Assembly (NCBI GenBank): GCA_035549555.1
Contig: DASZQR010000010.1
Location: 682,001-746,000 of the forward strand
Direction: 5' to 3'
DNA from: Patescibacteria group bacterium
GTDB taxonomy: Bacteria; Patescibacteriota; Microgenomatia; UBA8517
Length of the DNA stretch: 64,000 bases
The translations under genes and the position numbers were made by a program. The notes below the pieces were generated by a model. That model made no database searches and was not told the DNA's origin. It was given only the letters and a program-made list of their open reading frames with translations. Shown in pieces: positions 1 through 64,000 of the stretch (position 1 is the first letter of the stretch; every line of letters begins with the position of its first letter).

Positions 1-1591
1 ATCTCTTATAAGTTTCATAACTTGCAGCACGAGATGCGAGTAGAGCTCGAACTGGACCGTGAGATTCTTTAACAGCACCTCCAACATCCACACCTTTACC
101 TTTAATTATTCCTTCAACTACATCTGCAGCTTTTGGAATTAAAAATACAATTATAAAAGCTGCAAAAAAACCAATTATAGATGTACCAATAGGCATGCCA
201 GGTAAATTAATCACACCAGACGTCCCATTTATATTAAGAGCAGAAATGGCATAAGTATTAAAAGGATTATTGGTAGGAAAAATCTGTGTAAGTGCACCAG
301 CTGCCCATCCCCAAAAGAAATAGTGAGCCAAAAAAATCATGATTGTTACAGTTGGATAAACGGCTAAATTAGCAGCAAGTGTTCTAAACCAACTTATAAA
401 TCCACCACCAATATCTAAAGTGTCACCTAAAATCATAAACGGAGAAGCAATAATTAAAAGAACAGTAATAACAGAGGTTTTAACCAAAAGCCAAATTAAA
501 CGCAAAATAATCCACCCTACAAAAATAACTCCAACCAATACAATAATAATACCAACTGGTATACCTAATACACTTATACCACCAGAAATCACACCAGCAC
601 TTATTGCTCCTAACGTTAATAAAGCTCCGCCGCCTACTAATAGCACGATAAAAATTAACATCCCGATAAAAAGGCTTGTTAGTCCGTTAATAGAATTAAG
701 CTGACCAAAAAGATATAGAACCGAACCTGTACTTAAGGTAGAACCTCCTATTTTTACCATAACAGCAAACGCTCCAATAACTACATACATTAAATCAATC
801 AAAAAACCAGCGATTGCATAAGAAAAAGTGATTAAAATTAATGCAACGGCAATACGTGGTAATATTGATTGAATAGAAGCTGTAAGCTGAGGAGACAATT
901 TTAATCTAAACATTATTGCAAAGGCAGCAATAATTATTATTACAACCATTAAAGAATAAGAAATATCCCTCACTACTTGCCACAAAGATTGAACAGGAGA
1001 AAGCGTTGCAAAACCAGCGCTTGTGCTTTGAGCATAAGCTGGAGATATTACATGTAAATTAGAAGCGATTTGCTTGGTATAATTTACTCCAGATGCAGGT
1101 TTAAAATTCATTAATGTTCCACCTAAATAAGATAAAGCGGTAAAAGTTCCACCTTTCATTCCAGTATTATTACTTGTTTGGTTGCTTGGTAATAATTTTG
1201 CTGCACAAGTACCTATCGACGAGACGTTTCCGTTTGAGCCAGAAGAAATGCAGCTACTAATATCAGATCCAATAATCACCGCAATTAATGAATTAATAAT
1301 CCAGTTAACCTGTGCGTATGTGTATCTTTCTCCAAATATCTCATTTGGGTTAGAAGAGTCAAAAACTTTTGCAGACCACTGTCCAAAGTTCTGGTTATAC
1401 CATGGCCCTGGAGTTGCAGACGTAGTATTGGTAGAAGATTCTGGTGCTGCTCCTTGCAGTGCTTGTCCTACTCCTTGTGTTCCCACCTGTGCTGGATTTG
1501 GTGTTTGTGCCATTGCAGCAGGAACAATGCTGAAAACCAAAACCAAACTTGTAATTATAGAAATTAAAAATTTTGAAATTAATTTAGTCAT
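1..1591 (-). CDS. VirB6/TrbL-like polytopic membrane protein (C-terminus cut by window edge)
   Basis: The frame is open from an ATG at 1591 to the left edge, about 530 codons without a stop. It begins with a signal peptide ending near residue 31 (VPAAMAQ), followed by a secreted, Gln/Ser/Asn-rich stretch to about residue 200. After that come roughly seven long hydrophobic helices with Gly-rich loops and a polar tail. A secreted N-terminus before a cluster of helices, at the end of an operon of T4SS-pilin-like genes, fits the VirB6/TrbL channel family of type IV secretion systems. The assignment rests on topology and context, since no diagnostic motif is visible. A generic membrane protein of the same surface machine is the alternative. 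Confidence 0.65.
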   Translation of the reverse strand, partial: MTKLISKFLISIITSLVLVFSIVPAAMAQTPNPAQVGTQGVGQALQGAAPESSTNTTSATPGPWYNQNFGQWSAKVFDSSNPNEIFGERYTYAQVNWIINSLIAVIIGSDISSCISSGSNGNVSSIGTCAAKLLPSNQTSNNTGMKGGTFTALSYLGGTLMNFKPASGVNYTKQIASNLHVISPAYAQSTSAGFATLSPVQSLWQVVRDISYSLMVVIIIIAAFAIMFRLKLSPQLTASIQSILPRIAVALILITFSYAIAGFLIDLMYVVIGAFAVMVKIGGSTLSTGSVLYLFGQLNSINGLTSLFIGMLIFIVLLVGGGALLTLGAISAGVISGGISVLGIPVGIIIVLVGVIFVGWIILRLIWLLVKTSVITVLLIIASPFMILGDTLDIGGGFISWFRTLAANLAVYPTVTIMIFLAHYFFWGWAAGALTQIFPTNNPFNTYAISALNINGTSGVINLPGMPIGTSIIGFFAAFIIVFLIPKAADVVEGIIKGKGVDVGGAVKESHGPVRALLASRAASYETYKR

Positions 1592-1626
1592 TTATTAAAG
1601 GTTCACAACAATTATACAATAAAAAA

Positions 1627-2082
1627 TTACTTACAGAAACTAAGCTTAGAAAGATTTGGACTGCTTGTAATGTTTAGATTTGAATAACTTCTTACTTCCA
1701 CATTTAATTTACATGCAGTACTTTGCGATATCGAAAGCTTACTCACAAAATCTTGCTCTGCCAGGTTTTGTGAATTAGGGTCTGAAGATAAAATTGTTAT
1801 TAAAAATTCTTGATTATTTGAAGTATATGCAATTTGGTAATAAGGGTTTTCGTCAATCACAGCATTTCCAGTAGGATAGGTAAAAGTATCGCTTTTGTAA
1901 AAATTATTTACTGTCTGGTTGTTAACATTAACTTTTACACCTGTTGGGGCTTTAAAATTATTTTGATCTGTCGAAACATTTTGTCCTCGTGAATTTAAAT
2001 AAATAAAAACAAAAATAATTACAATAAAAATCCCCAATATTAAAATTAAAATTTTTCTATATTTAAATATAAATTCCTTCAT
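1627..2082 (-). CDS. single-pass membrane-anchored protein of the T4SS-like operon
   Basis: This 151-residue protein starts at the ATG MKEFIFKYRK. Longer in-frame starts would run back into the upstream gene. One N-terminal helix (about residues 9-27) is followed by a soluble, Asn/Ser/Thr-rich exported domain with two Cys that could pair. It lies 14 nt after the large hydrolase gene and 35 nt before the VirB6-like gene, so it is surely co-transcribed. I do not recognise the family. A VirB8- or lipoprotein-like structural role is possible, but nothing in the sequence proves it. Confidence 0.6.
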   Translation of the reverse strand: MKEFIFKYRKILILILGIFIVIIFVFIYLNSRGQNVSTDQNNFKAPTGVKVNVNNQTVNNFYKSDTFTYPTGNAVIDENPYYQIAYTSNNQEFLITILSSDPNSQNLAEQDFVSKLSISQSTACKLNVEVRSYSNLNITSSPNLSKLSFCK

Positions 2083-2096
2083 AAATAAATTATATC

Positions 2097-5000
2097 TTAA
2101 AGCCCACATTGAGGAGCAGTACCCCAATATTTCCAACCAAATCTTTGTTCAAACGCAGCTGCATAATTCATATTATTTTGTGCATTAGAATAATATTGCA
2201 CACATTTATCAACAATCGCCTGATCTCCAATAACACAAGGGCTAATCATGTGTCCGCTAGCATCAGCTATTCCAATTGTTGTAAATCCTTGTTTGCAGGT
2301 CCAATAATATCCAGCAGGTTTTCCTTCACTCTGTGCAATTGAATCAAATTGCTGTTTAAGATCAGGAGGAGTCAAAGCTTGAATAGCAGGATGAGCAAGT
2401 AAATTTATTCCAAAAAGTCCATAACTATAATCCTGTGTACCGCCAATTTTTAAACAGGATAAATTATGGTTATCAGGTATACATCTGCTTTCTGCATTGG
2501 CAATGCATGATGCATTTTTAGCTTGGTCTCCAAAAGCTGCTGCAAAATCATCAGGTGTACAGGAAATTGGCCCGGAACTGGAACTCGACGAATTAGAGGA
2601 GGCTGTTAATGCAGGGGATGTTCCCATTCCCTGAGGCCTAAGAGCTGTTTGTATTGCATCTAAAAAATAATCTTTTATCCCGCCCACATATGGAATATAT
2701 AAATTTGCAGTTGCTGTCGCTCCGCCCCCGCCGCTATTTCCGGCAGTTACTTCATCATCTCCTCCAGCTTGATAAGTAATATTCGTTTGTGCTGGTGTTT
2801 CTGTGATTTGAGTAACTGGAGAGTTGGCTCCGGTTTGTGGGAAAAATCTTTTAAAAATTGATTGTGATCCGCCGACAAGCTGATCCCAGATGTTTCCGAC
2901 TTCCGGGCTCTGCGTATAAATTGAAAGATTTGCAGTCGCTGATGTACATGTATATGTTAAGTTTCCGCTAATTCCTCCTCCGTTTTCAAACGTGCTGCCT
3001 GAGACACTAACAATTGGTTTAAAAGTACAAGTATAGCTTCCGGTAAAATTTACTGTTCCCGATATTTTTTGATCGTCTTGCGCATATCCTTGTGCTTTTG
3101 TTCTATCGATATCTCCATATAAATTATCTCCAGGATTTGTTCTAGTGTTTAAAATCGTACATCCAGGCCCGATTTGAGGCGCAGTATTGGTATCATGGCT
3201 GCTTGTTGCATCAATTGACTTAAAAGTGTTTTGCAATTGTGTTGCAAGCTCTGTATCTTCTTGTGCATGAGCAAAATATAAATTATGTATATTATTTGTC
3301 CCATTACTTGGTGTAAAAGTCACATCTCCAGGATTAGTTTGCCCAAAGCTTGTAGTATCTCCGTTATTTGATAGAGGAGTGCTGTTTACCGTACCGCACG
3401 CTTGTTGCGCCCACTGGCTGCATGAATCAAACGATCCGTTCCCAGGGCAGCTGTCGCTAAAAGTTTTCCCGTTAGCGCAAGTAGTTGAACAAGGAGCCCC
3501 TGTCGTTCTACAAGAATTATTTGCTGGCGTTGTGTTTGCTATTTGGTTGGTTCCAATAGTACCGACTCTGTCTTCGTTTGTAGAAAAAGGAACAAAGGCA
3601 AAAAACTTTGCCCACCATGTTGAGGGAGTTGTTGGGCAGCCAAAAATTGGTGTTATACAAATATTCCCAAGCCATTGTGAATAAGCTTGCAGCCATCCGC
3701 TTACAGTTGAAAAATCTTGTTCAAGTGGAGGGGTGTGGCCTACCCAATCAGTAATTCTTCTTATAGTAGACAAATTAGCAATAGCATCCCCTTGCCCTTG
3801 AGTCATTGTATTGTTAGGGCTTACTGCCTGAAGAAAACTTATAAATCTGGTTATTGTATATAAATAACATGGCATGCTTCCAGCTTGCTCAGGGAAATCG
3901 CATTCAACTATTTTATTGTGAAGCCCCTGTTCATCAGTAGAAGTTGCAGGTCCAGCTACAGAATTAGCTGCTCTAGTTATAATATTTTCTCTTGAAAGTA
4001 TTTGCCCGACAAAAGGCAATAATTTATTAAGTGGCCCAGAGTAATTAACTAAATAGTTTGGATCGCTGCTTGAAAAATCGTTTTCCGCTTTATCAACAAC
4101 TCCGTTTAAATACCAGCTCACATAATTATTTACCCGCTGAGCAGCATCTAAATTATTAGCGCTCGTGTTTGGGCTTGTCCAAGTCCCATTCGGCACATCT
4201 TGCGTGTTCCCGAGAATTGGCAATTGTGCTCCAGTTAAATCAATTGAAACTTGTGCGCTTTCTGGAACATTTGCGTAGTTACATGAATATGACCCATCGG
4301 CAGCAGGAGTAGTGCAACCTGTCTGATACGCAGAGTTAGGTGAAGTTTGTTTAATGACAACCAAATCATTTGAACAAAGAGCTGCCATTTCACTTGGAGG
4401 AGTTTGTTTGTAACATGGGCTTGCAGGATATGGCCTGAGAGAATGAAATTCGGTAGCTGCTCCGGTTCCTCCCGTACTTTTATAAATATCATAATTGGTT
4501 TCATTGCATGGTACATTTGTGGACAGGTCGTAAGGCTCGGTGTTTGTCGCCGGTTGAGTACTGCTTCCAGCAGTTACATATCCAGGCGGCACATCATTAC
4601 AAACCCCAGGTGAATCAGAACTCCACCAGTCTTTAAATCTGGGGTCCATAAAGCTTCCCGTATCTCGAATAGATACAAACGGATCTCCGCTTGCAGTTCC
4701 TATCACGTAGCCACAGGGAATGGCAACAAGTTGTGTTCGCCCTTTTGCTTCATTATCGTTATACATCTGAAGTAGAGTGGGGTTAACATTAATATTTAAA
4801 AAATGAATTGTGTAGCCGCTAGCAACACTATCTTCCAGTCCGTTATGAATCACAATATCAGTTGAAGTGGCATATAAAATTGTGTAATTAAATCCGCTCC
4901 CAATGCTTCTCCCCACTACTGGTGCTTTTATGTCATCTCCTGATTGAAACGAAATCGTTGCAGCTCCAGGTGAATTAACATTTGAAGAGTCCGGGCTATT

Positions 5001-5270
5001 GCTCCCGACGGCATTAATTTGATAAAAATTTGTAAAGTTTGGAGACCCAAAAGTATACAAGAGCTGTGGCGCCCCGGTTAAATCTGTATTTTGCGGATGG
5101 TCTATTAATTGGTTCGGAAAATTAGCAGGTTTCCAATTTCTTAAGGTTATGTTTATATCAGGGTCGCTCGCAGCAGGTCCGCCGTCTCTGGCAAAAACAT
5201 TTTTATTAATAAAAAGAAGTGACAAACTTCCTAAAATTAAAGACAACAAAACAACTAACTTCAATTTCAT
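2097..5270 (-). CDS. large secreted protein with C-terminal lytic-transglycosylase-like domain
   Basis: The product has 1057 residues from the ATG MKLKLVV, chosen because a clean signal peptide follows (hydrophobic to about residue 25, cleavage near VFA). Most of it is Ser/Thr/Asn/Pro-rich with many Cys and no recognised fold. A Ser-rich linker near residue 895 leads into the last ~155 residues, which contain ANAES and then YSYGLFGIN about 20 residues later. That arrangement matches the catalytic Glu and the S-x-G-L-x-Q/N motif of SLT/lysozyme-type transglycosylases. Cys pairs around the motif suggest disulfides. The gene lies directly downstream of eight pilin-like genes, so it is probably the VirB1-like wall-remodelling part of that machine. 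The N-terminal 850 residues may be an extracellular structural or adhesive region. Confidence 0.7.
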   Translation of the reverse strand: MKLKLVVLLSLILGSLSLLFINKNVFARDGGPAASDPDINITLRNWKPANFPNQLIDHPQNTDLTGAPQLLYTFGSPNFTNFYQINAVGSNSPDSSNVNSPGAATISFQSGDDIKAPVVGRSIGSGFNYTILYATSTDIVIHNGLEDSVASGYTIHFLNINVNPTLLQMYNDNEAKGRTQLVAIPCGYVIGTASGDPFVSIRDTGSFMDPRFKDWWSSDSPGVCNDVPPGYVTAGSSTQPATNTEPYDLSTNVPCNETNYDIYKSTGGTGAATEFHSLRPYPASPCYKQTPPSEMAALCSNDLVVIKQTSPNSAYQTGCTTPAADGSYSCNYANVPESAQVSIDLTGAQLPILGNTQDVPNGTWTSPNTSANNLDAAQRVNNYVSWYLNGVVDKAENDFSSSDPNYLVNYSGPLNKLLPFVGQILSRENIITRAANSVAGPATSTDEQGLHNKIVECDFPEQAGSMPCYLYTITRFISFLQAVSPNNTMTQGQGDAIANLSTIRRITDWVGHTPPLEQDFSTVSGWLQAYSQWLGNICITPIFGCPTTPSTWWAKFFAFVPFSTNEDRVGTIGTNQIANTTPANNSCRTTGAPCSTTCANGKTFSDSCPGNGSFDSCSQWAQQACGTVNSTPLSNNGDTTSFGQTNPGDVTFTPSNGTNNIHNLYFAHAQEDTELATQLQNTFKSIDATSSHDTNTAPQIGPGCTILNTRTNPGDNLYGDIDRTKAQGYAQDDQKISGTVNFTGSYTCTFKPIVSVSGSTFENGGGISGNLTYTCTSATANLSIYTQSPEVGNIWDQLVGGSQSIFKRFFPQTGANSPVTQITETPAQTNITYQAGGDDEVTAGNSGGGGATATANLYIPYVGGIKDYFLDAIQTALRPQGMGTSPALTASSNSSSSSSGPISCTPDDFAAAFGDQAKNASCIANAESRCIPDNHNLSCLKIGGTQDYSYGLFGINLLAHPAIQALTPPDLKQQFDSIAQSEGKPAGYYWTCKQGFTTIGIADASGHMISPCVIGDQAIVDKCVQYYSNAQNNMNYAAAFEQRFGWKYWGTAPQCGL

Positions 5271-5313
5271 AAATATACTTGAATTATACAATAGGGAAGT
5301 AAAAGAGTCTCTC

Positions 5314-5601
5314 TTATGGATTTTGTTGGATTTGGAAATTTAATATTCCCGTTATTCCAGTGAAATCCGAAATAAGTTTTAATATTAAATAAGCAAGTGC
5401 TATTAAAACAAGTCCACCAATTGCATATGTAAGCGTTTGTCTTGCTCCTTGTACTTTTCGCTCATCACCGCCTGCTGTTAAGTAATTAAATCCTCCTACA
5501 ACAAACATCACAAAAAAACCAATTCCAGCAAGCCCAATAGCAATTGAAACAATATTGCTAAAGATATTTTGTAGTCCAGTCAAAGGTTCTGGTGGGTTCA
5601 T
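5314..5601 (-). CDS. T4SS_pilin-like two-helix protein (paralogue 1)
   Basis: This 95-residue protein starts at the ATG MNPPEPL. It has two hydrophobic helices (about 15-40 and 60-85) joined by a short polar loop AGGDERKVQGAR. The loop pattern G-[GR]-D-x-x-K-x-x-A-R recurs in the seven upstream genes and is typical of the VirB2/TrbC-related T4SS_pilin family common in CPR genomes. It is the only copy whose N-terminus lacks the Leu-Ala-Gln motif and starts with a Pro-rich stretch. It is the last pilin-like gene before the large hydrolase. Confidence 0.8.
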   Translation of the reverse strand: MNPPEPLTGLQNIFSNIVSIAIGLAGIGFFVMFVVGGFNYLTAGGDERKVQGARQTLTYAIGGLVLIALAYLILKLISDFTGITGILNFQIQQNP

Positions 5602-5660
5602 AATCAAATTGTAAATGAAAAAGAAGAATTAAACAAGGAATAGGCAAGAAATAAATCAAA

Positions 5661-6035
5661 TTACTTAAAACTAGATATTGGAGTTATCTGCAAACTAAAT
5701 ATATTAATTCCAAACAAACTTCCAACCAAACTTGCAATTGCCCAAGCGGCAAATACTATTACCAAACCAATTAAAGCAGCTGTAATCCTTCCTCTTGCAG
5801 CTTCAGTTTGTCCTTTGTCTCCTCCAGAAAGGATCCACTGAACTCCACCAATCACAAGCATTATAAAAAAGATCAAAGCAGCAGCTACCAAAATTAAATT
5901 AATTGCACCACCCAGAAGACTACTTATTGTTATACCGCTAACACTGGGAACTAAACCAGCTTGTGGCTGTAAATTAATTGTTTGTTCACCTGTTGTTCCG
6001 CCTGTTCCACTTTGTGCTTGTGCGAGTAAATTCAT
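5661..6035 (-). CDS. T4SS_pilin-like two-helix protein (paralogue 2)
   Basis: This 124-residue protein starts at MNLLAQAQ; an adjacent ATG three bases upstream could also serve. A low-complexity Gly/Gln/Thr N-terminus precedes helix 1 (about 40-63), the loop SGGDKGQTEAARGRI, and helix 2 (about 80-103). It is closest to paralogue 3 in the loop. The family members are membrane pilins or channel subunits of type IV secretion systems. The short MNLLAQ head looks like the end of a signal peptide without its hydrophobic core. Confidence 0.82.
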   Translation of the reverse strand: MNLLAQAQSGTGGTTGEQTINLQPQAGLVPSVSGITISSLLGGAINLILVAAALIFFIMLVIGGVQWILSGGDKGQTEAARGRITAALIGLVIVFAAWAIASLVGSLFGINIFSLQITPISSFK

Positions 6036-6048
6036 CATTTGTATTTTA

Positions 6049-6429
6049 TTATTTAATTATTAAAGGGTTAATGTCAAGAGTTAAAATATTAATTCCGAAA
6101 AACCCTTCAATGAGTTTTATTATAGCAAAAACACTAAAAAGTACAACTATTCCTACCAAAGCTTGTGCAATTCTTCCCCGTGCTGCCTCAACTGCTCCTT
6201 TATCTCCGCCGCTTGTCACCCACTGAATACCTCCGATAAGTAACATAAAGAAAAATAAAATTGCACCGGCAAGAAATGCAAGACTAATCAAAGAGGGGAT
6301 AAGCTCTTGTACAAAACCTACTCCAGTATTGTTATTTAAACTCCCAATTGCAGGATTAGTTATCCCGCCATTACTAACTCCAGAACCTCCACTACCTCCT
6401 TGTGCTTGTGCTATTAAATTTTTATACAT
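6049..6429 (-). CDS. T4SS_pilin-like two-helix protein (paralogue 3)
   Basis: The 126-residue protein starts at the ATG MYKNLIAQAQ; the longer frame would need a TTG start. A Gly/Ser/Asn-rich N-terminus is followed by helix 1, the loop SGGDKGAVEAARGRI, and helix 2 ending in a phenylalanine-rich segment. The loop is almost identical to that of paralogue 4, which suggests a fairly recent duplication or concerted evolution. It overlaps none of its neighbours in frame and is part of the same minus-strand operon. Confidence 0.82.
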   Translation of the reverse strand: MYKNLIAQAQGGSGGSGVSNGGITNPAIGSLNNNTGVGFVQELIPSLISLAFLAGAILFFFMLLIGGIQWVTSGGDKGAVEAARGRIAQALVGIVVLFSVFAIIKLIEGFFGINILTLDINPLIIK

Positions 6430-6431
6430 AA

Positions 6432-6791
6432 TTAACAATTATTATTTATTATACAAATGGGGTTCAAAATATTATGCAACCCAAGTATTGTCCCAAGTAA
6501 GCTCACTATAAAGATTGCAGCAACAACAATCACAACTCCAATAATTCCAGTTGTAATTTGTTTGCGTGCTGCTTCAACTGCCCCTTTATCTCCGCCAGAT
6601 GCAAGTATGCGAATAGCGCCAATTACCATTTGAAAAGTAAACCAAATAAAGGCAACCACAGTCATAACTCCAATTACTTTTGAAAGTGCGCTATTAAAGG
6701 TTGTTCCAGCATCTGATGCTTGTCCTGTCCCTAAAGGTCCCACTCCTTGAAACCCTGGTCCTAATGGTATGTCAGCAATTAAATTTTTCAT
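6432..6791 (-). CDS. T4SS_pilin-like two-helix protein (paralogue 4)
   Basis: The product has 119 residues starting MKNLIADIPLG. Helix 1 lies near residues 40-62 and helix 2 near 82-105, with the loop SGGDKGAVEAARKQI between them. Unlike its sisters it ends with a short Cys-containing tail (NPICIINNNC). The start codon overlaps the stop of paralogue 5 as ATGA, a sign of translational coupling. Function by family: subunit of a type IV-secretion-like pilus or membrane channel. Confidence 0.82.
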   Translation of the reverse strand: MKNLIADIPLGPGFQGVGPLGTGQASDAGTTFNSALSKVIGVMTVVAFIWFTFQMVIGAIRILASGGDKGAVEAARKQITTGIIGVVIVVAAIFIVSLLGTILGLHNILNPICIINNNC

Positions 6792-7147
6792 ATAATTGGA
6801 ATTTGTGGATTAAGAATGAATGTCCAGTCGTTAAATATAAGTTTCCCAAATATCGCCGCAAGTACGAAAGCTCCTGCCATAAACAGTAATCCTATTGCAG
6901 TCTGCCAGATTCTTGCCCACGCACCCTCAACTTTTTTCGGGTCATCTCCTGCAGACAAAAATGCATATCCAGCTAAAACTAAATTAAAAAGAGCATAAAT
7001 TCCGCCGCCAACAATTAGTAATTTAAGAACTAAATTTAAAAACTTCCCAATTCCGCCACCGCTCACATCACCAAAATTGCTTAGTGCTGTAGGAAGGGGA
7101 ACATGTCCTATATCTGGTGCTGTTGCTTGAGCGATTAAGTTTCTCAT
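6788..7147 (-). CDS. T4SS_pilin-like two-helix protein (paralogue 5)
   Basis: The product has 119 residues starting MRNLIAQATAPD. Its two helices flank the loop SAGDDPKKVEGAWARI, where Gly-Gly-Asp is replaced by Ala-Gly-Asp-Asp and the conserved AR by AW. The N-terminal region is Gly/Ser-rich. It couples to paralogue 4 by a 4-nt ATGA overlap and follows paralogue 6 with no spacer. It is likely a variant subunit of the same pilus-like structure. Confidence 0.8.
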   Translation of the reverse strand: MRNLIAQATAPDIGHVPLPTALSNFGDVSGGGIGKFLNLVLKLLIVGGGIYALFNLVLAGYAFLSAGDDPKKVEGAWARIWQTAIGLLFMAGAFVLAAIFGKLIFNDWTFILNPQIPII

Positions 7148-7462
7148 TTATTGTGAAATAATAGGTACTTTAATTATAACCTCAATCAGTCTAACTATCC
7201 AGTAGGCTGCAAAAACAACAACGAAACCAATTACAGCGGCACTTGCTGCCTGCTGCCCGCGCTTAGCGGCATCTGGATTATTGCTTCCAGCTCCTTGAAT
7301 AATTGAAAATCCTGCAAATACTAAAAAAAATAAAATTAAAACTCCCGAAACTACAAATCCAATTTTTACTATTAAAGATACTAAATTACCAAGCGTAGCT
7401 GTCTCTCCATATGGAGAGTTAAACTGTGAACCAATATCAACTCCTTGAGCTATTAATTTCAT
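7148..7462 (-). CDS. T4SS_pilin-like two-helix protein (paralogue 6, divergent loop)
   Basis: The 104-residue protein starts MKLIAQGVDIG. Two helices (about 28-52 and 72-96) flank the most divergent loop of the set, QGAGSNNPDAAKRGQQA, in which the Gly-Asp core is lost. The head keeps the Leu-Ile-Ala-Gln motif. It lies between paralogues 7 and 5 with 2 and 0 nt gaps. The changed loop suggests a specialised position in the assembled structure, or relaxed constraint. Confidence 0.8.
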   Translation of the reverse strand: MKLIAQGVDIGSQFNSPYGETATLGNLVSLIVKIGFVVSGVLILFFLVFAGFSIIQGAGSNNPDAAKRGQQAASAAVIGFVVVFAAYWIVRLIEVIIKVPIISQ

Positions 7463-7464
7463 AA

Positions 7465-7800
7465 TTATTTAAATATATTTGTTATCCCCGGTAAATAAAA
7501 CACAATTCCAATAAGTTGTACAACCCAATAAGCAATAAAAATAATTATAAATCCAACTAACGCATTTGTAATGTGTGCTTTAGCAGCTCCGGCAGCTTTC
7601 GGATCGCCGCGAGATAACATTAATTGAATTCCTCCAAAAATTAAATAAACAAGCAGAACCATGCCGGCAATTGTAAATATCCAGGGGATAGCAGCTGCTA
7701 ATATATCTCCAATTTTGGTACTGGCAGAAAAAGTTGCATCAGGCTCACCTTTACTTTGAATACCATTAAAATCAATAGGTGATTGTGCAAGTAAATTCAT
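7465..7800 (-). CDS. T4SS_pilin-like two-helix protein (paralogue 7)
   Basis: The 111-residue protein starts MNLLAQSPIDF. Helix 1 spans about 36-60 and helix 2 about 80-104, with the loop SRGDPKAAGAAKAHI between. This loop resembles that of the upstream fusion protein (SRGDP), so paralogues 7 and 8 form a subgroup distinct from the SGGDKG subgroup (2-4). It is separated by 2 nt from each neighbour. Confidence 0.82.
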   Translation of the reverse strand: MNLLAQSPIDFNGIQSKGEPDATFSASTKIGDILAAAIPWIFTIAGMVLLVYLIFGGIQLMLSRGDPKAAGAAKAHITNALVGFIIIFIAYWVVQLIGIVFYLPGITNIFK

Positions 7801-7802
7801 TT

Positions 7803-8570
7803 TTAAAGTCCTTTTATTTGTAGTATATCAACTCCAATGATTCGAAGAATTATTACTGAAAAAATTAACAGTAAAAGTCCTGCAATAGCAGAAGTCATAA
7901 GCTCTTGCCCAGCTTTAAGTCTGTTTGGATCTCCTCTTGAAGTCATAATCTGAAATCCTGCAAAAAGAATTAACAAAAACGCAATTCCTCCGCCAATTCC
8001 AATTGCCCAGCGTAAGAAAAAGCCAATCAAATCACTTTGATTATCAATTGGAATACAACCAACAGCTGTATTTATACCAGTTCCACCTCCATTTACTACA
8101 CAAGTAGGGGTAATTCCAGGACCAGAATTCTGCCCGGGGAAAACATCACCGCTCGCATTTGTGGATGTGTCTGCATTTAAAGTACAAGAAGAAGATCCAT
8201 CAATAAAAGTAAGACGAGCCGATTTTACTTCAGGATTTATGGTTGGTAATGTAAAACATCCATAATAAGTTCCAGGATTTGAATTATCTGGAACGGCACT
8301 AATACCAGATAAATTAGCATCTTGTTGGGAAAATGAACACTGAACAGTAGTACCGTTAACAATTCCAGCCCCAGAGCCTGTACAAGAAGCACTGAAACTA
8401 ACTTTATTTATTTCATTTGCATTCGTGAAACCTCCTAAACAAATCTGCAAATTTCTAGAAGAATCAAAGCTGGTCTCGCTACACGTCATTGTTTCGGCAT
8501 TAACCAACCCAGGTTTTAAAAATAATCCTAAAAACAAAAATATAAATAAGCCGACTATTTTCTTCAACAT
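7803..8570 (-). CDS. secreted domain fused to a T4SS_pilin-like helix pair (paralogue 8, first gene of operon)
   Basis: This 255-residue protein has a full signal peptide (MLKKIVGLFIF to VNA). A 150-residue exported domain follows with several paired Cys and beta-rich Ser/Thr/Asn sequence. The C-terminal 75 residues are a pilin-like module: helix, loop SRGDPNRLKAGQEL, helix. It is the first gene of the minus-strand operon, and its start is 8 nt from a TAAAAT box preceded by TG. The fusion shows that the helix-pair module is inserted by its N-terminal side facing outward. It may be a minor or tip subunit. Confidence 0.78.
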   Translation of the reverse strand: MLKKIVGLFIFLFLGLFLKPGLVNAETMTCSETSFDSSRNLQICLGGFTNANEINKVSFSASCTGSGAGIVNGTTVQCSFSQQDANLSGISAVPDNSNPGTYYGCFTLPTINPEVKSARLTFIDGSSSCTLNADTSTNASGDVFPGQNSGPGITPTCVVNGGGTGINTAVGCIPIDNQSDLIGFFLRWAIGIGGGIAFLLILFAGFQIMTSRGDPNRLKAGQELMTSAIAGLLLLIFSVIILRIIGVDILQIKGL

Positions 8571-8578
8571 TTACCCCA

Positions 8579-8584
8579 ATTTTA
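8579..8584 (-). promoter_or_regulatory. -10 box of the T4SS-like operon
   Basis: On the minus strand the sequence TGCTAAAAT ends 8 nt before the ATG at 8570. A TG one base upstream makes it an extended -10. The spacing implies a transcript with almost no leader. No clear -35 is visible. Confidence 0.5.
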
Positions 8585-8600
8585 GCATACAACTGTCCTG

Positions 8601-8606
8601 TATAAT
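8601..8606 (+). promoter_or_regulatory. -10 box (TATAAT) for the SpoIID-like gene
   Basis: A perfect TATAAT preceded by TG lies 29 nt before the ATG at 8636. It is back to back with the divergent promoter of the secretion operon, so the 65-nt gap serves both units. Confidence 0.5.
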
Positions 8607-8635
8607 AAGCATAGCTTGGTAAGCTATCATAAATC

Positions 8636-10420
8636 ATGCCCAAATTTTTAAAATTTATTCTTGTTGTTTTTCTTTTCTTTGCCGTAACTTTTTCTTTAGA
8701 AGAAAAAGTACGAGTTGTAAAGGCAGATATTAATAGTGATTGTCAAAACGAAGATCCAGCCCAAATTGTTGCTGAAGGAAAAACTGATCAATGCACTCAA
8801 ATTTTAAGTGGAATTGCCTCAAGTATTTCTGCAGCAAATCAAACTAATCAAAAAAACCTAAGCTCTCTTCAATCCCAATTAAATAGTATAAACTCTCGTC
8901 TTTCTGCAATGTCAGATCAATTGAAGATTTATTCTCAAACTATTGCAAGTAAACAAAGTGATTTGGGTTTTACTCAAACAATTCTTAATCAAAAAACTGT
9001 TGATAATTACACAAGGTTAAGGACAAATAGTGATCCGCTTTTTTTAATTCTTTTATCAAATAATGCCTATCAGGCTTTTCAGCAATTAATTTTAGAACAA
9101 AAGGTTCAAAGCGCAGATACTAATAGTATTATTTCTTACGCAAATCAAATTAATGATTTGAAAAACGAGCAGGATACTCTCAAAAAAAGCCAAGATGCTC
9201 TTAGTACAGTTCAAAAACAGGTAACAAGTCAGGCAACATTTTTAGCGGGTGAAGTTGCTAAAGCAAATGCATATCTTGCAAGTATCTCAGCAAGGCAACA
9301 AGCTTTTATTGCAGCAAAACTTGCAAGTCTTGGTATTTCTCGAAGTGCATATGATTTGAATGGAGGATGTAGTAGTGATATTTCTCCAACAATTAAATCG
9401 CCAGGCTTTAGTCCTGCTTTTGCATTTTTTAGTTATGGAGTTCCAAATCGTGTTGGCCTAAATCAATATGGAGCTTTAGGCCGTGCAAATGCTGGCCAGA
9501 ATGCTCAAACTATTTTACAAGCTTACTATAATGCCGATTACACAACAAATTATAATGATGGAATTAATATTCATGTTGTCGGTACCAATGAATTTGGCCA
9601 AAGTTTTGACACCACTTGGAATATTGATGATTATCTGAAACACCTTTATGAAATGCCGACTAATTGGCCTGCTGAAGCTCTTAAAGCTCAAGCAATAGCG
9701 GCAAGAAGTTTTGCGTTAGCTTATACCAATAATGGTTCAGGAAGCATTTGTCCGTCACAATCGTGTCAGGTTGTAAAACAGGAATTAAATAACGATGCCT
9801 GGCAGCAAGCAGTTGACGCTACCAAAGGGATTGTTATGACAAATGGAGGAAATCCTATTAAAGCTTGGTTCTCTGCAACTCATGGCGGTTTTGAATTTAC
9901 ATCAAGTGACATCGGTTGGTCGTCAACTCCCTGGACAAAGCGTCTTGTTGACGCAAGCGGAAGTGTAAATAGTTTTTCAGATTTAAATAACAACGCATAT
10001 GACAAATCTTCTCCTGTTTTTTATTGCGATTGGGGGTCGCGCGCTGAAAACAACCACACAGCCTGGCTTCGTCCATCAGAATTAGCAGACATTGTAAATT
10101 CTGCTCTTCTTGCTGAAAAGGACAATAGCACCGAGTCTCATCTTTACCAGATTGATAAACCAAATCCTGAAGGAACTGACACATGGAGTCCTGACCAGGT
10201 TAGAAGTCAGCTCCAAAGTAGAGGAGTAACGCCTTTTAATAATATTAGTAATATTTCTGTAAATGTAGATTTTTCAACTGGCCGCACAACAAGCATTACA
10301 GCATCAGGTGATGCAGGAAATGAGACTGTAAACGGTGATGATTTCAAAAATTATTTTAATCTTCGTGCCCCTGCAAATATCCAGATTGTTGGCCCTCTTT
10401 ATAATATAGAGCACGACTGA
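8636..10420 (+). CDS. secreted coiled-coil protein with SpoIID-like domain
   Basis: The 594-residue protein has an N-terminal membrane or signal segment (about 5-25). A long coiled coil (about 60-220, rich in Gln/Ser/Leu and lacking Gly/Pro) resembles the N-terminal helical region of CwlO/EnvC-like wall proteins. From about residue 260 to 560 it carries a SpoIID/LytB-type domain: NQYGALGRA, then YEMPTNWPAEALKAQAIAAR, then FSATHGG. The Glu of YEMP corresponds to the catalytic acid of SpoIID lytic transglycosylases. It probably trims peptidoglycan outside the membrane. It stands divergent from the secretion operon, so it may help the machine or cell division cross the wall. Confidence 0.85.
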   Translation: MPKFLKFILVVFLFFAVTFSLEEKVRVVKADINSDCQNEDPAQIVAEGKTDQCTQILSGIASSISAANQTNQKNLSSLQSQLNSINSRLSAMSDQLKIYSQTIASKQSDLGFTQTILNQKTVDNYTRLRTNSDPLFLILLSNNAYQAFQQLILEQKVQSADTNSIISYANQINDLKNEQDTLKKSQDALSTVQKQVTSQATFLAGEVAKANAYLASISARQQAFIAAKLASLGISRSAYDLNGGCSSDISPTIKSPGFSPAFAFFSYGVPNRVGLNQYGALGRANAGQNAQTILQAYYNADYTTNYNDGINIHVVGTNEFGQSFDTTWNIDDYLKHLYEMPTNWPAEALKAQAIAARSFALAYTNNGSGSICPSQSCQVVKQELNNDAWQQAVDATKGIVMTNGGNPIKAWFSATHGGFEFTSSDIGWSSTPWTKRLVDASGSVNSFSDLNNNAYDKSSPVFYCDWGSRAENNHTAWLRPSELADIVNSALLAEKDNSTESHLYQIDKPNPEGTDTWSPDQVRSQLQSRGVTPFNNISNISVNVDFSTGRTTSITASGDAGNETVNGDDFKNYFNLRAPANIQIVGPLYNIEHD

Positions 10421-10426
10421 TATACT
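10421..10426 (+). promoter_or_regulatory. extended -10 box (TGATATACT) before the PH-domain gene
   Basis: TATACT, preceded by TGA, ends 6 nt before the ATG at 10433. The box begins right after the stop of the upstream gene, so the promoter is squeezed into a 12-nt gap and predicts a leaderless mRNA. Confidence 0.5.
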
Positions 10427-10432
10427 TTGAAT

Positions 10433-11083
10433 ATGCCAGATGTCTTTGTAAATGCGCCAGATACAGATCCAGTCGTAAACCCATCATCAGGAGAAACTCA
10501 AAAATTTAATATTAATCCTAGTAATGTCGAAGACTTGCCAAATCACACCCATAATCCTCTAAGTGCTTATTGTTACTTTCCCCATGGTGTTGGCTTTATA
10601 AATAAAGAGCCAGACGAAAAAATTATTCTCTTGGTAAGGCGCCATGTAATTACTAATTTAGGCTGGATAACGCTTGTCATTATAATGCTTGTAGCTCCTG
10701 CTATCTTAAATTATTTCCCTTTACTTGGATTTCTTCCTTTAAAATTTCAAACCCTTGCAGTTCTTTTCTGGTATCTTTTAACTCTTGCAATCGCAATTCA
10801 AGGTTTTTTAAGTTGGTTTTTTACAGTTAACATTGTCACAAACCTTCGTGTAATTGATATCGATTTTGATAATTTAATCTACAGAAAAGTAACCGATGCC
10901 AAGCTTGATCATATTGAAGATGCAACTGTAAAAATGGGCTCTGTTATTAGAACTCTTTTTGATTATGGTGATGTTCTTATTCAAACAGCAGCTGAAGTTC
11001 CGGAAGTAGAATTTTGGGCTGTTCCTCACCCGGATAAAATTGATAAACTTTTATCAGACTTAAGATTAGAAAGTCATCCTTAA
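10433..11083 (+). CDS. bacterial PH-domain (bPH2/DUF304-like) membrane protein
   Basis: The product has 216 residues from the ATG MPDVFVNAP; a TTG six bases upstream sits too close to the -10 box. A polar, Pro/Asn-rich N-terminus (about 1-50) precedes two adjacent hydrophobic helices (about 80-100 and 105-130). A beta-rich segment follows with NLRVIDIDFDNLIYRKV and DYGDVLIQTA. Two helices followed by a beta domain with that T-x-x-R-V pattern is the YdbS/YdbT-like bPH2 layout. Its biochemical role is unknown in general. A related protein occurs at 48875. Confidence 0.7.
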   Translation: MPDVFVNAPDTDPVVNPSSGETQKFNINPSNVEDLPNHTHNPLSAYCYFPHGVGFINKEPDEKIILLVRRHVITNLGWITLVIIMLVAPAILNYFPLLGFLPLKFQTLAVLFWYLLTLAIAIQGFLSWFFTVNIVTNLRVIDIDFDNLIYRKVTDAKLDHIEDATVKMGSVIRTLFDYGDVLIQTAAEVPEVEFWAVPHPDKIDKLLSDLRLESHP

Positions 11084-11084
11084 A

Positions 11085-11315
11085 ATGCCAGTAACAACCA
11101 TAGCAATACCAGCAGCAGTAAATATTGATAGTATTTTAAAAATATTTTTCATTATCGGTCTTTCCGTATATTCCGTTTTTGCTCTAGTTGTTGTTCGTCA
11201 GATTGAAATCATGAGTGAGACAGTAAATTTAACTTTTGAATTACCAATCAAAATCTTAGGAATTGTTCATTTAATTTTTGCAGTTTCACTGCTCATTTTT
11301 GCCTTTACTCTGTGA
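11085..11315 (+). CDS. small two-helix membrane protein
   Basis: The 76-residue protein has two hydrophobic helices (about 17-38 and 55-74) linked by a short segment, RQIEIMSET. It starts 2 nt after the PH-domain gene and overlaps the next gene by 4 nt, so it belongs to one operon. Small proteins of this shape recur in Microgenomates genomes (possibly DUF5657), but I cannot confirm the family by eye. No catalytic residues are visible. Confidence 0.65.
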   Translation: MPVTTIAIPAAVNIDSILKIFFIIGLSVYSVFALVVVRQIEIMSETVNLTFELPIKILGIVHLIFAVSLLIFAFTL

Positions 11316-13156
11316 ATTTTAAAATTATCCGCGGTAAGTTTGCTGGAAATCCTGACCCTTCCGGTTGGGTATATTCTGCTGACTTCACGCCAATAAGCGA
11401 AGAATTATTTAACACTAAAGGCCGCATATTCACAGTTGTCTCGATGAATAATTCTCATCCAGAGCTTGGGAAAGAAATTACCACTCGCTTGGAAGAAATT
11501 TACATAAATAGTAATAGTGGAGATATTTTTAATCACTTCAAAAATTCTGTAGAAGAAATCTTAAAAACATTTTCAACTCCTTCAGATTCTTTACAAATCA
11601 TATCTGCAGCAGTTATTGGAGAAAAAATTATTCTTGCAGGTGCTGGTAATATTGAAGGCTGGGTAAAAAGAGGAGAATCTGTTTCAAAGCTTATTGATAA
11701 TCCGAATGAAATTACTGCAATTTCAGGAAATATTTTAAATGGTGATGAATTTTTCCTTGGAACCGCTTCCGTCTTTACCAAAAACACTTACGAGTTAAAT
11801 GATAAAACTTTGCAAAATTCTGATTGTTTAATTTCTCTAAAATTTGAATCTATAAAAGAAGAATCAACAACAGCGCCTGTTCAGGAAGATTTGCCTGATA
11901 TTCCAGTCCCCAAGATCGCACCAATTCCAAAAGAGAATATTAAAAAGCCAATTAGTCCAGTCCGCCTTGCCTTGGCAGGAATTATAGACAGGATTTTAAC
12001 TATTCTTCCGTTTCCAAATAAAGAAGTTTATGTTAAAAGCGATTTAAACAATCCCGTCAGTTATAAAAAAAGAAAAATAGCAACAGGAGCAGGAGCAATT
12101 CTTCTTTTACTTTTATTTATAAGTATTATTTTTGGCAAAAAACAACAAAGCAAATTAAGCCTTCAAGCACAGTACCAGCCAATTTTAAGTTCAGCTCAAC
12201 ACGACCTTGATGAGGCTCAAAGTATTGCAAGTGTAAATAATGGTCAAGCTCGTGATTTAATTCTGCAAGCAAAGACCCAGGTTGATGGATTGATTGCAAA
12301 AAATATTAAAGATCCGGAAATTTCATCTCTTTCAAATAATATTAATAGTGCCCTTGGCCAAATCGCAGGAATTTATGAAGATACACCAAATATGTATCTG
12401 GATTTGACATTGTTAAGCAGTAATTTTCATGGTGATGATATTGCAGCTTCAGATGACAGAATGGTTGTCCTGGATAAAAATAAGAAAATTCTTGAAAGTA
12501 TAGTGATCGGAACATCTCAGGCAACTCCTGTGGCAGGGCCTGATGTTATGCCAGATGCAAATATGGTTGCAGCTTATTCAGACCGCAATTTTGTCACAAG
12601 TAGTGGCGGCATTTGGGATATAGAAGTTGAAAGCGCAACAAATATTATTCCTCCAGACACAAGTGTTGGAAATAATAATTTAATTTATGCCTACACAGGA
12701 AATTTATATTTACTCGATAAAAACAATAGTGCAGTCTGGCGTTATGCAGGTGATGGTGGAAATTTCGATGCTAAAACAAATTGGTTTGGAGACGGCGTGA
12801 AGCCCGATTTATCAAATGTAATTGCTTGGACGATAGACGGAAATATTTGGTTGCTTTCAAGCGATGGAAATATTTTAAGATTTTCAGGCGGTAACCCAAT
12901 TGATTTTTCTCTTAAAAATCCTGACGAACCCCTTAAAGCTACAGATATCTTTACCACCCAAGACTCAAACTATTTATATATTCTTGATCCTGGAAATAGT
13001 AGGGTATTGGTCGTAGATAAAGATGGTAATTATAAAGGTGAATATTTAAATGACAATATCAAAAACGCTACAAAATTAGTTGTTTCAGAAACCGACAAAA
13101 AAATAATTCTTCTTGAAGGAAGCAAATTATATTCCCTAGACGTTAAAAACCTCTAA
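11312..13156 (+). CDS. membrane protein with phosphatase-like N-domain and propeller-like C-domain
   Basis: The product has 614 residues from a GTG that overlaps the previous stop (GTGA). Residues 1-165 have the beta-alpha pattern of a PPM-type phosphatase (FTVVSMN, IISAAVIG, ILAGAGN, GDEFFLGT), but the acidic metal ligands are mostly missing, so it is probably an inactive relative. One helix follows (about 255-275), then a coiled coil (about 285-345). The C-terminal half has repeated units such as LDKNKKILES, LLDKNNSAVWRY and ILDPGNSRVLVVDKDG, resembling an NHL/beta-propeller. It is likely a transmembrane scaffold or sensor. Paralogue searches would be needed to name it. Confidence 0.55.
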   Translation: MNFKIIRGKFAGNPDPSGWVYSADFTPISEELFNTKGRIFTVVSMNNSHPELGKEITTRLEEIYINSNSGDIFNHFKNSVEEILKTFSTPSDSLQIISAAVIGEKIILAGAGNIEGWVKRGESVSKLIDNPNEITAISGNILNGDEFFLGTASVFTKNTYELNDKTLQNSDCLISLKFESIKEESTTAPVQEDLPDIPVPKIAPIPKENIKKPISPVRLALAGIIDRILTILPFPNKEVYVKSDLNNPVSYKKRKIATGAGAILLLLLFISIIFGKKQQSKLSLQAQYQPILSSAQHDLDEAQSIASVNNGQARDLILQAKTQVDGLIAKNIKDPEISSLSNNINSALGQIAGIYEDTPNMYLDLTLLSSNFHGDDIAASDDRMVVLDKNKKILESIVIGTSQATPVAGPDVMPDANMVAAYSDRNFVTSSGGIWDIEVESATNIIPPDTSVGNNNLIYAYTGNLYLLDKNNSAVWRYAGDGGNFDAKTNWFGDGVKPDLSNVIAWTIDGNIWLLSSDGNILRFSGGNPIDFSLKNPDEPLKATDIFTTQDSNYLYILDPGNSRVLVVDKDGNYKGEYLNDNIKNATKLVVSETDKKIILLEGSKLYSLDVKNL

Positions 13157-13157
13157 T

Positions 13158-13571
13158 TGGTGGAGACGGAGGGAATTGAACCCTCGTCCGTAAAAGTTTT
13201 TTGAAATTAGTTCTACAAGCTTATGTTGTTTAAAAATGTCCTCTAAATATTAAAATAACCAAATAAATTTAAAGTAAGATTTAATTTTTCGATATTTAAT
13301 CCTAAATCGAAGATTAATATCTATCTCGTTCTTTCTTACACTCTTTTTAAATGGTCGAGATCAATTAAAAGAATGCCGCGCTTTGCTTAGTATTAAGCAA
13401 AAGCAAGTGCTGATTGGTTAGAACCAACACCAAGTAAAGCCATTAAAGGATTTACTTCAGAAGCTTGATCGTTAGATTTAGCTTTTGTTTTTTGAATCTA
13501 GGTTAAGACTTAGATTCAATGTCTGCTTGCTAATTTTCAAAGTACTTAAAACGTCGAAACCGATCGTCCCC
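13158..13571 (-). ncRNA. ssrA: transfer-messenger RNA (tmRNA)
   Basis: The 5' end reads GGGGACGATCGGTTTCGAC and the 3' end GTCTCCACCA with a T-arm (GGGTTCAATTCCC), the tRNA-like ends of one-piece tmRNA, here 414 nt. A 9-bp stem (TTGAATCTA/TAGATTCAA) fits the pre-tag pseudoknot. The tag frame follows an A-rich stretch, probably resumes at a GCT near 13483, and runs about 29 codons to a TAA. The encoded tag begins AKSNDQ and ends SALAFA. It rescues stalled ribosomes together with SmpB, encoded just upstream. The 3' end lies one base from the end of the convergent gene. Confidence 0.95.
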
Positions 13572-13605
13572 AATGCAAATATTATATGTTTTTTGAACCT
13601 AAAAG

Positions 13606-14031
13606 TCAATTTTTCAGGTTCATTTCAATATCTCGTTCAATATCTTTTTGTTTCAAGCTTTCCTTCTTTTCATATTCATGTTTTGCCTTAGCAAGCCCAA
13701 GTTCAACTTTCACCAATCTTTGTTTTGTATAAACTTTTGTAGGCACTAAAGTTAGCTTTTTTTGCTTCATTTTTGTTTCCAAAGCTATTATTTCGCTTCT
13801 CTTCAGTAATAATTTACGGCTTCTTGATTGGTTATAATTTTTGGCGCCAGTTATAGGTACAACTGCATTCACTAAATAAACTTCATTAGAAAGTATTTTG
13901 GCATAAGCATTGCTCAAATTTATGTGTCCTTCGCGAATTGCACGCGCTTCGCCTCCGGTAAGTACAACTCCGGCTTCGATTCTTTCTTCGATAAAATAAT
14001 TAAAAAATGCTCTTTTGTTTTCAACTTTCAT
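13606..14031 (-). CDS. smpB: SsrA-binding protein SmpB
   Basis: The 141-residue protein starts at MKVENKRAFF, 6 nt from a TATAAT box; longer upstream frames run into the divergent gene. It shows the SmpB core: IEAGVVLTGGEARAIREG, NAYAKI, then RKLLL and LVPTKVY, with a basic Lys-rich tail. SmpB delivers tmRNA to stalled ribosomes, and its tail occupies the empty mRNA channel. The length is slightly below the usual ~155. It is immediately upstream of ssrA on the same strand, a functional pairing. Confidence 0.95.
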   Translation of the reverse strand: MKVENKRAFFNYFIEERIEAGVVLTGGEARAIREGHINLSNAYAKILSNEVYLVNAVVPITGAKNYNQSRSRKLLLKRSEIIALETKMKQKKLTLVPTKVYTKQRLVKVELGLAKAKHEYEKKESLKQKDIERDIEMNLKN

Positions 14032-14036
14032 GACCT

Positions 14037-14043
14037 TATTATA
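14037..14043. promoter_or_regulatory. overlapping bidirectional -10 element between smpB and the comF-like gene
   Basis: The seven bases TATTATA read TATAAT on the minus strand, 6 nt before the smpB ATG. On the plus strand they read TATTAT, 8 nt before the ATG at 14051. The two start codons are only 19 bp apart, so one AT element probably serves both directions. Confidence 0.45.
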
Positions 14044-14050
14044 TATCAGG

Positions 14051-14677
14051 ATGGATCTTTTAGATCTTGTTTTCCCTAAAACTTGTCTTAATTGTAATAA
14101 ATCTGGAAAATATTTCTGTGAAGATTGCGTTTCCAAAGTCCATATTTTAAATAGATTTGATCCGGCAACTAAAACTTTTTCAGTTTTTGCCTATGATGGA
14201 ATAATTCAAAAGGGAATAATAAAACTAAAATATAAATTCGCCTTTGATTTGGGAAAAGAGTTAGCAGATTTGACAGTTGAAAATTTTAAACATTCTTTTC
14301 CTCAAAAGTGTGTTTTATTGCCAATTCCATTGCACAAATCCCGTGAGAATTGGCGTGGCTTTAATCAATCAGAAATAGTAGGAAAATTGTTATCAGAGAA
14401 GCTAAATTGGGGATTTGATAATAATATTTTAACAAGAACCTCACAAGGCAAAACCCAAGTTGGTTTAAAGTCAATTGAACGGGTACGGAATATTCGCGGA
14501 AAATTTGCGGTAAATGACGAGGCTCTGCGAGCCATCCTGAGCGCAGTCGAAGGATCTGATCCAACTTTCATAGTTTTTGATGACGTCGCAACAACCGGCT
14601 CAACTATCCAGGAAGCAATAAGAATTTTAAAGAAAAGTGGGGCTCAAAAAGTCTTTGGCTTAACTATTGCAAGATAA
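14051..14677 (+). CDS. ComF-family phosphoribosyltransferase-like protein
   Basis: The 208-residue protein starts at MDLLDLVFPKTC. The N-terminus has a zinc-ribbon-like set (CLNC, then CEDC) and the C-terminus a PRPP-binding loop, FDDVATTGSTI, preceded by LPIPLHKSRENWRGFNQSE. This is the ComF/GntX layout; ComF proteins support DNA uptake or transformation. Near residue 165 an in-frame copy of the dispersed TCCTGAGC...TCGAAGGA repeat encodes AILSAVEGSD, which looks like an inserted loop. Confidence 0.85.
   Translation: MDLLDLVFPKTCLNCNKSGKYFCEDCVSKVHILNRFDPATKTFSVFAYDGIIQKGIIKLKYKFAFDLGKELADLTVENFKHSFPQKCVLLPIPLHKSRENWRGFNQSEIVGKLLSEKLNWGFDNNILTRTSQGKTQVGLKSIERVRNIRGKFAVNDEALRAILSAVEGSDPTFIVFDDVATTGSTIQEAIRILKKSGAQKVFGLTIAR
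14535..14554 (+). repeat. dispersed short repeat, copy 1 (inside comF-like gene)
   Basis: The 20-nt sequence TCCTGAGCGCAGTCGAAGGA is imperfectly palindromic with TCCT/AGGA arms. It is GC-richer than its surroundings and inserted in frame in a coding region. Related copies are at 16113, 16309 and 50710. Confidence 0.6.
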
Positions 14678-14678
14678 A

Positions 14679-15257
14679 CTAATCATAATATCCATCCATG
14701 AATTTTTGATAGAGTTCGCTTATTCCAATATCATGATTTTCATTCCACGCGATTTCGATATCTTTACTTCTCAACCACTCAATCGGTTGTTTAGTAGCTT
14801 GCTGCTGTTCTTGGTATCTCCATGCCATATGACTTAAAAAAGACGCTTTTCTCCATAAATCTACAGATAAGAATATCGGCATTCTTTCAGAAAATAAATC
14901 ATCAACAATTTGAGGAAACTTCACCAATTTATCATTGATTTCATTAAAAGCCGCAAATAATAATTGCCATTCAGGAATTTGTTGATCCTCCTCTGATAAT
15001 TCTTCGCCAAGAGAATTAATCATCATTCCCACTTTTTGCGCTCTTTCTCCGGCTTTCTCGGTATCGAAATCCTCCAAAGCTTCAAAATATTCTTCTTCTG
15101 TCCAATCTCCTTCGGAAGTTTTTTCTAATCCTAGACTTTCTGCCGCTAAACCCATAAAAAAAGGACTTAAACCTCCAATACTATCTCGAATCACTTTCTT
15201 TGTAACTTGTAATTTATCTAACTCTTCTTGAATTCTTTCTTCTTCAGTTTTTGCCAT
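14679..15257 (-). CDS. uncharacterised acidic helical protein
   Basis: This 192-residue soluble protein is rich in Glu/Asp/Lys, with predicted helices throughout and no signal peptide. It has a distinctive Trp pattern (GDWTEEEYFEAL, PEWQLLF, LWRKASF, HMAWRYQ). It ends one base from the convergent comF-like gene. I do not recognise a family. It may be a cytosolic adaptor or an orphan protein of this lineage. Confidence 0.65.
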   Translation of the reverse strand: MAKTEEERIQEELDKLQVTKKVIRDSIGGLSPFFMGLAAESLGLEKTSEGDWTEEEYFEALEDFDTEKAGERAQKVGMMINSLGEELSEEDQQIPEWQLLFAAFNEINDKLVKFPQIVDDLFSERMPIFLSVDLWRKASFLSHMAWRYQEQQQATKQPIEWLRSKDIEIAWNENHDIGISELYQKFMDGYYD

Positions 15258-15264
15258 AACTAAG

Positions 15265-15352
15265 CGGTGAGGGAGAGATTCGAACTCTCGATAGGGAAAT
15301 TCCCTATATTGGTTTTCAAGACCAACGCACTAGGCCACTATGCGACCTCACC
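15265..15352 (-). tRNA. tRNA-Ser (anticodon UGA)
   Basis: The 88-nt cloverleaf has acceptor GGTGAGG/CCTCACC with G73, anticodon stem TTGGT/ACCAA and loop CTTGAAA. A long variable arm (AGGGAAATTCCCT) is typical of class II serine tRNAs. CCA is not encoded. Confidence 0.95.
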
Positions 15353-15406
15353 GAGCTTGCGAGGTGGGTCGCCACAAGCTTCGCTTATGCGACCGAACAC
15401 CTTGGG

Positions 15407-15493
15407 CGGAGGCGGTGAGATTCGAACTCACGAGACCCGATTAGGGGTCGAAGTTTAGCAAACTTCTGCCATAGGCCACTAGGCGACGCCTCC
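15407..15493 (-). tRNA. tRNA-Ser (anticodon GCU)
   Basis: The 87-nt cloverleaf has acceptor GGAGGCG/CGCCTCC, anticodon stem GAAGT/ACTTC with loop TTGCTAA, and a long variable arm. Its acceptor, D-arm and T-arm are nearly identical to the tRNA-Ser(GGA) at 16801 on the other strand, pointing to a duplication. Confidence 0.95.
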
Positions 15494-15525
15494 TTTCAAA
15501 CCTACCGCATTATATCAAATTGACG

Positions 15526-15531
15526 TATAAT
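15526..15531 (+). promoter_or_regulatory. -10 box (TATAAT), leaderless start
   Basis: TATAAT ends 7 nt before the ATG at 15539, so transcription should begin at or next to the start codon. Confidence 0.55.
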
Positions 15532-15538
15532 ATTCCTG

Positions 15539-16051
15539 ATGCCCGAAGTAGTAACAACAGTACAACAAAACGTTCCGGAAAAAGATTTAATTGTATGGTC
15601 TGCACCTTCTCGTCCCTTCAAAAGGCGAAATCGTGAATTTTATATAAATATTATTGCAATCGCTGCAGTTACAGGTTTAGTCGCATTTTTAATTGACGGT
15701 TTTCTTCCAGTAATTTTAATTATTTCTATTGTTTTTTTAGTGTATGTTATGTCAACAATTGAGCCTGAAAATATTGAATATAAAATTACAAATAAAGGAA
15801 TCAAAATTGCGGGGCGCCTAACTGATTGGAATATTATGAATAGATTTTGGTTTGCAAAGCGTCTTGATAACGAACTATTAATAATCGAAACAAGAGTTTT
15901 GCCAGGGCGTTTGGAATTAGTAACAAAACCGGAATTAAAAGATCAAATTCAAAAAGCTTTAAGCGAATATCTTGTTCATGAAGAAGTCCCAGCTTCAGGT
16001 TTAGATCGTGCAACCAACTGGTTTAGTAATAAAATGCCCGGTTTAAAATAA
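15539..16051 (+). CDS. uncharacterised membrane protein with two helices
   Basis: The 170-residue protein has a basic N-terminal tail (RPFKRRNREFY), two adjacent helices (about 36-75), then a soluble beta-rich domain (NIEYKITNKGIKI, MNRFWFAKR, LVTKPELKDQIQKAL). Helices followed by a beta domain that includes ITNKGIKI resembles bPH-type proteins, but the match is weak. It sits among tRNA genes with its own leaderless promoter. Confidence 0.65.
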   Translation: MPEVVTTVQQNVPEKDLIVWSAPSRPFKRRNREFYINIIAIAAVTGLVAFLIDGFLPVILIISIVFLVYVMSTIEPENIEYKITNKGIKIAGRLTDWNIMNRFWFAKRLDNELLIIETRVLPGRLELVTKPELKDQIQKALSEYLVHEEVPASGLDRATNWFSNKMPGLK

Positions 16052-16091
16052 GCAAAGCTTGTCGCTTCACGATAAAAAAGCTTCAATTTGA

Positions 16092-16097
16092 TATAAT
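16092..16097 (+). promoter_or_regulatory. extended -10 box (TGATATAAT) for the tRNA-Arg/tRNA-Ser pair
   Basis: TATAAT preceded by TGA lies 34 nt before tRNA-Arg. It is followed by a copy of the dispersed repeat and then the tRNA pair, which are probably co-transcribed. Confidence 0.45.
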
Positions 16098-16112
16098 TCG
16101 AGTAAGCTATAG

Positions 16113-16132
16113 CTCTGAGCGTAGTCGAAGAG
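16113..16132 (+). repeat. dispersed short repeat, copy 2
   Basis: CTCTGAGCGTAGTCGAAGAG keeps the core TGAGCG-AGTCGAAG of the other copies. Its arms are changed in a compensatory way (CTCT/AGAG rather than TCCT/AGGA), which suggests selection or origin as a hairpin. Its last base is the first base of tRNA-Arg. Confidence 0.55.
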
Positions 16133-16203
16133 TACTCGTAGTTCAATGGACAGAATAAGGGATTGCGGATCCTTTGATCTGAGTTCGATTCTCAGCGAGT
16201 ACA
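16132..16203 (+). tRNA. tRNA-Arg (anticodon GCG)
   Basis: The 72-nt cloverleaf has acceptor GTACTCG/CGAGTAC with A73, anticodon loop TTGCGGA and T-arm CTGAGTTCGATTCTCAG. CCA is not encoded. Retaining GCG rather than the usual ICG/ACG anticodon for CGN is notable. Confidence 0.9.
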
Positions 16204-16216
16204 CAAGTTATTTATT

Positions 16217-16301
16217 GGCGGGTTCGCATAGCGGCCAATTGCATCGGTTTCGAAAACCGAAAGGAGCAATCCTTACGCAGGTTCAAATCCTGCACCCGCC
16301 G
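16217..16301 (+). tRNA. tRNA-Ser (anticodon CGA)
   Basis: The 85-nt cloverleaf has acceptor GGCGGGT/ACCCGCC with G73, anticodon stem TCGGT/ACCGA with loop TTCGAAA, and a long variable arm (AAGGAGCAATCCTT). It lies 13 nt downstream of tRNA-Arg. Confidence 0.95.
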
Positions 16302-16308
16302 CCTACAG

Positions 16309-16329
16309 CCCTGAGCGAAGCCGAATGGG
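16309..16329 (+). repeat. dispersed short repeat, copy 3
   Basis: The copy begins CCCTGAGCGAAGCCGAATGG, with CCC/GGG ends around the common TGAGCG-AG-CGAA core. It lies just after tRNA-Ser(CGA), where it could act as a processing or termination hairpin. Confidence 0.5.
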
Positions 16330-16340
16330 TGAATTCGTGA

Positions 16341-16346
16341 TATAAT
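16341..16346 (+). promoter_or_regulatory. extended -10 box (TGATATAAT), near-leaderless start
   Basis: TATAAT preceded by TGA ends 9 nt before the ATG at 16356. Confidence 0.55.
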
Positions 16347-16355
16347 TCAAGCACA

Positions 16356-16796
16356 ATGAAACAAAAATTAATTCTTGTTGGTGGTGCAGTTGTCTACAAA
16401 AAAGTTAAAGATAAGCCAGTTTGGTTTGTAGTGAAACAAAAAGAAGACGGAGATTGGGAAATTCCAAAAACAAATGCCAGGCGTGGTGAATCTTCAGTTC
16501 GTGCAGTTATTCGTATGATGGGTGAGCAAGCCGCAATGAATGTTAAAGTCCAAGAAGAAGTCGGCCGGGTTAATGGAGCAGCTCTTGTTGGTGGTAATAC
16601 TATTCCTCAAAGAACTCTCTACTATTTAATGATTTGCAAAGAAGCAAAAGAAGTCTTGGCATTTTTAGATTTCGAATGGCTTGACTACACAAAGGCTGCA
16701 AAAAAAATTAAAAATAAAAAAGATTTGGCAATGCTAAAGTCGGCTCGCGACCTCCTTAAAGAATTAGACAAAAAGAAAAAGGCTAAGAAAAAATAA
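16356..16796 (+). CDS. Nudix-fold protein with degenerate Nudix box
   Basis: The 146-residue protein shows the Nudix beta start (LILVGGAVVYKK, WFVVKQKEDGDWEIPK). The box region, RGESSVRAVIRMMGEQAAM, keeps the Gly, Glu, Arg and one Glu, but the R-E-x-x-E-E core has become R-M-M-G-E-Q. The tail is a run of Lys (about 125-146). Pyrophosphohydrolase activity is therefore doubtful. It may bind RNA or nucleotides without cleavage. It is transcribed alone between two serine tRNAs. Confidence 0.7.
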   Translation: MKQKLILVGGAVVYKKVKDKPVWFVVKQKEDGDWEIPKTNARRGESSVRAVIRMMGEQAAMNVKVQEEVGRVNGAALVGGNTIPQRTLYYLMICKEAKEVLAFLDFEWLDYTKAAKKIKNKKDLAMLKSARDLLKELDKKKKAKKK

Positions 16797-16800
16797 TTCT

Positions 16801-16888
16801 GGAGGCGTCGCCTAGTGGCCTATGGCACAAGTTTGGAAAACTTGGACTCGTAAGAGTCTCGTGAGTTCGAATCTCACCGCCTCCGCCA
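16801..16888 (+). tRNA. tRNA-Ser (anticodon GGA), CCA encoded
   Basis: The 88-nt gene includes an encoded CCA end. Acceptor GGAGGCG/CGCCTCC, anticodon stem CAAGT/ACTTG with loop TTGGAAA, long variable arm. It is a near-duplicate of tRNA-Ser(GCU) at 15407 outside the anticodon and variable arms. Confidence 0.95.
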
Positions 16889-16897
16889 AAAAAAATA

Positions 16898-17164
16898 ATG
16901 CTAGAAAACGAAAACCATAGCAATAAATTCGGAGGACTCGGTTTAGCAATTCGTTTTACAGAAATCCTTCAAGATCATTTACCAATTCCTCGGCCAAAAG
17001 TCAGTTTAGATGAAGAAAAAATAATTATAGAAAAATATACATCAGGAAAACATTCAAAAGAAATTGGAAGAGAAACAGGGCATCATCCAAGTACAATTCT
17101 TGATGTATTACACCGCAATAACATAGAAGTTGCAAAAGCGGGTAGACCAAAGAAAAATAAATAA
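16898..17164 (+). CDS. small helix-turn-helix protein
   Basis: This 88-residue protein has a C-terminal helix-turn-helix (SLDEEKIIIEKYTSGK, then HSKEIGRETGHHPSTILDVL) of the resolvase/Hin type, and ends in a basic AGRPKKNK tail suited to the DNA minor groove. It begins 9 nt after tRNA-Ser(GGA) and stops 23 nt before dnaG. It has no catalytic domain, so it is a DNA-binding regulator or a remnant of a recombinase. Confidence 0.65.
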   Translation: MLENENHSNKFGGLGLAIRFTEILQDHLPIPRPKVSLDEEKIIIEKYTSGKHSKEIGRETGHHPSTILDVLHRNNIEVAKAGRPKKNK

Positions 17165-17187
17165 TAAGTTTGTGTTAAACTGGCTTC

Positions 17188-18888
17188 ATGCCAGACTCCC
17201 AGGTAGAAGAAGTTAAATCTAAAATTAATATTGTTGATATTATTGGTGAGCATGTAAAGCTTAATAAATCAGGCAGTAATTACAAAGGTCTTTGTCCTTT
17301 TCATCAGGAAAAATCTCCTTCGTTTATGGTTTCGTCAGACTTACAAATTTATAAATGTTTCGGCTGTGGTGAAGGAGGAGATGTTTTTACTTTTCTTGAA
17401 AAATATGAAGGCATGGAATTTCCCGAAGCTCTCAAATATTTAGCCGACAAGGTTGGTATTAAATTAACTAATCAAAATAATTTTGTTTCATCAAACAAAG
17501 ATGTCTTGTACGAAATAAATAATTTATCTGCTAAGTTTTATAATTTTTTATTAACTTCTCATCCTGTAGGAAAAGTTGCTTTAAATTATCTTAAAGAAGA
17601 GCGAAAAATAAATTCAGATTCTATTAAAACTTTTAATATTGGTTTTGCTCCTCACAAAAAAAATTATTTATCAGATTATCTAATTAAGAAGAAAGGTTAT
17701 AAAAAAGAAGATTTACAAAAAGCAGGAGTAGTTTTCATTTCAAAGGGAGGTAATATTTATGATCGTTTTGCTGGTCGAATAATCTTTCCAATTAGTGATC
17801 ACCGCGGAAATGTAATTGCGTTAGCTGGCCGCCAAATCCCTCCAGCCGATCCAAATACAGGTAAATATATTAATTCACCGCAAACAGAAATTTACAATAA
17901 GAGTTCAAGTCTCTATGGATTAAATCTCACCAAAGATTTTATCAAAAAAGAAAATAAAGCTATCGTTGTTGAAGGGGAAATAGATTTAATAAGTAGTTTT
18001 CAAATTGATATAAAAAATATTGTTGCGATTAAAGGCTCTGCTTTTACAATTGACCAGGCCAAGTTTTTAGGAAGATTCACCAAAGAAATTGTTTTATGTC
18101 TTGATAGCGATTTTGCAGGAATTAAAGCTTCGATTCGAGGAATTAAAATTCTTGAAGATGAAGATTTTGAAGTAAATGTTGTGACATTAGGAATTTATAA
18201 AGATCCAGATGAGGCAGCAAAAGCGAACCCTGAATTTCTTAAAGAAAAAATAAATAAAGCAATTCCAGTCTGGGATTTTATAATTGATTCAGTTGTTAAT
18301 GAATTTGATAAAAATACTGCTTCTGGCAAGGCAAAAATAAGTAAAGAGCTAACTCCGTTAATGGCAAATATTAAAAATAAAATTGTCCAGGAACATTATA
18401 TCCACAAATTAGCTCGCATCTTGGATTCTTCAGATGAAGCAGTCACAGAAGAAGTGGAAAAAGTTGTTCCAGAGAGTGTTGCGCCAGTTTCCGAATCATT
18501 AAATCAAATTCTCCCCAAATCTCTTACAGAATTAAGAGAAGAAAACTTAATCAGTCTTATCTTAAAAGTAAACCCGGAAATTTTAAAAAATAAAGAGATT
18601 CTTGATCTTGTTCAAACTCCTGTCTTAAAAAAATTAATTAGAGAGTTTACGGGCAATCCAAAAGATTTGCCACAAGAATTATTTGAAAAATATGGAGAGC
18701 TAACTTTAAAAGAGAGTTCTGACAGCGATTCTGCAATCAAAAAAGAAATAAATAATTTATATAAGCTTTTAAATCTGGATATCTTAAAAAAGAAATACAA
18801 AGAAGAATCTGATAAAGAAAAAGCGTTACTTTATCAAAAACAATACAAAGACTTTGAATCCGGAGCTTTTGAGCGTATAATACATTAG
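17188..18888 (+). CDS. dnaG: DNA primase DnaG
   Basis: The 566-residue protein has the CHC2 zinc-binding domain (CPFHQEKSPSF and CFGCGEGGD, residues ~36-70), the primase catalytic core, and a TOPRIM domain with VVEGEIDL (Glu) and LCLDSDFAG (DxD). The C-terminal third is helical and shorter or more divergent than the DnaB-binding domain of E. coli. It makes RNA primers at replication forks. A TAAACT box ends 6 nt before the ATG. It lies 12 nt upstream of rpoD, keeping part of the classic macromolecular-synthesis operon. Confidence 0.95.
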   Translation: MPDSQVEEVKSKINIVDIIGEHVKLNKSGSNYKGLCPFHQEKSPSFMVSSDLQIYKCFGCGEGGDVFTFLEKYEGMEFPEALKYLADKVGIKLTNQNNFVSSNKDVLYEINNLSAKFYNFLLTSHPVGKVALNYLKEERKINSDSIKTFNIGFAPHKKNYLSDYLIKKKGYKKEDLQKAGVVFISKGGNIYDRFAGRIIFPISDHRGNVIALAGRQIPPADPNTGKYINSPQTEIYNKSSSLYGLNLTKDFIKKENKAIVVEGEIDLISSFQIDIKNIVAIKGSAFTIDQAKFLGRFTKEIVLCLDSDFAGIKASIRGIKILEDEDFEVNVVTLGIYKDPDEAAKANPEFLKEKINKAIPVWDFIIDSVVNEFDKNTASGKAKISKELTPLMANIKNKIVQEHYIHKLARILDSSDEAVTEEVEKVVPESVAPVSESLNQILPKSLTELREENLISLILKVNPEILKNKEILDLVQTPVLKKLIREFTGNPKDLPQELFEKYGELTLKESSDSDSAIKKEINNLYKLLNLDILKKKYKEESDKEKALLYQKQYKDFESGAFERIIH

Positions 18889-18900
18889 GAATATTCTCCA

Positions 18901-19992
18901 ATGCTCAGAAAAACCACTCTTGATTTAATTAAAAAGGCCAAAGATCAGGGCTTTATTACCCAGGATGAAATCTTGGAAAGCTTTCCAGACGCAGAAAAAC
19001 ATTTAGATGAATTAGATAATTTGTATGCTTTACTTCTTGAAGAAGGAATTGATGTCTTTGAGTCAGTTGCTCCTGAAGAAGGCGAAGAAGAAGAAAGTTT
19101 AGATCTAGAAAAAGAAATTCAGTTACTTTCAAAAATTGACGGTTCAGAATCAACTGATCCAGTAAGACAATATTTAAGAGAAATTGGTAAATATCCTTTG
19201 CTTGAAGCAGAAGACGAAATAGAGCTCGCCAAAAGGTTTGAAAAAGCTGATAAAAAAGCCAAAGACAAGCTTACAGAAAGCAATCTTCGTTTGGTTGTCT
19301 CAATTGCAAAAAAATATATCGGTCGCGGATTGTCTTTGCTTGATTTAATTCAGGAAGGTAATCAGGGTTTAATCAGAGCGGTTGAAAAATATGATTGGAG
19401 AAGAGGATTTAAGTTTAGTACTTATGCAACTTGGTGGATCAGGCAGGCAATAACCAGAGCAATTGCAGATCAAGCTCGTACTATTCGTATTCCAGTCCAC
19501 ATGGTCGAAACGATAAATAAAATTTATCGAACCTCTCAACGATTAATGCAACAATTAGGAAGAGAGCCAACTCCTGAAGAAATTGGAGAAGAATTAGATT
19601 TAACAGGCGACAGAGTTAGAGAAATTTTCAAATTATCCCAAGAAACTACATCTCTTCAGACTCCTGTCGGAGAAGATGAAGAATCAATCTTAGGCGACTT
19701 TATTGAAGATGAATCTCAAATGTCTCCAGTTGACGCAGCTTCCCGCGAATTGTTAAAAGATCATTTGCGAAATGTTTTGGGAAATCTTCAAGAACGAGAA
19801 GCCAAAGTTTTGGCTCTTCGTTTTGGAATTAATCTTGACGGTGAAGGCGAAGAGGGAGAAGCAAAAACCCTTGAAGAAGTTGGTAAAATTTTCGGCGTCA
19901 CAAGAGAAAGAATCAGGCAAATTGAAGCTAAAGCATTAAGAAAACTCCGCCATCCAAGCAAGAGAATTAACCTTAGAGATTATCTAAATTAG
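18901..19992 (+). CDS. rpoD: primary sigma factor RpoD (sigma-70)
   Basis: The 363-residue protein has a short acidic region 1.1 (to ~75), then region 1.2 ([16 protein letters not shown]), region 2 ([40 protein letters not shown]), region 3 and region 4 ([20 protein letters not shown]). The intact 2.4 and 4.2 helices predict standard -10 and -35 recognition, in line with the many TATAAT boxes here. A TATAAT inside the dnaG tail (near 18873) could give rpoD its own promoter. Confidence 0.97.
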
Positions 19993-19996
19993 GTGA

Positions 19997-20002
19997 TATA
20001 AT
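19997..20002 (+). promoter_or_regulatory. extended -10 box (TGATATAAT) for tRNA-Asn
   Basis: TATAAT preceded by TGA lies 19 nt before tRNA-Asn, right after the rpoD stop codon. Confidence 0.5.
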
Positions 20003-20021
20003 AGCCATGTTCTTGAATTAT

Positions 20022-20093
20022 TCCCCTGTAGCTCAGCGGTAGAGCGGGTTCCTGTTAAGAACAAGGTCGTAGGTTCGAATCCTACCGGGGGAG
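20022..20093 (+). tRNA. tRNA-Asn (anticodon GUU)
   Basis: The 72-nt cloverleaf has acceptor TCCCCTG/CGGGGGA with G73, anticodon loop CTGTTAA and T-arm GTAGGTTCGAATCCTAC. The 3' end is followed by CA rather than CCA. The stop codon of the convergent serine recombinase gene falls inside the T-arm/acceptor region, so this tRNA is the probable integration site. Confidence 0.95.
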
Positions 20094-21581
20094 CATGTTA
20101 GTACGGCAGTCAGGGATGAGTAGTATGTCATAAGGTTTTTTGAAGCTAAAATCAAGCCTTTCATCTTCCAAAAAGAAGTTCTCACCCACAGTCATAATCA
20201 AATTCCGTTTTTCGTCTGGTTTTCCACTTGTTATCAAGTCTCGTGCGTAAAAAGCAGTATTTAAGAAATCTTCAGCAAGTTCTAACCAAGTATGTTCTGA
20301 ACTTTCAGTGTCATTTAGTAAGCTTTTGACTCGTGCTTGTTCTCCTAACAAAAGCTCTTTTTGTGTTATAAATTCTTGTTTTGTAATTTCTTCTTCTGAT
20401 CTCATGCTTATTAACCGGTTAAGTCTGTCCTGGTACGCATTATATTTTGTTTGATATTGCAATCTTTGGCTGGTATTTTGTTCGATTTCGTGACTATGTT
20501 TGGCTTTGAGTAATTTAATTCCAAGAGACCACACCTCTTCGTCTATGGATATTTTTGAGATTCGATCTAAAAGCTGTTTTTCAAAGCTCTTGAGGGTAAT
20601 AGGTTTTTGAGTACAACTTCCTTTTCTGTGTGTACAGTGCATATAAACATAATCGACTGTTCTTTGAGTCCTTTTGTAATTTTTTGTCTTGAAAGTCGTA
20701 GTAATAAAACAACCACAATTTTTACACTTAAAAATTCCGTTATAAGTAGCATTCCAAATCTTAGTCTTCGGTCTCGACCGACCGCTCAAGGCTGTTTGTA
20801 CTGCGTCATAAAGCGTTTTAGATACGATCGGGGTATAAATACCTTTGTAAATCTCTTCCCTGTAATAAAAATAACCGTAATAAGCAGGATTTGTTAATAT
20901 CGCATACCAATGACTTTTGCTGATTTTCTTCCCTCGTTTAGTGGTAAGCCCTTTTTTATGAAAGTATTCCGATAAATATCCAAGAGAACACGCTTTATAA
21001 GCAACCAATTCATAAGCCTCTTTTATTAAAGGCGCTTCAAAAGAGTGGGGAACCATATTTCTTTTTCCACGCACACCTTCTCCTTCATAACCCAAAATTG
21101 CTTGTCTCGGAAATTCACCGCGTTCACTTTTGTGCAACAGACTTCTTCTAACATTTCTGCTTATATCCCTTGAATATTGATTAGCGATTCCAAAGTGAAT
21201 CTGCAATATAAGCTGATCGCTTTCAGAAGTATAAATATCGCCAGCAGTTGTTCTTATCTCTTTCAAAACCCCATCTTGTAGCAGTTGAAGTAACATTCCA
21301 CCCTCTTTCGGGTTACGACACAATCTATTTGCATGCCAAGTTAAAATTGCATCAATCTCACCAGCTTCAATCAATTTAACCATTTTATCGAACTCTGGTC
21401 GATTACTTGGCTTATAAGCAGAATGACTCTCTTCTAGCTTTAATACAACATTCAAATGCTCTCGTAGCGCGTAATTTTCGCATTCCAAGTTCTGATCTGA
21501 AATCGAAAGAGCTTGTTTTTCTTTCGCTTCAGATGATTTTCGCGAATATCTTATATATTTTAGCTTATTATTCATGTTCAT
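20082..21581 (-). CDS. large serine recombinase (phage/ICE integrase type)
   Basis: The 499-residue protein has an N-terminal resolvase domain with the catalytic Ser in IRYSRKSS and the Arg motif in TWHANRLCRNP. It continues with a Recombinase domain (~165-290), a zinc ribbon (CKNCGC, then CTHRKGSC) and a long coiled coil (~370-440). This is the full architecture of large serine integrases, which join attP and attB. The gene ends inside tRNA-Asn, a geometry more familiar from tyrosine integrases. It heads a 4-kb minus-strand block of phage-type genes. All core motifs appear intact. Confidence 0.92.
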   Translation of the reverse strand: MNMNNKLKYIRYSRKSSEAKEKQALSISDQNLECENYALREHLNVVLKLEESHSAYKPSNRPEFDKMVKLIEAGEIDAILTWHANRLCRNPKEGGMLLQLLQDGVLKEIRTTAGDIYTSESDQLILQIHFGIANQYSRDISRNVRRSLLHKSERGEFPRQAILGYEGEGVRGKRNMVPHSFEAPLIKEAYELVAYKACSLGYLSEYFHKKGLTTKRGKKISKSHWYAILTNPAYYGYFYYREEIYKGIYTPIVSKTLYDAVQTALSGRSRPKTKIWNATYNGIFKCKNCGCFITTTFKTKNYKRTQRTVDYVYMHCTHRKGSCTQKPITLKSFEKQLLDRISKISIDEEVWSLGIKLLKAKHSHEIEQNTSQRLQYQTKYNAYQDRLNRLISMRSEEEITKQEFITQKELLLGEQARVKSLLNDTESSEHTWLELAEDFLNTAFYARDLITSGKPDEKRNLIMTVGENFFLEDERLDFSFKKPYDILLIPDCRTNMLPR

Positions 21582-21607
21582 ATTAACAAATTAACCTCAC
21601 ACTTATA

Positions 21608-21653
21608 AGTAATCGTATAGTTACTATATATTAACTATAACTATATAATTACT
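21608..21653. repeat. nested inverted repeat upstream of the recombinase gene
   Basis: Outer arms AGTAAT/ATTACT (21608-21613 and 21648-21653) enclose inner arms TATAGTTA/TAACTATA (21616-21623 and 21632-21639) around CTATATAT. The structure fills most of the 67-bp gap between the recombinase and the SpoVG-like gene and overlaps the latter's stop. It could be an operator, a recombinase-binding site or a terminator-like hairpin. Confidence 0.5.
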
Positions 21654-22005
21654 GGTTATTAAAATCAGCGTCAACCTCATCTAAGTCAATCTTCTCGTTT
21701 TCCTGTATTTTAATACGCTTTTCCAAAAATTTTCCGTAAAGTCTTCTCTCTAATTCAAACCAACTCTTCTCGTTTTCTAAAAAAACTATTTTGAAATAAT
21801 GTCCATACATTGGTTTAGATGGAGGTGTGATATTTATGGATTCTTGCAATCTTGAATTTTGGACTTCACTTTTCCAAATTTGAAACCCCTTTATTGTTAT
21901 AAAACCAAAGGAAACTGTCTCGATAGATATATTTGCATTCGCAATCAAATTTCCTTTATCTTTCCACAAAATTGTTATTTTTACATCTTCATCTTGGTAT
22001 GACAT
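21649..22005 (-). CDS. SpoVG-like small protein (tentative)
   Basis: The 118-residue protein begins with a beta-rich stretch (DVKITILWK, NLIANANISI, FGFITIKGFQIWKS). It then has ITPPSKP and a closing helix with YGKFLEKRI, and an acidic tail. The order of strands, the conserved PPS before the second half and the C-terminal helix resemble SpoVG-family DNA-binding proteins, which occur in phage and ICE gene blocks. Identity is low, so this is a fold-level suggestion. It is 2 nt from the DUF5659-like gene. Confidence 0.5.
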   Translation of the reverse strand: MSYQDEDVKITILWKDKGNLIANANISIETVSFGFITIKGFQIWKSEVQNSRLQESINITPPSKPMYGHYFKIVFLENEKSWFELERRLYGKFLEKRIKIQENEKIDLDEVDADFNNQ

Positions 22006-22007
22006 AT

Positions 22008-22241
22008 TTATTCTCTTGCAAAAATTCTACTTTTTAGTAAATCGATTGCTTCCTTGTATTTTCTTGCGTTAACCAAAAGGTCACCAAAGAAAAATTTATC
22101 TGAAATTTGTTTAGAAGATGAGAAGTTGGAAAATACAAACCAACAAGTTCGACCCTCTCTTTTAAGAAATAATAACGATTGACCTTCTACAATTAACGCC
22201 GCCGCTTCTGCTAAATCCTTTGTTTTGTATTCAGTTTGCAT
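22008..22241 (-). CDS. DUF5659-like small protein
   Basis: The 77-residue protein shows TKDLAEAAALIVEG, a central strand pair ending CWFVF, and a C-terminal helix ending DLLKSRIF. This matches the short DUF5659 pattern seen in CPR and associated phage genomes (T-x-D-L-x-x-A-A-x-L, then W/YFVF, then a closing helix). Function unknown. Its ATG overlaps the stop of the upstream 57-residue gene, so the genes are translationally coupled. Confidence 0.6.
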   Translation of the reverse strand: MQTEYKTKDLAEAAALIVEGQSLLFLKREGRTCWFVFSNFSSSKQISDKFFFGDLLVNARKYKEAIDLLKSRIFARE

Positions 22242-22404
22242 TTTCTACTCTCCATCTAAACTTTGAAGCATTCTCAATATATGAAGTCAAACCAAATGCA
22301 ATTTGTAAAATTTCTTGTTTAGATAGTTTTCTGTTATAACGAGGCTCAAAAACCTTTTTAATCTCACTTTTCAATTCTTCTGTAAGCCAACTGTTCATTT
22401 TCAT
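22231..22404 (-). CDS. 57-residue protein of the mobile module
   Basis: A short frame from an ATG at 22404 (MKMNSWLTEE) to a TGA at 22231 that overlaps the start of the DUF5659-like gene by 11 nt. It is helical, with basic and acidic residues and a C-terminal FRWRVEN. The overlap with the next start argues that it is translated. No family recognised. Confidence 0.55.
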   Translation of the reverse strand: MKMNSWLTEELKSEIKKVFEPRYNRKLSKQEILQIAFGLTSYIENASKFRWRVENAN

Positions 22405-22472
22405 ATAAGGAAATGATAAAAAGAATCGCTTTTGAATATGAGTTGTTGATTTAAAGAATCTTCAAAACCACA

Positions 22473-23237
22473 CTATTTAGAGGCTTTAATTAGAGAAGAA
22501 TATGTCCTAATCCCACTTATAATAGTTTCAAGTGGTATTGCAGTTGCCTTTGCTATTTTGCGATAACCCACATCTTTGTGCATCCAGTACCATTTTCGAA
22601 ATTCGACTATGTTGCTATAAACATCAACAACGGGTTTAAATCGCTCGCTCTTTGATAATTTAATTGGCCTCTTACGCTTAAAATGCTCCTTATAAATTTG
22701 TTTAAACACATTTTCCACCTCTTCTATTGTTGATTCTCTACTGATGATTATAGCCGTGTAATCGTAAGATCCCTCAAATAATTCACTACGTAAGGTATAA
22801 GGATTGAGTGCAAGGGAGTAAGTGTTGCTTGAGTAATCCTTACTACCAATTTCACCACAAAGCATCGCAACCATAATGGCTTTCATAAAACAAACACTCT
22901 TGTTATATTTTCGCATCAGTTGCACTGATTCTTCGATCGCTTTTTTGACTGTTTCATCTAGGGGAACTGAATTGTCCAAAATATGGTATCGTTTTGACAA
23001 TCTATCGAGTACGCCCTTGAAATCGTCTTTGCGAATGGCTCCAATTTTGAAACCAGTATAATATTTATATAGTTCTTCAACCAATTTCCTTTTATATAAT
23101 TTAGACATTCCTAGTTTTTCTTCTCTAATATGGCTAATATCATTTAAGAAGTCGTCTCTGTCAACAAAGGAGAGAAGCACACTTAGCAGGTGGGAATTTT
23201 TAACAGTAACCTTGATTGGTTCAATCTTCATATTCAT
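22473..23237 (-). CDS. uncharacterised protein with C-terminal HTH-like segment
   Basis: This 254-residue, mostly helical and basic protein has no signal peptide. The last 45 residues (WYWMHKDVGYRKIAKATAIPLETIISGIRTY) look like a helix-turn-helix: a helix, then YRKIAKATAIP, then a recognition-type helix. The rest is unfamiliar. Given its place among phage-type genes it may be a replication or packaging regulator of the element. Confidence 0.6.
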   Translation of the reverse strand: MNMKIEPIKVTVKNSHLLSVLLSFVDRDDFLNDISHIREEKLGMSKLYKRKLVEELYKYYTGFKIGAIRKDDFKGVLDRLSKRYHILDNSVPLDETVKKAIEESVQLMRKYNKSVCFMKAIMVAMLCGEIGSKDYSSNTYSLALNPYTLRSELFEGSYDYTAIIISRESTIEEVENVFKQIYKEHFKRKRPIKLSKSERFKPVVDVYSNIVEFRKWYWMHKDVGYRKIAKATAIPLETIISGIRTYSSLIKASK

Positions 23238-23274
23238 ATATTCGGCAATTATATTATAAGACAGACCTATTTTT

Positions 23275-23688
23275 TTATTGTTTTCTGTTTTCTATAATTT
23301 CAACCCTAACCTTTGATATTTTATTTTCAGCATTTTCAGTTGCAAATCTCGGTTTCCCTTCTGTTATATCAGCAATTTCTTTGAAACTTTTCAGATTATT
23401 TCTGGCTGAAACAATCATCAGAAAAGCTAATTCGGCAGCTACTGTTCTGTCTTTGTTTGAGATTTCTTTCTGCCAACACAAAAATTCATCTACTGACATT
23501 TTTTTGAAATAATCAAGCCAGTATTTAAAAGACTCAAGATTCTTTGGTCTTCCACCGGGATTTCTATTCTCTGGGTGATCTGCAAAACCACCACGTCCAG
23601 TTTTGTTAGCCTTGTTACCGAAAGCAAACCTGCCATCAGCGGTGAAATCTTTTTCCGCCTTACCGTCTTGTTTTGTAGTCGGATCCAT
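23275..23688 (-). CDS. DUF5681-like protein (phage/terminase-associated)
   Basis: The product has 137 residues from MDPTTKQDG; the longer frame adds a hydrophobic stretch from the intergenic region. It has the hallmark NPGGRPKN (HPENRNPGGRPKNLESF), preceded by a Gly/Phe/Asn-rich part (RFAFGNKANKTGRGGF), and a later helix followed by DITEGKPRF. That is the DUF5681 pattern found near phage small-terminase genes. No large terminase or capsid genes are visible, so the element is partial or unusual. Confidence 0.65.
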   Translation of the reverse strand: MDPTTKQDGKAEKDFTADGRFAFGNKANKTGRGGFADHPENRNPGGRPKNLESFKYWLDYFKKMSVDEFLCWQKEISNKDRTVAAELAFLMIVSARNNLKSFKEIADITEGKPRFATENAENKISKVRVEIIENRKQ

Positions 23689-23716
23689 ATATAAGATTAT
23701 ACAGCTAGGATAGAAG

Positions 23717-24103
23717 TTATGAATCGAGTAATTTCTTTTTTTTAGTATCAAATTCTTTTTGAGTAATAATGCCTTTTTCTTTTAATTCGTTTAACTTAGT
23801 TATTTCATCAGCAACACTCATAGTATTTCCGCCATTATCCTTCTTATCGTTGAAAGCGTCTTGAGCCGCATAAATTGCATTTCTTACTCCTTCTTTGTCT
23901 CCACAAGGAATTTTGTATTTTCGCCCACCTGTCGTTTCAATAATTATCTGCATATACATGAACATTCCAAGTTGCACACTTGCTATTTGGTTTATTGCGA
24001 CTGTTTCCATGCCTGGTCCACTCTTAAATTCCACTCTTGTCGGATAAACCTTTATCCAAAAACCCATATAATTATTTTCGTAAATAGGAACACTGTTTTT
24101 CAT
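23717..24103 (-). CDS. protein with PH-like N-domain and C-terminal SHOCT motif
   Basis: The product has 128 residues from MKNSVPIYE, 7 nt after a TATAAT on the minus strand. Beta-rich residues 5-85 (GFWIKVYPTRVEFK, IASVQLGM, QIIIETTGGRKYKIP) suggest a PH-like domain. The last 30 residues (LNELKEKGIITQKEFDTKKKKLL) are a SHOCT oligomerisation motif. Such proteins are frequent in phages and mobile elements, but their role is unknown. It is the first gene of the element's minus-strand block. Confidence 0.75.
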   Translation of the reverse strand: MKNSVPIYENNYMGFWIKVYPTRVEFKSGPGMETVAINQIASVQLGMFMYMQIIIETTGGRKYKIPCGDKEGVRNAIYAAQDAFNDKKDNGGNTMSVADEITKLNELKEKGIITQKEFDTKKKKLLDS

Positions 24104-24110
24104 TAAATAT

Positions 24111-24116
24111 ATTATA
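24111..24116 (-). promoter_or_regulatory. -10 box (TATAAT) of the mobile module's minus-strand block
   Basis: TATAAT on the minus strand ends 7 nt before the ATG at 24103 and faces away from the XRE gene at 24175, whose product is the natural candidate regulator. Confidence 0.5.
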
Positions 24117-24174
24117 GCATAAATAAGACTTATCGTCTCTGGATACATAGTCTTCTTTTCTTCATGCTTACTTT

Positions 24175-24384
24175 ATGTCAGACATAAGGATAATTTTTGG
24201 AAAGCATTTAAGAAAACTTCGAGAAGAAAGAGATTTAACTCAAGAAGAGTTGGGGGATCGAGCAGGTTTACATTTTACCTATATAGGGCAAATCGAGCGG
24301 GGAATAAGAAACCCATCACTTATAAATTTACATAAACTAGCGAAAGCATTGAAAATTACAGGTGGAAAATTGATGCCATTTTAG
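24175..24384 (+). CDS. XRE-family transcriptional regulator
   Basis: The 69-residue protein is a single cro/C1-type helix-turn-helix: FGKHLRKLREERDLTQEELGDRAG, then HFTYIGQIERGIRNPSL. There is no extra domain, so it resembles the small repressors (C proteins, phage repressors) of mobile or defence modules. It lies between the minus-strand element genes and the plus-strand OLD operon and could control either or both. Confidence 0.9.
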   Translation: MSDIRIIFGKHLRKLREERDLTQEELGDRAGLHFTYIGQIERGIRNPSLINLHKLAKALKITGGKLMPF

Positions 24385-24493
24385 CTTCAAATCGACCAAG
24401 CGAGTTACAAAAGAACAAGTCTTTCTTTACTGGTGTATAATCTGTGTGTCTTTTTAATAACAAAATTTTAATAAGGACGAGGCTCGTTTTAAG

Positions 24494-26155
24494 ATGAAGA
24501 TTAAAAGAATAATTATAGAAAATTATAGAAGTATAAAGAAAACAGAAGTCAGCTTCAGTGATTTATTAGCCTTAGTTGGTCCCAATAACGTTGGTAAGTC
24601 AAATATTATAAAAGCTTTATCTATAATACTAGGCAAATCGTACCCTACTTATACAAACCTAGAAATTGGCGATTACCACAGAAACAATACCAAATTACCA
24701 GTTAAGATTATATTAACACTCGATCAGTTATCAGAAGACGACTTAAAATTTTTTAGATCAAAGGCAAGAGGCTATCTACGTGTCAGGGGATCAGAGCCTG
24801 TTAGAGGAAATTATTCAACAAAGCTTAATGTCTGCCTTGAGTTGCCTTATGGTGAACCTGGTAAATTTTATTATCTAGGTGACGATCTTGAACCATTAAG
24901 ATATTCAGTAGGCGGAAATGAGATAGTTGTTAAAAACGACGCAAGAGAACTGTTCCCGCAGTTAATACTTATACCAGGACAGAGAGATGCAGATAAATAC
25001 TTTTCTGATTCTCAAAAATACGATTGGGGAAAACTATTAAATAAACTAAGATCAAATGCGAATAAGAATATAGATATAAAATCTATCCTTGAAGAGCTAA
25101 CAATAAAAGTTGCTGGAAGTAGCGACTTTGTAAATCTTAACGAAGAAATAAGAAAACAAATCTTAGAATTTTTAACAGACGATTACACATCAACTCATAT
25201 ATCATTATTGCCTGTAAATCCAGGAGATATAATGAAAACTGTTCATCTAAACCTCGATGATGGATTTTTAAGTGAACTAAACACAAAAGGTGACGGAATA
25301 AAAAGTTTGGCAGTAATAGCGCTGGTATTACTGGTTGCTAAACAGGAAAATAATCTAGTAATTTGTCTCGAAGAACCAGAGTTGTTTTTACATCCGCTGG
25401 CATTATACGTACTTAATACAGCAATGCAAAATCGCAGTAAAACTAACCAAGTGGTTTTTTCCTCTCATTCTCCATTTCTAGTGAACGTAACAAGACCTAA
25501 AAACATAGCACGGGTGTTTAGAAAAAATGGCGAAACCGACGTTGTCCAGCTCCCCGAAGAATCTCACTGGTTAACTCCCGCAGGGGAAAATAAAATTGAA
25601 CGCGATATTGATGCTCAAAGAAACCTTCTTTTTTTTGCCAACTCTGTAATTTTAGTGGAAGGACCAACAGAGTATCTATCACTTCCCACCTTTGCTAATA
25701 AGTTGAACGTAGACTTATCTAAAAAGGGAGTAGTTTTGGTTGAAGTAAACGGTAAACCAAATATAAAAAACTATTCAGACTATCTTACAAGTTTCAAAAT
25801 TCCACATGTTGTGGTCTATGACGTCGACGATCCCGGTTCTGGGTTAAATGAAACAATAAACTTGATACAAGCGCCAAAGTTTCCAATGGATGTAGATTTT
25901 GAAGCAGTTCTTGTAAAAGACATTGGATTACAAAAGACAGATGTTTTACTGAACCAAGCTTATGGCATCAGCTACACAAATTATAAAAACCACCCCAGAA
26001 TTATAAATAAGAGTTTGGAGGAAAAAGTTAGGCATTTCTTAATAAAATCAAAGCCTTTTGCGGCTAAATACTTAGCAGAAACAATCGCGAAAGAAGAAGT
26101 TCCAACTACCATCAAAAACATTATTAACAAATCAGTGGATATAGCTAACGAATAA
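24494..26155 (+). CDS. OLD-family ATPase/TOPRIM nuclease
   Basis: The 553-residue protein has an ABC-type ATPase half with Walker A GPNNVGKS (~29-36), a signature-like TKGDGIKS (~264-271), Walker B VICLEEPE (~289-296) and the H-loop SSHSP (~323-327). A TOPRIM half follows with VEGPTEY (Glu389/Glu393) and YDVDD (Asp443/Asp445). This is the overcoming-lysogenization-defect layout, shared by GajA of Gabija and by PARIS/retron-linked nucleases. No UvrD-like partner (GajB) follows. Instead two unknown genes follow at 12 and 2 nt. A TATAAT about 50 nt upstream gives a real leader, unlike most genes here. Confidence 0.88.
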   Translation: MKIKRIIIENYRSIKKTEVSFSDLLALVGPNNVGKSNIIKALSIILGKSYPTYTNLEIGDYHRNNTKLPVKIILTLDQLSEDDLKFFRSKARGYLRVRGSEPVRGNYSTKLNVCLELPYGEPGKFYYLGDDLEPLRYSVGGNEIVVKNDARELFPQLILIPGQRDADKYFSDSQKYDWGKLLNKLRSNANKNIDIKSILEELTIKVAGSSDFVNLNEEIRKQILEFLTDDYTSTHISLLPVNPGDIMKTVHLNLDDGFLSELNTKGDGIKSLAVIALVLLVAKQENNLVICLEEPELFLHPLALYVLNTAMQNRSKTNQVVFSSHSPFLVNVTRPKNIARVFRKNGETDVVQLPEESHWLTPAGENKIERDIDAQRNLLFFANSVILVEGPTEYLSLPTFANKLNVDLSKKGVVLVEVNGKPNIKNYSDYLTSFKIPHVVVYDVDDPGSGLNETINLIQAPKFPMDVDFEAVLVKDIGLQKTDVLLNQAYGISYTNYKNHPRIINKSLEEKVRHFLIKSKPFAAKYLAETIAKEEVPTTIKNIINKSVDIANE

Positions 26156-26167
26156 TTTTTATAAGGT

Positions 26168-26746
26168 ATGAATATTCCCTTTACCCCTGCATCATTTCGT
26201 AAGTTGGACATACTACAACAGTTGATGGAATACGAAAGCCATAAAAAGGAGAAATCTTTGTGGAATGGCGTAAAAGCAGTCCTAATTTGGGCTGCTAGTG
26301 TACACCATCAACATCTAGGCTCGTATATAGGTCCAAATCATGTAAAATCTGCTTTGGATTATTGTAGAGATGAAAAATTTATTTCCGAAGACGAGAGGAA
26401 CCGGTTAGTAAATAGTTGTTCCCATATCCTGCAAAGCTTGCCAGTGTATGGTTTTGGTGATGAAGACCCAAATTCTAACCAGTCGGTAAAAATAAATAGA
26501 AACGGAGTCTTGGCGGGTCGTATTCTAGTAGAAACAAATTTCCTGAAGAATACTTGGTTGAGATATAAAGTATGGATTGTTGTTTGGTGGATAATACTTA
26601 TCGCCGCATCAGTAATCCTAATATCACAAGTAATAAGTACCCTTAAAAATATATCTGGTGTTTCCTTAACAGATAACTACACAACACAATACACACACCA
26701 ATTACAAGGAAAACACAGGTTTTATCATAAAAGAAAACCTTTTTAG
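26168..26746 (+). CDS. unknown protein with one C-terminal membrane helix, partner of OLD gene
   Basis: The 192-residue protein has a soluble, helical first 130 residues, including SLWNGVKAVLIWAASVHHQHLG and a Cys pair. One strong membrane helix (about 135-157, IVVWWIILIAASVILI) and a basic tail ending HKRKPF follow. It starts 12 nt after the OLD gene, so it is probably co-expressed. No family recognised. A soluble sensor plus a membrane helix next to an OLD nuclease would suit a membrane-acting defence effector, but that is inference. Confidence 0.6.
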   Translation: MNIPFTPASFRKLDILQQLMEYESHKKEKSLWNGVKAVLIWAASVHHQHLGSYIGPNHVKSALDYCRDEKFISEDERNRLVNSCSHILQSLPVYGFGDEDPNSNQSVKINRNGVLAGRILVETNFLKNTWLRYKVWIVVWWIILIAASVILISQVISTLKNISGVSLTDNYTTQYTHQLQGKHRFYHKRKPF

Positions 26747-26748
26747 AT

Positions 26749-27333
26749 ATGTCCAAATTTCAAACAGAGATATACATAATAGCCATTTTTCAAAACCATG
26801 AATATCCTTTTATAAAAATACAAACATCAATCCTAACTGACGGACGCAAAGATATAAGACTATCGTTCATCGGTACTCATCATCACTATTCTTTCCATGA
26901 AGCAAAAATAATTGAAGACAGAGAAACAAAATTCTTGCTAAATATGCACAACGAAGAAGAAGAGTACCCAAAAACTTTTACTGGAAGAACTCCGATAGTC
27001 TTCACGAGTTTTGACTTAGATAAATCTCCAAGCATATGGGATGAAGAGATAAAAACAATCGCTGAAAAACTTAATTTAGACCCAGATAAACACACCAGGT
27101 ATTATTTGAATAATGTCTTACCTCTTGGAGATACAGAAGAACGCCATTTGGGTGGCAGAAAAATAAACTTGAAAAGTGAAAAAAAGTATCCAAAAGAAAA
27201 ATGTCTATTCTGCAAAATTGACAAGAATCCATTCAATATCGAGATATATTTTGTAATTAACAAATTTGTTAAACCAATGGATCTAAAAATAAAGACATCT
27301 CTTGGCAAGATTGGTCTAATTTTTAAATATTAA
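26749..27333 (+). CDS. unknown soluble protein, third gene of the OLD operon
   Basis: The 194-residue protein starts 2 nt after the previous stop. It is beta-rich at the N-terminus (EIYIIAIFQ, IKIQTSILTD, IRLSFIGTHHHYSFHE), with three adjacent His. A short Cys motif (CLFCKI) lies near residue 157. Codon use is like its neighbours. No family recognised. The tight spacing makes a shared function with the OLD protein likely. Confidence 0.6.
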   Translation: MSKFQTEIYIIAIFQNHEYPFIKIQTSILTDGRKDIRLSFIGTHHHYSFHEAKIIEDRETKFLLNMHNEEEEYPKTFTGRTPIVFTSFDLDKSPSIWDEEIKTIAEKLNLDPDKHTRYYLNNVLPLGDTEERHLGGRKINLKSEKKYPKEKCLFCKIDKNPFNIEIYFVINKFVKPMDLKIKTSLGKIGLIFKY

Positions 27334-27379
27334 ATACAAAAAAAGGGGCAAGTAATTAGAACTTTGGTATACTTCAGAT

Positions 27380-27919
27380 ATGAATACCGAAGAAATAATT
27401 AAGAAAATTAGAAAAAGCCTCAATGATGAAGATTGGATTAACCCAGACACAGAAATAAGACAATCTAAAATTGGTGGGAAAGGTCTTTATGCAGTAAAAC
27501 CAATTAAAAAAGGAGATTTAGTTGTGGTTTGGGGTGGAGAATATGTCAACTCAAAACAAGCTAATAAAGCCGAAAGGAGTGGTAAGTTGGTTATGCAATG
27601 GGACGATGATCTTTTTAGTATTGAAGATAGAGGGGAAGGATCTGGCTACTTCGTAAACCATTCTTGTGAACCTAACTTATATATGCAAGGTGCTTATGCC
27701 CTAGTAGCTATGCGTGATATTTCAAAAGATGAAGAACTTACTGCCGATTATGCAATTTGGGAAGCAGATGAAAATTATATCTCAAAATGGGATTGTAATT
27801 GTGGCTCAAAAAGTTGTAGACACAAAGTTACAGGCAAAGACTGGCGATTATCAGAACTTCAAGAAAAATACAAAAATCACTTTTCACCCTTAATTAACAA
27901 ACGAATTAAAAATAATTAA
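27380..27919 (+). CDS. SET-domain methyltransferase
   Basis: The 179-residue protein has the SET motifs in order: GKGLYAVKPIKKGDLVVVWGGEY (N-SET), YFVNHSCEPN (SAM/substrate pseudoknot strand), and ELTADYA with the catalytic Tyr. A post-SET zinc motif (CNCGSKSCR) follows. These enzymes methylate protein lysines. In bacteria they are sporadic and usually acquired, with ribosomal or DNA-binding proteins as possible targets. A TATACT box ends 6 nt before the ATG. Length matches minimal bacterial SET proteins. Confidence 0.88.
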   Translation: MNTEEIIKKIRKSLNDEDWINPDTEIRQSKIGGKGLYAVKPIKKGDLVVVWGGEYVNSKQANKAERSGKLVMQWDDDLFSIEDRGEGSGYFVNHSCEPNLYMQGAYALVAMRDISKDEELTADYAIWEADENYISKWDCNCGSKSCRHKVTGKDWRLSELQEKYKNHFSPLINKRIKNN

Positions 27920-27967
27920 AATATATCAACTTACAACAGGACTTGAACATTTTTATCTTTTTTAGTC

Positions 27968-27973
27968 TATAAT
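27968..27973 (+). promoter_or_regulatory. -10 box (TATAAT), leaderless start
   Basis: TATAAT ends 7 nt before the ATG at 27981. Confidence 0.5.
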
Positions 27974-27980
27974 TATTGTA

Positions 27981-28874
27981 ATGTCAGAAGATAAGAACCT
28001 TCCAATTCCACAAGACAATGAACCAAATCTGTCAGCTTTTGAAGATGCGTTACATGATGTAGATATGGAAGGGATTGAAGAGCCAAAAAATGAACGACAA
28101 GTAATTAGAGATGTCTTAGATAGATTGTCAAAAGAGTATGGTATAGAATTTAGCATCCATGATGGGAAAGCATTAGGCTCTCCAATGGCACTCAATCATA
28201 GATTAAACTCGCTTGACGTGTCATCCCCCCAAAGCTTATCTCAAGAACTTACAGACGCAATACAATCTAACAAGATGACTTATGAACTAGGTGATAAGCT
28301 CACAGACAAATTGACAGACGAAGAAGAACTCGAACTATTTGATTATGAACAACTAGAAGGTTTGTTGTACGATGTCTATCAAGTTACCGAAGTTGTTCTC
28401 TATCTAGAAGAGCCAAAAACAGGCGAAGAAGATGACTTTGTGCAACAACAGCATGAAGATGTAATAGCTGATATTAAATCTCACGACATTCTGTTGGGGT
28501 CTCTACATAAAGCCGGTCAAAAAGTAGAAGAATATATTCAAACTAAACCACAAAGAGACAACGAACCCGTAAATGTTACCGAAAAACTTAGTGGATACTT
28601 AAACAGATGGAGCGATAAAAGCGCCGCTAATTTACAGGATCTTGTACCTGACTCTCAAGCGACGATAGGGCAAGTAACTCAAAGATTAAATCGGGCAATA
28701 TCTAAGTTACCGCAAAACACAACTACCAGACGTGTAGAAGTGAACAATATTATAAAAAGAATCAGAGGTTGTATAGGAATAAGTCCTTCTATTGACACAG
28801 ATGAGTGGAAGTTGGTTGTAAATGATCAGGCGATCAAAGATGTGGAAATAATGATTGAAGATATATCTTTGTAA
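27981..28874 (+). CDS. uncharacterised acidic helical protein
   Basis: The 297-residue protein is strongly acidic, with long predicted helices and no membrane segment or cysteine-rich motif. Residues 100-140 are almost all charged (TDKLTDEEELELFDYEQLE). I do not recognise the family. It has its own leaderless promoter and lies in the accessory region after the SET gene. It ends 62 nt from a convergent HD-domain gene. Confidence 0.6.
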   Translation: MSEDKNLPIPQDNEPNLSAFEDALHDVDMEGIEEPKNERQVIRDVLDRLSKEYGIEFSIHDGKALGSPMALNHRLNSLDVSSPQSLSQELTDAIQSNKMTYELGDKLTDKLTDEEELELFDYEQLEGLLYDVYQVTEVVLYLEEPKTGEEDDFVQQQHEDVIADIKSHDILLGSLHKAGQKVEEYIQTKPQRDNEPVNVTEKLSGYLNRWSDKSAANLQDLVPDSQATIGQVTQRLNRAISKLPQNTTTRRVEVNNIIKRIRGCIGISPSIDTDEWKLVVNDQAIKDVEIMIEDISL

Positions 28875-28936
28875 TAAGTTCTTACATTTTCGACCAGAGA
28901 GAGCTTAGTCTAGTCCAGACAGGACGATTTTAGAAA

Positions 28937-29497
28937 TTAACTTTCATTTGAAGACCTCATTTTTACCAATAAATTAAATAATGGCCCCAGTTCTTTATCT
29001 TGTAAATATTTCTCAGCATTCTCCCAAAACTCATTTAATTTTTCAGAAGGATTTCCTTCTCTCTCATATTCATAAGCTTGAATTGCCATCTCTAATTTAT
29101 CTATTTGTTTTAGAACCTGCGCCTCTTTAGAAGTTTGCAATTCAAATTCTTCCCAAAGTTCAACATATTCTTTGTTATTTGTTTTATCAAAAATTTGTTT
29201 GACAGCTTCGCCTTCGTCTTTGTGTTTTTCGCTTTGAGAACCAATTATCTTTTTACCTTTTTCCCAAATAACATCTCCAATAACTGCTTCTCCTAAGTCG
29301 TGTAGTAAAGCCATTTTTATCAACTTGGCCTGATCTAAATCGAGTAGTGGTGCAACAAGCATTGCAATAACAGCGACACGGTAAGAGTGATCAGAAACAG
29401 ATTCTGGATTTTTAACTCCCTTTTTTACCCAACCTGTCCTGTCAATTCTTTTTAAAATCCCTGTTGTAAGAATGGTTTTTATTAAATCTTCATCCAT
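28937..29497 (-). CDS. HD-domain 5'-deoxynucleotidase (HDDC2/YfbR-like)
   Basis: The product has 186 residues from MDEDLIKTI; the start overlaps the upstream HTH gene by 8 nt. It shows the HDDC2/YfbR signature: LKRIDRTGWVKKGV, ESVSDHSYRVAVIA (first His) and MALLHDLGEAVIGDV (HD pair). These metal-dependent enzymes dephosphorylate deoxynucleoside 5'-monophosphates. The neighbours suggest nucleotide-pool or alarmone metabolism: it is paired with a small regulator and faces the Ppx/NDT fusion gene. Confidence 0.88.
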   Translation of the reverse strand: MDEDLIKTILTTGILKRIDRTGWVKKGVKNPESVSDHSYRVAVIAMLVAPLLDLDQAKLIKMALLHDLGEAVIGDVIWEKGKKIIGSQSEKHKDEGEAVKQIFDKTNNKEYVELWEEFELQTSKEAQVLKQIDKLEMAIQAYEYEREGNPSEKLNEFWENAEKYLQDKELGPLFNLLVKMRSSNES

Positions 29498-29771
29498 TGT
29501 TAATCCTTTTAAGTTCTTGAATGATGATATCAAGTTTTTCTAAAATTTCATCAGTCTTATCCTTTCCTTCATTTTCAGAAAAGAATTGAAGGTATTGATT
29601 AGTCGCGTTAGCGATTCTTTGTAAAGTAGGGGAAGGCGGCGTTGCTCTGCCCTTCTCATATGCACTAATTGTCTTCTCAGATAAATTAAGTTTTTCTGCT
29701 AATTCTTTTTGCGATAATCCCACCAAAACTCTAGCTGTCTTAATTTTCTTGCCCAATAAGTTACCGTGCAT
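29490..29771 (-). CDS. XRE-family regulator with C-terminal coiled coil
   Basis: The 93-residue protein has an N-terminal cro/C1 helix-turn-helix (KIKTARVLVGLSQKELAEKLNLSEKTISAYEKGRATP) followed by about 30 residues of dimerising coiled coil. It overlaps the HD gene, so the two form an operon, and the 83-bp gap to the divergent Ppx-like gene likely contains its operator. It may control both directions. Confidence 0.88.
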   Translation of the reverse strand: MHGNLLGKKIKTARVLVGLSQKELAEKLNLSEKTISAYEKGRATPPSPTLQRIANATNQYLQFFSENEGKDKTDEILEKLDIIIQELKRINNG

Positions 29772-29854
29772 TTGTATATTATACCATTCTAATATCTATT
29801 CACAGTAGTATTTACCTATTGACAATAGTTTTAAGCAGTACTATATTCTACTTA

Positions 29855-31108
29855 ATGAAAAAATACATATTCATTGATATAGGCTCTTCAACAGTTAAAG
29901 CTTACGAAAAGGCAGGCGACTCTCTTAACTTATTTTTAACAAAATCAATTCCATTTAAAACGGACTTCGATCCAATAAAGGGTATCTCTGATAATAACAA
30001 AAAAGAATTATATGGAATTATCGAAGAGATAAAAAATAAATATCCAGAGACTACTATAAAAATATTTGCAACTGCTTTATATAGAAAACTTGAACCAAAA
30101 ACAAAAAGGGAATTTGTAGATGAGTTCTTTCTCACGACTGGTTTATTTTTCAATATAATTCCACAAGAATTAGAAAGTTTTTATCTCCAAGTGGCATTAG
30201 TTGGTAAATATCAAACCAACGATCCAGTTTTACTTATAAATATCGGTGGAGGTTCAACAGAACTTGTTGTTATTAAAGATAATAAAGAAATAGAAACTAA
30301 AAATGTTGACTTAGGAGTAGGAACAATATTAACAGAATTTGAAAATATAAATGAACAAAAAGCTGCTGCATCTCTTGAAAAAGTAAAAGCTTTTGTTTCT
30401 GAAAAATTACCGACACTAAACAATAAAGTCAAAATTGGACTCTATTCAGGTGGAGAATTAAATTACATGCAATTGGCAAAATATAATTTGCAGAAAAATA
30501 ATCTATTTAACGACGAAGACCATCCGTCTCTTATATCTACTAAAGATTTCTCTTCAAAAAATGAAGAAGTATTCGAAAAAATAACATTAAAAGAATTAGA
30601 AGACCTTATGCCAGACAATCCAAGCTGGATGCATGGAGCTAGAGCTTGTAGTGCAATAGCTCAAACAATATGCGAAAAATACGGAATAGAAACTATAATT
30701 CCTTCTAATTCAAATCTTATAAACGGTGCCGCAAGACAAGAATTTAGAAATGTTACCTTAAGTGGAAGTTTTCGAAAACACTTAGATTATATTCTAAAAA
30801 TTAGGAAAGAACTCGTAGAAAATAATGTAGAGGTATTAAGTCCGAGGTTTACAGAACCCAAAAATCCTGGAGAAGAATTTGTGGTATTTTCAGGAGAAGA
30901 AAAGATGACACCTCTTGAATTGGAAAGACATCATTTGGATTCTATTGAAAAAAGTGATGCATTAATTATTTGTGATCCAGAAGGTTATGTCGGCGCATCA
31001 GCTTTAATAGAAATCGGATACGCTCAATCATTAGGTAAAAGAGTAATTTTTGCAGAAAAACCAGAAGAGTTTATGCTTAACACCTTGCCAGCAGAGTTTG
31101 ATCTCTGA
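29855..31108 (+). CDS. Ppx/GppA-like ASKHA domain fused to a nucleoside-deoxyribosyltransferase-like domain
   Basis: The product has 417 residues from MKKYIFIDIG. Residues 1-295 follow the Ppx/GppA pattern: IDIGSSTVKAYE (phosphate-1), an ATALYRKL segment, INIGGGSTELVVI (phosphate-2) and a Gly-Gly-containing LYSGGE. Residues ~299-417 switch to a Rossmann-like NDT/DUF4406 type: VTLSGSFRKHL, then DSIEKSDALIICDPEGYVGASALIEIGYAQSLGKRVI. The first half would act on polyphosphate or (p)ppGpp, the second would bind a nucleoside or its glycosidic bond. I do not know this fusion. It sits 2 nt upstream of a DNA glycosylase. Confidence 0.75.
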   Translation: MKKYIFIDIGSSTVKAYEKAGDSLNLFLTKSIPFKTDFDPIKGISDNNKKELYGIIEEIKNKYPETTIKIFATALYRKLEPKTKREFVDEFFLTTGLFFNIIPQELESFYLQVALVGKYQTNDPVLLINIGGGSTELVVIKDNKEIETKNVDLGVGTILTEFENINEQKAAASLEKVKAFVSEKLPTLNNKVKIGLYSGGELNYMQLAKYNLQKNNLFNDEDHPSLISTKDFSSKNEEVFEKITLKELEDLMPDNPSWMHGARACSAIAQTICEKYGIETIIPSNSNLINGAARQEFRNVTLSGSFRKHLDYILKIRKELVENNVEVLSPRFTEPKNPGEEFVVFSGEEKMTPLELERHHLDSIEKSDALIICDPEGYVGASALIEIGYAQSLGKRVIFAEKPEEFMLNTLPAEFDL

Positions 31109-31110
31109 TA

Positions 31111-31755
31111 ATGTCAGAGAGAAAACCTATGGCGGAGCATCTTCAATTGTTGTCTCAAGATTTTTTTATTAAAGAATCACTTACAGTCGCACCTGCATTA
31201 ATTGGCTGCGTAATTGAAACCAATAAAGATGGACTGGTAACTTCTGGTAAAATTACAGAAACAGAAGCTTATCCATCACACGATGCAGCTTCTCATGCGT
31301 TCAAAGGAAAACGTACCCCAAGAACAGAAATACAATTTGCACAAGGAGGACGGTTGTACATGTATCAAATCATGGGTCTTCACTTTATGACATCCATAGT
31401 TGTTGGCGAAGAAAATAATGCCGATGTTGTATTTATTCGTTCCATTGAGCCTCTTTCCGGTGTAGAAAAAATGAAAGAAAGAAGAAAATATATTTCAGAA
31501 GATATAAAACGTTTAGCATCAGGGCCAGGAATGCTATCTGTTGCACTTGGATTAAATAAAGACGATAACGGTCTTCTTGTTTACAATAACGATTCTAAAG
31601 TCAAAATTTATAAAGACAAAAATTACACGGCTGAAGTAGCAACAGGCAAGCGAATTAATTTAGGTATTCATGGTGCAACTCCAGAAGAAGGAAGAGCGGC
31701 TATAGAGCAGCTTTGGAGATTTTTTGATAAAAATTCAAAATTTTTAAGCAGATGA
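31111..31755 (+). CDS. 3-methyladenine DNA glycosylase (AAG/MPG family)
   Basis: The 214-residue protein has the AAG signature: ITETEAYPSHDAASHAFKG (catalytic Glu in the TEAY motif), RTPRTEIQFAQGG, RLYMYQIMGLHF, and RLASGPGMLSVALGL. It excises alkylated or deaminated purines (3-methyladenine, hypoxanthine). The length is typical. It is coupled to the Ppx/NDT fusion gene and probably expressed with it. Confidence 0.92.
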   Translation: MSERKPMAEHLQLLSQDFFIKESLTVAPALIGCVIETNKDGLVTSGKITETEAYPSHDAASHAFKGKRTPRTEIQFAQGGRLYMYQIMGLHFMTSIVVGEENNADVVFIRSIEPLSGVEKMKERRKYISEDIKRLASGPGMLSVALGLNKDDNGLLVYNNDSKVKIYKDKNYTAEVATGKRINLGIHGATPEEGRAAIEQLWRFFDKNSKFLSR

Positions 31756-31781
31756 ATATTGCAAAATTATGCAGTAACTTT

Positions 31782-31844
31782 TCTAAAATCATCCCAGTAA
31801 GCGAGCAAGCATCCTAACAGCACTAGAAATAGTACGATTTTAGA
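31782..31844 (+). other. predicted hairpin between glycosylase and methyltransferase-like genes
   Basis: Outer arms TCTAAAATC (31782-31790) and GATTTTAGA (31836-31844) are perfect complements. Inside is a small stem ACTA-GAAA-TAGT (31822-31833). There is no T-run after it. It could be a terminator-like or structured RNA. The 11-mer ACGATTTTAGA recurs at 28924. Confidence 0.35.
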
Positions 31845-31854
31845 GCTCCTTTGA

Positions 31855-31860
31855 TATAAT
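31855..31860 (+). promoter_or_regulatory. extended -10 box (TGATATAAT)
   Basis: TATAAT with upstream TGA ends 10 nt before the ATG at 31871. Confidence 0.5.
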
Positions 31861-31870
31861 CAAATTACAA

Positions 31871-32728
31871 ATGACTGCAAACAATTCAGGAGAATTTCTA
31901 CAACAAAAATATGAAACAGCTCCTAAATTTTTGGAAAGACGGCAAGCAGATAGAATTCATATTGCTGAAATTAGAAAAGATGAAAGACCTGAAGATTGGT
32001 CTATTGGTGTTGGAGATTATTTTTCACCTTTCTCAGATAAACAAAAATTAGTTTTTCCTCCGAGAAAAGACACTTCTGAATTATTAGGAACAGAAATTAC
32101 ATTATATGAAGCGATGAAAAAAATAATTGATAGACGAACTCATGATAAAGTAGCCGACCCTGCCATATTTTTAGATTTTGGAGGAATGTGGGGAACAACA
32201 TGGGGGAGGTTAGCTAATAAATTTAAAAACGAAGTCGAAGATGGAAAAGTTTGTTTTGTGGTAAGTAACATACAACTTAACCCAAAATTAAGTCTGCCTG
32301 ATTCTGAATCATTTAATGAAGGAACTATTGATGCCGTTAATAAATATCGACATTTAGTTAACTTTATACAATGTGACGCAAATGAATTATCAGGAATAAA
32401 AATTATGCTTCCAAATGGAAACGTAATTTCCTTGAATAATCATTTAGCTTTAATCCACGAAAAAATGGCTTTAACTCACGGAAGTATACCGGATACAGAC
32501 CTACCTACGTTGGCAGAAAATTTGGAAGAAGGAGGTATTTTAATGTTCGCTAGCGATACTATGCATACAAATATTCCAGAAAGAAACTTGCTTCAAGATG
32601 AAATTAATAAAGCGTTTGTTGTTGGCAAGAAAAATCTTCAAAAATTAGGTTATAAAGATCAAAATATTAGAAATGAGTGCGGTTATAAAATTTATTCTAA
32701 AAAAGAATCAAGACTGTTGTTTGTGTAA
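31871..32728 (+). CDS. SAM-methyltransferase-like protein (tentative)
   Basis: The 285-residue protein has one Rossmann-type motif, IFLDFGGMWGTTWGRLANKF (about 100-120), where the glycine loop of motif I would sit. NFIQCDANELSG and LAENLEEGGILMFASDTMH then recall motifs II and IV-V of class I methyltransferases. The glycine loop is unusual (G-G-M-W-G-T-T-W-G), so SAM binding is not certain. It has its own promoter and no operon partner. Confidence 0.5.
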   Translation: MTANNSGEFLQQKYETAPKFLERRQADRIHIAEIRKDERPEDWSIGVGDYFSPFSDKQKLVFPPRKDTSELLGTEITLYEAMKKIIDRRTHDKVADPAIFLDFGGMWGTTWGRLANKFKNEVEDGKVCFVVSNIQLNPKLSLPDSESFNEGTIDAVNKYRHLVNFIQCDANELSGIKIMLPNGNVISLNNHLALIHEKMALTHGSIPDTDLPTLAENLEEGGILMFASDTMHTNIPERNLLQDEINKAFVVGKKNLQKLGYKDQNIRNECGYKIYSKKESRLLFV

Positions 32729-32792
32729 TATTTTAAAACCATGCCAATAAGAAAGGAACTTCCTATAGTTTGTAAATATTCCCAATTTCTGT

Positions 32793-32822
32793 TATAATAC
32801 TCTCACTGCTTAATAATTAAGC
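32793..32822 (+). promoter_or_regulatory. promoter and palindrome of the DEAD-box gene (long leader)
   Basis: TATAAT at 32793-32798 is followed by the palindrome GCTTAAT-A-ATTAAGC (32808-32822), placed at the expected transcript start. The start codon is about 110 nt downstream, leaving an unusually long, pyrimidine-rich 5' leader. This could be an operator or a leader hairpin, as for cold-shock DEAD-box genes. Confidence 0.45.
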
Positions 32823-32908
32823 TAATTTGAGTTTGTAAGATAAGGTACCCCAATTTTTATTTTTTGTATCTTTTCTTCAGATTTTATTTTCATATTAGGC
32901 AGCAAATT

Positions 32909-34132
32909 ATGTACAACAAAAACAGAAATCATAAAGACAGTTTCCGTGGAGGAAATAGAAACTTTAGGAATAATAATCATTTTAGGTCTCGCGGAGGCGC
33001 TCGCGCTCGTTTTCGTGCCAAAAATTTTGACCCAACAAACATGATTAATAATCTTAATAGCATGCCCCAGGAAGAAGTTGTTGTAAAAGAATTTATTGCC
33101 AAAAATAAATTTTCAGATTTTAAGTTAGATAGGCGCCTGGAAACAAATATTATTAATAAAAATTATATAAATCCAACTCCTATTCAAGATGCTGCTATCC
33201 CAGAACTTTTAAGAGGCCATGATTTAGTCGGTATTGCCAAAACCGGTTCAGGTAAAACTGCAGCTTTTCTTATTCCTTTAATTAACAAAGTTTTAAGAAA
33301 TCCTGATCAAAAAGTTTTAATTTTAGCTCCCACTCGTGAGCTTGCAGTCCAAATCAGAGATGAACTTCGTGAATTTACTTACAATACAAATTTACAAAGT
33401 GTTCTTTGTATTGGAGGAGTTAGTATGCACGGCCAGATTAAAATTTTACGAAGAAATCCTCAATTTGTTATTGGTACTCCTGGCCGCTTAAAAGATCTTG
33501 AAGATCAACACCAAATAAATTTTAATAATTATAGAAATATCGTTCTTGACGAAGTCGACCACATGCTTGATATGGGCTTTATCCAGGATGTAGATTACAT
33601 CATTAATAAACTTCCATACGCCCGTCAGTCTTTATTTTTCTCAGCAACGATAACGGACGGTGTCGAGAGAGTTATGAAAAAGTTTCTTAAAAATCCGGTG
33701 ACAATAAAAATTGAATCAAATGCCCCTACAGCAAATGTTAGTCAGCAAATTGTAAAAACAAACGGCAAATCAAAAATAGAAGTTTTACATGAATTACTTA
33801 TCAGTCCTGGTTTTGAAAAAGTATTAATTTTTGGCCGCACAAAGTTTGGAGTAGAGAAACTCTCTAGAGAATTGATTGATAGAGGATTTAAAGCTGCTTC
33901 CATTCATGGAAATAAAAGCCAAAATCAAAGGCAAAGAGCATTAAGCGAATTTAAAGATGGGTATGTAAAAATATTACTTGCAACAGATGTTGCTTCTCGT
34001 GGTCTTGATATTCCAGATGTCACTCACGTCATAAATTACGAATTACCAGAAAGTTATGAAGATTATATCCATAGAATTGGAAGAACTGGTCGCGCAGACA
34101 AAAAAGGCACAGCTTTGACTTTTGTTAATTAA
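32909..34132 (+). CDS. DEAD-box RNA helicase
   Basis: The product has 407 residues from MYNKNRNHKD; upstream in-frame starts are non-ATG and lie in the leader. An Arg/Gly/Asn-rich N-terminal tail (~1-35) precedes the helicase core: Q motif PTPIQDAA, motif I GIAKTGSGKTAAF, Ia PTRELAVQ, II DEVDHM (a DEVD variant), III SAT, V ATDVASRGLDIPDV, VI HRIGRTGRA. Motif II as DEVD is the common bacterial variation. It remodels RNA or ribosome intermediates. The RGG-like tail, unusually N-terminal, probably binds RNA. Confidence 0.95.
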   Translation: MYNKNRNHKDSFRGGNRNFRNNNHFRSRGGARARFRAKNFDPTNMINNLNSMPQEEVVVKEFIAKNKFSDFKLDRRLETNIINKNYINPTPIQDAAIPELLRGHDLVGIAKTGSGKTAAFLIPLINKVLRNPDQKVLILAPTRELAVQIRDELREFTYNTNLQSVLCIGGVSMHGQIKILRRNPQFVIGTPGRLKDLEDQHQINFNNYRNIVLDEVDHMLDMGFIQDVDYIINKLPYARQSLFFSATITDGVERVMKKFLKNPVTIKIESNAPTANVSQQIVKTNGKSKIEVLHELLISPGFEKVLIFGRTKFGVEKLSRELIDRGFKAASIHGNKSQNQRQRALSEFKDGYVKILLATDVASRGLDIPDVTHVINYELPESYEDYIHRIGRTGRADKKGTALTFVN

Positions 34133-34155
34133 TTTTCTAGTATTCTTAATACTAT

Positions 34156-34485
34156 ATGGTAGAACAAAACAACAAACCAAAATTATCTGCAGAAGAAAGT
34201 TATAATAAATTTATGCAAGAATTAGAAGAATTAAATGAAAAACTGGGCAGCTCAACTGTGGAAATTATTCGATTAGTTAATAATGCAATTTCAGCAGGAT
34301 CACAAACACAAGGAACACCAGAAGAGGTTCATAATAAAATAGCAAGTGCATACTCATTAGGAATTCACAAACTTACTTTCAGACTAAATTATTCTGATGA
34401 ATTGGCTCCTATTATTGCAGCATATATAACTCAGCAGGGTGAGCATCGTAGAGAAATTATTAAACTCCAACAAACAAATAAATAA
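34156..34485 (+). CDS. small uncharacterised helical protein
   Basis: The 109-residue protein is Glu/Asn/Gln-rich, with three or four amphipathic helices (YNKFMQELEELNEKLG, EIIRLVNNAISAG, ITQQGEHRREIIKLQQ). It has no membrane segment. A TACTAT box ends just before the ATG. It follows the helicase gene by 23 nt. No family recognised. Confidence 0.6.
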   Translation: MVEQNNKPKLSAEESYNKFMQELEELNEKLGSSTVEIIRLVNNAISAGSQTQGTPEEVHNKIASAYSLGIHKLTFRLNYSDELAPIIAAYITQQGEHRREIIKLQQTNK

Positions 34486-34511
34486 CTTGTCATCTTTGAT
34501 AAAATATATTT

Positions 34512-34814
34512 ATGACTCAAATTTCAGGAGGTACAGTCCACACCTTACCAAAAGATTTGCATGATGCTTTATCAAAAGACGCCAAAGCTCTTTTAATTTG
34601 GGAAACTTTAACTCCTCTTGCCAGAAATGAATGGATTTGTTGGACAACTCTAGTTAAAAAGCAGGAAACAAGAAATGATCACGTCAGAAGAGTAGTGAGT
34701 GAATTAAAAGATGGTATGCGCCGTCCGTGTTGTTGGCTTGGTTGTATTCATAGAAAAGATAAACCTCTTAGTAAGTCAGTTAAGTATGTTCTTAGCAAAC
34801 GTAAAATTGCTTAG
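34512..34814 (+). CDS. YdeI/OmpD-associated family protein
   Basis: The 100-residue protein contains HTLPKDLHDALSKDAKALLIWETLTPLARNEWICW and a helix with KKQETRNDHVRRVVSELKDGMRRPCC. This matches the YdeI/OmdA family (LP-x-D-L-x-x-A-L, W-x-x-L-x-P, E-T-R, L-x-x-G-x-R-x-P). The molecular function is unsettled; links to peptide resistance have been reported. The Cys pair at the end is unusual. A TAAAAT box precedes it. Confidence 0.8.
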   Translation: MTQISGGTVHTLPKDLHDALSKDAKALLIWETLTPLARNEWICWTTLVKKQETRNDHVRRVVSELKDGMRRPCCWLGCIHRKDKPLSKSVKYVLSKRKIA

Positions 34815-34831
34815 AGTGTTATAATTAATCT

Positions 34832-35200
34832 GTGTTAAATTTTAATTCCATTCTTCTTTCAACAGAAAATCACAAAAAGCTTGCAGAATTTTATATCAAA
34901 GTTTTTGACATGAAACCAACGATGGAAGATAAAGGTTATACTGGTTTTTTAGTTGGTAGTTGTTTCTTTAGCATTGGCGCGCACGACAAGATCCGCGGTA
35001 AAAATACCAATCCTGACAGGATCTTATTTAATTTTGAAAGCAAAGACGTTAAGGAAGAATTTGAAAGAATAAAAGAAATTGAAGGCGTAAAAATTATCAA
35101 AGAACCATATTCAATGGGAGAAGATAATAATTATTGGATTGCAACTCTTGCAGATCCAGATGGAAATTATTTTCAGCTAATTTCTCCTTGGGAAGGTTAA
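34832..35200 (+). CDS. glyoxalase/VOC superfamily protein
   Basis: The 122-residue protein begins with a GTG right after a TATAAT box. The VOC beta-alpha-beta pattern is clear: NSILLSTENHKKLAEFYIKVFDM at the start and IATLADPDGNYFQLISPWEG at the end, with the terminal Glu-type metal position replaced by Gln (FQLI). The usual metal His at the start is absent. It is probably a non-glyoxalase VOC member such as a resistance- or antibiotic-binding type. Confidence 0.8.
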   Translation: MLNFNSILLSTENHKKLAEFYIKVFDMKPTMEDKGYTGFLVGSCFFSIGAHDKIRGKNTNPDRILFNFESKDVKEEFERIKEIEGVKIIKEPYSMGEDNNYWIATLADPDGNYFQLISPWEG

Positions 35201-35206
35201 ATAAAT

Positions 35207-35545
35207 TTATTTAGTTTCAAGAAGCGAGATTATTTTATCTAATTTTGCATTTAATTCACCAAAGTCTTGTGTTGGAGCAGATCTAAAACTTGGCCTGTCA
35301 TTTCTTCGATTTCCTCGGTCTGAATTGCGTCCTCCCATTTTTTCAAAACAATCACTGCAGTACACTGGTTTACCTTCAGTTGGTTTAAATGGAACTTCGC
35401 ATTCTTTTCCACAGTTATCGCATGTTGCTTTGAACATCTCTCGAGGTCCTCGATCATTGCCAAAAGATCTGCCTCTAGAGAAGCCTCCTCGCCCGCGATT
35501 ACGATCTCCAAATGAAGATCTTTTTCTGTCTCCGTCAAATGCCAT
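35207..35545 (-). CDS. RGG-rich CxxC-x17-CxxC zinc-ribbon protein
   Basis: The 112-residue protein has an Arg/Gly-rich N-terminus with RGRGGFSRGR. One zinc ribbon follows, TCDNCGKEC to VYCSDCF, with exactly 17 residues between the two CxxC pairs (the TIGR04272-type domain). A second RG-rich stretch and a coiled C-terminal helix complete it. This layout is common in CPR bacteria and suggests a nucleic-acid-binding protein. Like the DEAD-box helicase nearby, it has RG-rich tails, so they may act together. Confidence 0.85.
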   Translation of the reverse strand: MAFDGDRKRSSFGDRNRGRGGFSRGRSFGNDRGPREMFKATCDNCGKECEVPFKPTEGKPVYCSDCFEKMGGRNSDRGNRRNDRPSFRSAPTQDFGELNAKLDKIISLLETK

Positions 35546-35590
35546 AAGGCTATTATAACAGATTCAAAAATAATATGTTAAAATCTCTTT

Positions 35591-35674
35591 ATGAGTAAAA
35601 ATCCAATAACTTCTTTTGTAATTGCAGTCGAAGATCTAAATAAAATGAGCTTGCTTCAACCAAAAGGAATGTAA
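35591..35674 (+). CDS. possible 27-residue peptide gene
   Basis: A frame of 27 codons (MSKNPITSFVIAVEDLN...) starts 7 nt after a TAAAAT box, the spacing typical of genes in this window. It ends next to the stop of the convergent gene at 35675. It is too short to judge by composition. It could be a microprotein, a decayed gene or chance. Confidence 0.25.
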   Translation: MSKNPITSFVIAVEDLNKMSLLQPKGM

Positions 35675-35989
35675 TTAAATATTAAATTCTATTAATAAAT
35701 CTTTTGGAGATAATCTAAACCAGCTTTCATAATCTCTTCTTGCAGATTCATATTCATAATATCTAGGATGATCACTGGGTATCCACATTGGAGTATTGGC
35801 AATTGCCGTCTGAACTTCCATTACAAAATTCCACCTGGCCTTTTTATCAGTATCAGTTAATTCTTCACTTAATTTATTTAACCAGGGGGCATTTTCAGGT
35901 GGTTGAGGTAGAGGATAAACCTCTCTTTGTATCTCAAGCATGATATCTAATGGATTTCTTTTTGTTTGTTCTTGGCTCTCAGTAGTCAT
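35675..35989 (-). CDS. small uncharacterised soluble protein
   Basis: The 104-residue protein has no signal or membrane segment and is rich in Pro, Trp and acidic residues. Recognisable features are REVYPLPQPPENAPW, IPSDHPRYYEYESARRDYESW and a final LLIEFNI. I do not know the family. It stands alone between the 27-codon frame and the divergent ABC exporter gene. Confidence 0.6.
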   Translation of the reverse strand: MTTESQEQTKRNPLDIMLEIQREVYPLPQPPENAPWLNKLSEELTDTDKKARWNFVMEVQTAIANTPMWIPSDHPRYYEYESARRDYESWFRLSPKDLLIEFNI

Positions 35990-36027
35990 AGTTCATATTC
36001 CAACAAGTAAAAGTCCTTGTCAACTGA

Positions 36028-36033
36028 TATAAT
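36028..36033 (+). promoter_or_regulatory. extended -10 box (TGATATAAT) of the ABC exporter
   Basis: TATAAT with upstream TGA ends 14 nt before the ATG at 36048. Confidence 0.5.
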
Positions 36034-36047
36034 TGAAGCTGATTCAA

Positions 36048-37817
36048 ATGCAAAATATTTTAAAAATCATAAAATTAAGTAAACCTCAGCATAAATGGAT
36101 TATTGTTGACTGTCTATTAATTGTTGTTCAATCTGTTTTGCAGCAGGCAACTCCAATTATTTTGATGTATGTCGTAAACGATTTAACTACTCAAATAACA
36201 ACTGGAAAAGGCAATTATCAGGAATTAACTCTTCTTTTCGCCTTAATTTTTGCAGTTAATGTCGGCTTGGTAATTATTAATGTAGTCAATCAAAGATTGG
36301 GGGATCATATTGCAAGTCGTCTTGGAAAGTATCTTACAGAGGTTTTCTACAAAAAAATCTTTACTCTTCCTCAAGTTTATTTTGATAGTGAATTGTCTGG
36401 AAAAATTGTCAACGAATTAAATAGAGGAATTATTTCTATCCGTGATTTTATTGGAAATGCCAGCAATTTTATTTTGCCAGGAATTTTGCAGGCAATTTTT
36501 GGAATTATAGTTCTTGCATATTTTGACAAATTAATTGCTCTTTTAGCAATTGCTGTTTTTCCAGTTTATATTTTAATTTCCAGTTACTCAACCAAAAAAT
36601 GGGGAGAGATGCAAGCAAAGAAAAATATTCATGAAGACGCTTCTCGCGGCCGCATTGGTGAAGTTATCGGAAATATTAAATTAGTAAAAACATATAACAC
36701 ACAAAAAAGAGAATGGGATTATGTAAGGGATGAATATCAGACCCTTAATGATTTATATGACAAGCAGTCTACTCAATATCATGTCTTAAATTTCTTCCGT
36801 GAATTTGGCCTAGAAATCGCTTTTGTTTTTATCCTTTATATTATTTTTACTAAAACTTTTAATCGCAGCTTAACTCTCGGAGAAATGGTTTTAATTATTC
36901 AAATCTTAAATCAATTAAGATGGCCACTTTTTGGAATGAGTTTTATTTTAGAGCAAGTACAAAGAGCTGAGGCAGATTCTAAAGAATTTTTCGCAGTTTT
37001 AGATTTGGAGGGTACAGAAAAGTTCCAGGATAAAAAATTACCAAAACTTTTAAGTAAACCTGAAATTAATTTATCAAATGTTGATTTTGCATATTCTGAA
37101 GGAGGGAAAGTTTTAAATAATATTAATTTGCATTTAAATAATCCAGAAAAAGTTGCTTTTGTTGGTCATAGCGGTGCGGGTAAAACCACTTTAGTTAATC
37201 TAATATTAGACCTTTATGATCCAACTTCAGGTGAAATAACCATTGGTAATAAAAACTACAAAGAAGTTAGCCATGCTTGGGTTCGCGAACACATGGCCTT
37301 AGTTTTTCAAGATAATGAATTGTTTTCATCAACAATAAGAGAAAATGTTGCATATGGCGCAGAACATGCAACTGATAAAGAAATTATAAAAGCCCTAAAA
37401 GACGCAAATGCTTATGAATTTGTTATGAAATTTAAAGACGGCCTTGATGCCAAAATTGGAGAGCGGGGAGTAAAGCTCTCTGGCGGCCAAAAACAAAGAA
37501 TTCAAATAGCGCGGGCAATTCTTCATGATAAACCAATTTTAATTTTAGATGAAGCAACTTCTTCTCTTGATTCTCGCTCTGAAAGTTTAGTCCAGGATGC
37601 ATTAGAAAAATTATTTAAAAATAGATTAGTAATTATTATTGCTCACAGATTTTCAACCATTCAAAATGTTGATCGAATTGTAGTTCTTGATGCTGGAACG
37701 ATCGTTGATGAAGGTAAACCGAAGGAATTAGCAAAGAAAAAAGGATTATATTCAGAACTTCTCAATTATCAAATCGAAGGAAATAAAAAACTTCTTAGTG
37801 AATACGAATTACGATAA
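36048..37817 (+). CDS. ABC exporter, fused membrane and ATPase domains (ABCB/MsbA type)
   Basis: The product has 589 residues from MQNILKIIKLSK; a TTG 15 nt upstream overlaps the promoter. Six membrane helices span about residues 15-310. The nucleotide-binding domain follows with Walker A GHSGAGKTT, Q-loop VFQDNE, signature LSGGQKQR, Walker B LILDEATSSLD and the H-loop AHRF. It is a half-transporter that dimerises to export a lipid, peptide or drug. The substrate cannot be read from the sequence. It precedes an oxidoreductase gene by 8 nt. Confidence 0.93.
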   Translation: MQNILKIIKLSKPQHKWIIVDCLLIVVQSVLQQATPIILMYVVNDLTTQITTGKGNYQELTLLFALIFAVNVGLVIINVVNQRLGDHIASRLGKYLTEVFYKKIFTLPQVYFDSELSGKIVNELNRGIISIRDFIGNASNFILPGILQAIFGIIVLAYFDKLIALLAIAVFPVYILISSYSTKKWGEMQAKKNIHEDASRGRIGEVIGNIKLVKTYNTQKREWDYVRDEYQTLNDLYDKQSTQYHVLNFFREFGLEIAFVFILYIIFTKTFNRSLTLGEMVLIIQILNQLRWPLFGMSFILEQVQRAEADSKEFFAVLDLEGTEKFQDKKLPKLLSKPEINLSNVDFAYSEGGKVLNNINLHLNNPEKVAFVGHSGAGKTTLVNLILDLYDPTSGEITIGNKNYKEVSHAWVREHMALVFQDNELFSSTIRENVAYGAEHATDKEIIKALKDANAYEFVMKFKDGLDAKIGERGVKLSGGQKQRIQIARAILHDKPILILDEATSSLDSRSESLVQDALEKLFKNRLVIIIAHRFSTIQNVDRIVVLDAGTIVDEGKPKELAKKKGLYSELLNYQIEGNKKLLSEYELR

Positions 37818-37825
37818 AATAAATT

Positions 37826-38509
37826 ATGAAGCTTAAATTAGTTTCCAAACGCCAAGAAATCCTAGACGTAACCACTTTTATTTTTGAGCCACAAGAAAAA
37901 ATAAAATGGATTGCAGGCCAATATCTCCACTGGGTTTTACACCATGAACCAACTGACGACAGGGGATCTGACCGTTGGTTTACGATTTCGTCCGCTCCTT
38001 TTGAAAAAGAAATCCATATTACAACCAGATTTAATAAAGAAAGATCAAGTTCTTTTAAAAATAAATTATTCAGTTTAGAAATCGGCAAGAGCATTGAAAA
38101 TTCCTATCTCGAAGGTGATTTTATTGTTACTGATCCAAATAAGAAATATATTTTTCTTGCAGGCGGGATTGGAATTACTCCATTTAGAAGCATAATCAAA
38201 CAATTAGATCACGACAAATTACCAATAAATGTAGATTTGCTTTATGCAAATCACGATCAAAATATTGTTTTCAAAAAGGAATTAGAAGAAATCTCAAAGA
38301 GAAATCCCAATTTTAAAATTACTTACATATTTTCACCAGAACATATTGATGAAAATAAAATCAAACAAATTGTAAGCTTTCAAAACAAAATAATCTATGT
38401 TTCCGGTCCTGAACTAATGGTTGAAGATTTAATAAAAATGTTAAAAGAAATAGGAATAAAAGAAGAAAATATAAAAGGCGATTGGTTTCCAAATTACCCA
38501 AAGTTTTAA
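37826..38509 (+). CDS. ferredoxin-NADP reductase-like flavoprotein
   Basis: The 227-residue protein has an FAD-binding barrel (DRWFTISSAP for the isoalloxazine side, ITTRFN), then an NAD(P) domain starting FLAGGIGITPFRSI and ending with IYVSGPELMVEDLIKML. This is the FNR-like fold without a ferredoxin domain. It transfers electrons between NAD(P)H and an unknown partner. It lies directly downstream of the ABC exporter. Confidence 0.9.
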   Translation: MKLKLVSKRQEILDVTTFIFEPQEKIKWIAGQYLHWVLHHEPTDDRGSDRWFTISSAPFEKEIHITTRFNKERSSSFKNKLFSLEIGKSIENSYLEGDFIVTDPNKKYIFLAGGIGITPFRSIIKQLDHDKLPINVDLLYANHDQNIVFKKELEEISKRNPNFKITYIFSPEHIDENKIKQIVSFQNKIIYVSGPELMVEDLIKMLKEIGIKEENIKGDWFPNYPKF

Positions 38510-38667
38510 AGAAATTTTAAAACAATAAAAATTCCAATCAACCCTCCAATCCCTCCAAGTATCACAGATGAAAAAGATAAAAATCCTGCACCCCAAAGAT
38601 TTGGAATCAAACTTCCAATTGTCCCTCCAATAAATGCTCCAATATAAACCAGTGTTTTTTGTGACAT
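38506..38667 (-). CDS. 53-residue Gly-rich two-helix membrane protein
   Basis: An ATG at 38667 opens a frame of 53 codons (MSQKTLVYIGAFIGG...LIGIFIVLKFL). It has two helices with GxxxGG patterns and ends 4 nt inside the convergent reductase gene. The Gly pattern resembles small GlsB/YeaQ-like membrane proteins. Composition and hydrophobic periodicity make it a credible gene. Confidence 0.55.
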   Translation of the reverse strand: MSQKTLVYIGAFIGGTIGSLIPNLWGAGFLSFSSVILGGIGGLIGIFIVLKFL

Positions 38668-38676
38668 AATCTGTAT

Positions 38677-39666
38677 ATGAAAAAGTTTCTAACCATAATT
38701 ATCTTAATCCTTTTTGTAACTGCCTGGTATCTTCTTTTTTACACCAAATCAAAACCAGTTTCTGTAAAAGTTAGTCCAGCCGAAAATAATTTGCAGCTTT
38801 TTATCGAGCCGGATTCTGGAAATAAATTCTTAATTGACGCAATCAATAGTGCTTCAAAAGATATTCTAGTAGAAGATTATTTGTTATCAGACAAAGACAC
38901 AATTACATCTATTGAAAATGCCAAATCTCGCGGTGTTGATGTGCAAGTTTTGCTTGAAGAGCATCCTTTTGGCGGCAGCGGTTTAAATCCTAAAACCAAA
39001 ACTGATTTAGAATCTCATAACATAAAATTTGAATGGACAAGCTCTAGTTTTGCATTAACTCACGAAAAGTCTCTAATTATAGATGACAAAGAATTATTTA
39101 TTTTAAGTCAAAATTTAACAACTAGTAGTTTTACCAAAAACAGAGAATACGATATCGAGGATACTAATCAAAATGATGTAAACGAAGTTAAAAATATTTT
39201 TTCAAACGATTGGAATAGAACAACTTTTAATCCATCTCAAACTGATTTAGTAATTAGTCCAAACACGTCTCGTCCGTTATTAACTTCATTAATTGAAAGT
39301 GCAAATAAAGAAATTGATATAGAAGTAGAAGACATTGATGATCCATCAATATTAAGTTTATTATCGCAAAAATCTCAGGGCGAAATAGTTAATTTGTTAA
39401 CACCAACTCTTAAACAAGTTAGTTCAAATAAAAAAGCTTTTGATGAATTAAAAAACTCTAAAGTAAATATTAAAACATTATCTTCGCCATATATTCACGG
39501 CAAATTAATTTTAATAGATAATCAAAAAGCTTATGTTGGCTCTATTAATTTTTCAACTCAAAGCATTGATGAAAATAGAGAATTGGGAATTATTTTAAAT
39601 CAGTCCGATATTATAGAAACTTTATCCCAGACATTTGCTGGCGATTGGCAAAAAGCGATGGATTAA
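38677..39666 (+). CDS. phospholipase D-like protein, membrane-anchored
   Basis: The 329-residue protein has an N-terminal helix (about 5-22) and two PLD half-sites. The first is LTHEKSLIIDDKELFILSQN (HxK then D) and the second HGKLILIDNQKAYVGSINF with HxK(x)4D. It acts outside the membrane on phosphodiesters: lipids, nucleic acids or headgroups. It overlaps the convergent acyltransferase gene by 45 bp. A TAATCT box ends just before the ATG. Confidence 0.9.
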   Translation: MKKFLTIIILILFVTAWYLLFYTKSKPVSVKVSPAENNLQLFIEPDSGNKFLIDAINSASKDILVEDYLLSDKDTITSIENAKSRGVDVQVLLEEHPFGGSGLNPKTKTDLESHNIKFEWTSSSFALTHEKSLIIDDKELFILSQNLTTSSFTKNREYDIEDTNQNDVNEVKNIFSNDWNRTTFNPSQTDLVISPNTSRPLLTSLIESANKEIDIEVEDIDDPSILSLLSQKSQGEIVNLLTPTLKQVSSNKKAFDELKNSKVNIKTLSSPYIHGKLILIDNQKAYVGSINFSTQSIDENRELGIILNQSDIIETLSQTFAGDWQKAMD

Positions 39667-40605
39667 ATAAGCAACAGAAAAAGAAATTATAGAAACTATT
39701 CCAAAAAATACCAAATCATTTTTCGGCGATAAATATTTCCAAACATTTTCTAAAATAATTACGTGAATAAAGAAAACAAAGAAAGAGAGTCTAGAAAGTT
39801 CTGACAAAAAATTAATTTTAATTTTGCTAAAAATAAAATACAAAATTCCAAAAACAAAAATTGTATAAATTAAAATAGAAGGTCGAAATTGTATGTAAAA
39901 TGCTGCAACATTCCATGTTTGATAATATCTGTTAAATCCTTCTTTGAAAATAAAATAAGCTAAATAAATTGTTACAGGAATTAGTAAAACCCATATTTTA
40001 TTAAGTATTTTTTTAAAATCATTAATATTTCTCACTAAATAAATTCCCAGTATAAAAACAAAAAAATTAAAAACTGCTACAGCAATTGGATAAGGTAGAG
40101 GAAAAGTAAAATATTTATAAACATAATTTAAAATTAAAATTTGTATTACAAATAAAACAATCAAGATATATTTTTTTAATTTAATTTTATGCAATATTGG
40201 AAAAATTAAATAAAAAATAAATAAAGAAGGGATAAAATAAAGTTGATAAGAAGAGCTCCCATCAATTAATGCATGTATCAAATCTTCACTATGATTTGTG
40301 TAGATAAAAAAATAATATATTAAACTCCAAATCAGATATGGCAATAATATTTTCGATAACCTTCTTTTTAAATAATTAAAATAATTTTCATTTTCTCGAT
40401 ATGATAATTCCAAAACAAATCCTGATATCAAAAAAAATAAAGGTACTGCAAATCTTGCAGCCTGATTTAAAAATAAACTAATTTGATTATTAATTAAATC
40501 ATAATGAGTTACTTCCAGTTCTCGTGTTGTCGTGTGAATAAGGACAACTGCAAAAATTGAAATTAATCTCAAAACATCAATTGTGGTATCATAGTTTTTG
40601 CGCAT
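39622..40605 (-). CDS. acyltransferase 3 family membrane protein
   Basis: The 327-residue protein has about ten helices. The family signature is at the start: TTIDVLRLISIFAVVLIHTTTRE, with the His in the helix-1 loop, then a RF-V-LFFLISGFV helix. These integral enzymes acylate extracellular sugars or lipids. Its ATG overlaps the start codon of the divergent O6-alkylguanine gene within CATG. It is strongly AT-rich. Confidence 0.9.
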   Translation of the reverse strand: MRKNYDTTIDVLRLISIFAVVLIHTTTRELEVTHYDLINNQISLFLNQAARFAVPLFFLISGFVLELSYRENENYFNYLKRRLSKILLPYLIWSLIYYFFIYTNHSEDLIHALIDGSSSYQLYFIPSLFIFYLIFPILHKIKLKKYILIVLFVIQILILNYVYKYFTFPLPYPIAVAVFNFFVFILGIYLVRNINDFKKILNKIWVLLIPVTIYLAYFIFKEGFNRYYQTWNVAAFYIQFRPSILIYTIFVFGILYFIFSKIKINFLSELSRLSFFVFFIHVIILENVWKYLSPKNDLVFFGIVSIISFSVAYLIHRFLPIASKCLG

Positions 40606-40906
40606 GGGCTTTACTGATAAAGTTTACAAAATAGTTAGTAAAATTCCAAAAGGCAAAGTGGCAACTTATGGTCAAGTTGCAAAACTTGCCGGAAGTCCGC
40701 TCGCTTCTCGCGCTGTTGGATTAGCAATGAAAAATAATCCCAATGCTCCGATTGTTCCTTGTCATAGAGTTGTCGCCGCAGACGGAAGTTTAACGGGTTA
40801 CTCAGGTGTCGGTGGAGTAGAAGGCAAAAGAAAAATGCTCATTAAAGAAGGCGTAGAGTTTAAAGGAAATAAAGTCGACCTTGAAGAATCTCAGTGGAAA
40901 AAGTGA
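40604..40906 (+). CDS. methylated-DNA-protein cysteine methyltransferase domain protein
   Basis: The 100-residue protein is a single Ada/MGMT C-domain: PKGKVATYGQVAKLAG (helix-turn-helix with the Arg finger region SRAVG), then the active site IVPCHRVV, and GYSGVGGVEGKRKML. The Cys is present, so it should repair O6-alkylguanine and is not an alkyltransferase-like (ATL) protein. At 100 residues it is the short, N-domain-less form. It ends 16 nt inside the convergent GH26-like gene. Confidence 0.93.
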   Translation: MGFTDKVYKIVSKIPKGKVATYGQVAKLAGSPLASRAVGLAMKNNPNAPIVPCHRVVAADGSLTGYSGVGGVEGKRKMLIKEGVEFKGNKVDLEESQWKK

Positions 40907-42006
40907 GTTGGTTTAGAGAGGATTTTATCCATTACCAATTCTGGCTTACTCCGTAAATCAACATCATTAGTAATATAACAACTTCTTTCAAACTCTTGAA
41001 TATATGCAGCAATTAATTGCGGATAATGCAATATATTCCAGAATGCTTCTCCAAAACCATTTTTATCCCAATCAAAACTTGAAATTAATCGCACATCAAG
41101 CTCAGTTAGGTAATTAGCTCCTCCAGATAAAAAATTAACTTTATTGCCATTGTTATAAGAATTAAATTCTGTAACAGCAATTGGAGTATTGGGTGCTAAT
41201 TTATGCATATGTAGAATATCTGGGCCCAAAGAAATTTTGTAAGAATAATCAGGATCGATATAATGTTCCAAATCTATACTGCTTGGAGAATATTTATTAT
41301 AAGTATCAACAGCAAAGACATGCATAAAATTTTCTCCAGGAAAGCCTTTAGTAAATGGCTCACTATTGAAAGGATCAGTATAAATACTCGAATTTACACA
41401 ATAAATCACTTTCGCCAGATTACTCGAATTTACGACCTGTTTATACATTTTTCTCCAACCGCTATCAAAATCTCTATAACTCATATCTCCAAAAGCATCT
41501 TTCGTCCAGGGAGTAAAAGGTTCCCAAAATGGTCTCAAAAAATATGGTTTACCAAAACTATCCATTTTTTTAGTAATCCCTCCCAAAAATTTACTAAACT
41601 CCTCAAAATTAGTTGTTAAACCAAATTGGTATCCCAAAGCAAGAACGGGAATTATCCCATGATCAGTTGCTAATTTAATTTGATCGTAAATAAAAGGCAT
41701 ATAGCGCTCATCAATAAAAAAGTTAAAACACTGAGGAGAGGTTTTTAGAGCAGTAGCAACTCTCAAACCTTCACTTGTAAAATTAGTTTGTGGCGAAAAG
41801 CCTAGTGCAATAGAACCATCTTGAGGTGTATAAAAAGTAGTTGGCAATCTTGCAGATCTATTCTCGATAACAGCTTGTTTGTAAAATTCACTACCAACTT
41901 CAGCAATTTTCTGAAGAGTAAACACGCTCAAAAACAACCCTCCTGCTTTTAAAATCTCTCTTCTTGATACTCCCGAATTTTTTTGTTCAGCTGACAAACT
42001 GATCAA
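40891..42006 (-). CDS. GH26-like glycoside hydrolase with Tat signal
   Basis: The 371-residue protein has a twin-arginine signal (SRREILKAGG, then a hydrophobic stretch) for export of folded protein. The body matches a (beta/alpha)8 GH26-type hydrolase: IIPVLALGYQ, YFLRPFWEPFTPW (general acid Glu in WEPF) and IAVTEFNSY (nucleophile Glu). GH26 enzymes cut mannans or beta-glucans, but the substrate here is unclear. It overlaps the downstream DUF1361 gene by 20 nt, upstream in transcription. Confidence 0.72.
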   Translation of the reverse strand: MISLSAEQKNSGVSRREILKAGGLFLSVFTLQKIAEVGSEFYKQAVIENRSARLPTTFYTPQDGSIALGFSPQTNFTSEGLRVATALKTSPQCFNFFIDERYMPFIYDQIKLATDHGIIPVLALGYQFGLTTNFEEFSKFLGGITKKMDSFGKPYFLRPFWEPFTPWTKDAFGDMSYRDFDSGWRKMYKQVVNSSNLAKVIYCVNSSIYTDPFNSEPFTKGFPGENFMHVFAVDTYNKYSPSSIDLEHYIDPDYSYKISLGPDILHMHKLAPNTPIAVTEFNSYNNGNKVNFLSGGANYLTELDVRLISSFDWDKNGFGEAFWNILHYPQLIAAYIQEFERSCYITNDVDLRSKPELVMDKILSKPTHFFH

Positions 42007-42544
42007 TTATACTCGTCCTGACAAAATAAATAACATTTATAATTATTCCAAAAAAAATTACAAAAACTAACTCATTTTGTTTAATAATTAATGCATTTAC
42101 GTTGCTAAGAATTTGTAAAGGATGAATAAAAACATCCCAGCTTTCAGCTCGCTGTATTTTTCCAAGTACCACTCCAAAAGAAATTAAAAAATTAAAAACA
42201 AAAATAAAATAATTTAAATTATGTTTCTTATATCTTTTCTTTAAAAATTTAATAAACGGATCCAATGCATAAAAATAGGTGACTATTCCAAGTGATACTA
42301 AAATCAAATATTCAAAAATAAGCAGCAAATCACGATAAAATTCTCCATTTATTTGTCCTGGCAAATATTGAATATCTGTTATTAAATAAATACTGTTTGG
42401 TAGAAATAAAAACCAGAAGACAAAAAAGATAATTTTTTCTAAATTTATTTTTGATTTTGTAAATAAAATTATAAAAACAACTGGTAAAACTGCTAACACC
42501 ACATTCCAAACCATCCAGCTTAAATTATTAAATAATGTATCCAT
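41987..42544 (-). CDS. DUF1361 membrane protein
   Basis: The 185-residue protein has about six helices. Family-type signatures are LFLPNSIYLITDIQYLP and FGVVLGKIQRAESWDVF. Function is unknown. It is translationally linked to the GH26-like gene by a 20-nt overlap and follows endonuclease V, so the three form one minus-strand cluster. Confidence 0.8.
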   Translation of the reverse strand: MDTLFNNLSWMVWNVVLAVLPVVFIILFTKSKINLEKIIFFVFWFLFLPNSIYLITDIQYLPGQINGEFYRDLLLIFEYLILVSLGIVTYFYALDPFIKFLKKRYKKHNLNYFIFVFNFLISFGVVLGKIQRAESWDVFIHPLQILSNVNALIIKQNELVFVIFFGIIINVIYFVRTSIIDQFVS

Positions 42545-42547
42545 ACA

Positions 42548-43141
42548 TTATTTTTGCACATTCTTTAGTTTTTTAGAATACAAATCAGCAATTCTCGTTG
42601 GTTCTGGTAATTTATAACCTTTAAGGCAAGAAAGAGTTATTGATAAACTGCTTTCCAAATCACAAAACGTCCCAGGACTAACAAAAATTGGATTAGCTCT
42701 TGCTTTTGTTTTTACGCTAAAACCCAATTGTTCATTTGTTTTAGGGTCAATTATCTTGTCACTAACAATATTTCCATAAAGTTTTTTCTTAGCAATTCCC
42801 ATGTGTCTTGGATGAATTAGTCCTGATCCGTCAACCATTATTAAATCAGGCTTATTTTCAATTTTTTTATAAACCTTTAATAAATTTGGAATTTCTCGAA
42901 ATGATAAAAATCCTGGAATATAAGGAAAAGTAAGCGGCGAAATATTAGTTTGTACTTCAATTTCCTGAAGTTCTGGATATGTAAAAACAACAAACACACT
43001 AAAAATTTGAGTATAATTTCTATAGCTTCCGATTAATGAACTATCGCATCCTGCAATTAAATTTATTTTCGGCAGTTTATTTAGTTTTATTTGTTTTTGT
43101 AAACCTAATTGTTCTTGCTTTAATTTTTTTAAATCGATCAT
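42548..43141 (-). CDS. nfi: endonuclease V
   Basis: The 197-residue protein has the Nfi motifs: IAGCDSSL (first catalytic Asp), PYIPGFLSFRE, LIMVDGSGLIHPRHMGIA (second Asp) and KTKARANPIFVSPG. It nicks DNA at deoxyinosine. Its start overlaps the previous stop (TAATG). The window also holds the MGMT gene and an AAG glycosylase, so alkylation/deamination repair genes are well represented. Confidence 0.93.
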   Translation of the reverse strand: MIDLKKLKQEQLGLQKQIKLNKLPKINLIAGCDSSLIGSYRNYTQIFSVFVVFTYPELQEIEVQTNISPLTFPYIPGFLSFREIPNLLKVYKKIENKPDLIMVDGSGLIHPRHMGIAKKKLYGNIVSDKIIDPKTNEQLGFSVKTKARANPIFVSPGTFCDLESSLSITLSCLKGYKLPEPTRIADLYSKKLKNVQK

Positions 43142-43845
43142 TAAAAAGTAATGTCAGTTCCGCTTCCGTAGGGAGCTCCATAAACTTGAGGTGTAACATG
43201 ATATGTTCCGCTTGCAGCAGTTGCACTAAAAGTAGTATTTCCGTTAGAGCAATCGTTATTTGATGTAAAATTTACGCCGGTTGGATCCGAAACCAAAGAA
43301 ACGCTTTCCCCGCAATCATTATTATTATTTTTTGTAACATTTACTGTTATCGTTGCCGGGGTTCCAATTGTTACATTAGTTATGCTTGCATTATAATTAT
43401 CAGGAACTGGAGTTGGGCTTGGAGTCGGTGTTGGAGACGGAGTGTCTGTTGGTGAAACAGTTGCTACAGGAGGATTGGTTGGAATATATCCTTCAGATGT
43501 TTCATCGGTTGCGGGAACTGGAGTTTCAGCAATTTGATTAGGATCGGCGGTAGGGTATGGTGTATCAGTTGGAGATATAGTATCTATAGGTGTTGCCTGG
43601 GTCAGGTCTCCTTCAACTTGCCCGGTTGTCGTGTTTGTCGAATTGGCGTTCATTGCTCTAATTCTTAGCCCCATTCCAACCATAACTCCTGAAAAAATAA
43701 TTACTATTCCAAATGCGATTACTGTTTTGTTTGAATTACTAAGCTTATTTTTAAGTTTATTAATAAACTTTTCTTTTTGCGGAGGTTGAAATTGTACTTG
43801 TTGTTCCTGTTTGAATGGATTAAAAACTTGATAATTATTCTGCAT
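43141..43845 (-). CDS. single-pass surface protein with Pro/Thr-rich stalk
   Basis: The product has 234 residues from MQNNYQVF, 6 nt from a TGTATAAT box. A cytosolic Gln/Pro-rich N-terminus precedes one helix (~50-70, VIAFGIVIIFSGVMVG). A Thr/Pro/Asp stalk with repeated SPTDTP and PTPTPSPTP follows, then a small C-terminal beta domain (SITNVTIGTPATITVNV) with two Cys. It resembles the stalked surface proteins of Microgenomates. The ligand is unknown. Confidence 0.7.
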   Translation of the reverse strand: MQNNYQVFNPFKQEQQVQFQPPQKEKFINKLKNKLSNSNKTVIAFGIVIIFSGVMVGMGLRIRAMNANSTNTTTGQVEGDLTQATPIDTISPTDTPYPTADPNQIAETPVPATDETSEGYIPTNPPVATVSPTDTPSPTPTPSPTPVPDNYNASITNVTIGTPATITVNVTKNNNNDCGESVSLVSDPTGVNFTSNNDCSNGNTTFSATAASGTYHVTPQVYGAPYGSGTDITF

Positions 43846-43916
43846 CCTATCATTATACAGGGTAGTCAACTGAAAACTTGCTTTAAGATTCAGGTGTTTT
43901 TAAACTATCAGTTTGC

Positions 43917-43922
43917 TAAAAT
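43917..43922 (+). promoter_or_regulatory. extended -10 box (TGCTAAAAT) of the dsb operon
   Basis: TAAAAT preceded by TGC ends 7 nt before the dsbB-like ATG at 43930. Confidence 0.5.
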
Positions 43923-43929
43923 AAGTTAG

Positions 43930-44361
43930 ATGCTTAAGAAATTTGATAAAAAATATTTATTTTATATCTCCTGGATTCAGGCAATCGTTGCTATGGCTGG
44001 CAGTTTATATTTTAGTGAAATAAGAAAATTTCCTCCCTGTATTTTATGTTGGTATCAGCGAATTTGTATGTACCCTTTAGTTGCTTTGATTGCAATTGGC
44101 ATCTATAAAAAAGATAAGAATTTGCCGTATTATGTTTTGCCTCTTTCTTTAATCGGGACGGCAATTGCTGTATTTCACAATCTTTTATATTTCAACATTA
44201 TCCCGGAAAGTGCTGCTCCCTGTATTGCAGGCGTTTCTTGTACCACAAAATTTATAGAATATTTTGGTTTTATAACTATTCCGTTTTTATCTTTATGTGG
44301 ATTTTTAATTATTGATATTTGCATGATATTATATTTGAAATGGGGGAAGCTAAAGGTTTAA
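43930..44361 (+). CDS. disulfide bond formation protein DsbB/BdbC-like
   Basis: The 143-residue, four-helix protein has the quinone-side pair in CILCWYQRICMYP (CxxC) and a second loop pair in PCIAGVSCTTKF. That is the short DsbB (BdbC) form of Gram-positive bacteria. It re-oxidises the DsbA-like partner encoded next. The two genes overlap by 22 nt. Confidence 0.9.
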   Translation: MLKKFDKKYLFYISWIQAIVAMAGSLYFSEIRKFPPCILCWYQRICMYPLVALIAIGIYKKDKNLPYYVLPLSLIGTAIAVFHNLLYFNIIPESAAPCIAGVSCTTKFIEYFGFITIPFLSLCGFLIIDICMILYLKWGKLKV

Positions 44362-44975
44362 TCATTACTGCAGCAGTTACGCTTCTTATTTTAATAGGAG
44401 GAGTTATTCTGTTGTCAAAAGGCGGGACAGCAAAACCCACTCCGGTCGATTCAAGCTTTCTAGTAAAGTCAGACAGTCATCAAACAAATCCAGGCGCAAA
44501 AGTTACAGTTGTGGAATTTGGAGATTACGAATGTCCGGCTTGTGGCGCAGCTTATCCAATCACAAAACAGGTTTTATCAACATATGGCAGTCAAATAAAC
44601 TTTGTCTTTAGAAATTTTCCTCTTCCTCAACACAAAAATGCACCTATGGCTGCAGAAGCAGCAGAAGCTGCAAATGCACAAGGAAAATTCTGGGAAATGC
44701 ACGACAAATTATATGACACTCAAAATGATTGGGCTGATTTAGATAATCCCTTTAATACTTTTGTTGGATATGCAAAAGATTTAGGTTTAAATACAGATCA
44801 ATTTAAGTCCGATGTCCAGGGAAATAAATATGCAAATGTAATCTCGACAGATACGAATGACGGAAATGCAATTGGAATTAATGCAACCCCAACCTTTTAT
44901 GTAAACGGAATTGCCTTAAGCGGAGTCCCAAGTTTTGACGACTTCAAATCAGCCATCGACCCTCTTCTGAAGTAA
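44340..44975 (+). CDS. DsbA-like thioredoxin-fold oxidoreductase (BdbD-like)
   Basis: The product has 211 residues from MGEAKGLII; ATGs further up lie in the dsbB frame overlap. An N-terminal helix (~5-25) anchors it. The active site is FGDYECPACGAAY (CPAC) and the cis-Pro loop is NATPTFYVNG. It oxidises cysteines of exported proteins. The Cys-rich pilus-operon proteins at 2097-8570 are plausible substrates. Confidence 0.93.
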   Translation: MGEAKGLIITAAVTLLILIGGVILLSKGGTAKPTPVDSSFLVKSDSHQTNPGAKVTVVEFGDYECPACGAAYPITKQVLSTYGSQINFVFRNFPLPQHKNAPMAAEAAEAANAQGKFWEMHDKLYDTQNDWADLDNPFNTFVGYAKDLGLNTDQFKSDVQGNKYANVISTDTNDGNAIGINATPTFYVNGIALSGVPSFDDFKSAIDPLLK

Positions 44976-45024
44976 AGTCGGCTTTACTAGATTTTGCGCT
45001 TTTAATATTTAATAATACTTTCAA

Positions 45025-45717
45025 ATGGAATTAAAAATTCACGAATTTCAAGGAGCGATACTGCGAACACTTTTATTCAATCCAAAAGCAAGATTCAGAG
45101 ATTTGAATAAAGTTGATATTACAAATGATCATTTTACATTCCACCTTAAGCAATTAATTAAAGAAGGCCTGGTTGCTAAAAATGGAATTTACTACAGCCT
45201 GACAGATTCTGGAAAAGAATTTGCAAATCGGATGGATACAGATTCTTTAAAATTGGAACGCCAAGGTAAATTAGGAATCGCAATTCATGCCATACGAATA
45301 AAAAACAATCAAAAAGAATATCTAATTCATAAACGTCTAAAAGAACCGTTTTACGGTTTTTACGGATCTCAGAGTGGGAAAATAAGATGGGGAGAAATGC
45401 CAATTGATACTGCAAAAAGAGAATTCTTTGAAGAAACAGGTTTAAAGGGGACATTTAAATTAAAAGCAATTGTTCATTATCATAATTTTCACAAGGACGG
45501 AAAACTTTTAGAAGATAAATATTTCTGGGTATTCGAAGTTATAAACACGAAAGGTTTACTAAAAGAAAAAATTGAGGAAGGAGAAAATATTTGGATGACT
45601 GAAAAAGAATATAGAAAACTTAAAAATACCTTTGCAACTTTTGAAGAAATGCAAGAAGTATTAAAAGCTAAGAAATTATTGTACCTAGACAAAATAAAAT
45701 TTGTAGATAACTTTTAA
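45025..45717 (+). CDS. Nudix hydrolase with N-terminal winged-helix domain
   Basis: The 230-residue protein's residues 1-75 form a winged helix (AILRTLLFNPKARFRDLNK, HLKQLIKEGLVAKNGIYYSLT). From 80 on it is a Nudix domain with an intact box: GKIRWGE then MPIDTAK then REFFEETGL (G-x5-E-x7-R-E-x-x-E-E-x-G-L). The fusion suggests a metabolite-sensing regulator or a hydrolase steered by DNA binding. It lies 2 nt from the next small gene. Confidence 0.9.
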   Translation: MELKIHEFQGAILRTLLFNPKARFRDLNKVDITNDHFTFHLKQLIKEGLVAKNGIYYSLTDSGKEFANRMDTDSLKLERQGKLGIAIHAIRIKNNQKEYLIHKRLKEPFYGFYGSQSGKIRWGEMPIDTAKREFFEETGLKGTFKLKAIVHYHNFHKDGKLLEDKYFWVFEVINTKGLLKEKIEEGENIWMTEKEYRKLKNTFATFEEMQEVLKAKKLLYLDKIKFVDNF

Positions 45718-45718
45718 C

Positions 45719-46018
45719 ATGACAGAAAATCCTGTAGAAATATGGCGAGAATGTAGAAATTCCTGTTCTTTTGGTTTGTTTGCGAACGATGAAGCAGGCT
45801 ATGCTCTCGCTGAAGAAGGTTATAACGAAAATTACGGATGCGAACATTCAGAAATAGTTAAAAGCGGTAAATACAAAAACATGGAATTTATGGAAACAAA
45901 TGGAAGTTTTACAGAAGCTGCAATTTTACATGGATTTGGTAAAGATACAGACGAAAAAACCATAAACGATCTCAAAAATTCTTGCGCAAATTGCAAATAT
46001 TTTCAAAGAAGAATCTAA
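45719..46018 (+). CDS. small cysteine-containing protein, operon partner of the Nudix gene
   Basis: The 99-residue protein has Cys near both ends (WRECRNSCSF, YGCEH, CANCKYFQRR). The last pair (CANC-x-Y-F) could bind zinc or iron with the first. It lies 2 nt after the Nudix gene and is likely coupled. It ends against the convergent gene at 46019. No family recognised. Confidence 0.6.
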   Translation: MTENPVEIWRECRNSCSFGLFANDEAGYALAEEGYNENYGCEHSEIVKSGKYKNMEFMETNGSFTEAAILHGFGKDTDEKTINDLKNSCANCKYFQRRI

Positions 46019-46597
46019 TTATTTAGTTATATAATGTCTTATAAAATCCAAAAACTTTTCATAATGGTGATAAATTAAATATCCATTAGTTACAAGAAGT
46101 AGTGGAAATACAAATCCTCGCTCTACAATACTTCCGGTTGTTACCCTCCAGGCTTTTATCGGTGGGATTCCAAATCTTATTGGAATTGGAAAAAGCCAGG
46201 GTACGCCTTCCTTTGTAAATGTATCCATAACAAGATGTGAAATTACTCCAAGCATAAAAGCAATCCAGACTATTTTTATATCTACAAGTAAAAATGTATG
46301 AATATAATTAAGCAATTTAGAAGATAAAAATCCAAAAATTGCCATTCCCAGAAGTGAGTGGGAAATAGAGCGGTGGCTTCCGGTAAATTGATGTGCAATT
46401 TTGCCGAAAATTCCTCCAGCAGGTATTTTGTGCCATATTTTTCCAGTTGGCTGGTCAATATCAGGTGCAATTCCTCCAATCATATTTGCTGCAATTGCGG
46501 TAAAAGCCGTCGCCAAACTCATTTGTATTAACGGTTGTGTTGCAATAATGTAAGTTAATGTTGTAAAAGCTGCAAGGTCATGAGTTCGCCCAGTCAT
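46019..46597 (-). CDS. YdjM/DUF457-type membrane-bound metal-dependent hydrolase
   Basis: The product has 192 residues from MTGRTHDLAAF, typical of the family: a His after TGRTH, the GGIAPDIDQPTGKIWHKIP metal motif, HRSISHSLLG, and SHLVMDTFTKEGVPWLFP. It has several helices and is an integral-membrane predicted phosphoesterase, known in E. coli as YdjM (a LexA target). It overlaps the Cys-rich upstream gene by 4 nt. Confidence 0.88.
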   Translation of the reverse strand: MTGRTHDLAAFTTLTYIIATQPLIQMSLATAFTAIAANMIGGIAPDIDQPTGKIWHKIPAGGIFGKIAHQFTGSHRSISHSLLGMAIFGFLSSKLLNYIHTFLLVDIKIVWIAFMLGVISHLVMDTFTKEGVPWLFPIPIRFGIPPIKAWRVTTGSIVERGFVFPLLLVTNGYLIYHHYEKFLDFIRHYITK

Positions 46598-46890
46598 TGT
46601 AAAATATCTGTAAATCTTAATGGACAACCTTGGGGTATAGAATGGCAATTTTCTTCGATGACATTATTATTTACTTTATTGGCATCTTCTACGGAAGATA
46701 ACCCCAGTGTTCTTTCGCGCATTATATTATACAAACCACAAACTGGTTCTCTACTTATAATTGTTTTTCTAAACAAAGGACAATTATTGTTTTGGCAATA
46801 ATATGCATCGTTATTACTTATAATTCCGTCAGTAGAATGTAATTGTTTAATAGAAGCGTCTATAACTGCAGTAACAACTTCAACACTCAT
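46594..46890 (-). CDS. small Cys-rich protein upstream of the YdjM-like gene
   Basis: The 98-residue protein has seven-residue-spaced Cys (YYCQNNNCPLF), a middle Cys (PVCGLYN) and a late pair (ENCHSIPQGCPLRF), which may ligate a metal or cluster. A TATTAT box lies 5-6 nt before the ATG, as in other leaderless genes. It couples to the downstream gene by ATGA. No family recognised. Confidence 0.55.
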   Translation of the reverse strand: MSVEVVTAVIDASIKQLHSTDGIISNNDAYYCQNNNCPLFRKTIISREPVCGLYNIMRERTLGLSSVEDANKVNNNVIEENCHSIPQGCPLRFTDILQ

Positions 46891-46951
46891 ATTTCATAAT
46901 ACACCAAACTTTGCCAATTGACTAAATTGCTTTAGGTGCTAAACTAATCAC

Positions 46952-47755
46952 ATGTCAGATAATGCAATAGAAGTAAAAAATCTTGTTAAAAAGTTTGATA
47001 AATTTACAGCAGTTGATGATATTTCTTTTGATGTAAAAAAAGGAGAAATCTTTGCTTTCCTGGGTCCAAACGGTGCAGGTAAATCAACAACTATTAAAAT
47101 GCTTACAACTCTTCTTAATCCAACTTCTGGTGTTTTAAAGTTAAACGGAATGGACGTTACGAAAGATCAGGATAAAGTTCGCAAATCTTTTGGAATCGTT
47201 TTTCAGGATCCTTCTCTTGACGATGAACTGACTGCTTTCGAAAATATGCAATTTCATGCAGTGCTGTATGGAGTTTCAAAAAATGGTTTGGAAAATAAAA
47301 TCAAAGATCTTTTAAGCTTTGTTGAATTGTGGGACCGCAAAAATGATTTGGTCAAAACTTTCTCCGGGGGAATGAGAAGAAGATTGGAAATTGCTCGCGG
47401 ACTTTTGCATCACCCGGAAATTTTGTTTTTAGACGAGCCAACTCTCGGTCTTGATCCTCAAACAAGAAATAGTATGTGGAATTACGTCGGTAAACTAAAT
47501 AAAAGTGACAAGTTAACAGTTTTCTTTACCACTCATTACATGGAAGAAGCAGAAAAAAACGCCCAAAGAATAGCAATTATTGATCACGGAAAAATTATTG
47601 CAATTGGGGGAGCTGATGATTTGAAAAAGAAAACTAAAACAAAATCCTTAGAAGATGCATTTCTAAAATTAACTGGAAATTCAATTCGTGAAGAAAAATT
47701 TGGTGCGGCAGATCATATGCGCCAAATGGGGAGAATGTGGGGAGGACGACGATGA
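46952..47755 (+). CDS. ABC-2 transporter ATP-binding protein
   Basis: The 267-residue protein has Walker A LGPNGAGKST, signature FSGGMRRRLEIARGL, Walker B ILFLDEPTLGLDP and the H-loop FTTHYMEEAE. It follows the drug/lipid ABC-2 pattern (DrrA-like), with a C-terminal helix ending in Met/Arg/Gly. It pairs with the permease gene that starts in its last codons. A TGCTAAACT box precedes it. Confidence 0.93.
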   Translation: MSDNAIEVKNLVKKFDKFTAVDDISFDVKKGEIFAFLGPNGAGKSTTIKMLTTLLNPTSGVLKLNGMDVTKDQDKVRKSFGIVFQDPSLDDELTAFENMQFHAVLYGVSKNGLENKIKDLLSFVELWDRKNDLVKTFSGGMRRRLEIARGLLHHPEILFLDEPTLGLDPQTRNSMWNYVGKLNKSDKLTVFFTTHYMEEAEKNAQRIAIIDHGKIIAIGGADDLKKKTKTKSLEDAFLKLTGNSIREEKFGAADHMRQMGRMWGGRR

Positions 47756-48495
47756 ACGCAATTTATATTCTGTGGTTAAGATCATTAAAGAGATATTTTA
47801 GAAATCGCTCACGTATCATTGGTTCTCTTGGGCAACCTCTTTTGTTTCTGGTAGCTTTAGGCTTGGGGTTTGGCCCAATTTATGCCAAAGCAGGTGGAGG
47901 AAATTATATTAATATTTTAGCCCCAGGCGTTATCGCCATGAGTATTTTATTTACTGGTATTTTTAATGGCGTAGAAATTATTTGGGATCGCCAGTTCGGA
48001 TTCCTTAAAGAAACAATGGTGGCTCCAGTTTCTAGATTTGAAATTATGTTAGGTCGAACTCTCGGGGGAGCAACTGTTGCAATTATTCAAGGCATTGTTG
48101 TCTTAGTCTTAACAGTTCTAATAGGTTTTCGTCCAAATCTTCTTGATGTCCCTTTGTCAGTTTTGTTTATGCTTTTAATTGCACTTTTATTTACAGGATT
48201 AGGGACTGCAATAGGGAGTATGTTAAATGATATGCAGGGTTTTCAATTAATTATGAATTTTATTGTCCAGCCAATTTTCTTTTTATCAGGAGCACTTTTC
48301 CCCTTAAACGGTTTAACTGGGCCAATTGAAATTATCACTAAAATAGATCCTCTTGCTTACGGAGTTGACGGTCTTCGTGCAACTCTTGCAGGGACTGGAG
48401 GTTATGGAGTTGGTCTAGATTTATTAGTTTTAAGTGTTTTATCAGCAATTCTTTTGGGAATTGGAAGTTACCTCTTTAGTAAAATTCAGATATAA
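47752..48495 (+). CDS. ABC-2 transporter permease
   Basis: The product has 247 residues from MNAIYILW, overlapping the ATPase stop as ATGA. It has six helices with the ABC-2 signature near the middle (RQFGFLKETMVAPVSR, then LGRTLGGATVAIIQG) and LFPLNGLTGPI towards the end. Together with the ATPase it forms an exporter for a drug, polysaccharide or teichoic-type lipid. Confidence 0.92.
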   Translation: MNAIYILWLRSLKRYFRNRSRIIGSLGQPLLFLVALGLGFGPIYAKAGGGNYINILAPGVIAMSILFTGIFNGVEIIWDRQFGFLKETMVAPVSRFEIMLGRTLGGATVAIIQGIVVLVLTVLIGFRPNLLDVPLSVLFMLLIALLFTGLGTAIGSMLNDMQGFQLIMNFIVQPIFFLSGALFPLNGLTGPIEIITKIDPLAYGVDGLRATLAGTGGYGVGLDLLVLSVLSAILLGIGSYLFSKIQI

Positions 48496-48501
48496 TAAAT
48501 T

Positions 48502-48861
48502 ATGTCAAAAGATATTAGCAAAGTAATCAAACTTCAAAATGAAGAAGACAAAATTCTAAAAGAAGAAAAAGAAATTAAAAAAGAAAACGAAGAATTAAAA
48601 AAATTAATTAAAAAAGATATTGCTTACGATAAAAAAACAAAAGAACTAGAAGTACAGGAGGTAAACTTCATCCAAAAATTTGCAATAAAAAGTGCAAAAA
48701 AACACAAACTTATTTTCGCTGTTCTTGTTGCTACAGCAGCTATTCTTGTTTGGCACAGTGCGTGGACGCTTCTAGATAAAGTGCCTGCATATTTTTCACT
48801 AACCTTTATTATTGTCGGTATTATAATTCTCTGGATGTTCAACCAGTTTAAAAGATTATGA
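48502..48861 (+). CDS. small coiled-coil membrane protein
   Basis: The 119-residue protein's residues 10-60 are a Lys/Glu coiled coil (EEDKILKEEKEIKKENEELKK). Two helices follow near the C-terminus (~75-90 and 97-115). A TATAAT box (48491-48496) overlaps the stop of the permease gene and ends 5 nt before the ATG. No family recognised. Confidence 0.6.
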   Translation: MSKDISKVIKLQNEEDKILKEEKEIKKENEELKKLIKKDIAYDKKTKELEVQEVNFIQKFAIKSAKKHKLIFAVLVATAAILVWHSAWTLLDKVPAYFSLTFIIVGIIILWMFNQFKRL

Positions 48862-48874
48862 CACTTCGCTGCTT

Positions 48875-49432
48875 ATGAATTATGAACAATACCTTTCCGA
48901 CGACGAAAAATTAAAGTTGGTTACAGGTTATAGTACCATCCATCTTCGTGAGATTTTTTTGACTAAAGTTTTTTTTCCTGGATTTGTTTTTATAATTCTT
49001 GGTGCTCTTTCTTCTTATTTGACAAGTATTAAGCTCTGGGAAGGTCTTTTAATTGGGCTCATCTTTTCATTTATTCCCGCATTAATAATTACAGTTATTA
49101 TTAACAATTCTCACAAATATTTACTAACAACCCGTCGTGTTATTGTTAAAGAAGGTTTTTTTCGTATCAACTTAGCATCCATTCTTTTTGATAAAATAAC
49201 CCATATTACCGTTGATCAAGGTTTTCTGGAAAGATTTGTTTTGGGTTATGGAACTCTGCGCATCGATACTGCAGGCAGCAGTGGAGATGAGATTACATTA
49301 ATGTTTGTTGCAGAACCGATTAAATTAAAAAATCGTCTTGAAGATTTAATTCATAAACATGCAATTGCTCCGGTCAATAAAGAAAAACCAAAAAAAGTAG
49401 GCAAAAAATTAATTCACCCTCTTAATTTCTAG
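48875..49432 (+). CDS. bacterial PH-domain (bPH2) membrane protein
   Basis: The 185-residue protein has two helices (~32-52 and 58-78) followed by the PH-like domain: YLLTTRRVIVKEGFFRINLASILFDKITHI and VLGYGTLRIDTAG. This is a clear YdbS-like bPH2 pattern, closer to the family than the paralogue at 10433. A poly-Lys tail ends it. Function unknown. Confidence 0.8.
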   Translation: MNYEQYLSDDEKLKLVTGYSTIHLREIFLTKVFFPGFVFIILGALSSYLTSIKLWEGLLIGLIFSFIPALIITVIINNSHKYLLTTRRVIVKEGFFRINLASILFDKITHITVDQGFLERFVLGYGTLRIDTAGSSGDEITLMFVAEPIKLKNRLEDLIHKHAIAPVNKEKPKKVGKKLIHPLNF

Positions 49433-49627
49433 AAGTTTTTTCAATTTAATAAAAGGAGCAAAAACAATTGCCACAAGGTCATCGCTTAATCCAAAAAGCA
49501 GTATCAACCTTTTCAAGCCAAATCTGATTATTTTAAATACTATCTGTAATGTTCTTGTAAGTATTTTTAATAAAAAGCGAATAGCACGAAAAAGTAATTT
49601 AAAAGGCAAAAAAATAAGCTTAAACAT
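49409..49627 (-). CDS. small basic amphipathic protein
   Basis: The 72-residue protein is made of repeated Phe/Leu/Lys/Arg amphipathic helices (MFKLIFLPFKLLFRAIRFLL, IVFKIIRFGLKRLILLF). It overlaps the convergent PH-domain gene by 24 nt and lies 4 nt downstream of the next small gene. The composition suggests membrane-surface binding. No family recognised. Confidence 0.5.
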   Translation of the reverse strand: MFKLIFLPFKLLFRAIRFLLKILTRTLQIVFKIIRFGLKRLILLFGLSDDLVAIVFAPFIKLKKLLEIKRVN

Positions 49628-49631
49628 AAAA

Positions 49632-49859
49632 CTATTTTAAGCAATCGGCAGGTATTTTCATTACATTTATCACCTCTTGTTTGCTTCTGTTTATAATATT
49701 TTGTATCGGCTCCGGAGCATTTTCTACAGAAAGAAGTGATAATATTGCAGTTCTGTTGTTTATAATTAAAAACCCTTCAAGTACAATTCCTAAAATAAAT
49801 CCTGATAATATCCCATTTAATATTCCTGACCTTGGTTTATCCTTACTTCCGAATATCAT
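49632..49859 (-). CDS. small one-helix membrane protein
   Basis: The 75-residue protein has one helix (~15-33, GILSGFILGIVLEGFLI) and a soluble C-terminal tail ending ADCLK. The Gly-rich helix resembles small YtxH-like proteins. It forms a pair with the amphipathic gene 4 nt downstream. Confidence 0.5.
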   Translation of the reverse strand: MIFGSKDKPRSGILNGILSGFILGIVLEGFLIINNRTAILSLLSVENAPEPIQNIINRSKQEVINVMKIPADCLK

Positions 49860-49911
49860 ATGTTTTTATTCTATAATGTAATCATTACAATATAAAGTTT
49901 TTCTGTTTTTT

Positions 49912-51402
49912 TTATCTTATTTTATCTGGTACCTTACGTTTTTCAATTTCAATGTTTCCAACTTTTGTTTCATCAACCAAGATTGTTTGTTCTCTAAAAT
50001 CATTAATCCAATTTTTGTTTTCATTCCCATTTGTTTTTGAGTCAACTATTAAAAATCTAAATTTATCACAACCCAAAGTAGGGGAATTGTATTTTTCAGC
50101 TACTGGAATATATAAATATTTATGACTTAAAGGAAAATTTGAATATTCGCAGGGATAAAATCCATATTTTGGTAAGCCGTACCAGGAAATCAAATATTGA
50201 TAACCATAATCATAAAAAGAATCAGTATATGTGTATAAATCAAAACCATTATTTTCATTATGTCTATAAATCCAGTCAATCGCTTTTTCTTGATTATAAA
50301 GTAAGCTTCTGTCGTTCGATGGCTTTAGGTAATTAATATAATTTTGAGAAAAGTTAACAATATTTAAAAACAAAATTCCAAAAATAAACAATTTTCCTGT
50401 TTTGTTTTTCAGTTCATAACACATTAGGAGCGTAGCGACTAATGTGATCACAGGTAAGTATACAGTATGCCATTCTCTCCATCCGTGATTACTTCCAAAA
50501 AATAAATAACTTACAAAAATCAAAAATAAAGTTAAATACACAAAACGTTTTGTAAATTCTTTTTTGTGCTTTCGCTTTAAATACACAATTACAATAGCAA
50601 TTGTGAGAATTAATCCCAAAATATAATTTTGTGGAATAGTTACAGATCCAATTATTTTTACAAACTCCACAAATATTTGTTTAAAATTTGTTCCAAGAAA
50701 AACCTTTAGTCCTGAGCCTGTCGAAGGATTTTTCCCAGCTCTAATATAATCTGTAATTATTTTAATTAATCCAATTGCAGGAATTATAAATGCAAACACA
50801 AGAAAATTTCGCCGAGAAATTTTTTTATAAAGTACTAAATAAAATCCAACCAAAATATAAAATAAAAGAAAAACAACTGCTCCAGCAAGTTCTGTATTAA
50901 ATGCTAAAAGTATTGGAATTAATGCAAGTCGATATTTTTCTTTCACCAAAAATAAAATTAATATTATCGATAAAACTACAAGCGGAAATGGATTAAATCC
51001 ATAAAGGCTTGTATTAAAAAATGGCCAGAAAATCATTAATCCAAAGAGAGTTATCAAAGCAATTTTTTTGTTTATTTCTTTTTGTATTTCATAAATTAAA
51101 GCTAAACAAATTCCCAAATTTAGAATTATCAACATTAAAACACTTCCATAAGGACTGCCTTTTAAGATGACATAACCAATCGAAATAAAGTAATACCAAA
51201 GCGGGCCTGTATAAAGTCCAGCAACTGAAGATTGAGGACCTTTTGTAAAAAGCGCATGAGAGTTTAGAATCTCTCTTACATAAACTGCATCTCTTCCTTC
51301 ATCAGCTGTAAAATATAAATTATTATTTTGTATTATAAAAATTCTAGTTATAAAACCAAACAATAAAATTACGCCAACTAAAATCCAGAAATATTTTTTC
51401 AC
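49912..51402 (-). CDS. PMT/ArnT-type membrane glycosyltransferase
   Basis: The 496-residue protein starts with a GTG and has about ten helices. An acidic pair sits in the first outer loop (YFTADEGRDAVY, the DE motif of polyprenyl-phosphate-dependent GT-C enzymes). A hydrophilic outer domain of ~150 residues is at the C-terminus. It should transfer a sugar from a lipid carrier to an outer-face acceptor. An in-frame dispersed-repeat copy encodes NPSTGSGLK in a loop near residue 228. Confidence 0.85.
   Translation of the reverse strand: MKKYFWILVGVILLFGFITRIFIIQNNNLYFTADEGRDAVYVREILNSHALFTKGPQSSVAGLYTGPLWYYFISIGYVILKGSPYGSVLMLIILNLGICLALIYEIQKEINKKIALITLFGLMIFWPFFNTSLYGFNPFPLVVLSIILILFLVKEKYRLALIPILLAFNTELAGAVVFLLFYILVGFYLVLYKKISRRNFLVFAFIIPAIGLIKIITDYIRAGKNPSTGSGLKVFLGTNFKQIFVEFVKIIGSVTIPQNYILGLILTIAIVIVYLKRKHKKEFTKRFVYLTLFLIFVSYLFFGSNHGWREWHTVYLPVITLVATLLMCYELKNKTGKLFIFGILFLNIVNFSQNYINYLKPSNDRSLLYNQEKAIDWIYRHNENNGFDLYTYTDSFYDYGYQYLISWYGLPKYGFYPCEYSNFPLSHKYLYIPVAEKYNSPTLGCDKFRFLIVDSKTNGNENKNWINDFREQTILVDETKVGNIEIEKRKVPDKIR
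50710..50728 (+). repeat. dispersed short repeat, copy 4 (inside glycosyltransferase gene)
   Basis: TCCTGAGCCTGTCGAAGGA, one base shorter than copy 1, lies in frame on the antisense of the gene's coding strand and encodes part of NPSTGSGLK. Confidence 0.6.
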
Positions 51403-51438
51403 TTGAAGTTATTTTATCAGATACAAGCTTTGCTTATA

Positions 51439-52155
51439 TCAAGGAGTTGCAGTAGGAGAGGATGTGCCTTGTGTTTTTAATTGATTAATAATTGTCTGAA
51501 AATCAGTTTTTGCAGTTTGCAAATCTTTAAGCGCTGTTTGCAAATCTGCTCTTGCACTTTTAAGTGCTGCAGTATTACTTGCAGATGTTGCTGTATTTCC
51601 CTGATCTGGCGCCAAATTAATTACCAAGTTTGTCGCATTCGTTTCCTGCGTTGTTGCATCAGTTAATTTTGTATTTGCATCGTTTAATGTATTTTGTAAA
51701 TTTGCATTTCCGTTTATACGCCCGGCAATTTTTGTTGACACCTGGTTCATTAAATCAATTGTTTCGCTCTCGCGTTCTGCTGCAGAGAGAATTCGTGTCT
51801 GTGGTAAATAAAGCATATAGATTCTATATTCATCAAAGATAGATTTCTGGTCAGCTCGAAGAGTTTGCATATCAGTATCTGCATCAATCTTAGTTTTTAA
51901 ATTATTTAAATCACTTATTTGTGTATTAATTGAAGTTACAAAATTCGTTTTCTGTGAATCGTTTAGTTTCTTAAACCCATTTACCAAACTAATTGCATTT
52001 GTTAGCGATGTAAGTCTTCTTTCAATTTCTGCATCAGCTTTTTGTTTAACTATGGTAATTCTATTGTTTGTAGCTGTTGGAGTTTGTGCTAATACAACTG
52101 TTGGACTAAGTATTAATAATCCCGAAATTAAAGTAATAAAAAAAGTTTTCTTCAT
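51439..52155 (-). CDS. secreted coiled-coil protein
   Basis: The 238-residue protein has a signal peptide cleaved near VVLAQ, then an almost continuous alpha-helical coiled region (DAEIERRLTSLTNAI, QTNATNLV, LKSARADLQTALKDLQTA) ending in a Ser/Pro/Thr tail. It sits 0 nt after the small anchored gene. It is probably a periplasmic/envelope spacer or scaffold. No family recognised. Confidence 0.65.
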   Translation of the reverse strand: MKKTFFITLISGLLILSPTVVLAQTPTATNNRITIVKQKADAEIERRLTSLTNAISLVNGFKKLNDSQKTNFVTSINTQISDLNNLKTKIDADTDMQTLRADQKSIFDEYRIYMLYLPQTRILSAAERESETIDLMNQVSTKIAGRINGNANLQNTLNDANTKLTDATTQETNATNLVINLAPDQGNTATSASNTAALKSARADLQTALKDLQTAKTDFQTIINQLKTQGTSSPTATP

Positions 52156-52425
52156 TTAATAATTTGGTTGTGGAATTGGTGTATCGTTTGCTGCTGCATT
52201 TGCACTATTCACTGAATTACTTGAGTTTGTAAAACTTTGATTAATCGTATCCATATCAGTTTGTAAATCGTCATTACTATTTCCAGAAGTTACATTATAT
52301 GTCGAAGAAGCAGTTGTGTTTGTTGTTAAGTTGTTGTTTGTAGCATTCTTTTTACCAAAAATAAAAATTCCTATAGCAAGTATTACAACAGCAGAAGCGA
52401 CTAAAATTAAATTATTATTGTTCAT
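52156..52425 (-). CDS. small membrane-anchored protein
   Basis: The 89-residue protein has one N-terminal helix (~6-22), then a Thr/Asn/Ser/Asp-rich exported tail. It lies immediately upstream of the coiled-coil protein and is likely an accessory of it. No family recognised. Confidence 0.55.
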   Translation of the reverse strand: MNNNNLILVASAVVILAIGIFIFGKKNATNNNLTTNTTASSTYNVTSGNSNDDLQTDMDTINQSFTNSSNSVNSANAAANDTPIPQPNY

Positions 52426-52488
52426 CCGTATTAGGATAAATTATAACACCTGAAAAAAGGCTTAAGTCAAATTTTCGATTTTATAGTG

Positions 52489-52494
52489 TATAAT
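52489..52494 (+). promoter_or_regulatory. -10 box (TGTATAAT), leaderless start of LUD gene
   Basis: TATAAT ends 6 nt before the ATG at 52501. An upstream in-frame GTG lies inside the box, so the ATG is the right start. Confidence 0.6.
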
Positions 52495-52500
52495 AATGCA

Positions 52501-53121
52501 ATGACAAACTTTAATAAATTAGCTCCAGACGCTTTGTTAGATAAAACAGTTAAAAACTTAAAAGTAAACGGCATTGAAAGTTTCGTCTTCGAGAATACTG
52601 ATGAAGCAAAGAAAAAACTTTTTAAATTAATTCCTGAAAACTCGGAAGTAATGACGATGTCTTCAGAAACTCTTCGTTTGTCAGGAATTACCAAGGAAAT
52701 AAACGAAAGTGGTAAATATAATTCCGTAAAAAATGAGCTAAATAAAATGAATCGCGAGACTGATAGTTTAAAAATGCAAAAGCTTGGATCAGCTCCGGAA
52801 TATTGTCTTGGAAGTGTTCATGCCGTTACTTCAGACGGCCACGTCTTTATTGCAAGCAATACTGGAAGTCAGTTGTCAGCTTATGTTTACGGCGCAAGTC
52901 ATGTTATTTGGGTTATAGGTACTCAAAAAATAGTTAAAGATGATAAAGATGCAATAGCACGTATTTATGATTATATCCTGCCAAAAGAATCTGTGAGGTT
53001 GGCCGAGCAGTATGGAAATCCCGAAATAAAAAGTAACGTCAGTAAAATATTAATAGTAAATAAAGAATTTAATCCAGACAGAGTTAAAATTTTATTTGTT
53101 AAAGAAGAAATAGGTTTTTAA
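52501..53121 (+). CDS. LUD-domain protein (LutC/YkgG-like)
   Basis: The 206-residue protein has the LUD pattern: TVKNLKVNGIESFVFENTDEAKKKLF, VMTMSSETLRLSGI, GSVHAVTSDGHVFIASNTGSQLSAYVYGASHVIWVIG. It has a single-domain LutC-like layout with no LutA or LutB neighbours. LUD proteins act in lactate use or as unknown small-molecule enzymes, and many CPR genomes carry a lone copy. Confidence 0.85.
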   Translation: MTNFNKLAPDALLDKTVKNLKVNGIESFVFENTDEAKKKLFKLIPENSEVMTMSSETLRLSGITKEINESGKYNSVKNELNKMNRETDSLKMQKLGSAPEYCLGSVHAVTSDGHVFIASNTGSQLSAYVYGASHVIWVIGTQKIVKDDKDAIARIYDYILPKESVRLAEQYGNPEIKSNVSKILIVNKEFNPDRVKILFVKEEIGF

Positions 53122-53200
53122 GAAGACTACTTCAGTTTACACTCCGTTTTTAAAAAATTACAGGATTGAATTTATTTCTGTAACAGTTAAATATTAATTT

Positions 53201-53377
53201 ATGAAACAAGAACGTCTTTGGATAGAAAGAATGCAAGATACCTATAAACCAGAAATTAGAAAAGAAAATCCCATAAATGCTCAATATGGGATTAAAACAA
53301 ATTTAACTCCCTGTCAAATTATAAATATTTATGAGTCTCAAAATCGACCTTTGAAAAAACAAAAGCATCACCATTAA
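53201..53377 (+). CDS. 58-residue basic protein
   Basis: A short frame MKQERLWIERMQDTYKPEI... to a TAA is rich in Lys/Gln, has one Cys, and ends with three His among the last four residues. It fills the gap between the LUD and stomatin-like genes. Codon use looks like its neighbours. It could be a small regulator, and the His end could bind metal. No family recognised. Confidence 0.45.
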   Translation: MKQERLWIERMQDTYKPEIRKENPINAQYGIKTNLTPCQIINIYESQNRPLKKQKHHH

Positions 53378-53384
53378 AAAGTAG

Positions 53385-53390
53385 TATAAT
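53385..53390 (+). promoter_or_regulatory. -10 box (TATAAT) of the stomatin-like gene
   Basis: TATAAT ends 6 nt before the ATG at 53397. Confidence 0.55.
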
Positions 53391-53396
53391 GTTCTC

Positions 53397-54158
53397 ATGG
53401 AATTAGCTATCTTAGCTGTAATAATTATTTTAGTTTTACTTTCTCTTCGCGTTAATCAGGAATATGAAAGGGCAGTTGTTTTTCAGCTCGGTCGTTTTAA
53501 AAAAGTTGCAGATGCTGGAATATTCTTTTTAGTTCCAATTCTTGAAACTGCAACTAAGGTTAGTCTTCGTACCATTACAATGGAAATTCCTTCCCAAAAA
53601 ATTATTACTAAAGATAATGTTTCTATAGACATCGCAGCTGTTGCTTATTATCACATTGTTGATCCTCAAAAAGCAGTTATTGCAATTGAAAATGTACACT
53701 CAGCAGTTAATCAAATAAGCCAAACTACAGTAAGAAATGTAATTGGCCAATTTGTCTTAGATCAATTATTATCTAAAACTGCTGACATTAACGACCAAAT
53801 TAAAAATGTTATCGACAAACACACTGAAGGTTGGGGAGTGCAAGTAACAGCAGTTGAAATAAAAGATATTCAGCTTCCAGATAATATGCAAAGAGCGATG
53901 GCGCGTGAAGCCGAAGCAGAGCGAGACAAAAGAGCAAATATTATTGCAGCAGAAGGAGAAATGCTCGCAGCGACTAAATTAGGAGAGGCAAGCGATATTA
54001 TTGCAAAGCACCCAATTGCATTACAACTTAGAACGCTTCAAACCATGTCAGAAATTTCTACAGAGAAAAATTCCACCATCATTTTCCCAGCTCAATTTAT
54101 GACAAGCATTCAAGAAGTAATGAAAACTGTAGCAGGGGATCTGATAAATACGCGCTAA
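53397..54158 (+). CDS. SPFH/Band 7 (stomatin/slipin-like) protein
   Basis: The 253-residue protein has an N-terminal hairpin helix (~3-18), then the SPFH core: NQEYERAVVFQLGRFKKVADAGIFFLVP, ATKVSLRTITMEIPSQKIITKDNVSIDIAAVAYYH, VRNVIGQFVLDQLLS, and AMAREAEAERDKRANIIAAEGE. It is a clear slipin. It organises membrane microdomains or protease complexes. No NfeD partner is next to it. Confidence 0.93.
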   Translation: MELAILAVIIILVLLSLRVNQEYERAVVFQLGRFKKVADAGIFFLVPILETATKVSLRTITMEIPSQKIITKDNVSIDIAAVAYYHIVDPQKAVIAIENVHSAVNQISQTTVRNVIGQFVLDQLLSKTADINDQIKNVIDKHTEGWGVQVTAVEIKDIQLPDNMQRAMAREAEAERDKRANIIAAEGEMLAATKLGEASDIIAKHPIALQLRTLQTMSEISTEKNSTIIFPAQFMTSIQEVMKTVAGDLINTR

Positions 54159-54173
54159 AAGCGACGAACTCAT

Positions 54174-54380
54174 TTATCTTACTTTCTTCATGAAAAGTGG
54201 AATCAAGTGTCCTACAACTGCTATCACAAAAAATATTGCTGCAAGCTGTAATGGATGTCCGCCGTCAAGTGGCCTTGCAATAATTATTCCAAGAGCAATT
54301 CCTCCAGCAGCGTGAACCAGTGAATTATAAAAAGGATATTTGGAAAAATACTTCATTTGTTTATCTATAATCTTGTTCAT
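54174..54380 (-). CDS. small two-helix membrane protein
   Basis: The product has 68 residues from MNKIIDKQM; longer frames run into the divergent zinc-ribbon gene. It has two helices (~20-38 and 45-63) with a short Arg-Pro-Leu-Asp loop. Function unknown. It ends 15 nt from the convergent stomatin-like gene. Confidence 0.55.
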   Translation of the reverse strand: MNKIIDKQMKYFSKYPFYNSLVHAAGGIALGIIIARPLDGGHPLQLAAIFFVIAVVGHLIPLFMKKVR

Positions 54381-54393
54381 ATAATTAATACTG

Positions 54394-54516
54394 ATGAAAA
54401 AGAAAAAGTTTGTCAAGCGTCCTTGTCCTGTTTGTGGCTCTCCAATTGGAGTAGTCGCAGGTAGTCGTGACGCAATCTGTAAAAATTGTGGTTTCAAAGA
54501 CTCTTGCTGTGAATAA
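54394..54516 (+). CDS. 40-residue zinc-ribbon protein
   Basis: The frame MKKKKFVKRPCPVCGSPIGV... contains CPVCG and CKNCG 15 residues apart, a rubredoxin-like zinc ribbon, then SCCE. It is 13 bp divergent from the gene at 54380 and overlaps the next gene's GTG by 8 nt. The basic N-terminus and ribbon suggest a small nucleic-acid- or ribosome-associated protein. Confidence 0.6.
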   Translation: MKKKKFVKRPCPVCGSPIGVVAGSRDAICKNCGFKDSCCE

Positions 54517-55192
54517 TCTCTCCATAATAATTCCGGTTTTAAATGAAGAAAAATATATCGGTAATCTTTTGCAAATTTTAGTTAACCAATCTTTAAAAAA
54601 TTTTGAAGTAATTGTTGTTGACGGTAAATCAACTGATAATACAATTAAAGTTGTAGAGAAATTTAAAAATAAACTTAATTTAAAAATAATTAAAGCTCCT
54701 CATAAAGGTGTTTCATTTCAAAGAAATCTTGGAGCATCAAATGCTTCCGCAGAAATTTTATTATTTTTAGACGCTGATGTTAGTTTTGAAAATAATTTTC
54801 TAGAAAAAATAGTCAAAGAATTTAATACTAAAGATTATGGAGTAGGGACAGTGGCAAGTTTCCCAGATGATCATAATTTTTTAGATACTTTTTTAAGTAC
54901 TATTTATAATTTTTATCAAAGGCTCACAGCAAATTTTAATCCAGTTGTTTATGGTTTTATTATTTTGTCAACTAAAATTGCTCACAAAAGCATCAACGGG
55001 TTTAATGAAAATCTAATTTTTGCAGAAGACACAGATTATGTAAAAAGGATTGTTGAAAAGGGTTTTAAATTTCAAATAATTGATTCAATAAAAATCTATT
55101 ATTCAACAAGAAGAATAAAAAGAGAAGGTCGGCTTGTTTATGAATATAAAATGATCAAGTATTTTTTTACAAAAAAAATTAAATACGATTGA
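54509..55192 (+). CDS. glycosyltransferase family 2
   Basis: The product has 227 residues from a GTG (VNNLSIIIPVLNEE). GT-A fold: SIIIPVLNEEKYIGNLLQ, EVIVVDGKSTDNT, then the DxD LFLDADV and FAEDTDYVKRI. It transfers a sugar from a nucleotide donor, probably onto an envelope polymer. The C-terminal region is hydrophobic-basic and may contact the membrane. It overlaps the zinc-ribbon gene by 8 nt. Confidence 0.9.
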   Translation: MNNLSIIIPVLNEEKYIGNLLQILVNQSLKNFEVIVVDGKSTDNTIKVVEKFKNKLNLKIIKAPHKGVSFQRNLGASNASAEILLFLDADVSFENNFLEKIVKEFNTKDYGVGTVASFPDDHNFLDTFLSTIYNFYQRLTANFNPVVYGFIILSTKIAHKSINGFNENLIFAEDTDYVKRIVEKGFKFQIIDSIKIYYSTRRIKREGRLVYEYKMIKYFFTKKIKYD

Positions 55193-55225
55193 CTTCTTAA
55201 TTTCAGTCTGTTACTATCGGACAAA

Positions 55226-55741
55226 ATGAATCCTCAAAACACAAGTTCCACAAGAAACATCCTTGTAGGTGTCGTAGTAATTATTATTGTTATTCTTTTT
55301 GCAGTTTTTCTTATTAGAAGAAACCAAACAAATAATTTAATAAATACAAATTCTGCTTTGCCTACTCCAGTTGCAACTTTTAATCCAACTCTTCCAAACA
55401 ATTTTGGAATTACAGTTCCATCTGGAGCAACTACAGCAAACTTGCATGATGTAACAGGAAGTAATCAAATGGGCCTTGCAACTCTTGATACCTCAAACGG
55501 CTTAAATAAATATACAATTGTTGCAAATTTAAATGATCCTTCAGCTGGATATTTCTATCAAGCCTGGCTTGTAAACGGTACAAATTATATTTCCCTTGGA
55601 AAATTATCAGTCACAAAAGCAGGATATTTATTAAATTATAATTCCCCAGTTAATATATCTGACCATAAAGTAGTTTGGATAACTCTTGAAAAGGTTTTTG
55701 ACGCGACTCCAGAAACCCACGTCCTAGAAGGCAGTTTCTAG
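55226..55741 (+). CDS. membrane-anchored RskA-like (anti-sigma C-domain) protein
   Basis: The 171-residue protein has an N-terminal helix (~12-30) and a linker rich in Pro/Thr/Asn. The C-terminal domain has YFYQAWLVNGTNYISLGKL, KVVWITLEKVFDATPE and HVLEGSF. That is the RskA C-terminal pattern of anti-sigma-K factors. No sigma factor or zinc-binding N-domain is present, so it may be a surface sensor built from that fold. Confidence 0.65.
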   Translation: MNPQNTSSTRNILVGVVVIIIVILFAVFLIRRNQTNNLINTNSALPTPVATFNPTLPNNFGITVPSGATTANLHDVTGSNQMGLATLDTSNGLNKYTIVANLNDPSAGYFYQAWLVNGTNYISLGKLSVTKAGYLLNYNSPVNISDHKVVWITLEKVFDATPETHVLEGSF

Positions 55742-55769
55742 TTTCACCTTATTCCTGTTACAATTACTT

Positions 55770-56429
55770 GTGAAGAAAACACTATTATCTCTCGCTGCAG
55801 CGTTTGTTGTAATTACTCCTCAAGGAAAAACTGTTTACCAGGTTTTAGGAGATTCAACATCTCTCCAAATTCCCGCCAAATCTCAAATTCAAGTCAAAAA
55901 TATTGCTGAAAATGTAAACAGTAATGAAATTTCTCTTGCAAACAATAACGGCAAAATTGAGCTAAATGGCGTAGATGTAACAAATATGCACGAAACTTTA
56001 GTTGATATAGAGTCACGTCCAAATTCTAATGAAATCCAAATTGGAAATTCAAATGGAAAGTTTTCAATCACAGAAAATAATATTACAGCTTTAACTTCTT
56101 TTCCAATTACAATCGATCCCTCCCAAAACGAATTATCTGTACAAACAAATTCCGGAAATCGTCTTGTCAGTATTTTGCCTTATGAAGCAAGTCTTACTTT
56201 AATGCGTGCAGGTACTGTAGACTCAATTAAAAATAATCAAATTGCGCTGGAAGAATCAAGTAACGGTGAGCTTCAATATAATATTGATGGAGTTAAAAAT
56301 TTAAATTTATTTAATGTTGTTAGTTTAAAAGAAGATATTGCAGCGAGTGTTTCTGCTTCAACTGGAGCGGTTCTAAATACAAATGAACCAGTGTGGTTAC
56401 ATTTTCTTACATTCATGTTTTCTAAATGA
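55770..56429 (+). CDS. secreted protein of unknown function
   Basis: The 219-residue protein starts from a GTG (MKKTLLSLAAAF as initiator Met). A signal peptide of about 20 residues precedes a beta-rich exported domain with repeated ideas (NEISLANNNGKIELNGVDVTN, NEIQIGNSNGKFSITENNI, QIALEESSNGELQYNIDGVKN), three related strand-turn units. It overlaps the YibE/F gene by 4 nt (ATGA). No family recognised. Confidence 0.6.
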   Translation: MKKTLLSLAAAFVVITPQGKTVYQVLGDSTSLQIPAKSQIQVKNIAENVNSNEISLANNNGKIELNGVDVTNMHETLVDIESRPNSNEIQIGNSNGKFSITENNITALTSFPITIDPSQNELSVQTNSGNRLVSILPYEASLTLMRAGTVDSIKNNQIALEESSNGELQYNIDGVKNLNLFNVVSLKEDIAASVSASTGAVLNTNEPVWLHFLTFMFSK

Positions 56430-57514
56430 TAAAAAAGATAATTTTGTTTCTTGTTTTATTTCTTGTTATTTTTCAAACCGCCGGTAGGCAGAATATATTC
56501 GCCCAGTCAAAAGAAGAATTTGAAAAAGCTCAGGTTATATCTGTTGATAAAGAAGGAGTAAACAATTCTTTTGGTGCCAAATTAAGATTTCAGGATCTTA
56601 CTTTAAAAATAATTGACGGAAGTGATGTTGGCAAAACTATTGAGTTAGAAAACGGTGGCGATTCCTTTCTTACAGATAGTCAATTAGCAAAAGTAGGGGA
56701 TATTTTAATTCTAGATAAAACTGATAACGGTATTAATATTCTTGATAAATATCGCTTAAATAGTATTCCGTTTTTAATAATTGGTTTTGTAATTTTGCTT
56801 CTATTAGTCGCAGGTCTTTCTGGAATTGGTTCAATTGCAGGTTTAATAATAAGCCTTGCAGTTATTTTGTTATTTATAATTCCGCAAATTCTTCATGGCG
56901 CAAATCCGCTTTTCGTAACAATTATTGGCTCTCTTGTTATATTAGTTGTTTCAACATATCTTGCCCATGGTATAAGTAAAAAGACAACCATTGCATTAAC
57001 TTCAACTTTCATTGCCCTAATTATTGCAAGCATTCTTTCAATTGCTTTTGTAAATTTCACAAATCTTGCAGGAATTGGAGATGATGAGGCAGTCTCTCTC
57101 CTGACAGCAGGAGCTACTCAAAATATTAACTTACAAGGTCTACTTCTCTCAGGAATTATTATCGGTACTCTTGGAGCATTAAATGACATAACAACAACCC
57201 AATCAGCAACTATTTTTGAATTACACGAAACAAATAAAAATTTATCATTTGACGATCTAGTCAAAAAGGGAAGTAGAGTAGGCCGTGAACATATCGTTTC
57301 CTTGGTTAATACTTTAGTTTTGGCTTATGCAGGAAGTGCCTTAGCAATTTTTATTTATTTTGAATTAAATCCTGGCGGTCAGCCTCTTTGGGTAGTTTTA
57401 AACAATGAAATCATAATTGATGAAGTCGTCCGCACTATCGCAGGAACATGTGGTTTAATTTTAGCAATTCCTATTTGTACTTTCCTTGCAAGCTGGTGGG
57501 TTAAAAGAAAATAA
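56426..57514 (+). CDS. YibE/F-family membrane protein
   Basis: The 362-residue protein has a signal or first helix, a soluble beta domain (~30-105) and seven or eight helices. Family motifs include GIGDDEAVSLLTAGA, GTLGALNDITTTQSATIFEL, SRVGREHIVSLVNTLVLAYAG and a final CGLILAIPICTFLASWW. Function in bacteria is uncertain. Links to membrane permeability and metal or bacteriocin sensitivity have been proposed. It is coupled by overlap to the secreted upstream protein. Confidence 0.85.
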   Translation: MIKKIILFLVLFLVIFQTAGRQNIFAQSKEEFEKAQVISVDKEGVNNSFGAKLRFQDLTLKIIDGSDVGKTIELENGGDSFLTDSQLAKVGDILILDKTDNGINILDKYRLNSIPFLIIGFVILLLLVAGLSGIGSIAGLIISLAVILLFIIPQILHGANPLFVTIIGSLVILVVSTYLAHGISKKTTIALTSTFIALIIASILSIAFVNFTNLAGIGDDEAVSLLTAGATQNINLQGLLLSGIIIGTLGALNDITTTQSATIFELHETNKNLSFDDLVKKGSRVGREHIVSLVNTLVLAYAGSALAIFIYFELNPGGQPLWVVLNNEIIIDEVVRTIAGTCGLILAIPICTFLASWWVKRK

Positions 57515-57519
57515 TGTGA

Positions 57520-57546
57520 TATTATTAATTTCTTAAAGGAGGTGAT
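57520..57546 (+). promoter_or_regulatory. extended -10 and 12-nt perfect Shine-Dalgarno before the Cys-rich gene
   Basis: TGATATTAT (-10 at 57520-57525) is followed by AAAGGAGGTGAT (57535-57546), the full complement of the 16S rRNA 3' end, 4 nt before the ATG at 57551. No other gene in the window has a comparable ribosome-binding site. Confidence 0.6.
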
Positions 57547-57550
57547 AATT

Positions 57551-57691
57551 ATGTGTACTAATTGCGGTAAATCTTTAACTAACGAAAATATGTGCGACTG
57601 TGATGGACAATGTTTTTGTAATGAGGAAAATTGCGACCATAAAAAAGGGAAACATTGTAAAGAGTGTCATCAAAACAAAAATCAAAATTAA
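57551..57691 (+). CDS. 46-residue Cys-rich, metallothionein-like protein
   Basis: The product has 46 residues from MCTNCGKSLTN, with nine Cys (C2, C5, C15, C17, C21, C23, C28, C36, C39) and several His, arranged as CxxC, CDC, CFC, CxxC. It ends in a Lys/Asn/Gln tail. Such a Cys/His content in a cytosolic peptide suggests a metallothionein-type metal buffer or a very small zinc protein. It adjoins the metal-homeostasis operon (convergent, 3 nt from it). Confidence 0.65.
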   Translation: MCTNCGKSLTNENMCDCDGQCFCNEENCDHKKGKHCKECHQNKNQN

Positions 57692-57694
57692 TTC

Positions 57695-58225
57695 TTAAAT
57701 AGCTGTATGCCATTTATTAATTTGATTATTGGTTTTTAGATATTCACTGTCCTTCCATTTTTTCATAAATTCTGGATTATCCAAAAGATCCACGATAATC
57801 TTCTGTTTATATAAATTAATTAGCAACATATCATCTGGAAATATATTTTTATCCTCCAGCACATTATTTAAATAGTTATTTAAAAATCTGAATCTGTTTG
57901 TACAGATATAACCATCTGGCTCACAATGTTTTCTGAAATCTCGCATTGTTTCTATTTCTTTAGAGGTATTTTTATAAGCTTCATTTTTATACATCATCCA
58001 AATAATTGGATTGCTAAATGTCATTTCATCTGAAATTTGTTGTAAATCAAGTTTCAGTAAATTTATTTTTTTATCAAGCTCTTTTATTTTTTTATTATCC
58101 TTTTTCAAAATTAATTTAAATTTTTCGTTTTCAAATTTTTTAATTTCTTCATTTAATATTTCATATTCTTTGTACTGTAAAATTAATCTTTTAACTGTCT
58201 TTTTAGCAAAATCTAAGTTATTCAT
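57695..58225 (-). CDS. uncharacterised coiled-coil protein, last gene of the nicotianamine-synthase operon
   Basis: The product has 176 residues, overlapping the GTPase gene by 8 nt. A Lys/Glu coiled coil (about 15-65) is followed by a helical domain with two Cys in HCEPDGYIC, FLNNYLNNVLEDKN and NQINKWH near the end. Its role is unknown. As the fourth gene of a coupled Zur-type operon it should act with the metal genes. The HCEPDGYIC segment could bind metal. Confidence 0.6.
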   Translation of the reverse strand: MNNLDFAKKTVKRLILQYKEYEILNEEIKKFENEKFKLILKKDNKKIKELDKKINLLKLDLQQISDEMTFSNPIIWMMYKNEAYKNTSKEIETMRDFRKHCEPDGYICTNRFRFLNNYLNNVLEDKNIFPDDMLLINLYKQKIIVDLLDNPEFMKKWKDSEYLKTNNQINKWHTAI

Positions 58226-59132
58226 ATTTTTTTATAAAATCATTAAAAACATTTTTATCTAATTTTTCGCCAATGAAAACTAGATAATCTTTTTCTGGTT
58301 TTGCTTTTAATTTCACATAATTTATCTTTTTTGGTGTTGCTTGAATTTCATAATTTAATTTATTTTTCGTCTCAAAAGTTCCTTTAACTCTTTTTAAATT
58401 TATTTTCTTATCATATATTTGCTTAATAAATAAATTTATACTTGCAATTTCAATATTTTTATTTGGATTTACAACAATATAATCAATATTTTTTGTATGA
58501 TCTTCATTTAATATTTTTGTTAGCTCTGCAAGATGTTTAAGAAGTTTATCGCTTGATTTTGATTCATCTCTCTCCGCAATTTTTTGAGGATTTATTTCTA
58601 CTTTTGAATTAATTGATATTATAAATTTCTTCATTTTTCTTACAACTTGAGCATCAACTAAATCAATTTTTGATAATATGACTATATCAGCGAGTTCTAT
58701 ATCTAATTTTTTATTTTTCTTTAAATAATCTATTGAATTTTCAAGAGAGTCGATAACAAGAATATTTCTACTTAAATAAAAATTATCATCAAATTCGCTA
58801 TTAAGCATAAACTGTTGAATAAGTTTTACAGAGCTTGCTACACCAGTTGTTTCAATTATCAAAGATTTAACATTTTCTAATTTTGCTATCTTATCAAAAG
58901 CATCGAAAAGTTCACGTCCTGATGAACAACAAATACATCCTCCAGCAATTCCGTAAATATCAATATCACATGTATCTTTTAAACTTGCTTCGTCTATATT
59001 TATATTCGCAAACTCATTCTCAATAACAACTGAATTTTTAAAATCATCTGTTTTTAACATTCCTTTTATGAAGGTAGTTTTACCGCTTCCTAAAGATCCG
59101 TGTATTAAATATGTTGGTATTTTGTGTGTCAT
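58218..59132 (-). CDS. COG0523-family (CobW/ZNG1-like) metal-chaperone GTPase
   Basis: The 304-residue protein has P-loop HGSLGSGKTT, Walker B-like IETTGVASS, the hallmark metal motif GGCICCSSG (CxCC type), and a NKxD-like SKIDLVD for guanine. A C-terminal beta domain (~225-300) closes it. ZNG1/ZigA/YciC-type members deliver zinc to client enzymes when zinc is scarce, and Zur-controlled examples are the rule. It overlaps the nicotianamine-synthase gene by 4 nt and the coiled-coil gene by 8 nt. Confidence 0.92.
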   Translation of the reverse strand: MTHKIPTYLIHGSLGSGKTTFIKGMLKTDDFKNSVVIENEFANINIDEASLKDTCDIDIYGIAGGCICCSSGRELFDAFDKIAKLENVKSLIIETTGVASSVKLIQQFMLNSEFDDNFYLSRNILVIDSLENSIDYLKKNKKLDIELADIVILSKIDLVDAQVVRKMKKFIISINSKVEINPQKIAERDESKSSDKLLKHLAELTKILNEDHTKNIDYIVVNPNKNIEIASINLFIKQIYDKKINLKRVKGTFETKNKLNYEIQATPKKINYVKLKAKPEKDYLVFIGEKLDKNVFNDFIKKYE

Positions 59133-59857
59133 ATGTTTTGAAAAATAACAAAAGAATTAACAATGTCGTTCATAGGTTTTACCTCCATTACTGGCTTAAA
59201 TATCTTGAAAGAATGTTTAGATAAAGGTTTATACAAAATCCGTCTTGCCCCCCACGAAGATCTTGCAAGTATGTGAGTATTTTTCAAAGTTTGTTTTTTA
59301 ATTTTTTCCAAAATTTTATCTTTTATATTTGAATTAATACCAGCCAGTGCTGCCACAAAAATAGCATTAAAATTTTTATAACCCTCAAAATCTAATGCAT
59401 CCACCTGGATAACTTTAATTTTATTTTGTAATTTAAGTTCTTTTATTAAACTGCTTGAAAGATCAACTGCCTCTTTTTCTTTTTCCAATATTGTAACTTT
59501 TTGCCTGTAGATCTTTGCAAGCATTATTGCGGTCATTGGTAATGGCCCTCCACCAACAAAAAGTATTTTATGTTTCTTGTGAACACTACAACTTTTTAAA
59601 CTAAACCACTCCAGTTTGGTAAGTTTTAAGTAATTTTCAAAATAGGGGAATTTGTAAATATTTTTTTGAGACCAATATTTTTCTAGTTCGTATTCTGCGC
59701 TACTGCAAACTTTTTGTAAATTTTCAATTTGCTTTTTGTTTAAATTATTTTTTTCCTCTTTTAATGTATTTTCAACAAGGGTACTAAAAAGTCTATTAAC
59801 TTTTTCGCTTGGTAAGTAGTTATCTAAATTAGTTATTTCGTTATACAATTTTTGCAT
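59129..59857 (-). CDS. nicotianamine-synthase-like enzyme
   Basis: The 242-residue protein has a helical N-terminal domain (~1-85) and a Rossmann-type C-domain. LFVGGGPLPMTAIMLAK forms the SAM loop, and FNAIFVAALAGINS, ILARSSWGARRILYKPL and MNDIVNSFVIFQ match the nicotianamine-synthase family (plants, archaeal NAS, bacterial CntL). These enzymes join aminobutyrate units from S-adenosylmethionine to make metal-chelating nicotianamine or opine precursors. No opine dehydrogenase (CntM) is adjacent, so a nicotianamine-type product is the simplest guess. It overlaps the Fur gene by 25 nt. Confidence 0.88.
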   Translation of the reverse strand: MQKLYNEITNLDNYLPSEKVNRLFSTLVENTLKEEKNNLNKKQIENLQKVCSSAEYELEKYWSQKNIYKFPYFENYLKLTKLEWFSLKSCSVHKKHKILFVGGGPLPMTAIMLAKIYRQKVTILEKEKEAVDLSSSLIKELKLQNKIKVIQVDALDFEGYKNFNAIFVAALAGINSNIKDKILEKIKKQTLKNTHILARSSWGARRILYKPLSKHSFKIFKPVMEVKPMNDIVNSFVIFQNI

Positions 59858-60180
59858 TTTCCAAAAAACTCTAAACTATGACTCTCAATTAAAAAATTTT
59901 TATTTGTAATACTTTTTATTAATTTCTTCTCGTCAACTTTGACATCCTCAATCTTGCCGCAAGTTTTACAAATTAAATGATGATGATGTCCGTGATCTTT
60001 CCATTCATATCTTTTTTTTCCATCTCCAAATTCAATTTCTGTTATAAGCCCGTCTTTTATAAAAGATGTAAGTTCTCGATAAATTGTAGTTTTATTTGCA
60101 TCAATTTCTTCCAAGATCTCTGGAACAGAAATAGGAGATTTAGATTTCGCAAGTAATTTTTGTAATTTCGTTTTTATCAT
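59833..60180 (-). CDS. Fur-family metalloregulator (Zur-like)
   Basis: The 115-residue protein has a winged helix (SVPEILEEIDANKTTIYRELTSF), a His cluster KDHGHHHHLICKTCGKIEDV and a C-terminal pair FFGKCKNC. The two CxxC pairs form the structural zinc site, and the HHHH segment is the sensory-site part. The N-terminus is shorter than in Fur. The neighbours (NAS, COG0523, ZIP) indicate zinc sensing. It is the first gene of the operon and likely autoregulated through the palindrome next to its start. Confidence 0.9.
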   Translation of the reverse strand: MIKTKLQKLLAKSKSPISVPEILEEIDANKTTIYRELTSFIKDGLITEIEFGDGKKRYEWKDHGHHHHLICKTCGKIEDVKVDEKKLIKSITNKNFLIESHSLEFFGKCKNCITK

Positions 60181-60186
60181 TCATGT

Positions 60187-60192
60187 ATTATA
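60187..60192 (-). promoter_or_regulatory. -10 box (TATAAT) of the Zur-type operon
   Basis: TATAAT on the minus strand ends 6 nt before the ATG at 60180, and two of its bases overlap the palindrome. A repressor bound there would block the promoter. Confidence 0.55.
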
Positions 60193-60209
60193 TGCAACCA
60201 AGTTGCATA
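60191..60209. promoter_or_regulatory. palindromic operator candidate (Zur-type box) between NAS operon and ZIP gene
   Basis: TATGCAAC-CAA-GTTGCATA is a perfect 8-3-8 inverted repeat. It overlaps the minus-strand -10 and lies where the -35 of the ZIP gene promoter (TAAAAT at 60222-60227) would be. The position suits a single repressor site for both divergent units. The consensus is inferred from this one site. Confidence 0.65.
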
Positions 60210-60221
60210 AGTCAAATTGTG

Positions 60222-60227
60222 TTAAAA
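60222..60227 (+). promoter_or_regulatory. -10 box (TAAAAT) of the ZIP gene
   Basis: TAAAAT ends 7 nt before the ATG at 60235. The palindrome lies 12 nt upstream of this box. Confidence 0.5.
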
Positions 60228-60234
60228 TTAAAAA

Positions 60235-60957
60235 ATGGCAATATTCTTTACAATCTGTACTTTCTTCTCGACCCTTATAGGTGGGCTTGTGGGTCTAAAG
60301 TACAAAGATAAACTACATCTCATCTTGGGGTTTACGGCTGGAGTGCTTGTGGCAGTTGTTGCTTTTGATATTTTTCCAGAAATTTTTGAATTAGTTGAAA
60401 AAACCAAAGTTGAATCAGTTTATCCAATGATAGCTCTTGTTTTTGGTTTTCTGCTTTTCCATGTATTCGAAAAAACAATTCTTATTCATCACGAAGAAGA
60501 AGACGCATACGGTTCCCATCACCATCCGCAAGTGGGTATTGCATCAGCCATTGCTTTATCAGGTCATTCTTTTATGGACGGAGTTGGAATTGGTTTGGGT
60601 TTTCAAGTAAGCCCTGCAATTGGAGTACTCGTTGCAATTGCGGTAATTGCTCATGATTTCTCAGATGGACTAAACACTGTAACCTTAGTTCTAGTCAATA
60701 AAAATAAAGACAAACAGGCTCTTTATTTATTATTATTAGATGCGATTACGCCAGTTATTGGTGTAATTTCAACATTATTTTTTAAAGTTCCAGATAGTTT
60801 TCTTGTTTTATATTTAGGTTTTTTTGCGGGGTTTTTGCTTTATATTGGATCTTCTGATATCTTACCAGAAGCTCATAGAGAGCATTCTTCTTATTTAACC
60901 ATTCTTATGACCCTTATTGGAGTTGCATTTATTTTTCTAATAACTAGAATAGTCTAA
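60235..60957 (+). CDS. ZIP-family metal transporter
   Basis: The 240-residue protein has about eight helices with the ZIP metal motifs: a His-rich loop HHEEEDAYGSHHHPQ, then SGHSFMDGVGIGLGFQ and AHDFSDGLNTVTL (the metal-binding helix pair) and LPEAHRE. ZIP proteins import zinc or iron. Divergent from the Zur-type operon with a shared operator, it is probably the zinc importer of the locus. Confidence 0.92.
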   Translation: MAIFFTICTFFSTLIGGLVGLKYKDKLHLILGFTAGVLVAVVAFDIFPEIFELVEKTKVESVYPMIALVFGFLLFHVFEKTILIHHEEEDAYGSHHHPQVGIASAIALSGHSFMDGVGIGLGFQVSPAIGVLVAIAVIAHDFSDGLNTVTLVLVNKNKDKQALYLLLLDAITPVIGVISTLFFKVPDSFLVLYLGFFAGFLLYIGSSDILPEAHREHSSYLTILMTLIGVAFIFLITRIV

Positions 60958-60963
60958 AGAGAA

Positions 60964-61623
60964 ATGATTTTTGTAAATTACAAAACATATGAAGAGTCTT
61001 CAGGAGACAACGCTCTTTCTTTAACAAAAATAATCGAAGAAGTAAGTAAAGAATCTCAGATAAAAATCATTCCAGTTGTTCAAGCTCTTGATTTGAAAGA
61101 AATAGTTTCTGAAAGTAATTTAGAAATTTGGGCTCAAAAAGTTGATCCAGTTGATTTTGGTGCTCACACAGGAAGTATTCTGCCAAAAGAAGTTCGCGAA
61201 GCGGGTGCATATGGAACTTTTTTAAATCATTCAGAAAATAAAATTTCAGATTTTAATGTATTAACAAACACTGTTAAAGTCTGTAAAGAAGTTGGTTTAA
61301 AAACTTTAGTATTTGCGGCAGATCTGGAAGAACTAAAAAGGAACCTCGATATATCTCCAGATTTTATTTCTTACGAGCCTCCTGAGTTGGTTGGAAGCAC
61401 TGATACTTCTGTTAGTCAGGCAAAGCCAGAAGTTATAAAAGATGCCGTCGCGCTGGCAAAAGATGCTGGCATTCCTCTAATAATTGGAGCAGGAGTAAAA
61501 AGCGAAGAAGATATGAGAATTGGTTTACAATTAGGCGCTGCAGGTTTTGCAATCGCAAGCAGCATTGTAAAAGCCGAAGACCCAAAAAAAGAATTACTCC
61601 AATTGGTAGAAGGCTACAAATGA
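60964..61623 (+). CDS. tpiA: triosephosphate isomerase, archaeal type
   Basis: The 219-residue protein is shorter than bacterial TIM (~250) and follows the archaeal pattern: FVNYKTYEES, VDFGAHTGSILPKEVREAGAYGTFLNHSE (catalytic His), SYEPPELVGSTDTSVSQA (catalytic Glu in YEPPE) and IIGAGVKSEEDMRIGLQLGAAGFAIASS. It interconverts dihydroxyacetone phosphate and glyceraldehyde 3-phosphate. Its stop overlaps the ATG of a 44-codon gene (ATGA). Confidence 0.93.
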   Translation: MIFVNYKTYEESSGDNALSLTKIIEEVSKESQIKIIPVVQALDLKEIVSESNLEIWAQKVDPVDFGAHTGSILPKEVREAGAYGTFLNHSENKISDFNVLTNTVKVCKEVGLKTLVFAADLEELKRNLDISPDFISYEPPELVGSTDTSVSQAKPEVIKDAVALAKDAGIPLIIGAGVKSEEDMRIGLQLGAAGFAIASSIVKAEDPKKELLQLVEGYK

Positions 61624-61754
61624 ACGAAAATTCAATAAAAGGTGTCAACTGGAGTCGAATTGAGTTTAGTAGTGGAACTGCGGTTCGAGTTTTGGGTTTC
61701 CTGGAAATTTTAATACCTGGTTCTATTTTATGTTTAATGATTATTGGAAAATGA
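61620..61754 (+). CDS. 44-residue one-helix microprotein coupled to tpiA and rpiB
   Basis: The frame MNENSIKGVNWSRIEF...LCLMIIGK lies exactly between two ATGA overlaps: its ATG overlaps the tpiA stop, and its TGA overlaps the rpiB ATG. The second half is hydrophobic (about residues 22-43), with one Cys. Coupling at both ends argues strongly that it is translated. Role unknown. Confidence 0.6.
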   Translation: MNENSIKGVNWSRIEFSSGTAVRVLGFLEILIPGSILCLMIIGK

Positions 61755-62203
61755 AAATATATCTTGGATCAGACCATAGAGGTTTCGCTTTAAAAAATAA
61801 AATAGCAACATGGCTTGAAAGTTGGAATTACGAATTTGAAGATTTAGGTCCGGATAAATTAAATCCGGATGATGATTACACAACTTATGCTTCATCAGTT
61901 GCCAAAAAAGTAAGCGAAGAAAAAAATTGTCTAGGTATTCTTCTTTGTGGCAGTGGAGTAGGGGTAGACATCACTGCAAACAAATTTCATGGAATTAGAG
62001 CTGGAATTGGTAAAACACAAGATCAGGTAAAGGCAGCGAAAAATGACGACAATATAAATATTTTAGTTCTTGCAAGCGACTTTACGACAGACGAAGAGGC
62101 ACAAAACATGCTTAAAGTTTTTTTAGAAACAAAATTTGATAATTTACCTCGTCACGAAAGAAGGCTGGAAGAAATCAAGAATATAGAAGATAATAAATCA
62201 TGA
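61751..62203 (+). CDS. rpiB: ribose-5-phosphate isomerase B
   Basis: The product has 150 residues from MKIYLGSDHR; the longer frame starts inside the microprotein. Typical RpiB/LacAB: SDHRGFALKNKI, LLCGSGVGVDITANKFHGIRAGIG (catalytic Cys in CGSG), HERRLEEI. It interconverts ribose 5-phosphate and ribulose 5-phosphate. It overlaps the next gene by ATGA. Confidence 0.94.
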   Translation: MKIYLGSDHRGFALKNKIATWLESWNYEFEDLGPDKLNPDDDYTTYASSVAKKVSEEKNCLGILLCGSGVGVDITANKFHGIRAGIGKTQDQVKAAKNDDNINILVLASDFTTDEEAQNMLKVFLETKFDNLPRHERRLEEIKNIEDNKS

Positions 62204-63153
62204 TCTCTCTTCCCAAGCTTTCTGATTTTAATTTAACAGGCAAACGCGTAATTGTTCGCGCTGATTTGGATATTTCCCCGGAAGATATAAATAATATTCG
62301 TTTAACTTCGCTTTCTCAAACTCTCGATTATCTAAAAAATCAAAATGCATTAATTACAATTATTGGACATCGCGGCCGCCCACAAGGGCTTGATGAAAGC
62401 TTAAGTCTAAAGCCTTTTGAACAATATTTTAAAAAATGGGAAGCAAGAGTTTTGGAAAATCTTCGTTTTGACGAAAGAGAAGAAAAAAATGACGAAAGCT
62501 TTGCCAAAGAATTGTCAGCAGGTCAGGATTTTTATGTTAATGAAGCTTTTGGCGTAAGCCACCGCGAACACGCATCAATTGTCGGTTTACCGAAATTACT
62601 TCCTCATGCAGCAGGCTTTAGGTTTGTTTCTGAAATAGAAAATCTTTCCAAAGTTTTAGAAAACCCGCAAAGACCATTAATTTTTATCATTAGCGGATTA
62701 AAAGACGACAAGCTTTCATATATGGAAAGTTTTTTAAAATTATCAGATAAAATTTTAATTGGAGGAAGAATGCCGGATTATATTCACGATGACAGTCCTC
62801 TTCGACATAATGAGAAAGTTGTTGTTGCCGACTTATTACCAGACAAAGAAGATATCACTATTCATTCAATTGAAAAGTTTGAAACTGAAATAATAAAATC
62901 TAAAACAATAGTTGTAAGTGGCCCAATTGGAAAATTTGAAGAAGAAGGCCACAGGCAGGGGACTTCCCGAGTTTTCTTTAATGTTACAAATAGTAATTCA
63001 TTTAAAATTGCAGGAGGGGGGGATACAGAAACTGCAATTAATTTACTTAATCTAAAAGATAAATTTAATTGGATAAGTGTCGGCGGAGGAGCAATGCTAG
63101 AGTTTCTTGCCAAAGGCACTCTCCCTGGAATTGTTTCCCTTCTTGAAAAATAA
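62200..63153 (+). CDS. phosphoglycerate kinase-like protein, shortened
   Basis: The 317-residue protein is about 75-90 residues shorter than normal PGK. Recognisable blocks are KRVIVRADLDIS (the RxDxNxP site, with Asn changed to Asp), GHRGRP (HLGRP), LENLRFDERE, YVNEAFGVSHREHAS (Asp to Glu), SGPIGKFEEEGHRQGT and the ATP loop AGGGDTETAIN...VGGGAMLEFLAKGTLPG. The missing part lies in the N-domain middle. It may be a reduced PGK of CPR type or a related kinase. The ATGA overlap with rpiB ties it to the glycolytic/pentose set. Confidence 0.8.
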   Translation: MISLPKLSDFNLTGKRVIVRADLDISPEDINNIRLTSLSQTLDYLKNQNALITIIGHRGRPQGLDESLSLKPFEQYFKKWEARVLENLRFDEREEKNDESFAKELSAGQDFYVNEAFGVSHREHASIVGLPKLLPHAAGFRFVSEIENLSKVLENPQRPLIFIISGLKDDKLSYMESFLKLSDKILIGGRMPDYIHDDSPLRHNEKVVVADLLPDKEDITIHSIEKFETEIIKSKTIVVSGPIGKFEEEGHRQGTSRVFFNVTNSNSFKIAGGGDTETAINLLNLKDKFNWISVGGGAMLEFLAKGTLPGIVSLLEK

Positions 63154-63156
63154 CTT

Positions 63157-63729
63157 ATGCCAAAGCGTTTTATAAATCCATCATTAGCTGACGTTACTGA
63201 AGATATCGCAGGCGCTGTTCCCTTAGAAATTATTCAGAAATGGATTACAAGTAATAAAACAAAAAAACTTCACGAAGATATTTTAAAAAATTATTTAGTT
63301 GAAGGAACCGTCGTTGCATCAGACTCCGCGGGCCTTAGTAAATTAAGTGAAGAATTAGATTTATTGGAAGTTATGAAAATAGTAAGTCATCCTAAAGATT
63401 TAGTTTATAAATACGGCAGCGAAATTGGAGGAGTTGGAATTGGAATATGGGCAGCAGACAATACAGAAATGTTTTATCCAAAATCTGTTTCGCCTAAATT
63501 AATTTATGAGAAAATGCAACAAGTCCAAAAAGAATTAGAAAATTTCTCACTTCACATCGGCATGGCGATTCACTACGGAAAATTTATTAAAATCGGTGGA
63601 GGTTTATTTGGTGATGAAGCAGATTTTGTTGAAGATTTGGCGGAAAATCATACTGAAGGAGGAGAAATAAAATTAACTAAATCCTTTTCTAAATTACTAA
63701 ATGACAAACATATATCCAATACCATTTAA
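63157..63729 (+). CDS. nucleotide-cyclase-like protein
   Basis: The 190-residue protein has TVVASDSAGLSKLSEEL, HIGMAIHYGKFIKIGGGLFGDEADFVEDLAEN and a final GGEIKLTKSF. This matches the class III cyclase homology domain (ferredoxin-like core with G-x-H-x-G and an E-x-L-A-E helix). The first metal Asp appears present (SDSAGLS), but the second metal and base-recognition residues are unclear. It starts 4 nt after the PGK-like gene, so it is an operon member. It may be a sensor or an inactive relative. Confidence 0.55.
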   Translation: MPKRFINPSLADVTEDIAGAVPLEIIQKWITSNKTKKLHEDILKNYLVEGTVVASDSAGLSKLSEELDLLEVMKIVSHPKDLVYKYGSEIGGVGIGIWAADNTEMFYPKSVSPKLIYEKMQQVQKELENFSLHIGMAIHYGKFIKIGGGLFGDEADFVEDLAENHTEGGEIKLTKSFSKLLNDKHISNTI

Positions 63730-64000
63730 CAAAGACTTTTACGACGATTTGACTAAAAATTTATCAGATAAAAAAGTTTATGATGCAGTCTATAAAAAAT
63801 ATTCTTTTACAAAAACAGTTATTTTAGTCAAAATCCTTCACCCAAAAAGAAAATTTTTATTAGATGAATTAAGCGATTGGTTGCTTGCAAATTCATTAAT
63901 TGAAAAATTATTAGAATTTCATGAAGTCCAAAAAATTAAATCAAACGGAAGTTTAGGGATTTTTGTTACAGATAAAAATGAAGTAGCAATTAATTTTGCC
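63701..64000 (+). CDS. uncharacterised protein, 3' end cut by window edge
   Basis: An ATG at 63701 opens a frame of 100 codons to the right edge without a stop, overlapping the cyclase-like gene by 29 nt. It begins MTNIYPIPFNKDFYDD and is helical and Lys/Leu-rich, without membrane segments. The family cannot be named from this part. Confidence 0.6.
   Translation, partial: MTNIYPIPFNKDFYDDLTKNLSDKKVYDAVYKKYSFTKTVILVKILHPKRKFLLDELSDWLLANSLIEKLLEFHEVQKIKSNGSLGIFVTDKNEVAINFA

Follow-up and report, generated by a model that had tools for sequence, protein, structure and literature searches.

A nicotianamine synthase-family enzyme with plant-type features in a putatively Fur-controlled operon of a CPR bacterium

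A four-gene operon of a CPR bacterium of the class Microgenomatia encodes a Fur-family regulator, a nicotianamine synthase (NAS), a COG0523 GTPase and a helical protein, and is preceded by a promoter whose spacer is a palindromic putative operator. We propose, with a probability of roughly 0.6, that this is a Fur-repressed metal-starvation operon, the metal probably being zinc, and that a nicotianamine-type chelator buffers or routes scarce metal inside the cell, together with import and a metallochaperone. The parts are each known; what is new is their combination, the plant-type enzyme in CPR, the operator and the new protein family. Our literature searches turned up no report of NAS from CPR, and an earlier note on this DNA had known of no precedent for the combination; the closest mention concerns CPR homologues of azetidine-2-carboxylate synthases, another SAM enzyme family (PMC11794875). 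If our reading is correct, very reduced (~1 Mb), presumably host-dependent bacteria spend SAM on a metal ligand of their own, and this chelator is linked to a COG0523 metallochaperone. COG0523 GTPases, about whose clients researchers have long asked, would gain a candidate partner or client, and the finding would bear on the origin of eukaryotic NAS.

Gene layout and conservation of the cassette

The window, by which we mean the whole 64,000-nucleotide stretch analysed (G000:C10:682001-746000), belongs to a genome of 1.01 Mb in 16 contigs that is 96% complete. The family of this genome also holds a 'Candidatus Microgenomatus' MAG, L012 (the same genome as G610). On the minus strand, Fur, NAS, the COG0523 GTPase and the helical protein follow one another with overlaps of 25, 4 and 8 nt; the ZIP gene is divergent from this operon, and a Cys-rich ORF and a YibE/F gene lie on the plus strand past its 3′ end (Table 1). 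The genes named in the earlier note, coupled there by overlaps of 4-25 nt, are all where it placed them. Pfam scores exceed the curated cut-offs for NAS (151.5 vs 27.1 bits), cobW (120.1 vs 20.7), FUR (71.4 vs 23.1) and ZIP (PF02535; 81.1 vs 35.1). No Rfam RNA was found near the operon.

Table 1. Features of the locus, in positions of the window
Feature	Position	Strand	Remarks
Promoter of the Fur-NAS-COG0523-helical-protein operon	60187..60215	-	TTGACT-17-TATAAT, 11/12; putative operator as spacer
Putative Fur-type operator ATGCAACCAAGTTGCAT	60192..60208	.	between divergent Fur operon and ZIP
Fur-family regulator, 115 aa	59833..60180	-	HHHH and two CxxC metal sites
Nicotianamine synthase (NAS), 242 aa	59129..59857	-	plant-type features E55, E59, Y76, 172-AGIN-175
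COG0523/CobW-family GTPase	58218..59132	-	GGCICC; sole COG0523 of the genome
Helical protein, 176 aa, new conserved family	57695..58225	-	IWxMYKxEAY; HC-x6-C = H100, C101, C108
ZIP-family metal importer	60235..60957	+	divergent; operator region common with Fur operon
Cys/His-rich peptide, 46 aa, 9 Cys and 3 His	57551..57691	+	strong Shine-Dalgarno AAAGGAGGTGAT; orphan
YibE/F-family membrane protein	56426..57514	+	adjoins Fur-ZIP-NAS in G011 too

The locus is not a product of chance, since Fur-NAS and NAS-COG0523-helical protein are both found again in further genera and in a second class. The latter cassette has an identical order in the window and in three Saccharibacteria, that is, in four genomes of two classes. 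A survey of gene neighbourhoods, which the earlier note had proposed as a check, found NAS tied to Fur and COG0523 in distant CPR, and to ZIP also in G011. The GTPase is a COG0523 member by its CobW domain (120.1 bits), its P-loop and its GCxCC motif, which reads GGCICC in the window and is conserved as GxCxCC; co-transcription of its gene with Fur and NAS, implied by the coupling that the note had described, is supported. A second COG0523 gene lies nearby in G317 and G1049, and an ArsP_1 permease and DUF1980 pair adjoins the cassette in G317 and G300.

We regard the helical protein as a new family with respect to PDB, BFVD, Pfam, NCBIfam, PHROGs and PADLOC: the last four gave no match better than chance, and a fold search with its confident, helical model (pLDDT 85) gave no match at E <= 0.001 in PDB and BFVD. 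Among 380 genomes across the phylum, it is confined to those with the cassette, plus one chance-level match, and it was found in no plasmids or viral contigs. Its members share 33-37% identity, with MTF, IWxMYKxEAY and HC-x6-C invariant, and the protein is plausibly a partner or client of the COG0523 GTPase.

The link between the ZIP importer and the operon that the earlier note had drawn is supported, also by G011, where ZIP lies between Fur and NAS (Fur-ZIP-NAS). The note had also spoken of a complete system that makes a chelator, imports, allocates and buffers. Completeness does not hold across the eight high-scoring or Fur-linked loci, where ZIP is linked in two and COG0523 in four. Nor did the metallothionein-like role suggested for the Cys-rich peptide find support, as the peptide has no Pfam or NCBIfam family match, no homologue in 49 other genomes of the family and no operator of its own; we rejected it as a conserved part of the system on account of its absence from those 49 genomes.

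Promoter architecture and the metal sensed

The near-consensus promoter before the operon (TTGACT-TATGCAACTTGGTTGCA-TATAAT) has a 17-bp spacer that is taken up by a perfect palindrome, ATGCAACNNNGTTGCAT, and an outer palindrome, TATGCAAC-CAA-GTTGCATA, spans 60191-60209 between Fur and ZIP. Only one exact match to ATGCAACNNNGTTGCAT exists in the 1.01-Mb window genome, against ~0.003 expected by simple composition. G610 likewise has one exact match, before Fur-NAS, and its promoter there, TTGACA-AATGCAACTCGGTTGCA-TATAAT, matches the consensus at 12/12. Such an operator-in-promoter arrangement precedes Fur-NAS in two further Microgenomatia, and the motif adjoins Fur or NAS in six CPR genomes besides the window. 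G011 has three sites in a stretch of 2.1 kb, one each upstream of Fur-ZIP, of NAS and of a 54-aa ORF with YibE/F, and two promoters there have the operator as their 17-nt spacer, both at 11/12. A related palindrome, ATTGCAAATTTGTTGCAATA, separates the divergent Fur and NAS genes of the Saccharibacteria G317, G300 and G968. In G1049, Fur lies ~400 kb from the NAS operon; because the motif precedes both of these unlinked units, the arrangement argues strongly that this Fur would control NAS. The conserved putative operator also points to joint control of the linked genes. We regard this regulatory evidence as the decisive new element.

The Fur ATG follows the -10 element by 6-7 nt, and the transcript is probably leaderless. 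No further regulon members emerged in the window genome: of four other sites with two mismatches, the three inspected all lay inside genes; YibE/F of the window has no operator, unlike its counterpart in G011. We propose that metal-loaded Fur would bind the palindrome in its own promoter and keep the Fur-NAS-COG0523-helical-protein transcript off, and would probably shut off the divergent ZIP gene too. When the metal, most likely zinc, becomes scarce, this repression would be lifted.

The metal itself is less directly indicated. The earlier note had described a Zur-type Fur. Its assignment to the Fur family stands, with 71.4 bits, the HHHH and two CxxC sites and a palindromic putative operator, but the Zur part does not, as the regulator reaches 22.5 bits against the Zur equivalog NF008646, for which the cut-off is 167. 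Its nearest solved relatives are iron Fur proteins, followed by a mycobacterial Zur, and PerR is among the matches. We therefore rejected a Zur identity based on profiles or solved relatives as unproven. An operon that answers iron or peroxide through a Fur or PerR protein, with a chelator that handles iron or another divalent metal, would fit these best NCBIfam and PDB relatives. We consider it unlikely, given that a mycobacterial Zur is also among the close relatives, that COG0523 and ZIP are mostly linked to zinc, and that the ArsP_1/DUF1980 pair adjoins the cassette in G317 and G300. To our knowledge, the operator has no resemblance to the classical iron Fur box. Zur-controlled COG0523 genes and ZIP importer genes are established members of the zinc-starvation response (PMC2770081, PMC6103462), and because both COG0523 and ZIP are present here zinc is favoured and is, by this analogy, probably the metal.

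The NAS enzyme and the fate of its product

Plants and fungi are known to contain nicotianamine itself. Judged by its sequence and predicted model, the window protein is a genuine NAS-family enzyme. The earlier note had called it nicotianamine-synthase-like and had named NAS and CntL profiles and a structure with a SAM pocket as ways to check this. None of the outcomes that the note had said would count against it came about: neither a NAS score under the threshold, nor a model without the SAM fold, nor relatives in which the genes are unlinked. The PF03059 score of 151.5 bits is far over the cut-off of 27.1, and the AlphaFold model (pLDDT 90.9) combines a Rossmann SAM-binding fold with the helical N-domain of NAS. 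Its best PDB matches are MtNAS structures, including the SAM-bound E81Q variant 3fpj_B (TM 0.85), with CntL next. The CntL profile gave no such agreement, with 40 bits against the equivalog NF033601 and its cut-off of 350, and a CntL/staphylopine-type system was rejected on this score and on the search for an opine dehydrogenase described below.

Both catalytic residues of the solved archaeal enzyme MtNAS are kept. In a profile alignment to the PDB, E59 and Y76 of the window NAS align with E81 and Y107 of MtNAS, E81 being the residue changed to Q in 3fpg and 3o31. The equivalent residues of Arabidopsis NAS1 (AtNAS1), E77 and Y106, are both essential, and E73 and 206-VGMD-209, which are conserved among plant NAS, unlike in microbial NAS-like proteins, are needed for AtNAS1 activity (PMC10248798). 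In the window protein, E55 takes the place of E73, and four residues are also present where AtNAS1 has VGMD, but they read AGIN (172-AGIN-175). MtNAS and CntL have a gap at the VGMD position and also lack the E73 equivalent. Because counterparts of features required in AtNAS1 occur here and are absent from MtNAS, the enzyme looks plant-type and not CntL-like.

The scores agree with this assignment. Against an AtNAS1 sequence that is not a database record, the window NAS gives a full-length alignment with 33% identity and 102 bits, more than the 62-63 bits against MtNAS. That sequence fits all checked published positions (C69, E73, E77, H96, Y106, LL116/117, P125 and VGMD206-209).

Within CPR, 13 of the 374 Microgenomatia genomes sampled have a PF03059 match, as do 9 of 393 from the Saccharibacteria class; a contig scan with the NAS alignment gave three loci only. 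Scores are high (125-171 bits) in the window, G011, G610, G460, G317, G300 and G1049, and between 35 and 75 in the others. A VGMD-like segment is found in six of the seven Fur- or operator-linked sequences, L012 being the one without it, as well as in G460, and is absent from all ten remaining CPR sequences compared, from MtNAS and from CntL. In a tree of CPR NAS, the Fur-linked sequences part from the others, though branches are long and the deep nodes weakly supported. The sequences suggest two kinds of NAS in CPR; those with low scores mostly lack metal-related neighbours and look as though they serve a different function.

In place of nicotianamine itself, the window enzyme may produce another aminobutyrate conjugate that starts from glutamate, histidine or a further amino acid, as MtNAS and CntL do, and that would still be a metal ligand. 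The lack of a VGMD-like segment in its nearest relative, L012, and the identity of just 33% to the AtNAS1 sequence make this a possibility to be taken seriously, though we lean away from it in view of E55 and AGIN, which match plant-NAS features absent from MtNAS and CntL, and of the higher score against AtNAS1 than against MtNAS. In the buffering role that we favour, ZIP would bring metal in, NAS would build nicotianamine or a closely related compound from the aminobutyrate units of SAM, and this product, most likely cytosolic, would keep scarce metal exchangeable. The COG0523 GTPase, with the HC-x6-C protein as partner or client, would then pass the metal to priority proteins. More tentatively, and at somewhat less than even odds, CPR may make authentic plant-type nicotianamine as a Fur-controlled intracellular buffer delivered through COG0523 and its HC-x6-C partner, with a module present in two CPR classes that may be connected with the source of the NAS genes of eukaryotes.

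The earlier note had instead pictured a secreted metallophore, with which the cell would compete with a host for metal. The product would be exported, capture metal near the host cell and be retaken. Staphylococcus and Pseudomonas do secrete zincophores made by NAS-type enzymes (PMC7438024, PMC5719457), and the SBP_bac_5 proteins of the genome are possible receptors. These oligopeptide-type binding proteins, though, are present in seven of seven genomes and are too common to be diagnostic of uptake. As the note had observed for the window, no opine dehydrogenase or exporter is linked at any related locus, Fur-linked ones included, and neither is a dedicated receptor; the genome has no match to the opine dehydrogenase family PF10100, for which no control genome matched either. 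With an enzyme that is plant- or fungal-like and far from the CntL zincophore type, we find secretion improbable. This likeness to plant and fungal NAS, together with the lack of a linked exporter, opine dehydrogenase or receptor at any locus, is our reason to favour a cytosolic role.

Comparison with known systems

The window NAS shares with plant and fungal NAS (PF03059; AtNAS1, NcNAS) a core NAS domain, though it lacks the C-terminal extension of the plant enzymes, as well as the equivalents of E73, E77 and Y106, a VGMD-like segment that reads AGIN, and the N-terminal pattern LYxxI...PSxxV...LFxxLV. It differs in being bacterial, only ~33% identical and encoded alongside Fur and COG0523 in one operon. 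With MtNAS (3FPE, the Methanothermobacter thermonicotianamine synthase) it has in common the fold, the SAM pocket and the E81 and Y107 equivalents, but MtNAS has neither a counterpart of E55 nor the AGIN segment, and its product, thermonicotianamine, is made with glutamate.

The staphylopine and pseudopaline operons (CntL/CntM) resemble the locus in NAS-type aminobutyrate transfer and in metal-starvation control, both of which are predicted here. They differ in that the window NAS is far under the CntL cut-off and its locus is without a linked opine dehydrogenase, exporter or ABC importer. Zur regulons with COG0523 (YciC/ZagA) and ZIP/ZupT likewise have a Fur-family repressor, a COG0523 GTPase, a metal importer and a palindromic operator that overlaps the promoter, a putative one in the window. 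Relative to these, the Fur match to the Zur profile is below its cut-off, the operator is another one and the regulon is very small, and the window adds NAS and a new helical protein.

Fur transcription and the Fur regulon

In the window and in two other Microgenomatia loci with a Fur-linked NAS gene (L012, and L007 from genome G011), the Fur mRNA is probably leaderless, because the start codon lies only ~6-7 nt past the -10 box. The third operator of L007 sits inside a TTGACA-17-TATAAA promoter upstream of a 54-aa ORF and YibE/F, which suggests that YibE/F belongs to the Fur regulon of that genome; in the window YibE/F adjoins the locus as well, yet without an operator. L012, a close relative (65% identity), keeps the Fur-NAS pair with an identical 25-nt overlap; COG0523 and the unknown protein are absent from it, as is the VGMD-like segment from its NAS.

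ZIP subfamilies

Judging by their motifs, HSFMDG and AHDFSDG in the window versus HNFIDG and HEVPHE at the corresponding positions in G011, the two Fur-linked ZIP proteins are members of separate subfamilies, and their metal preferences may differ.

Coordinates of the features discussed
Feature	Locus	Position
-10 box/Fur start	window	60180-60192
-10 box/Fur start	L012	about 9580-9594
-10 box/Fur start	L007	about 6770-6785
Third-operator region (54-aa ORF, YibE/F)	L007	8768-9090
Close relative	L012	10001-10744
ZIP	window	60235-60957
Large NAS-like protein	L038	6504-8372
Large NAS-like protein	L040	6611-7951
Large NAS-like protein	L043	950-2197
Large NAS-like protein	L045	6293-7681

Other NAS-like proteins in CPR

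A further, divergent NAS-like family (35-75 bits; L049, L050, L051, L052, L010, L039 and L048) has neither Fur nor metal genes beside it, and the catalytic Tyr is missing from most members. All four genomes seen from one Saccharibacteria family have its gene immediately upstream of that for tRNA-dihydrouridine synthase. At four loci, NAS-like domains are embedded in far bigger proteins of 415-622 aa, possibly fusions.
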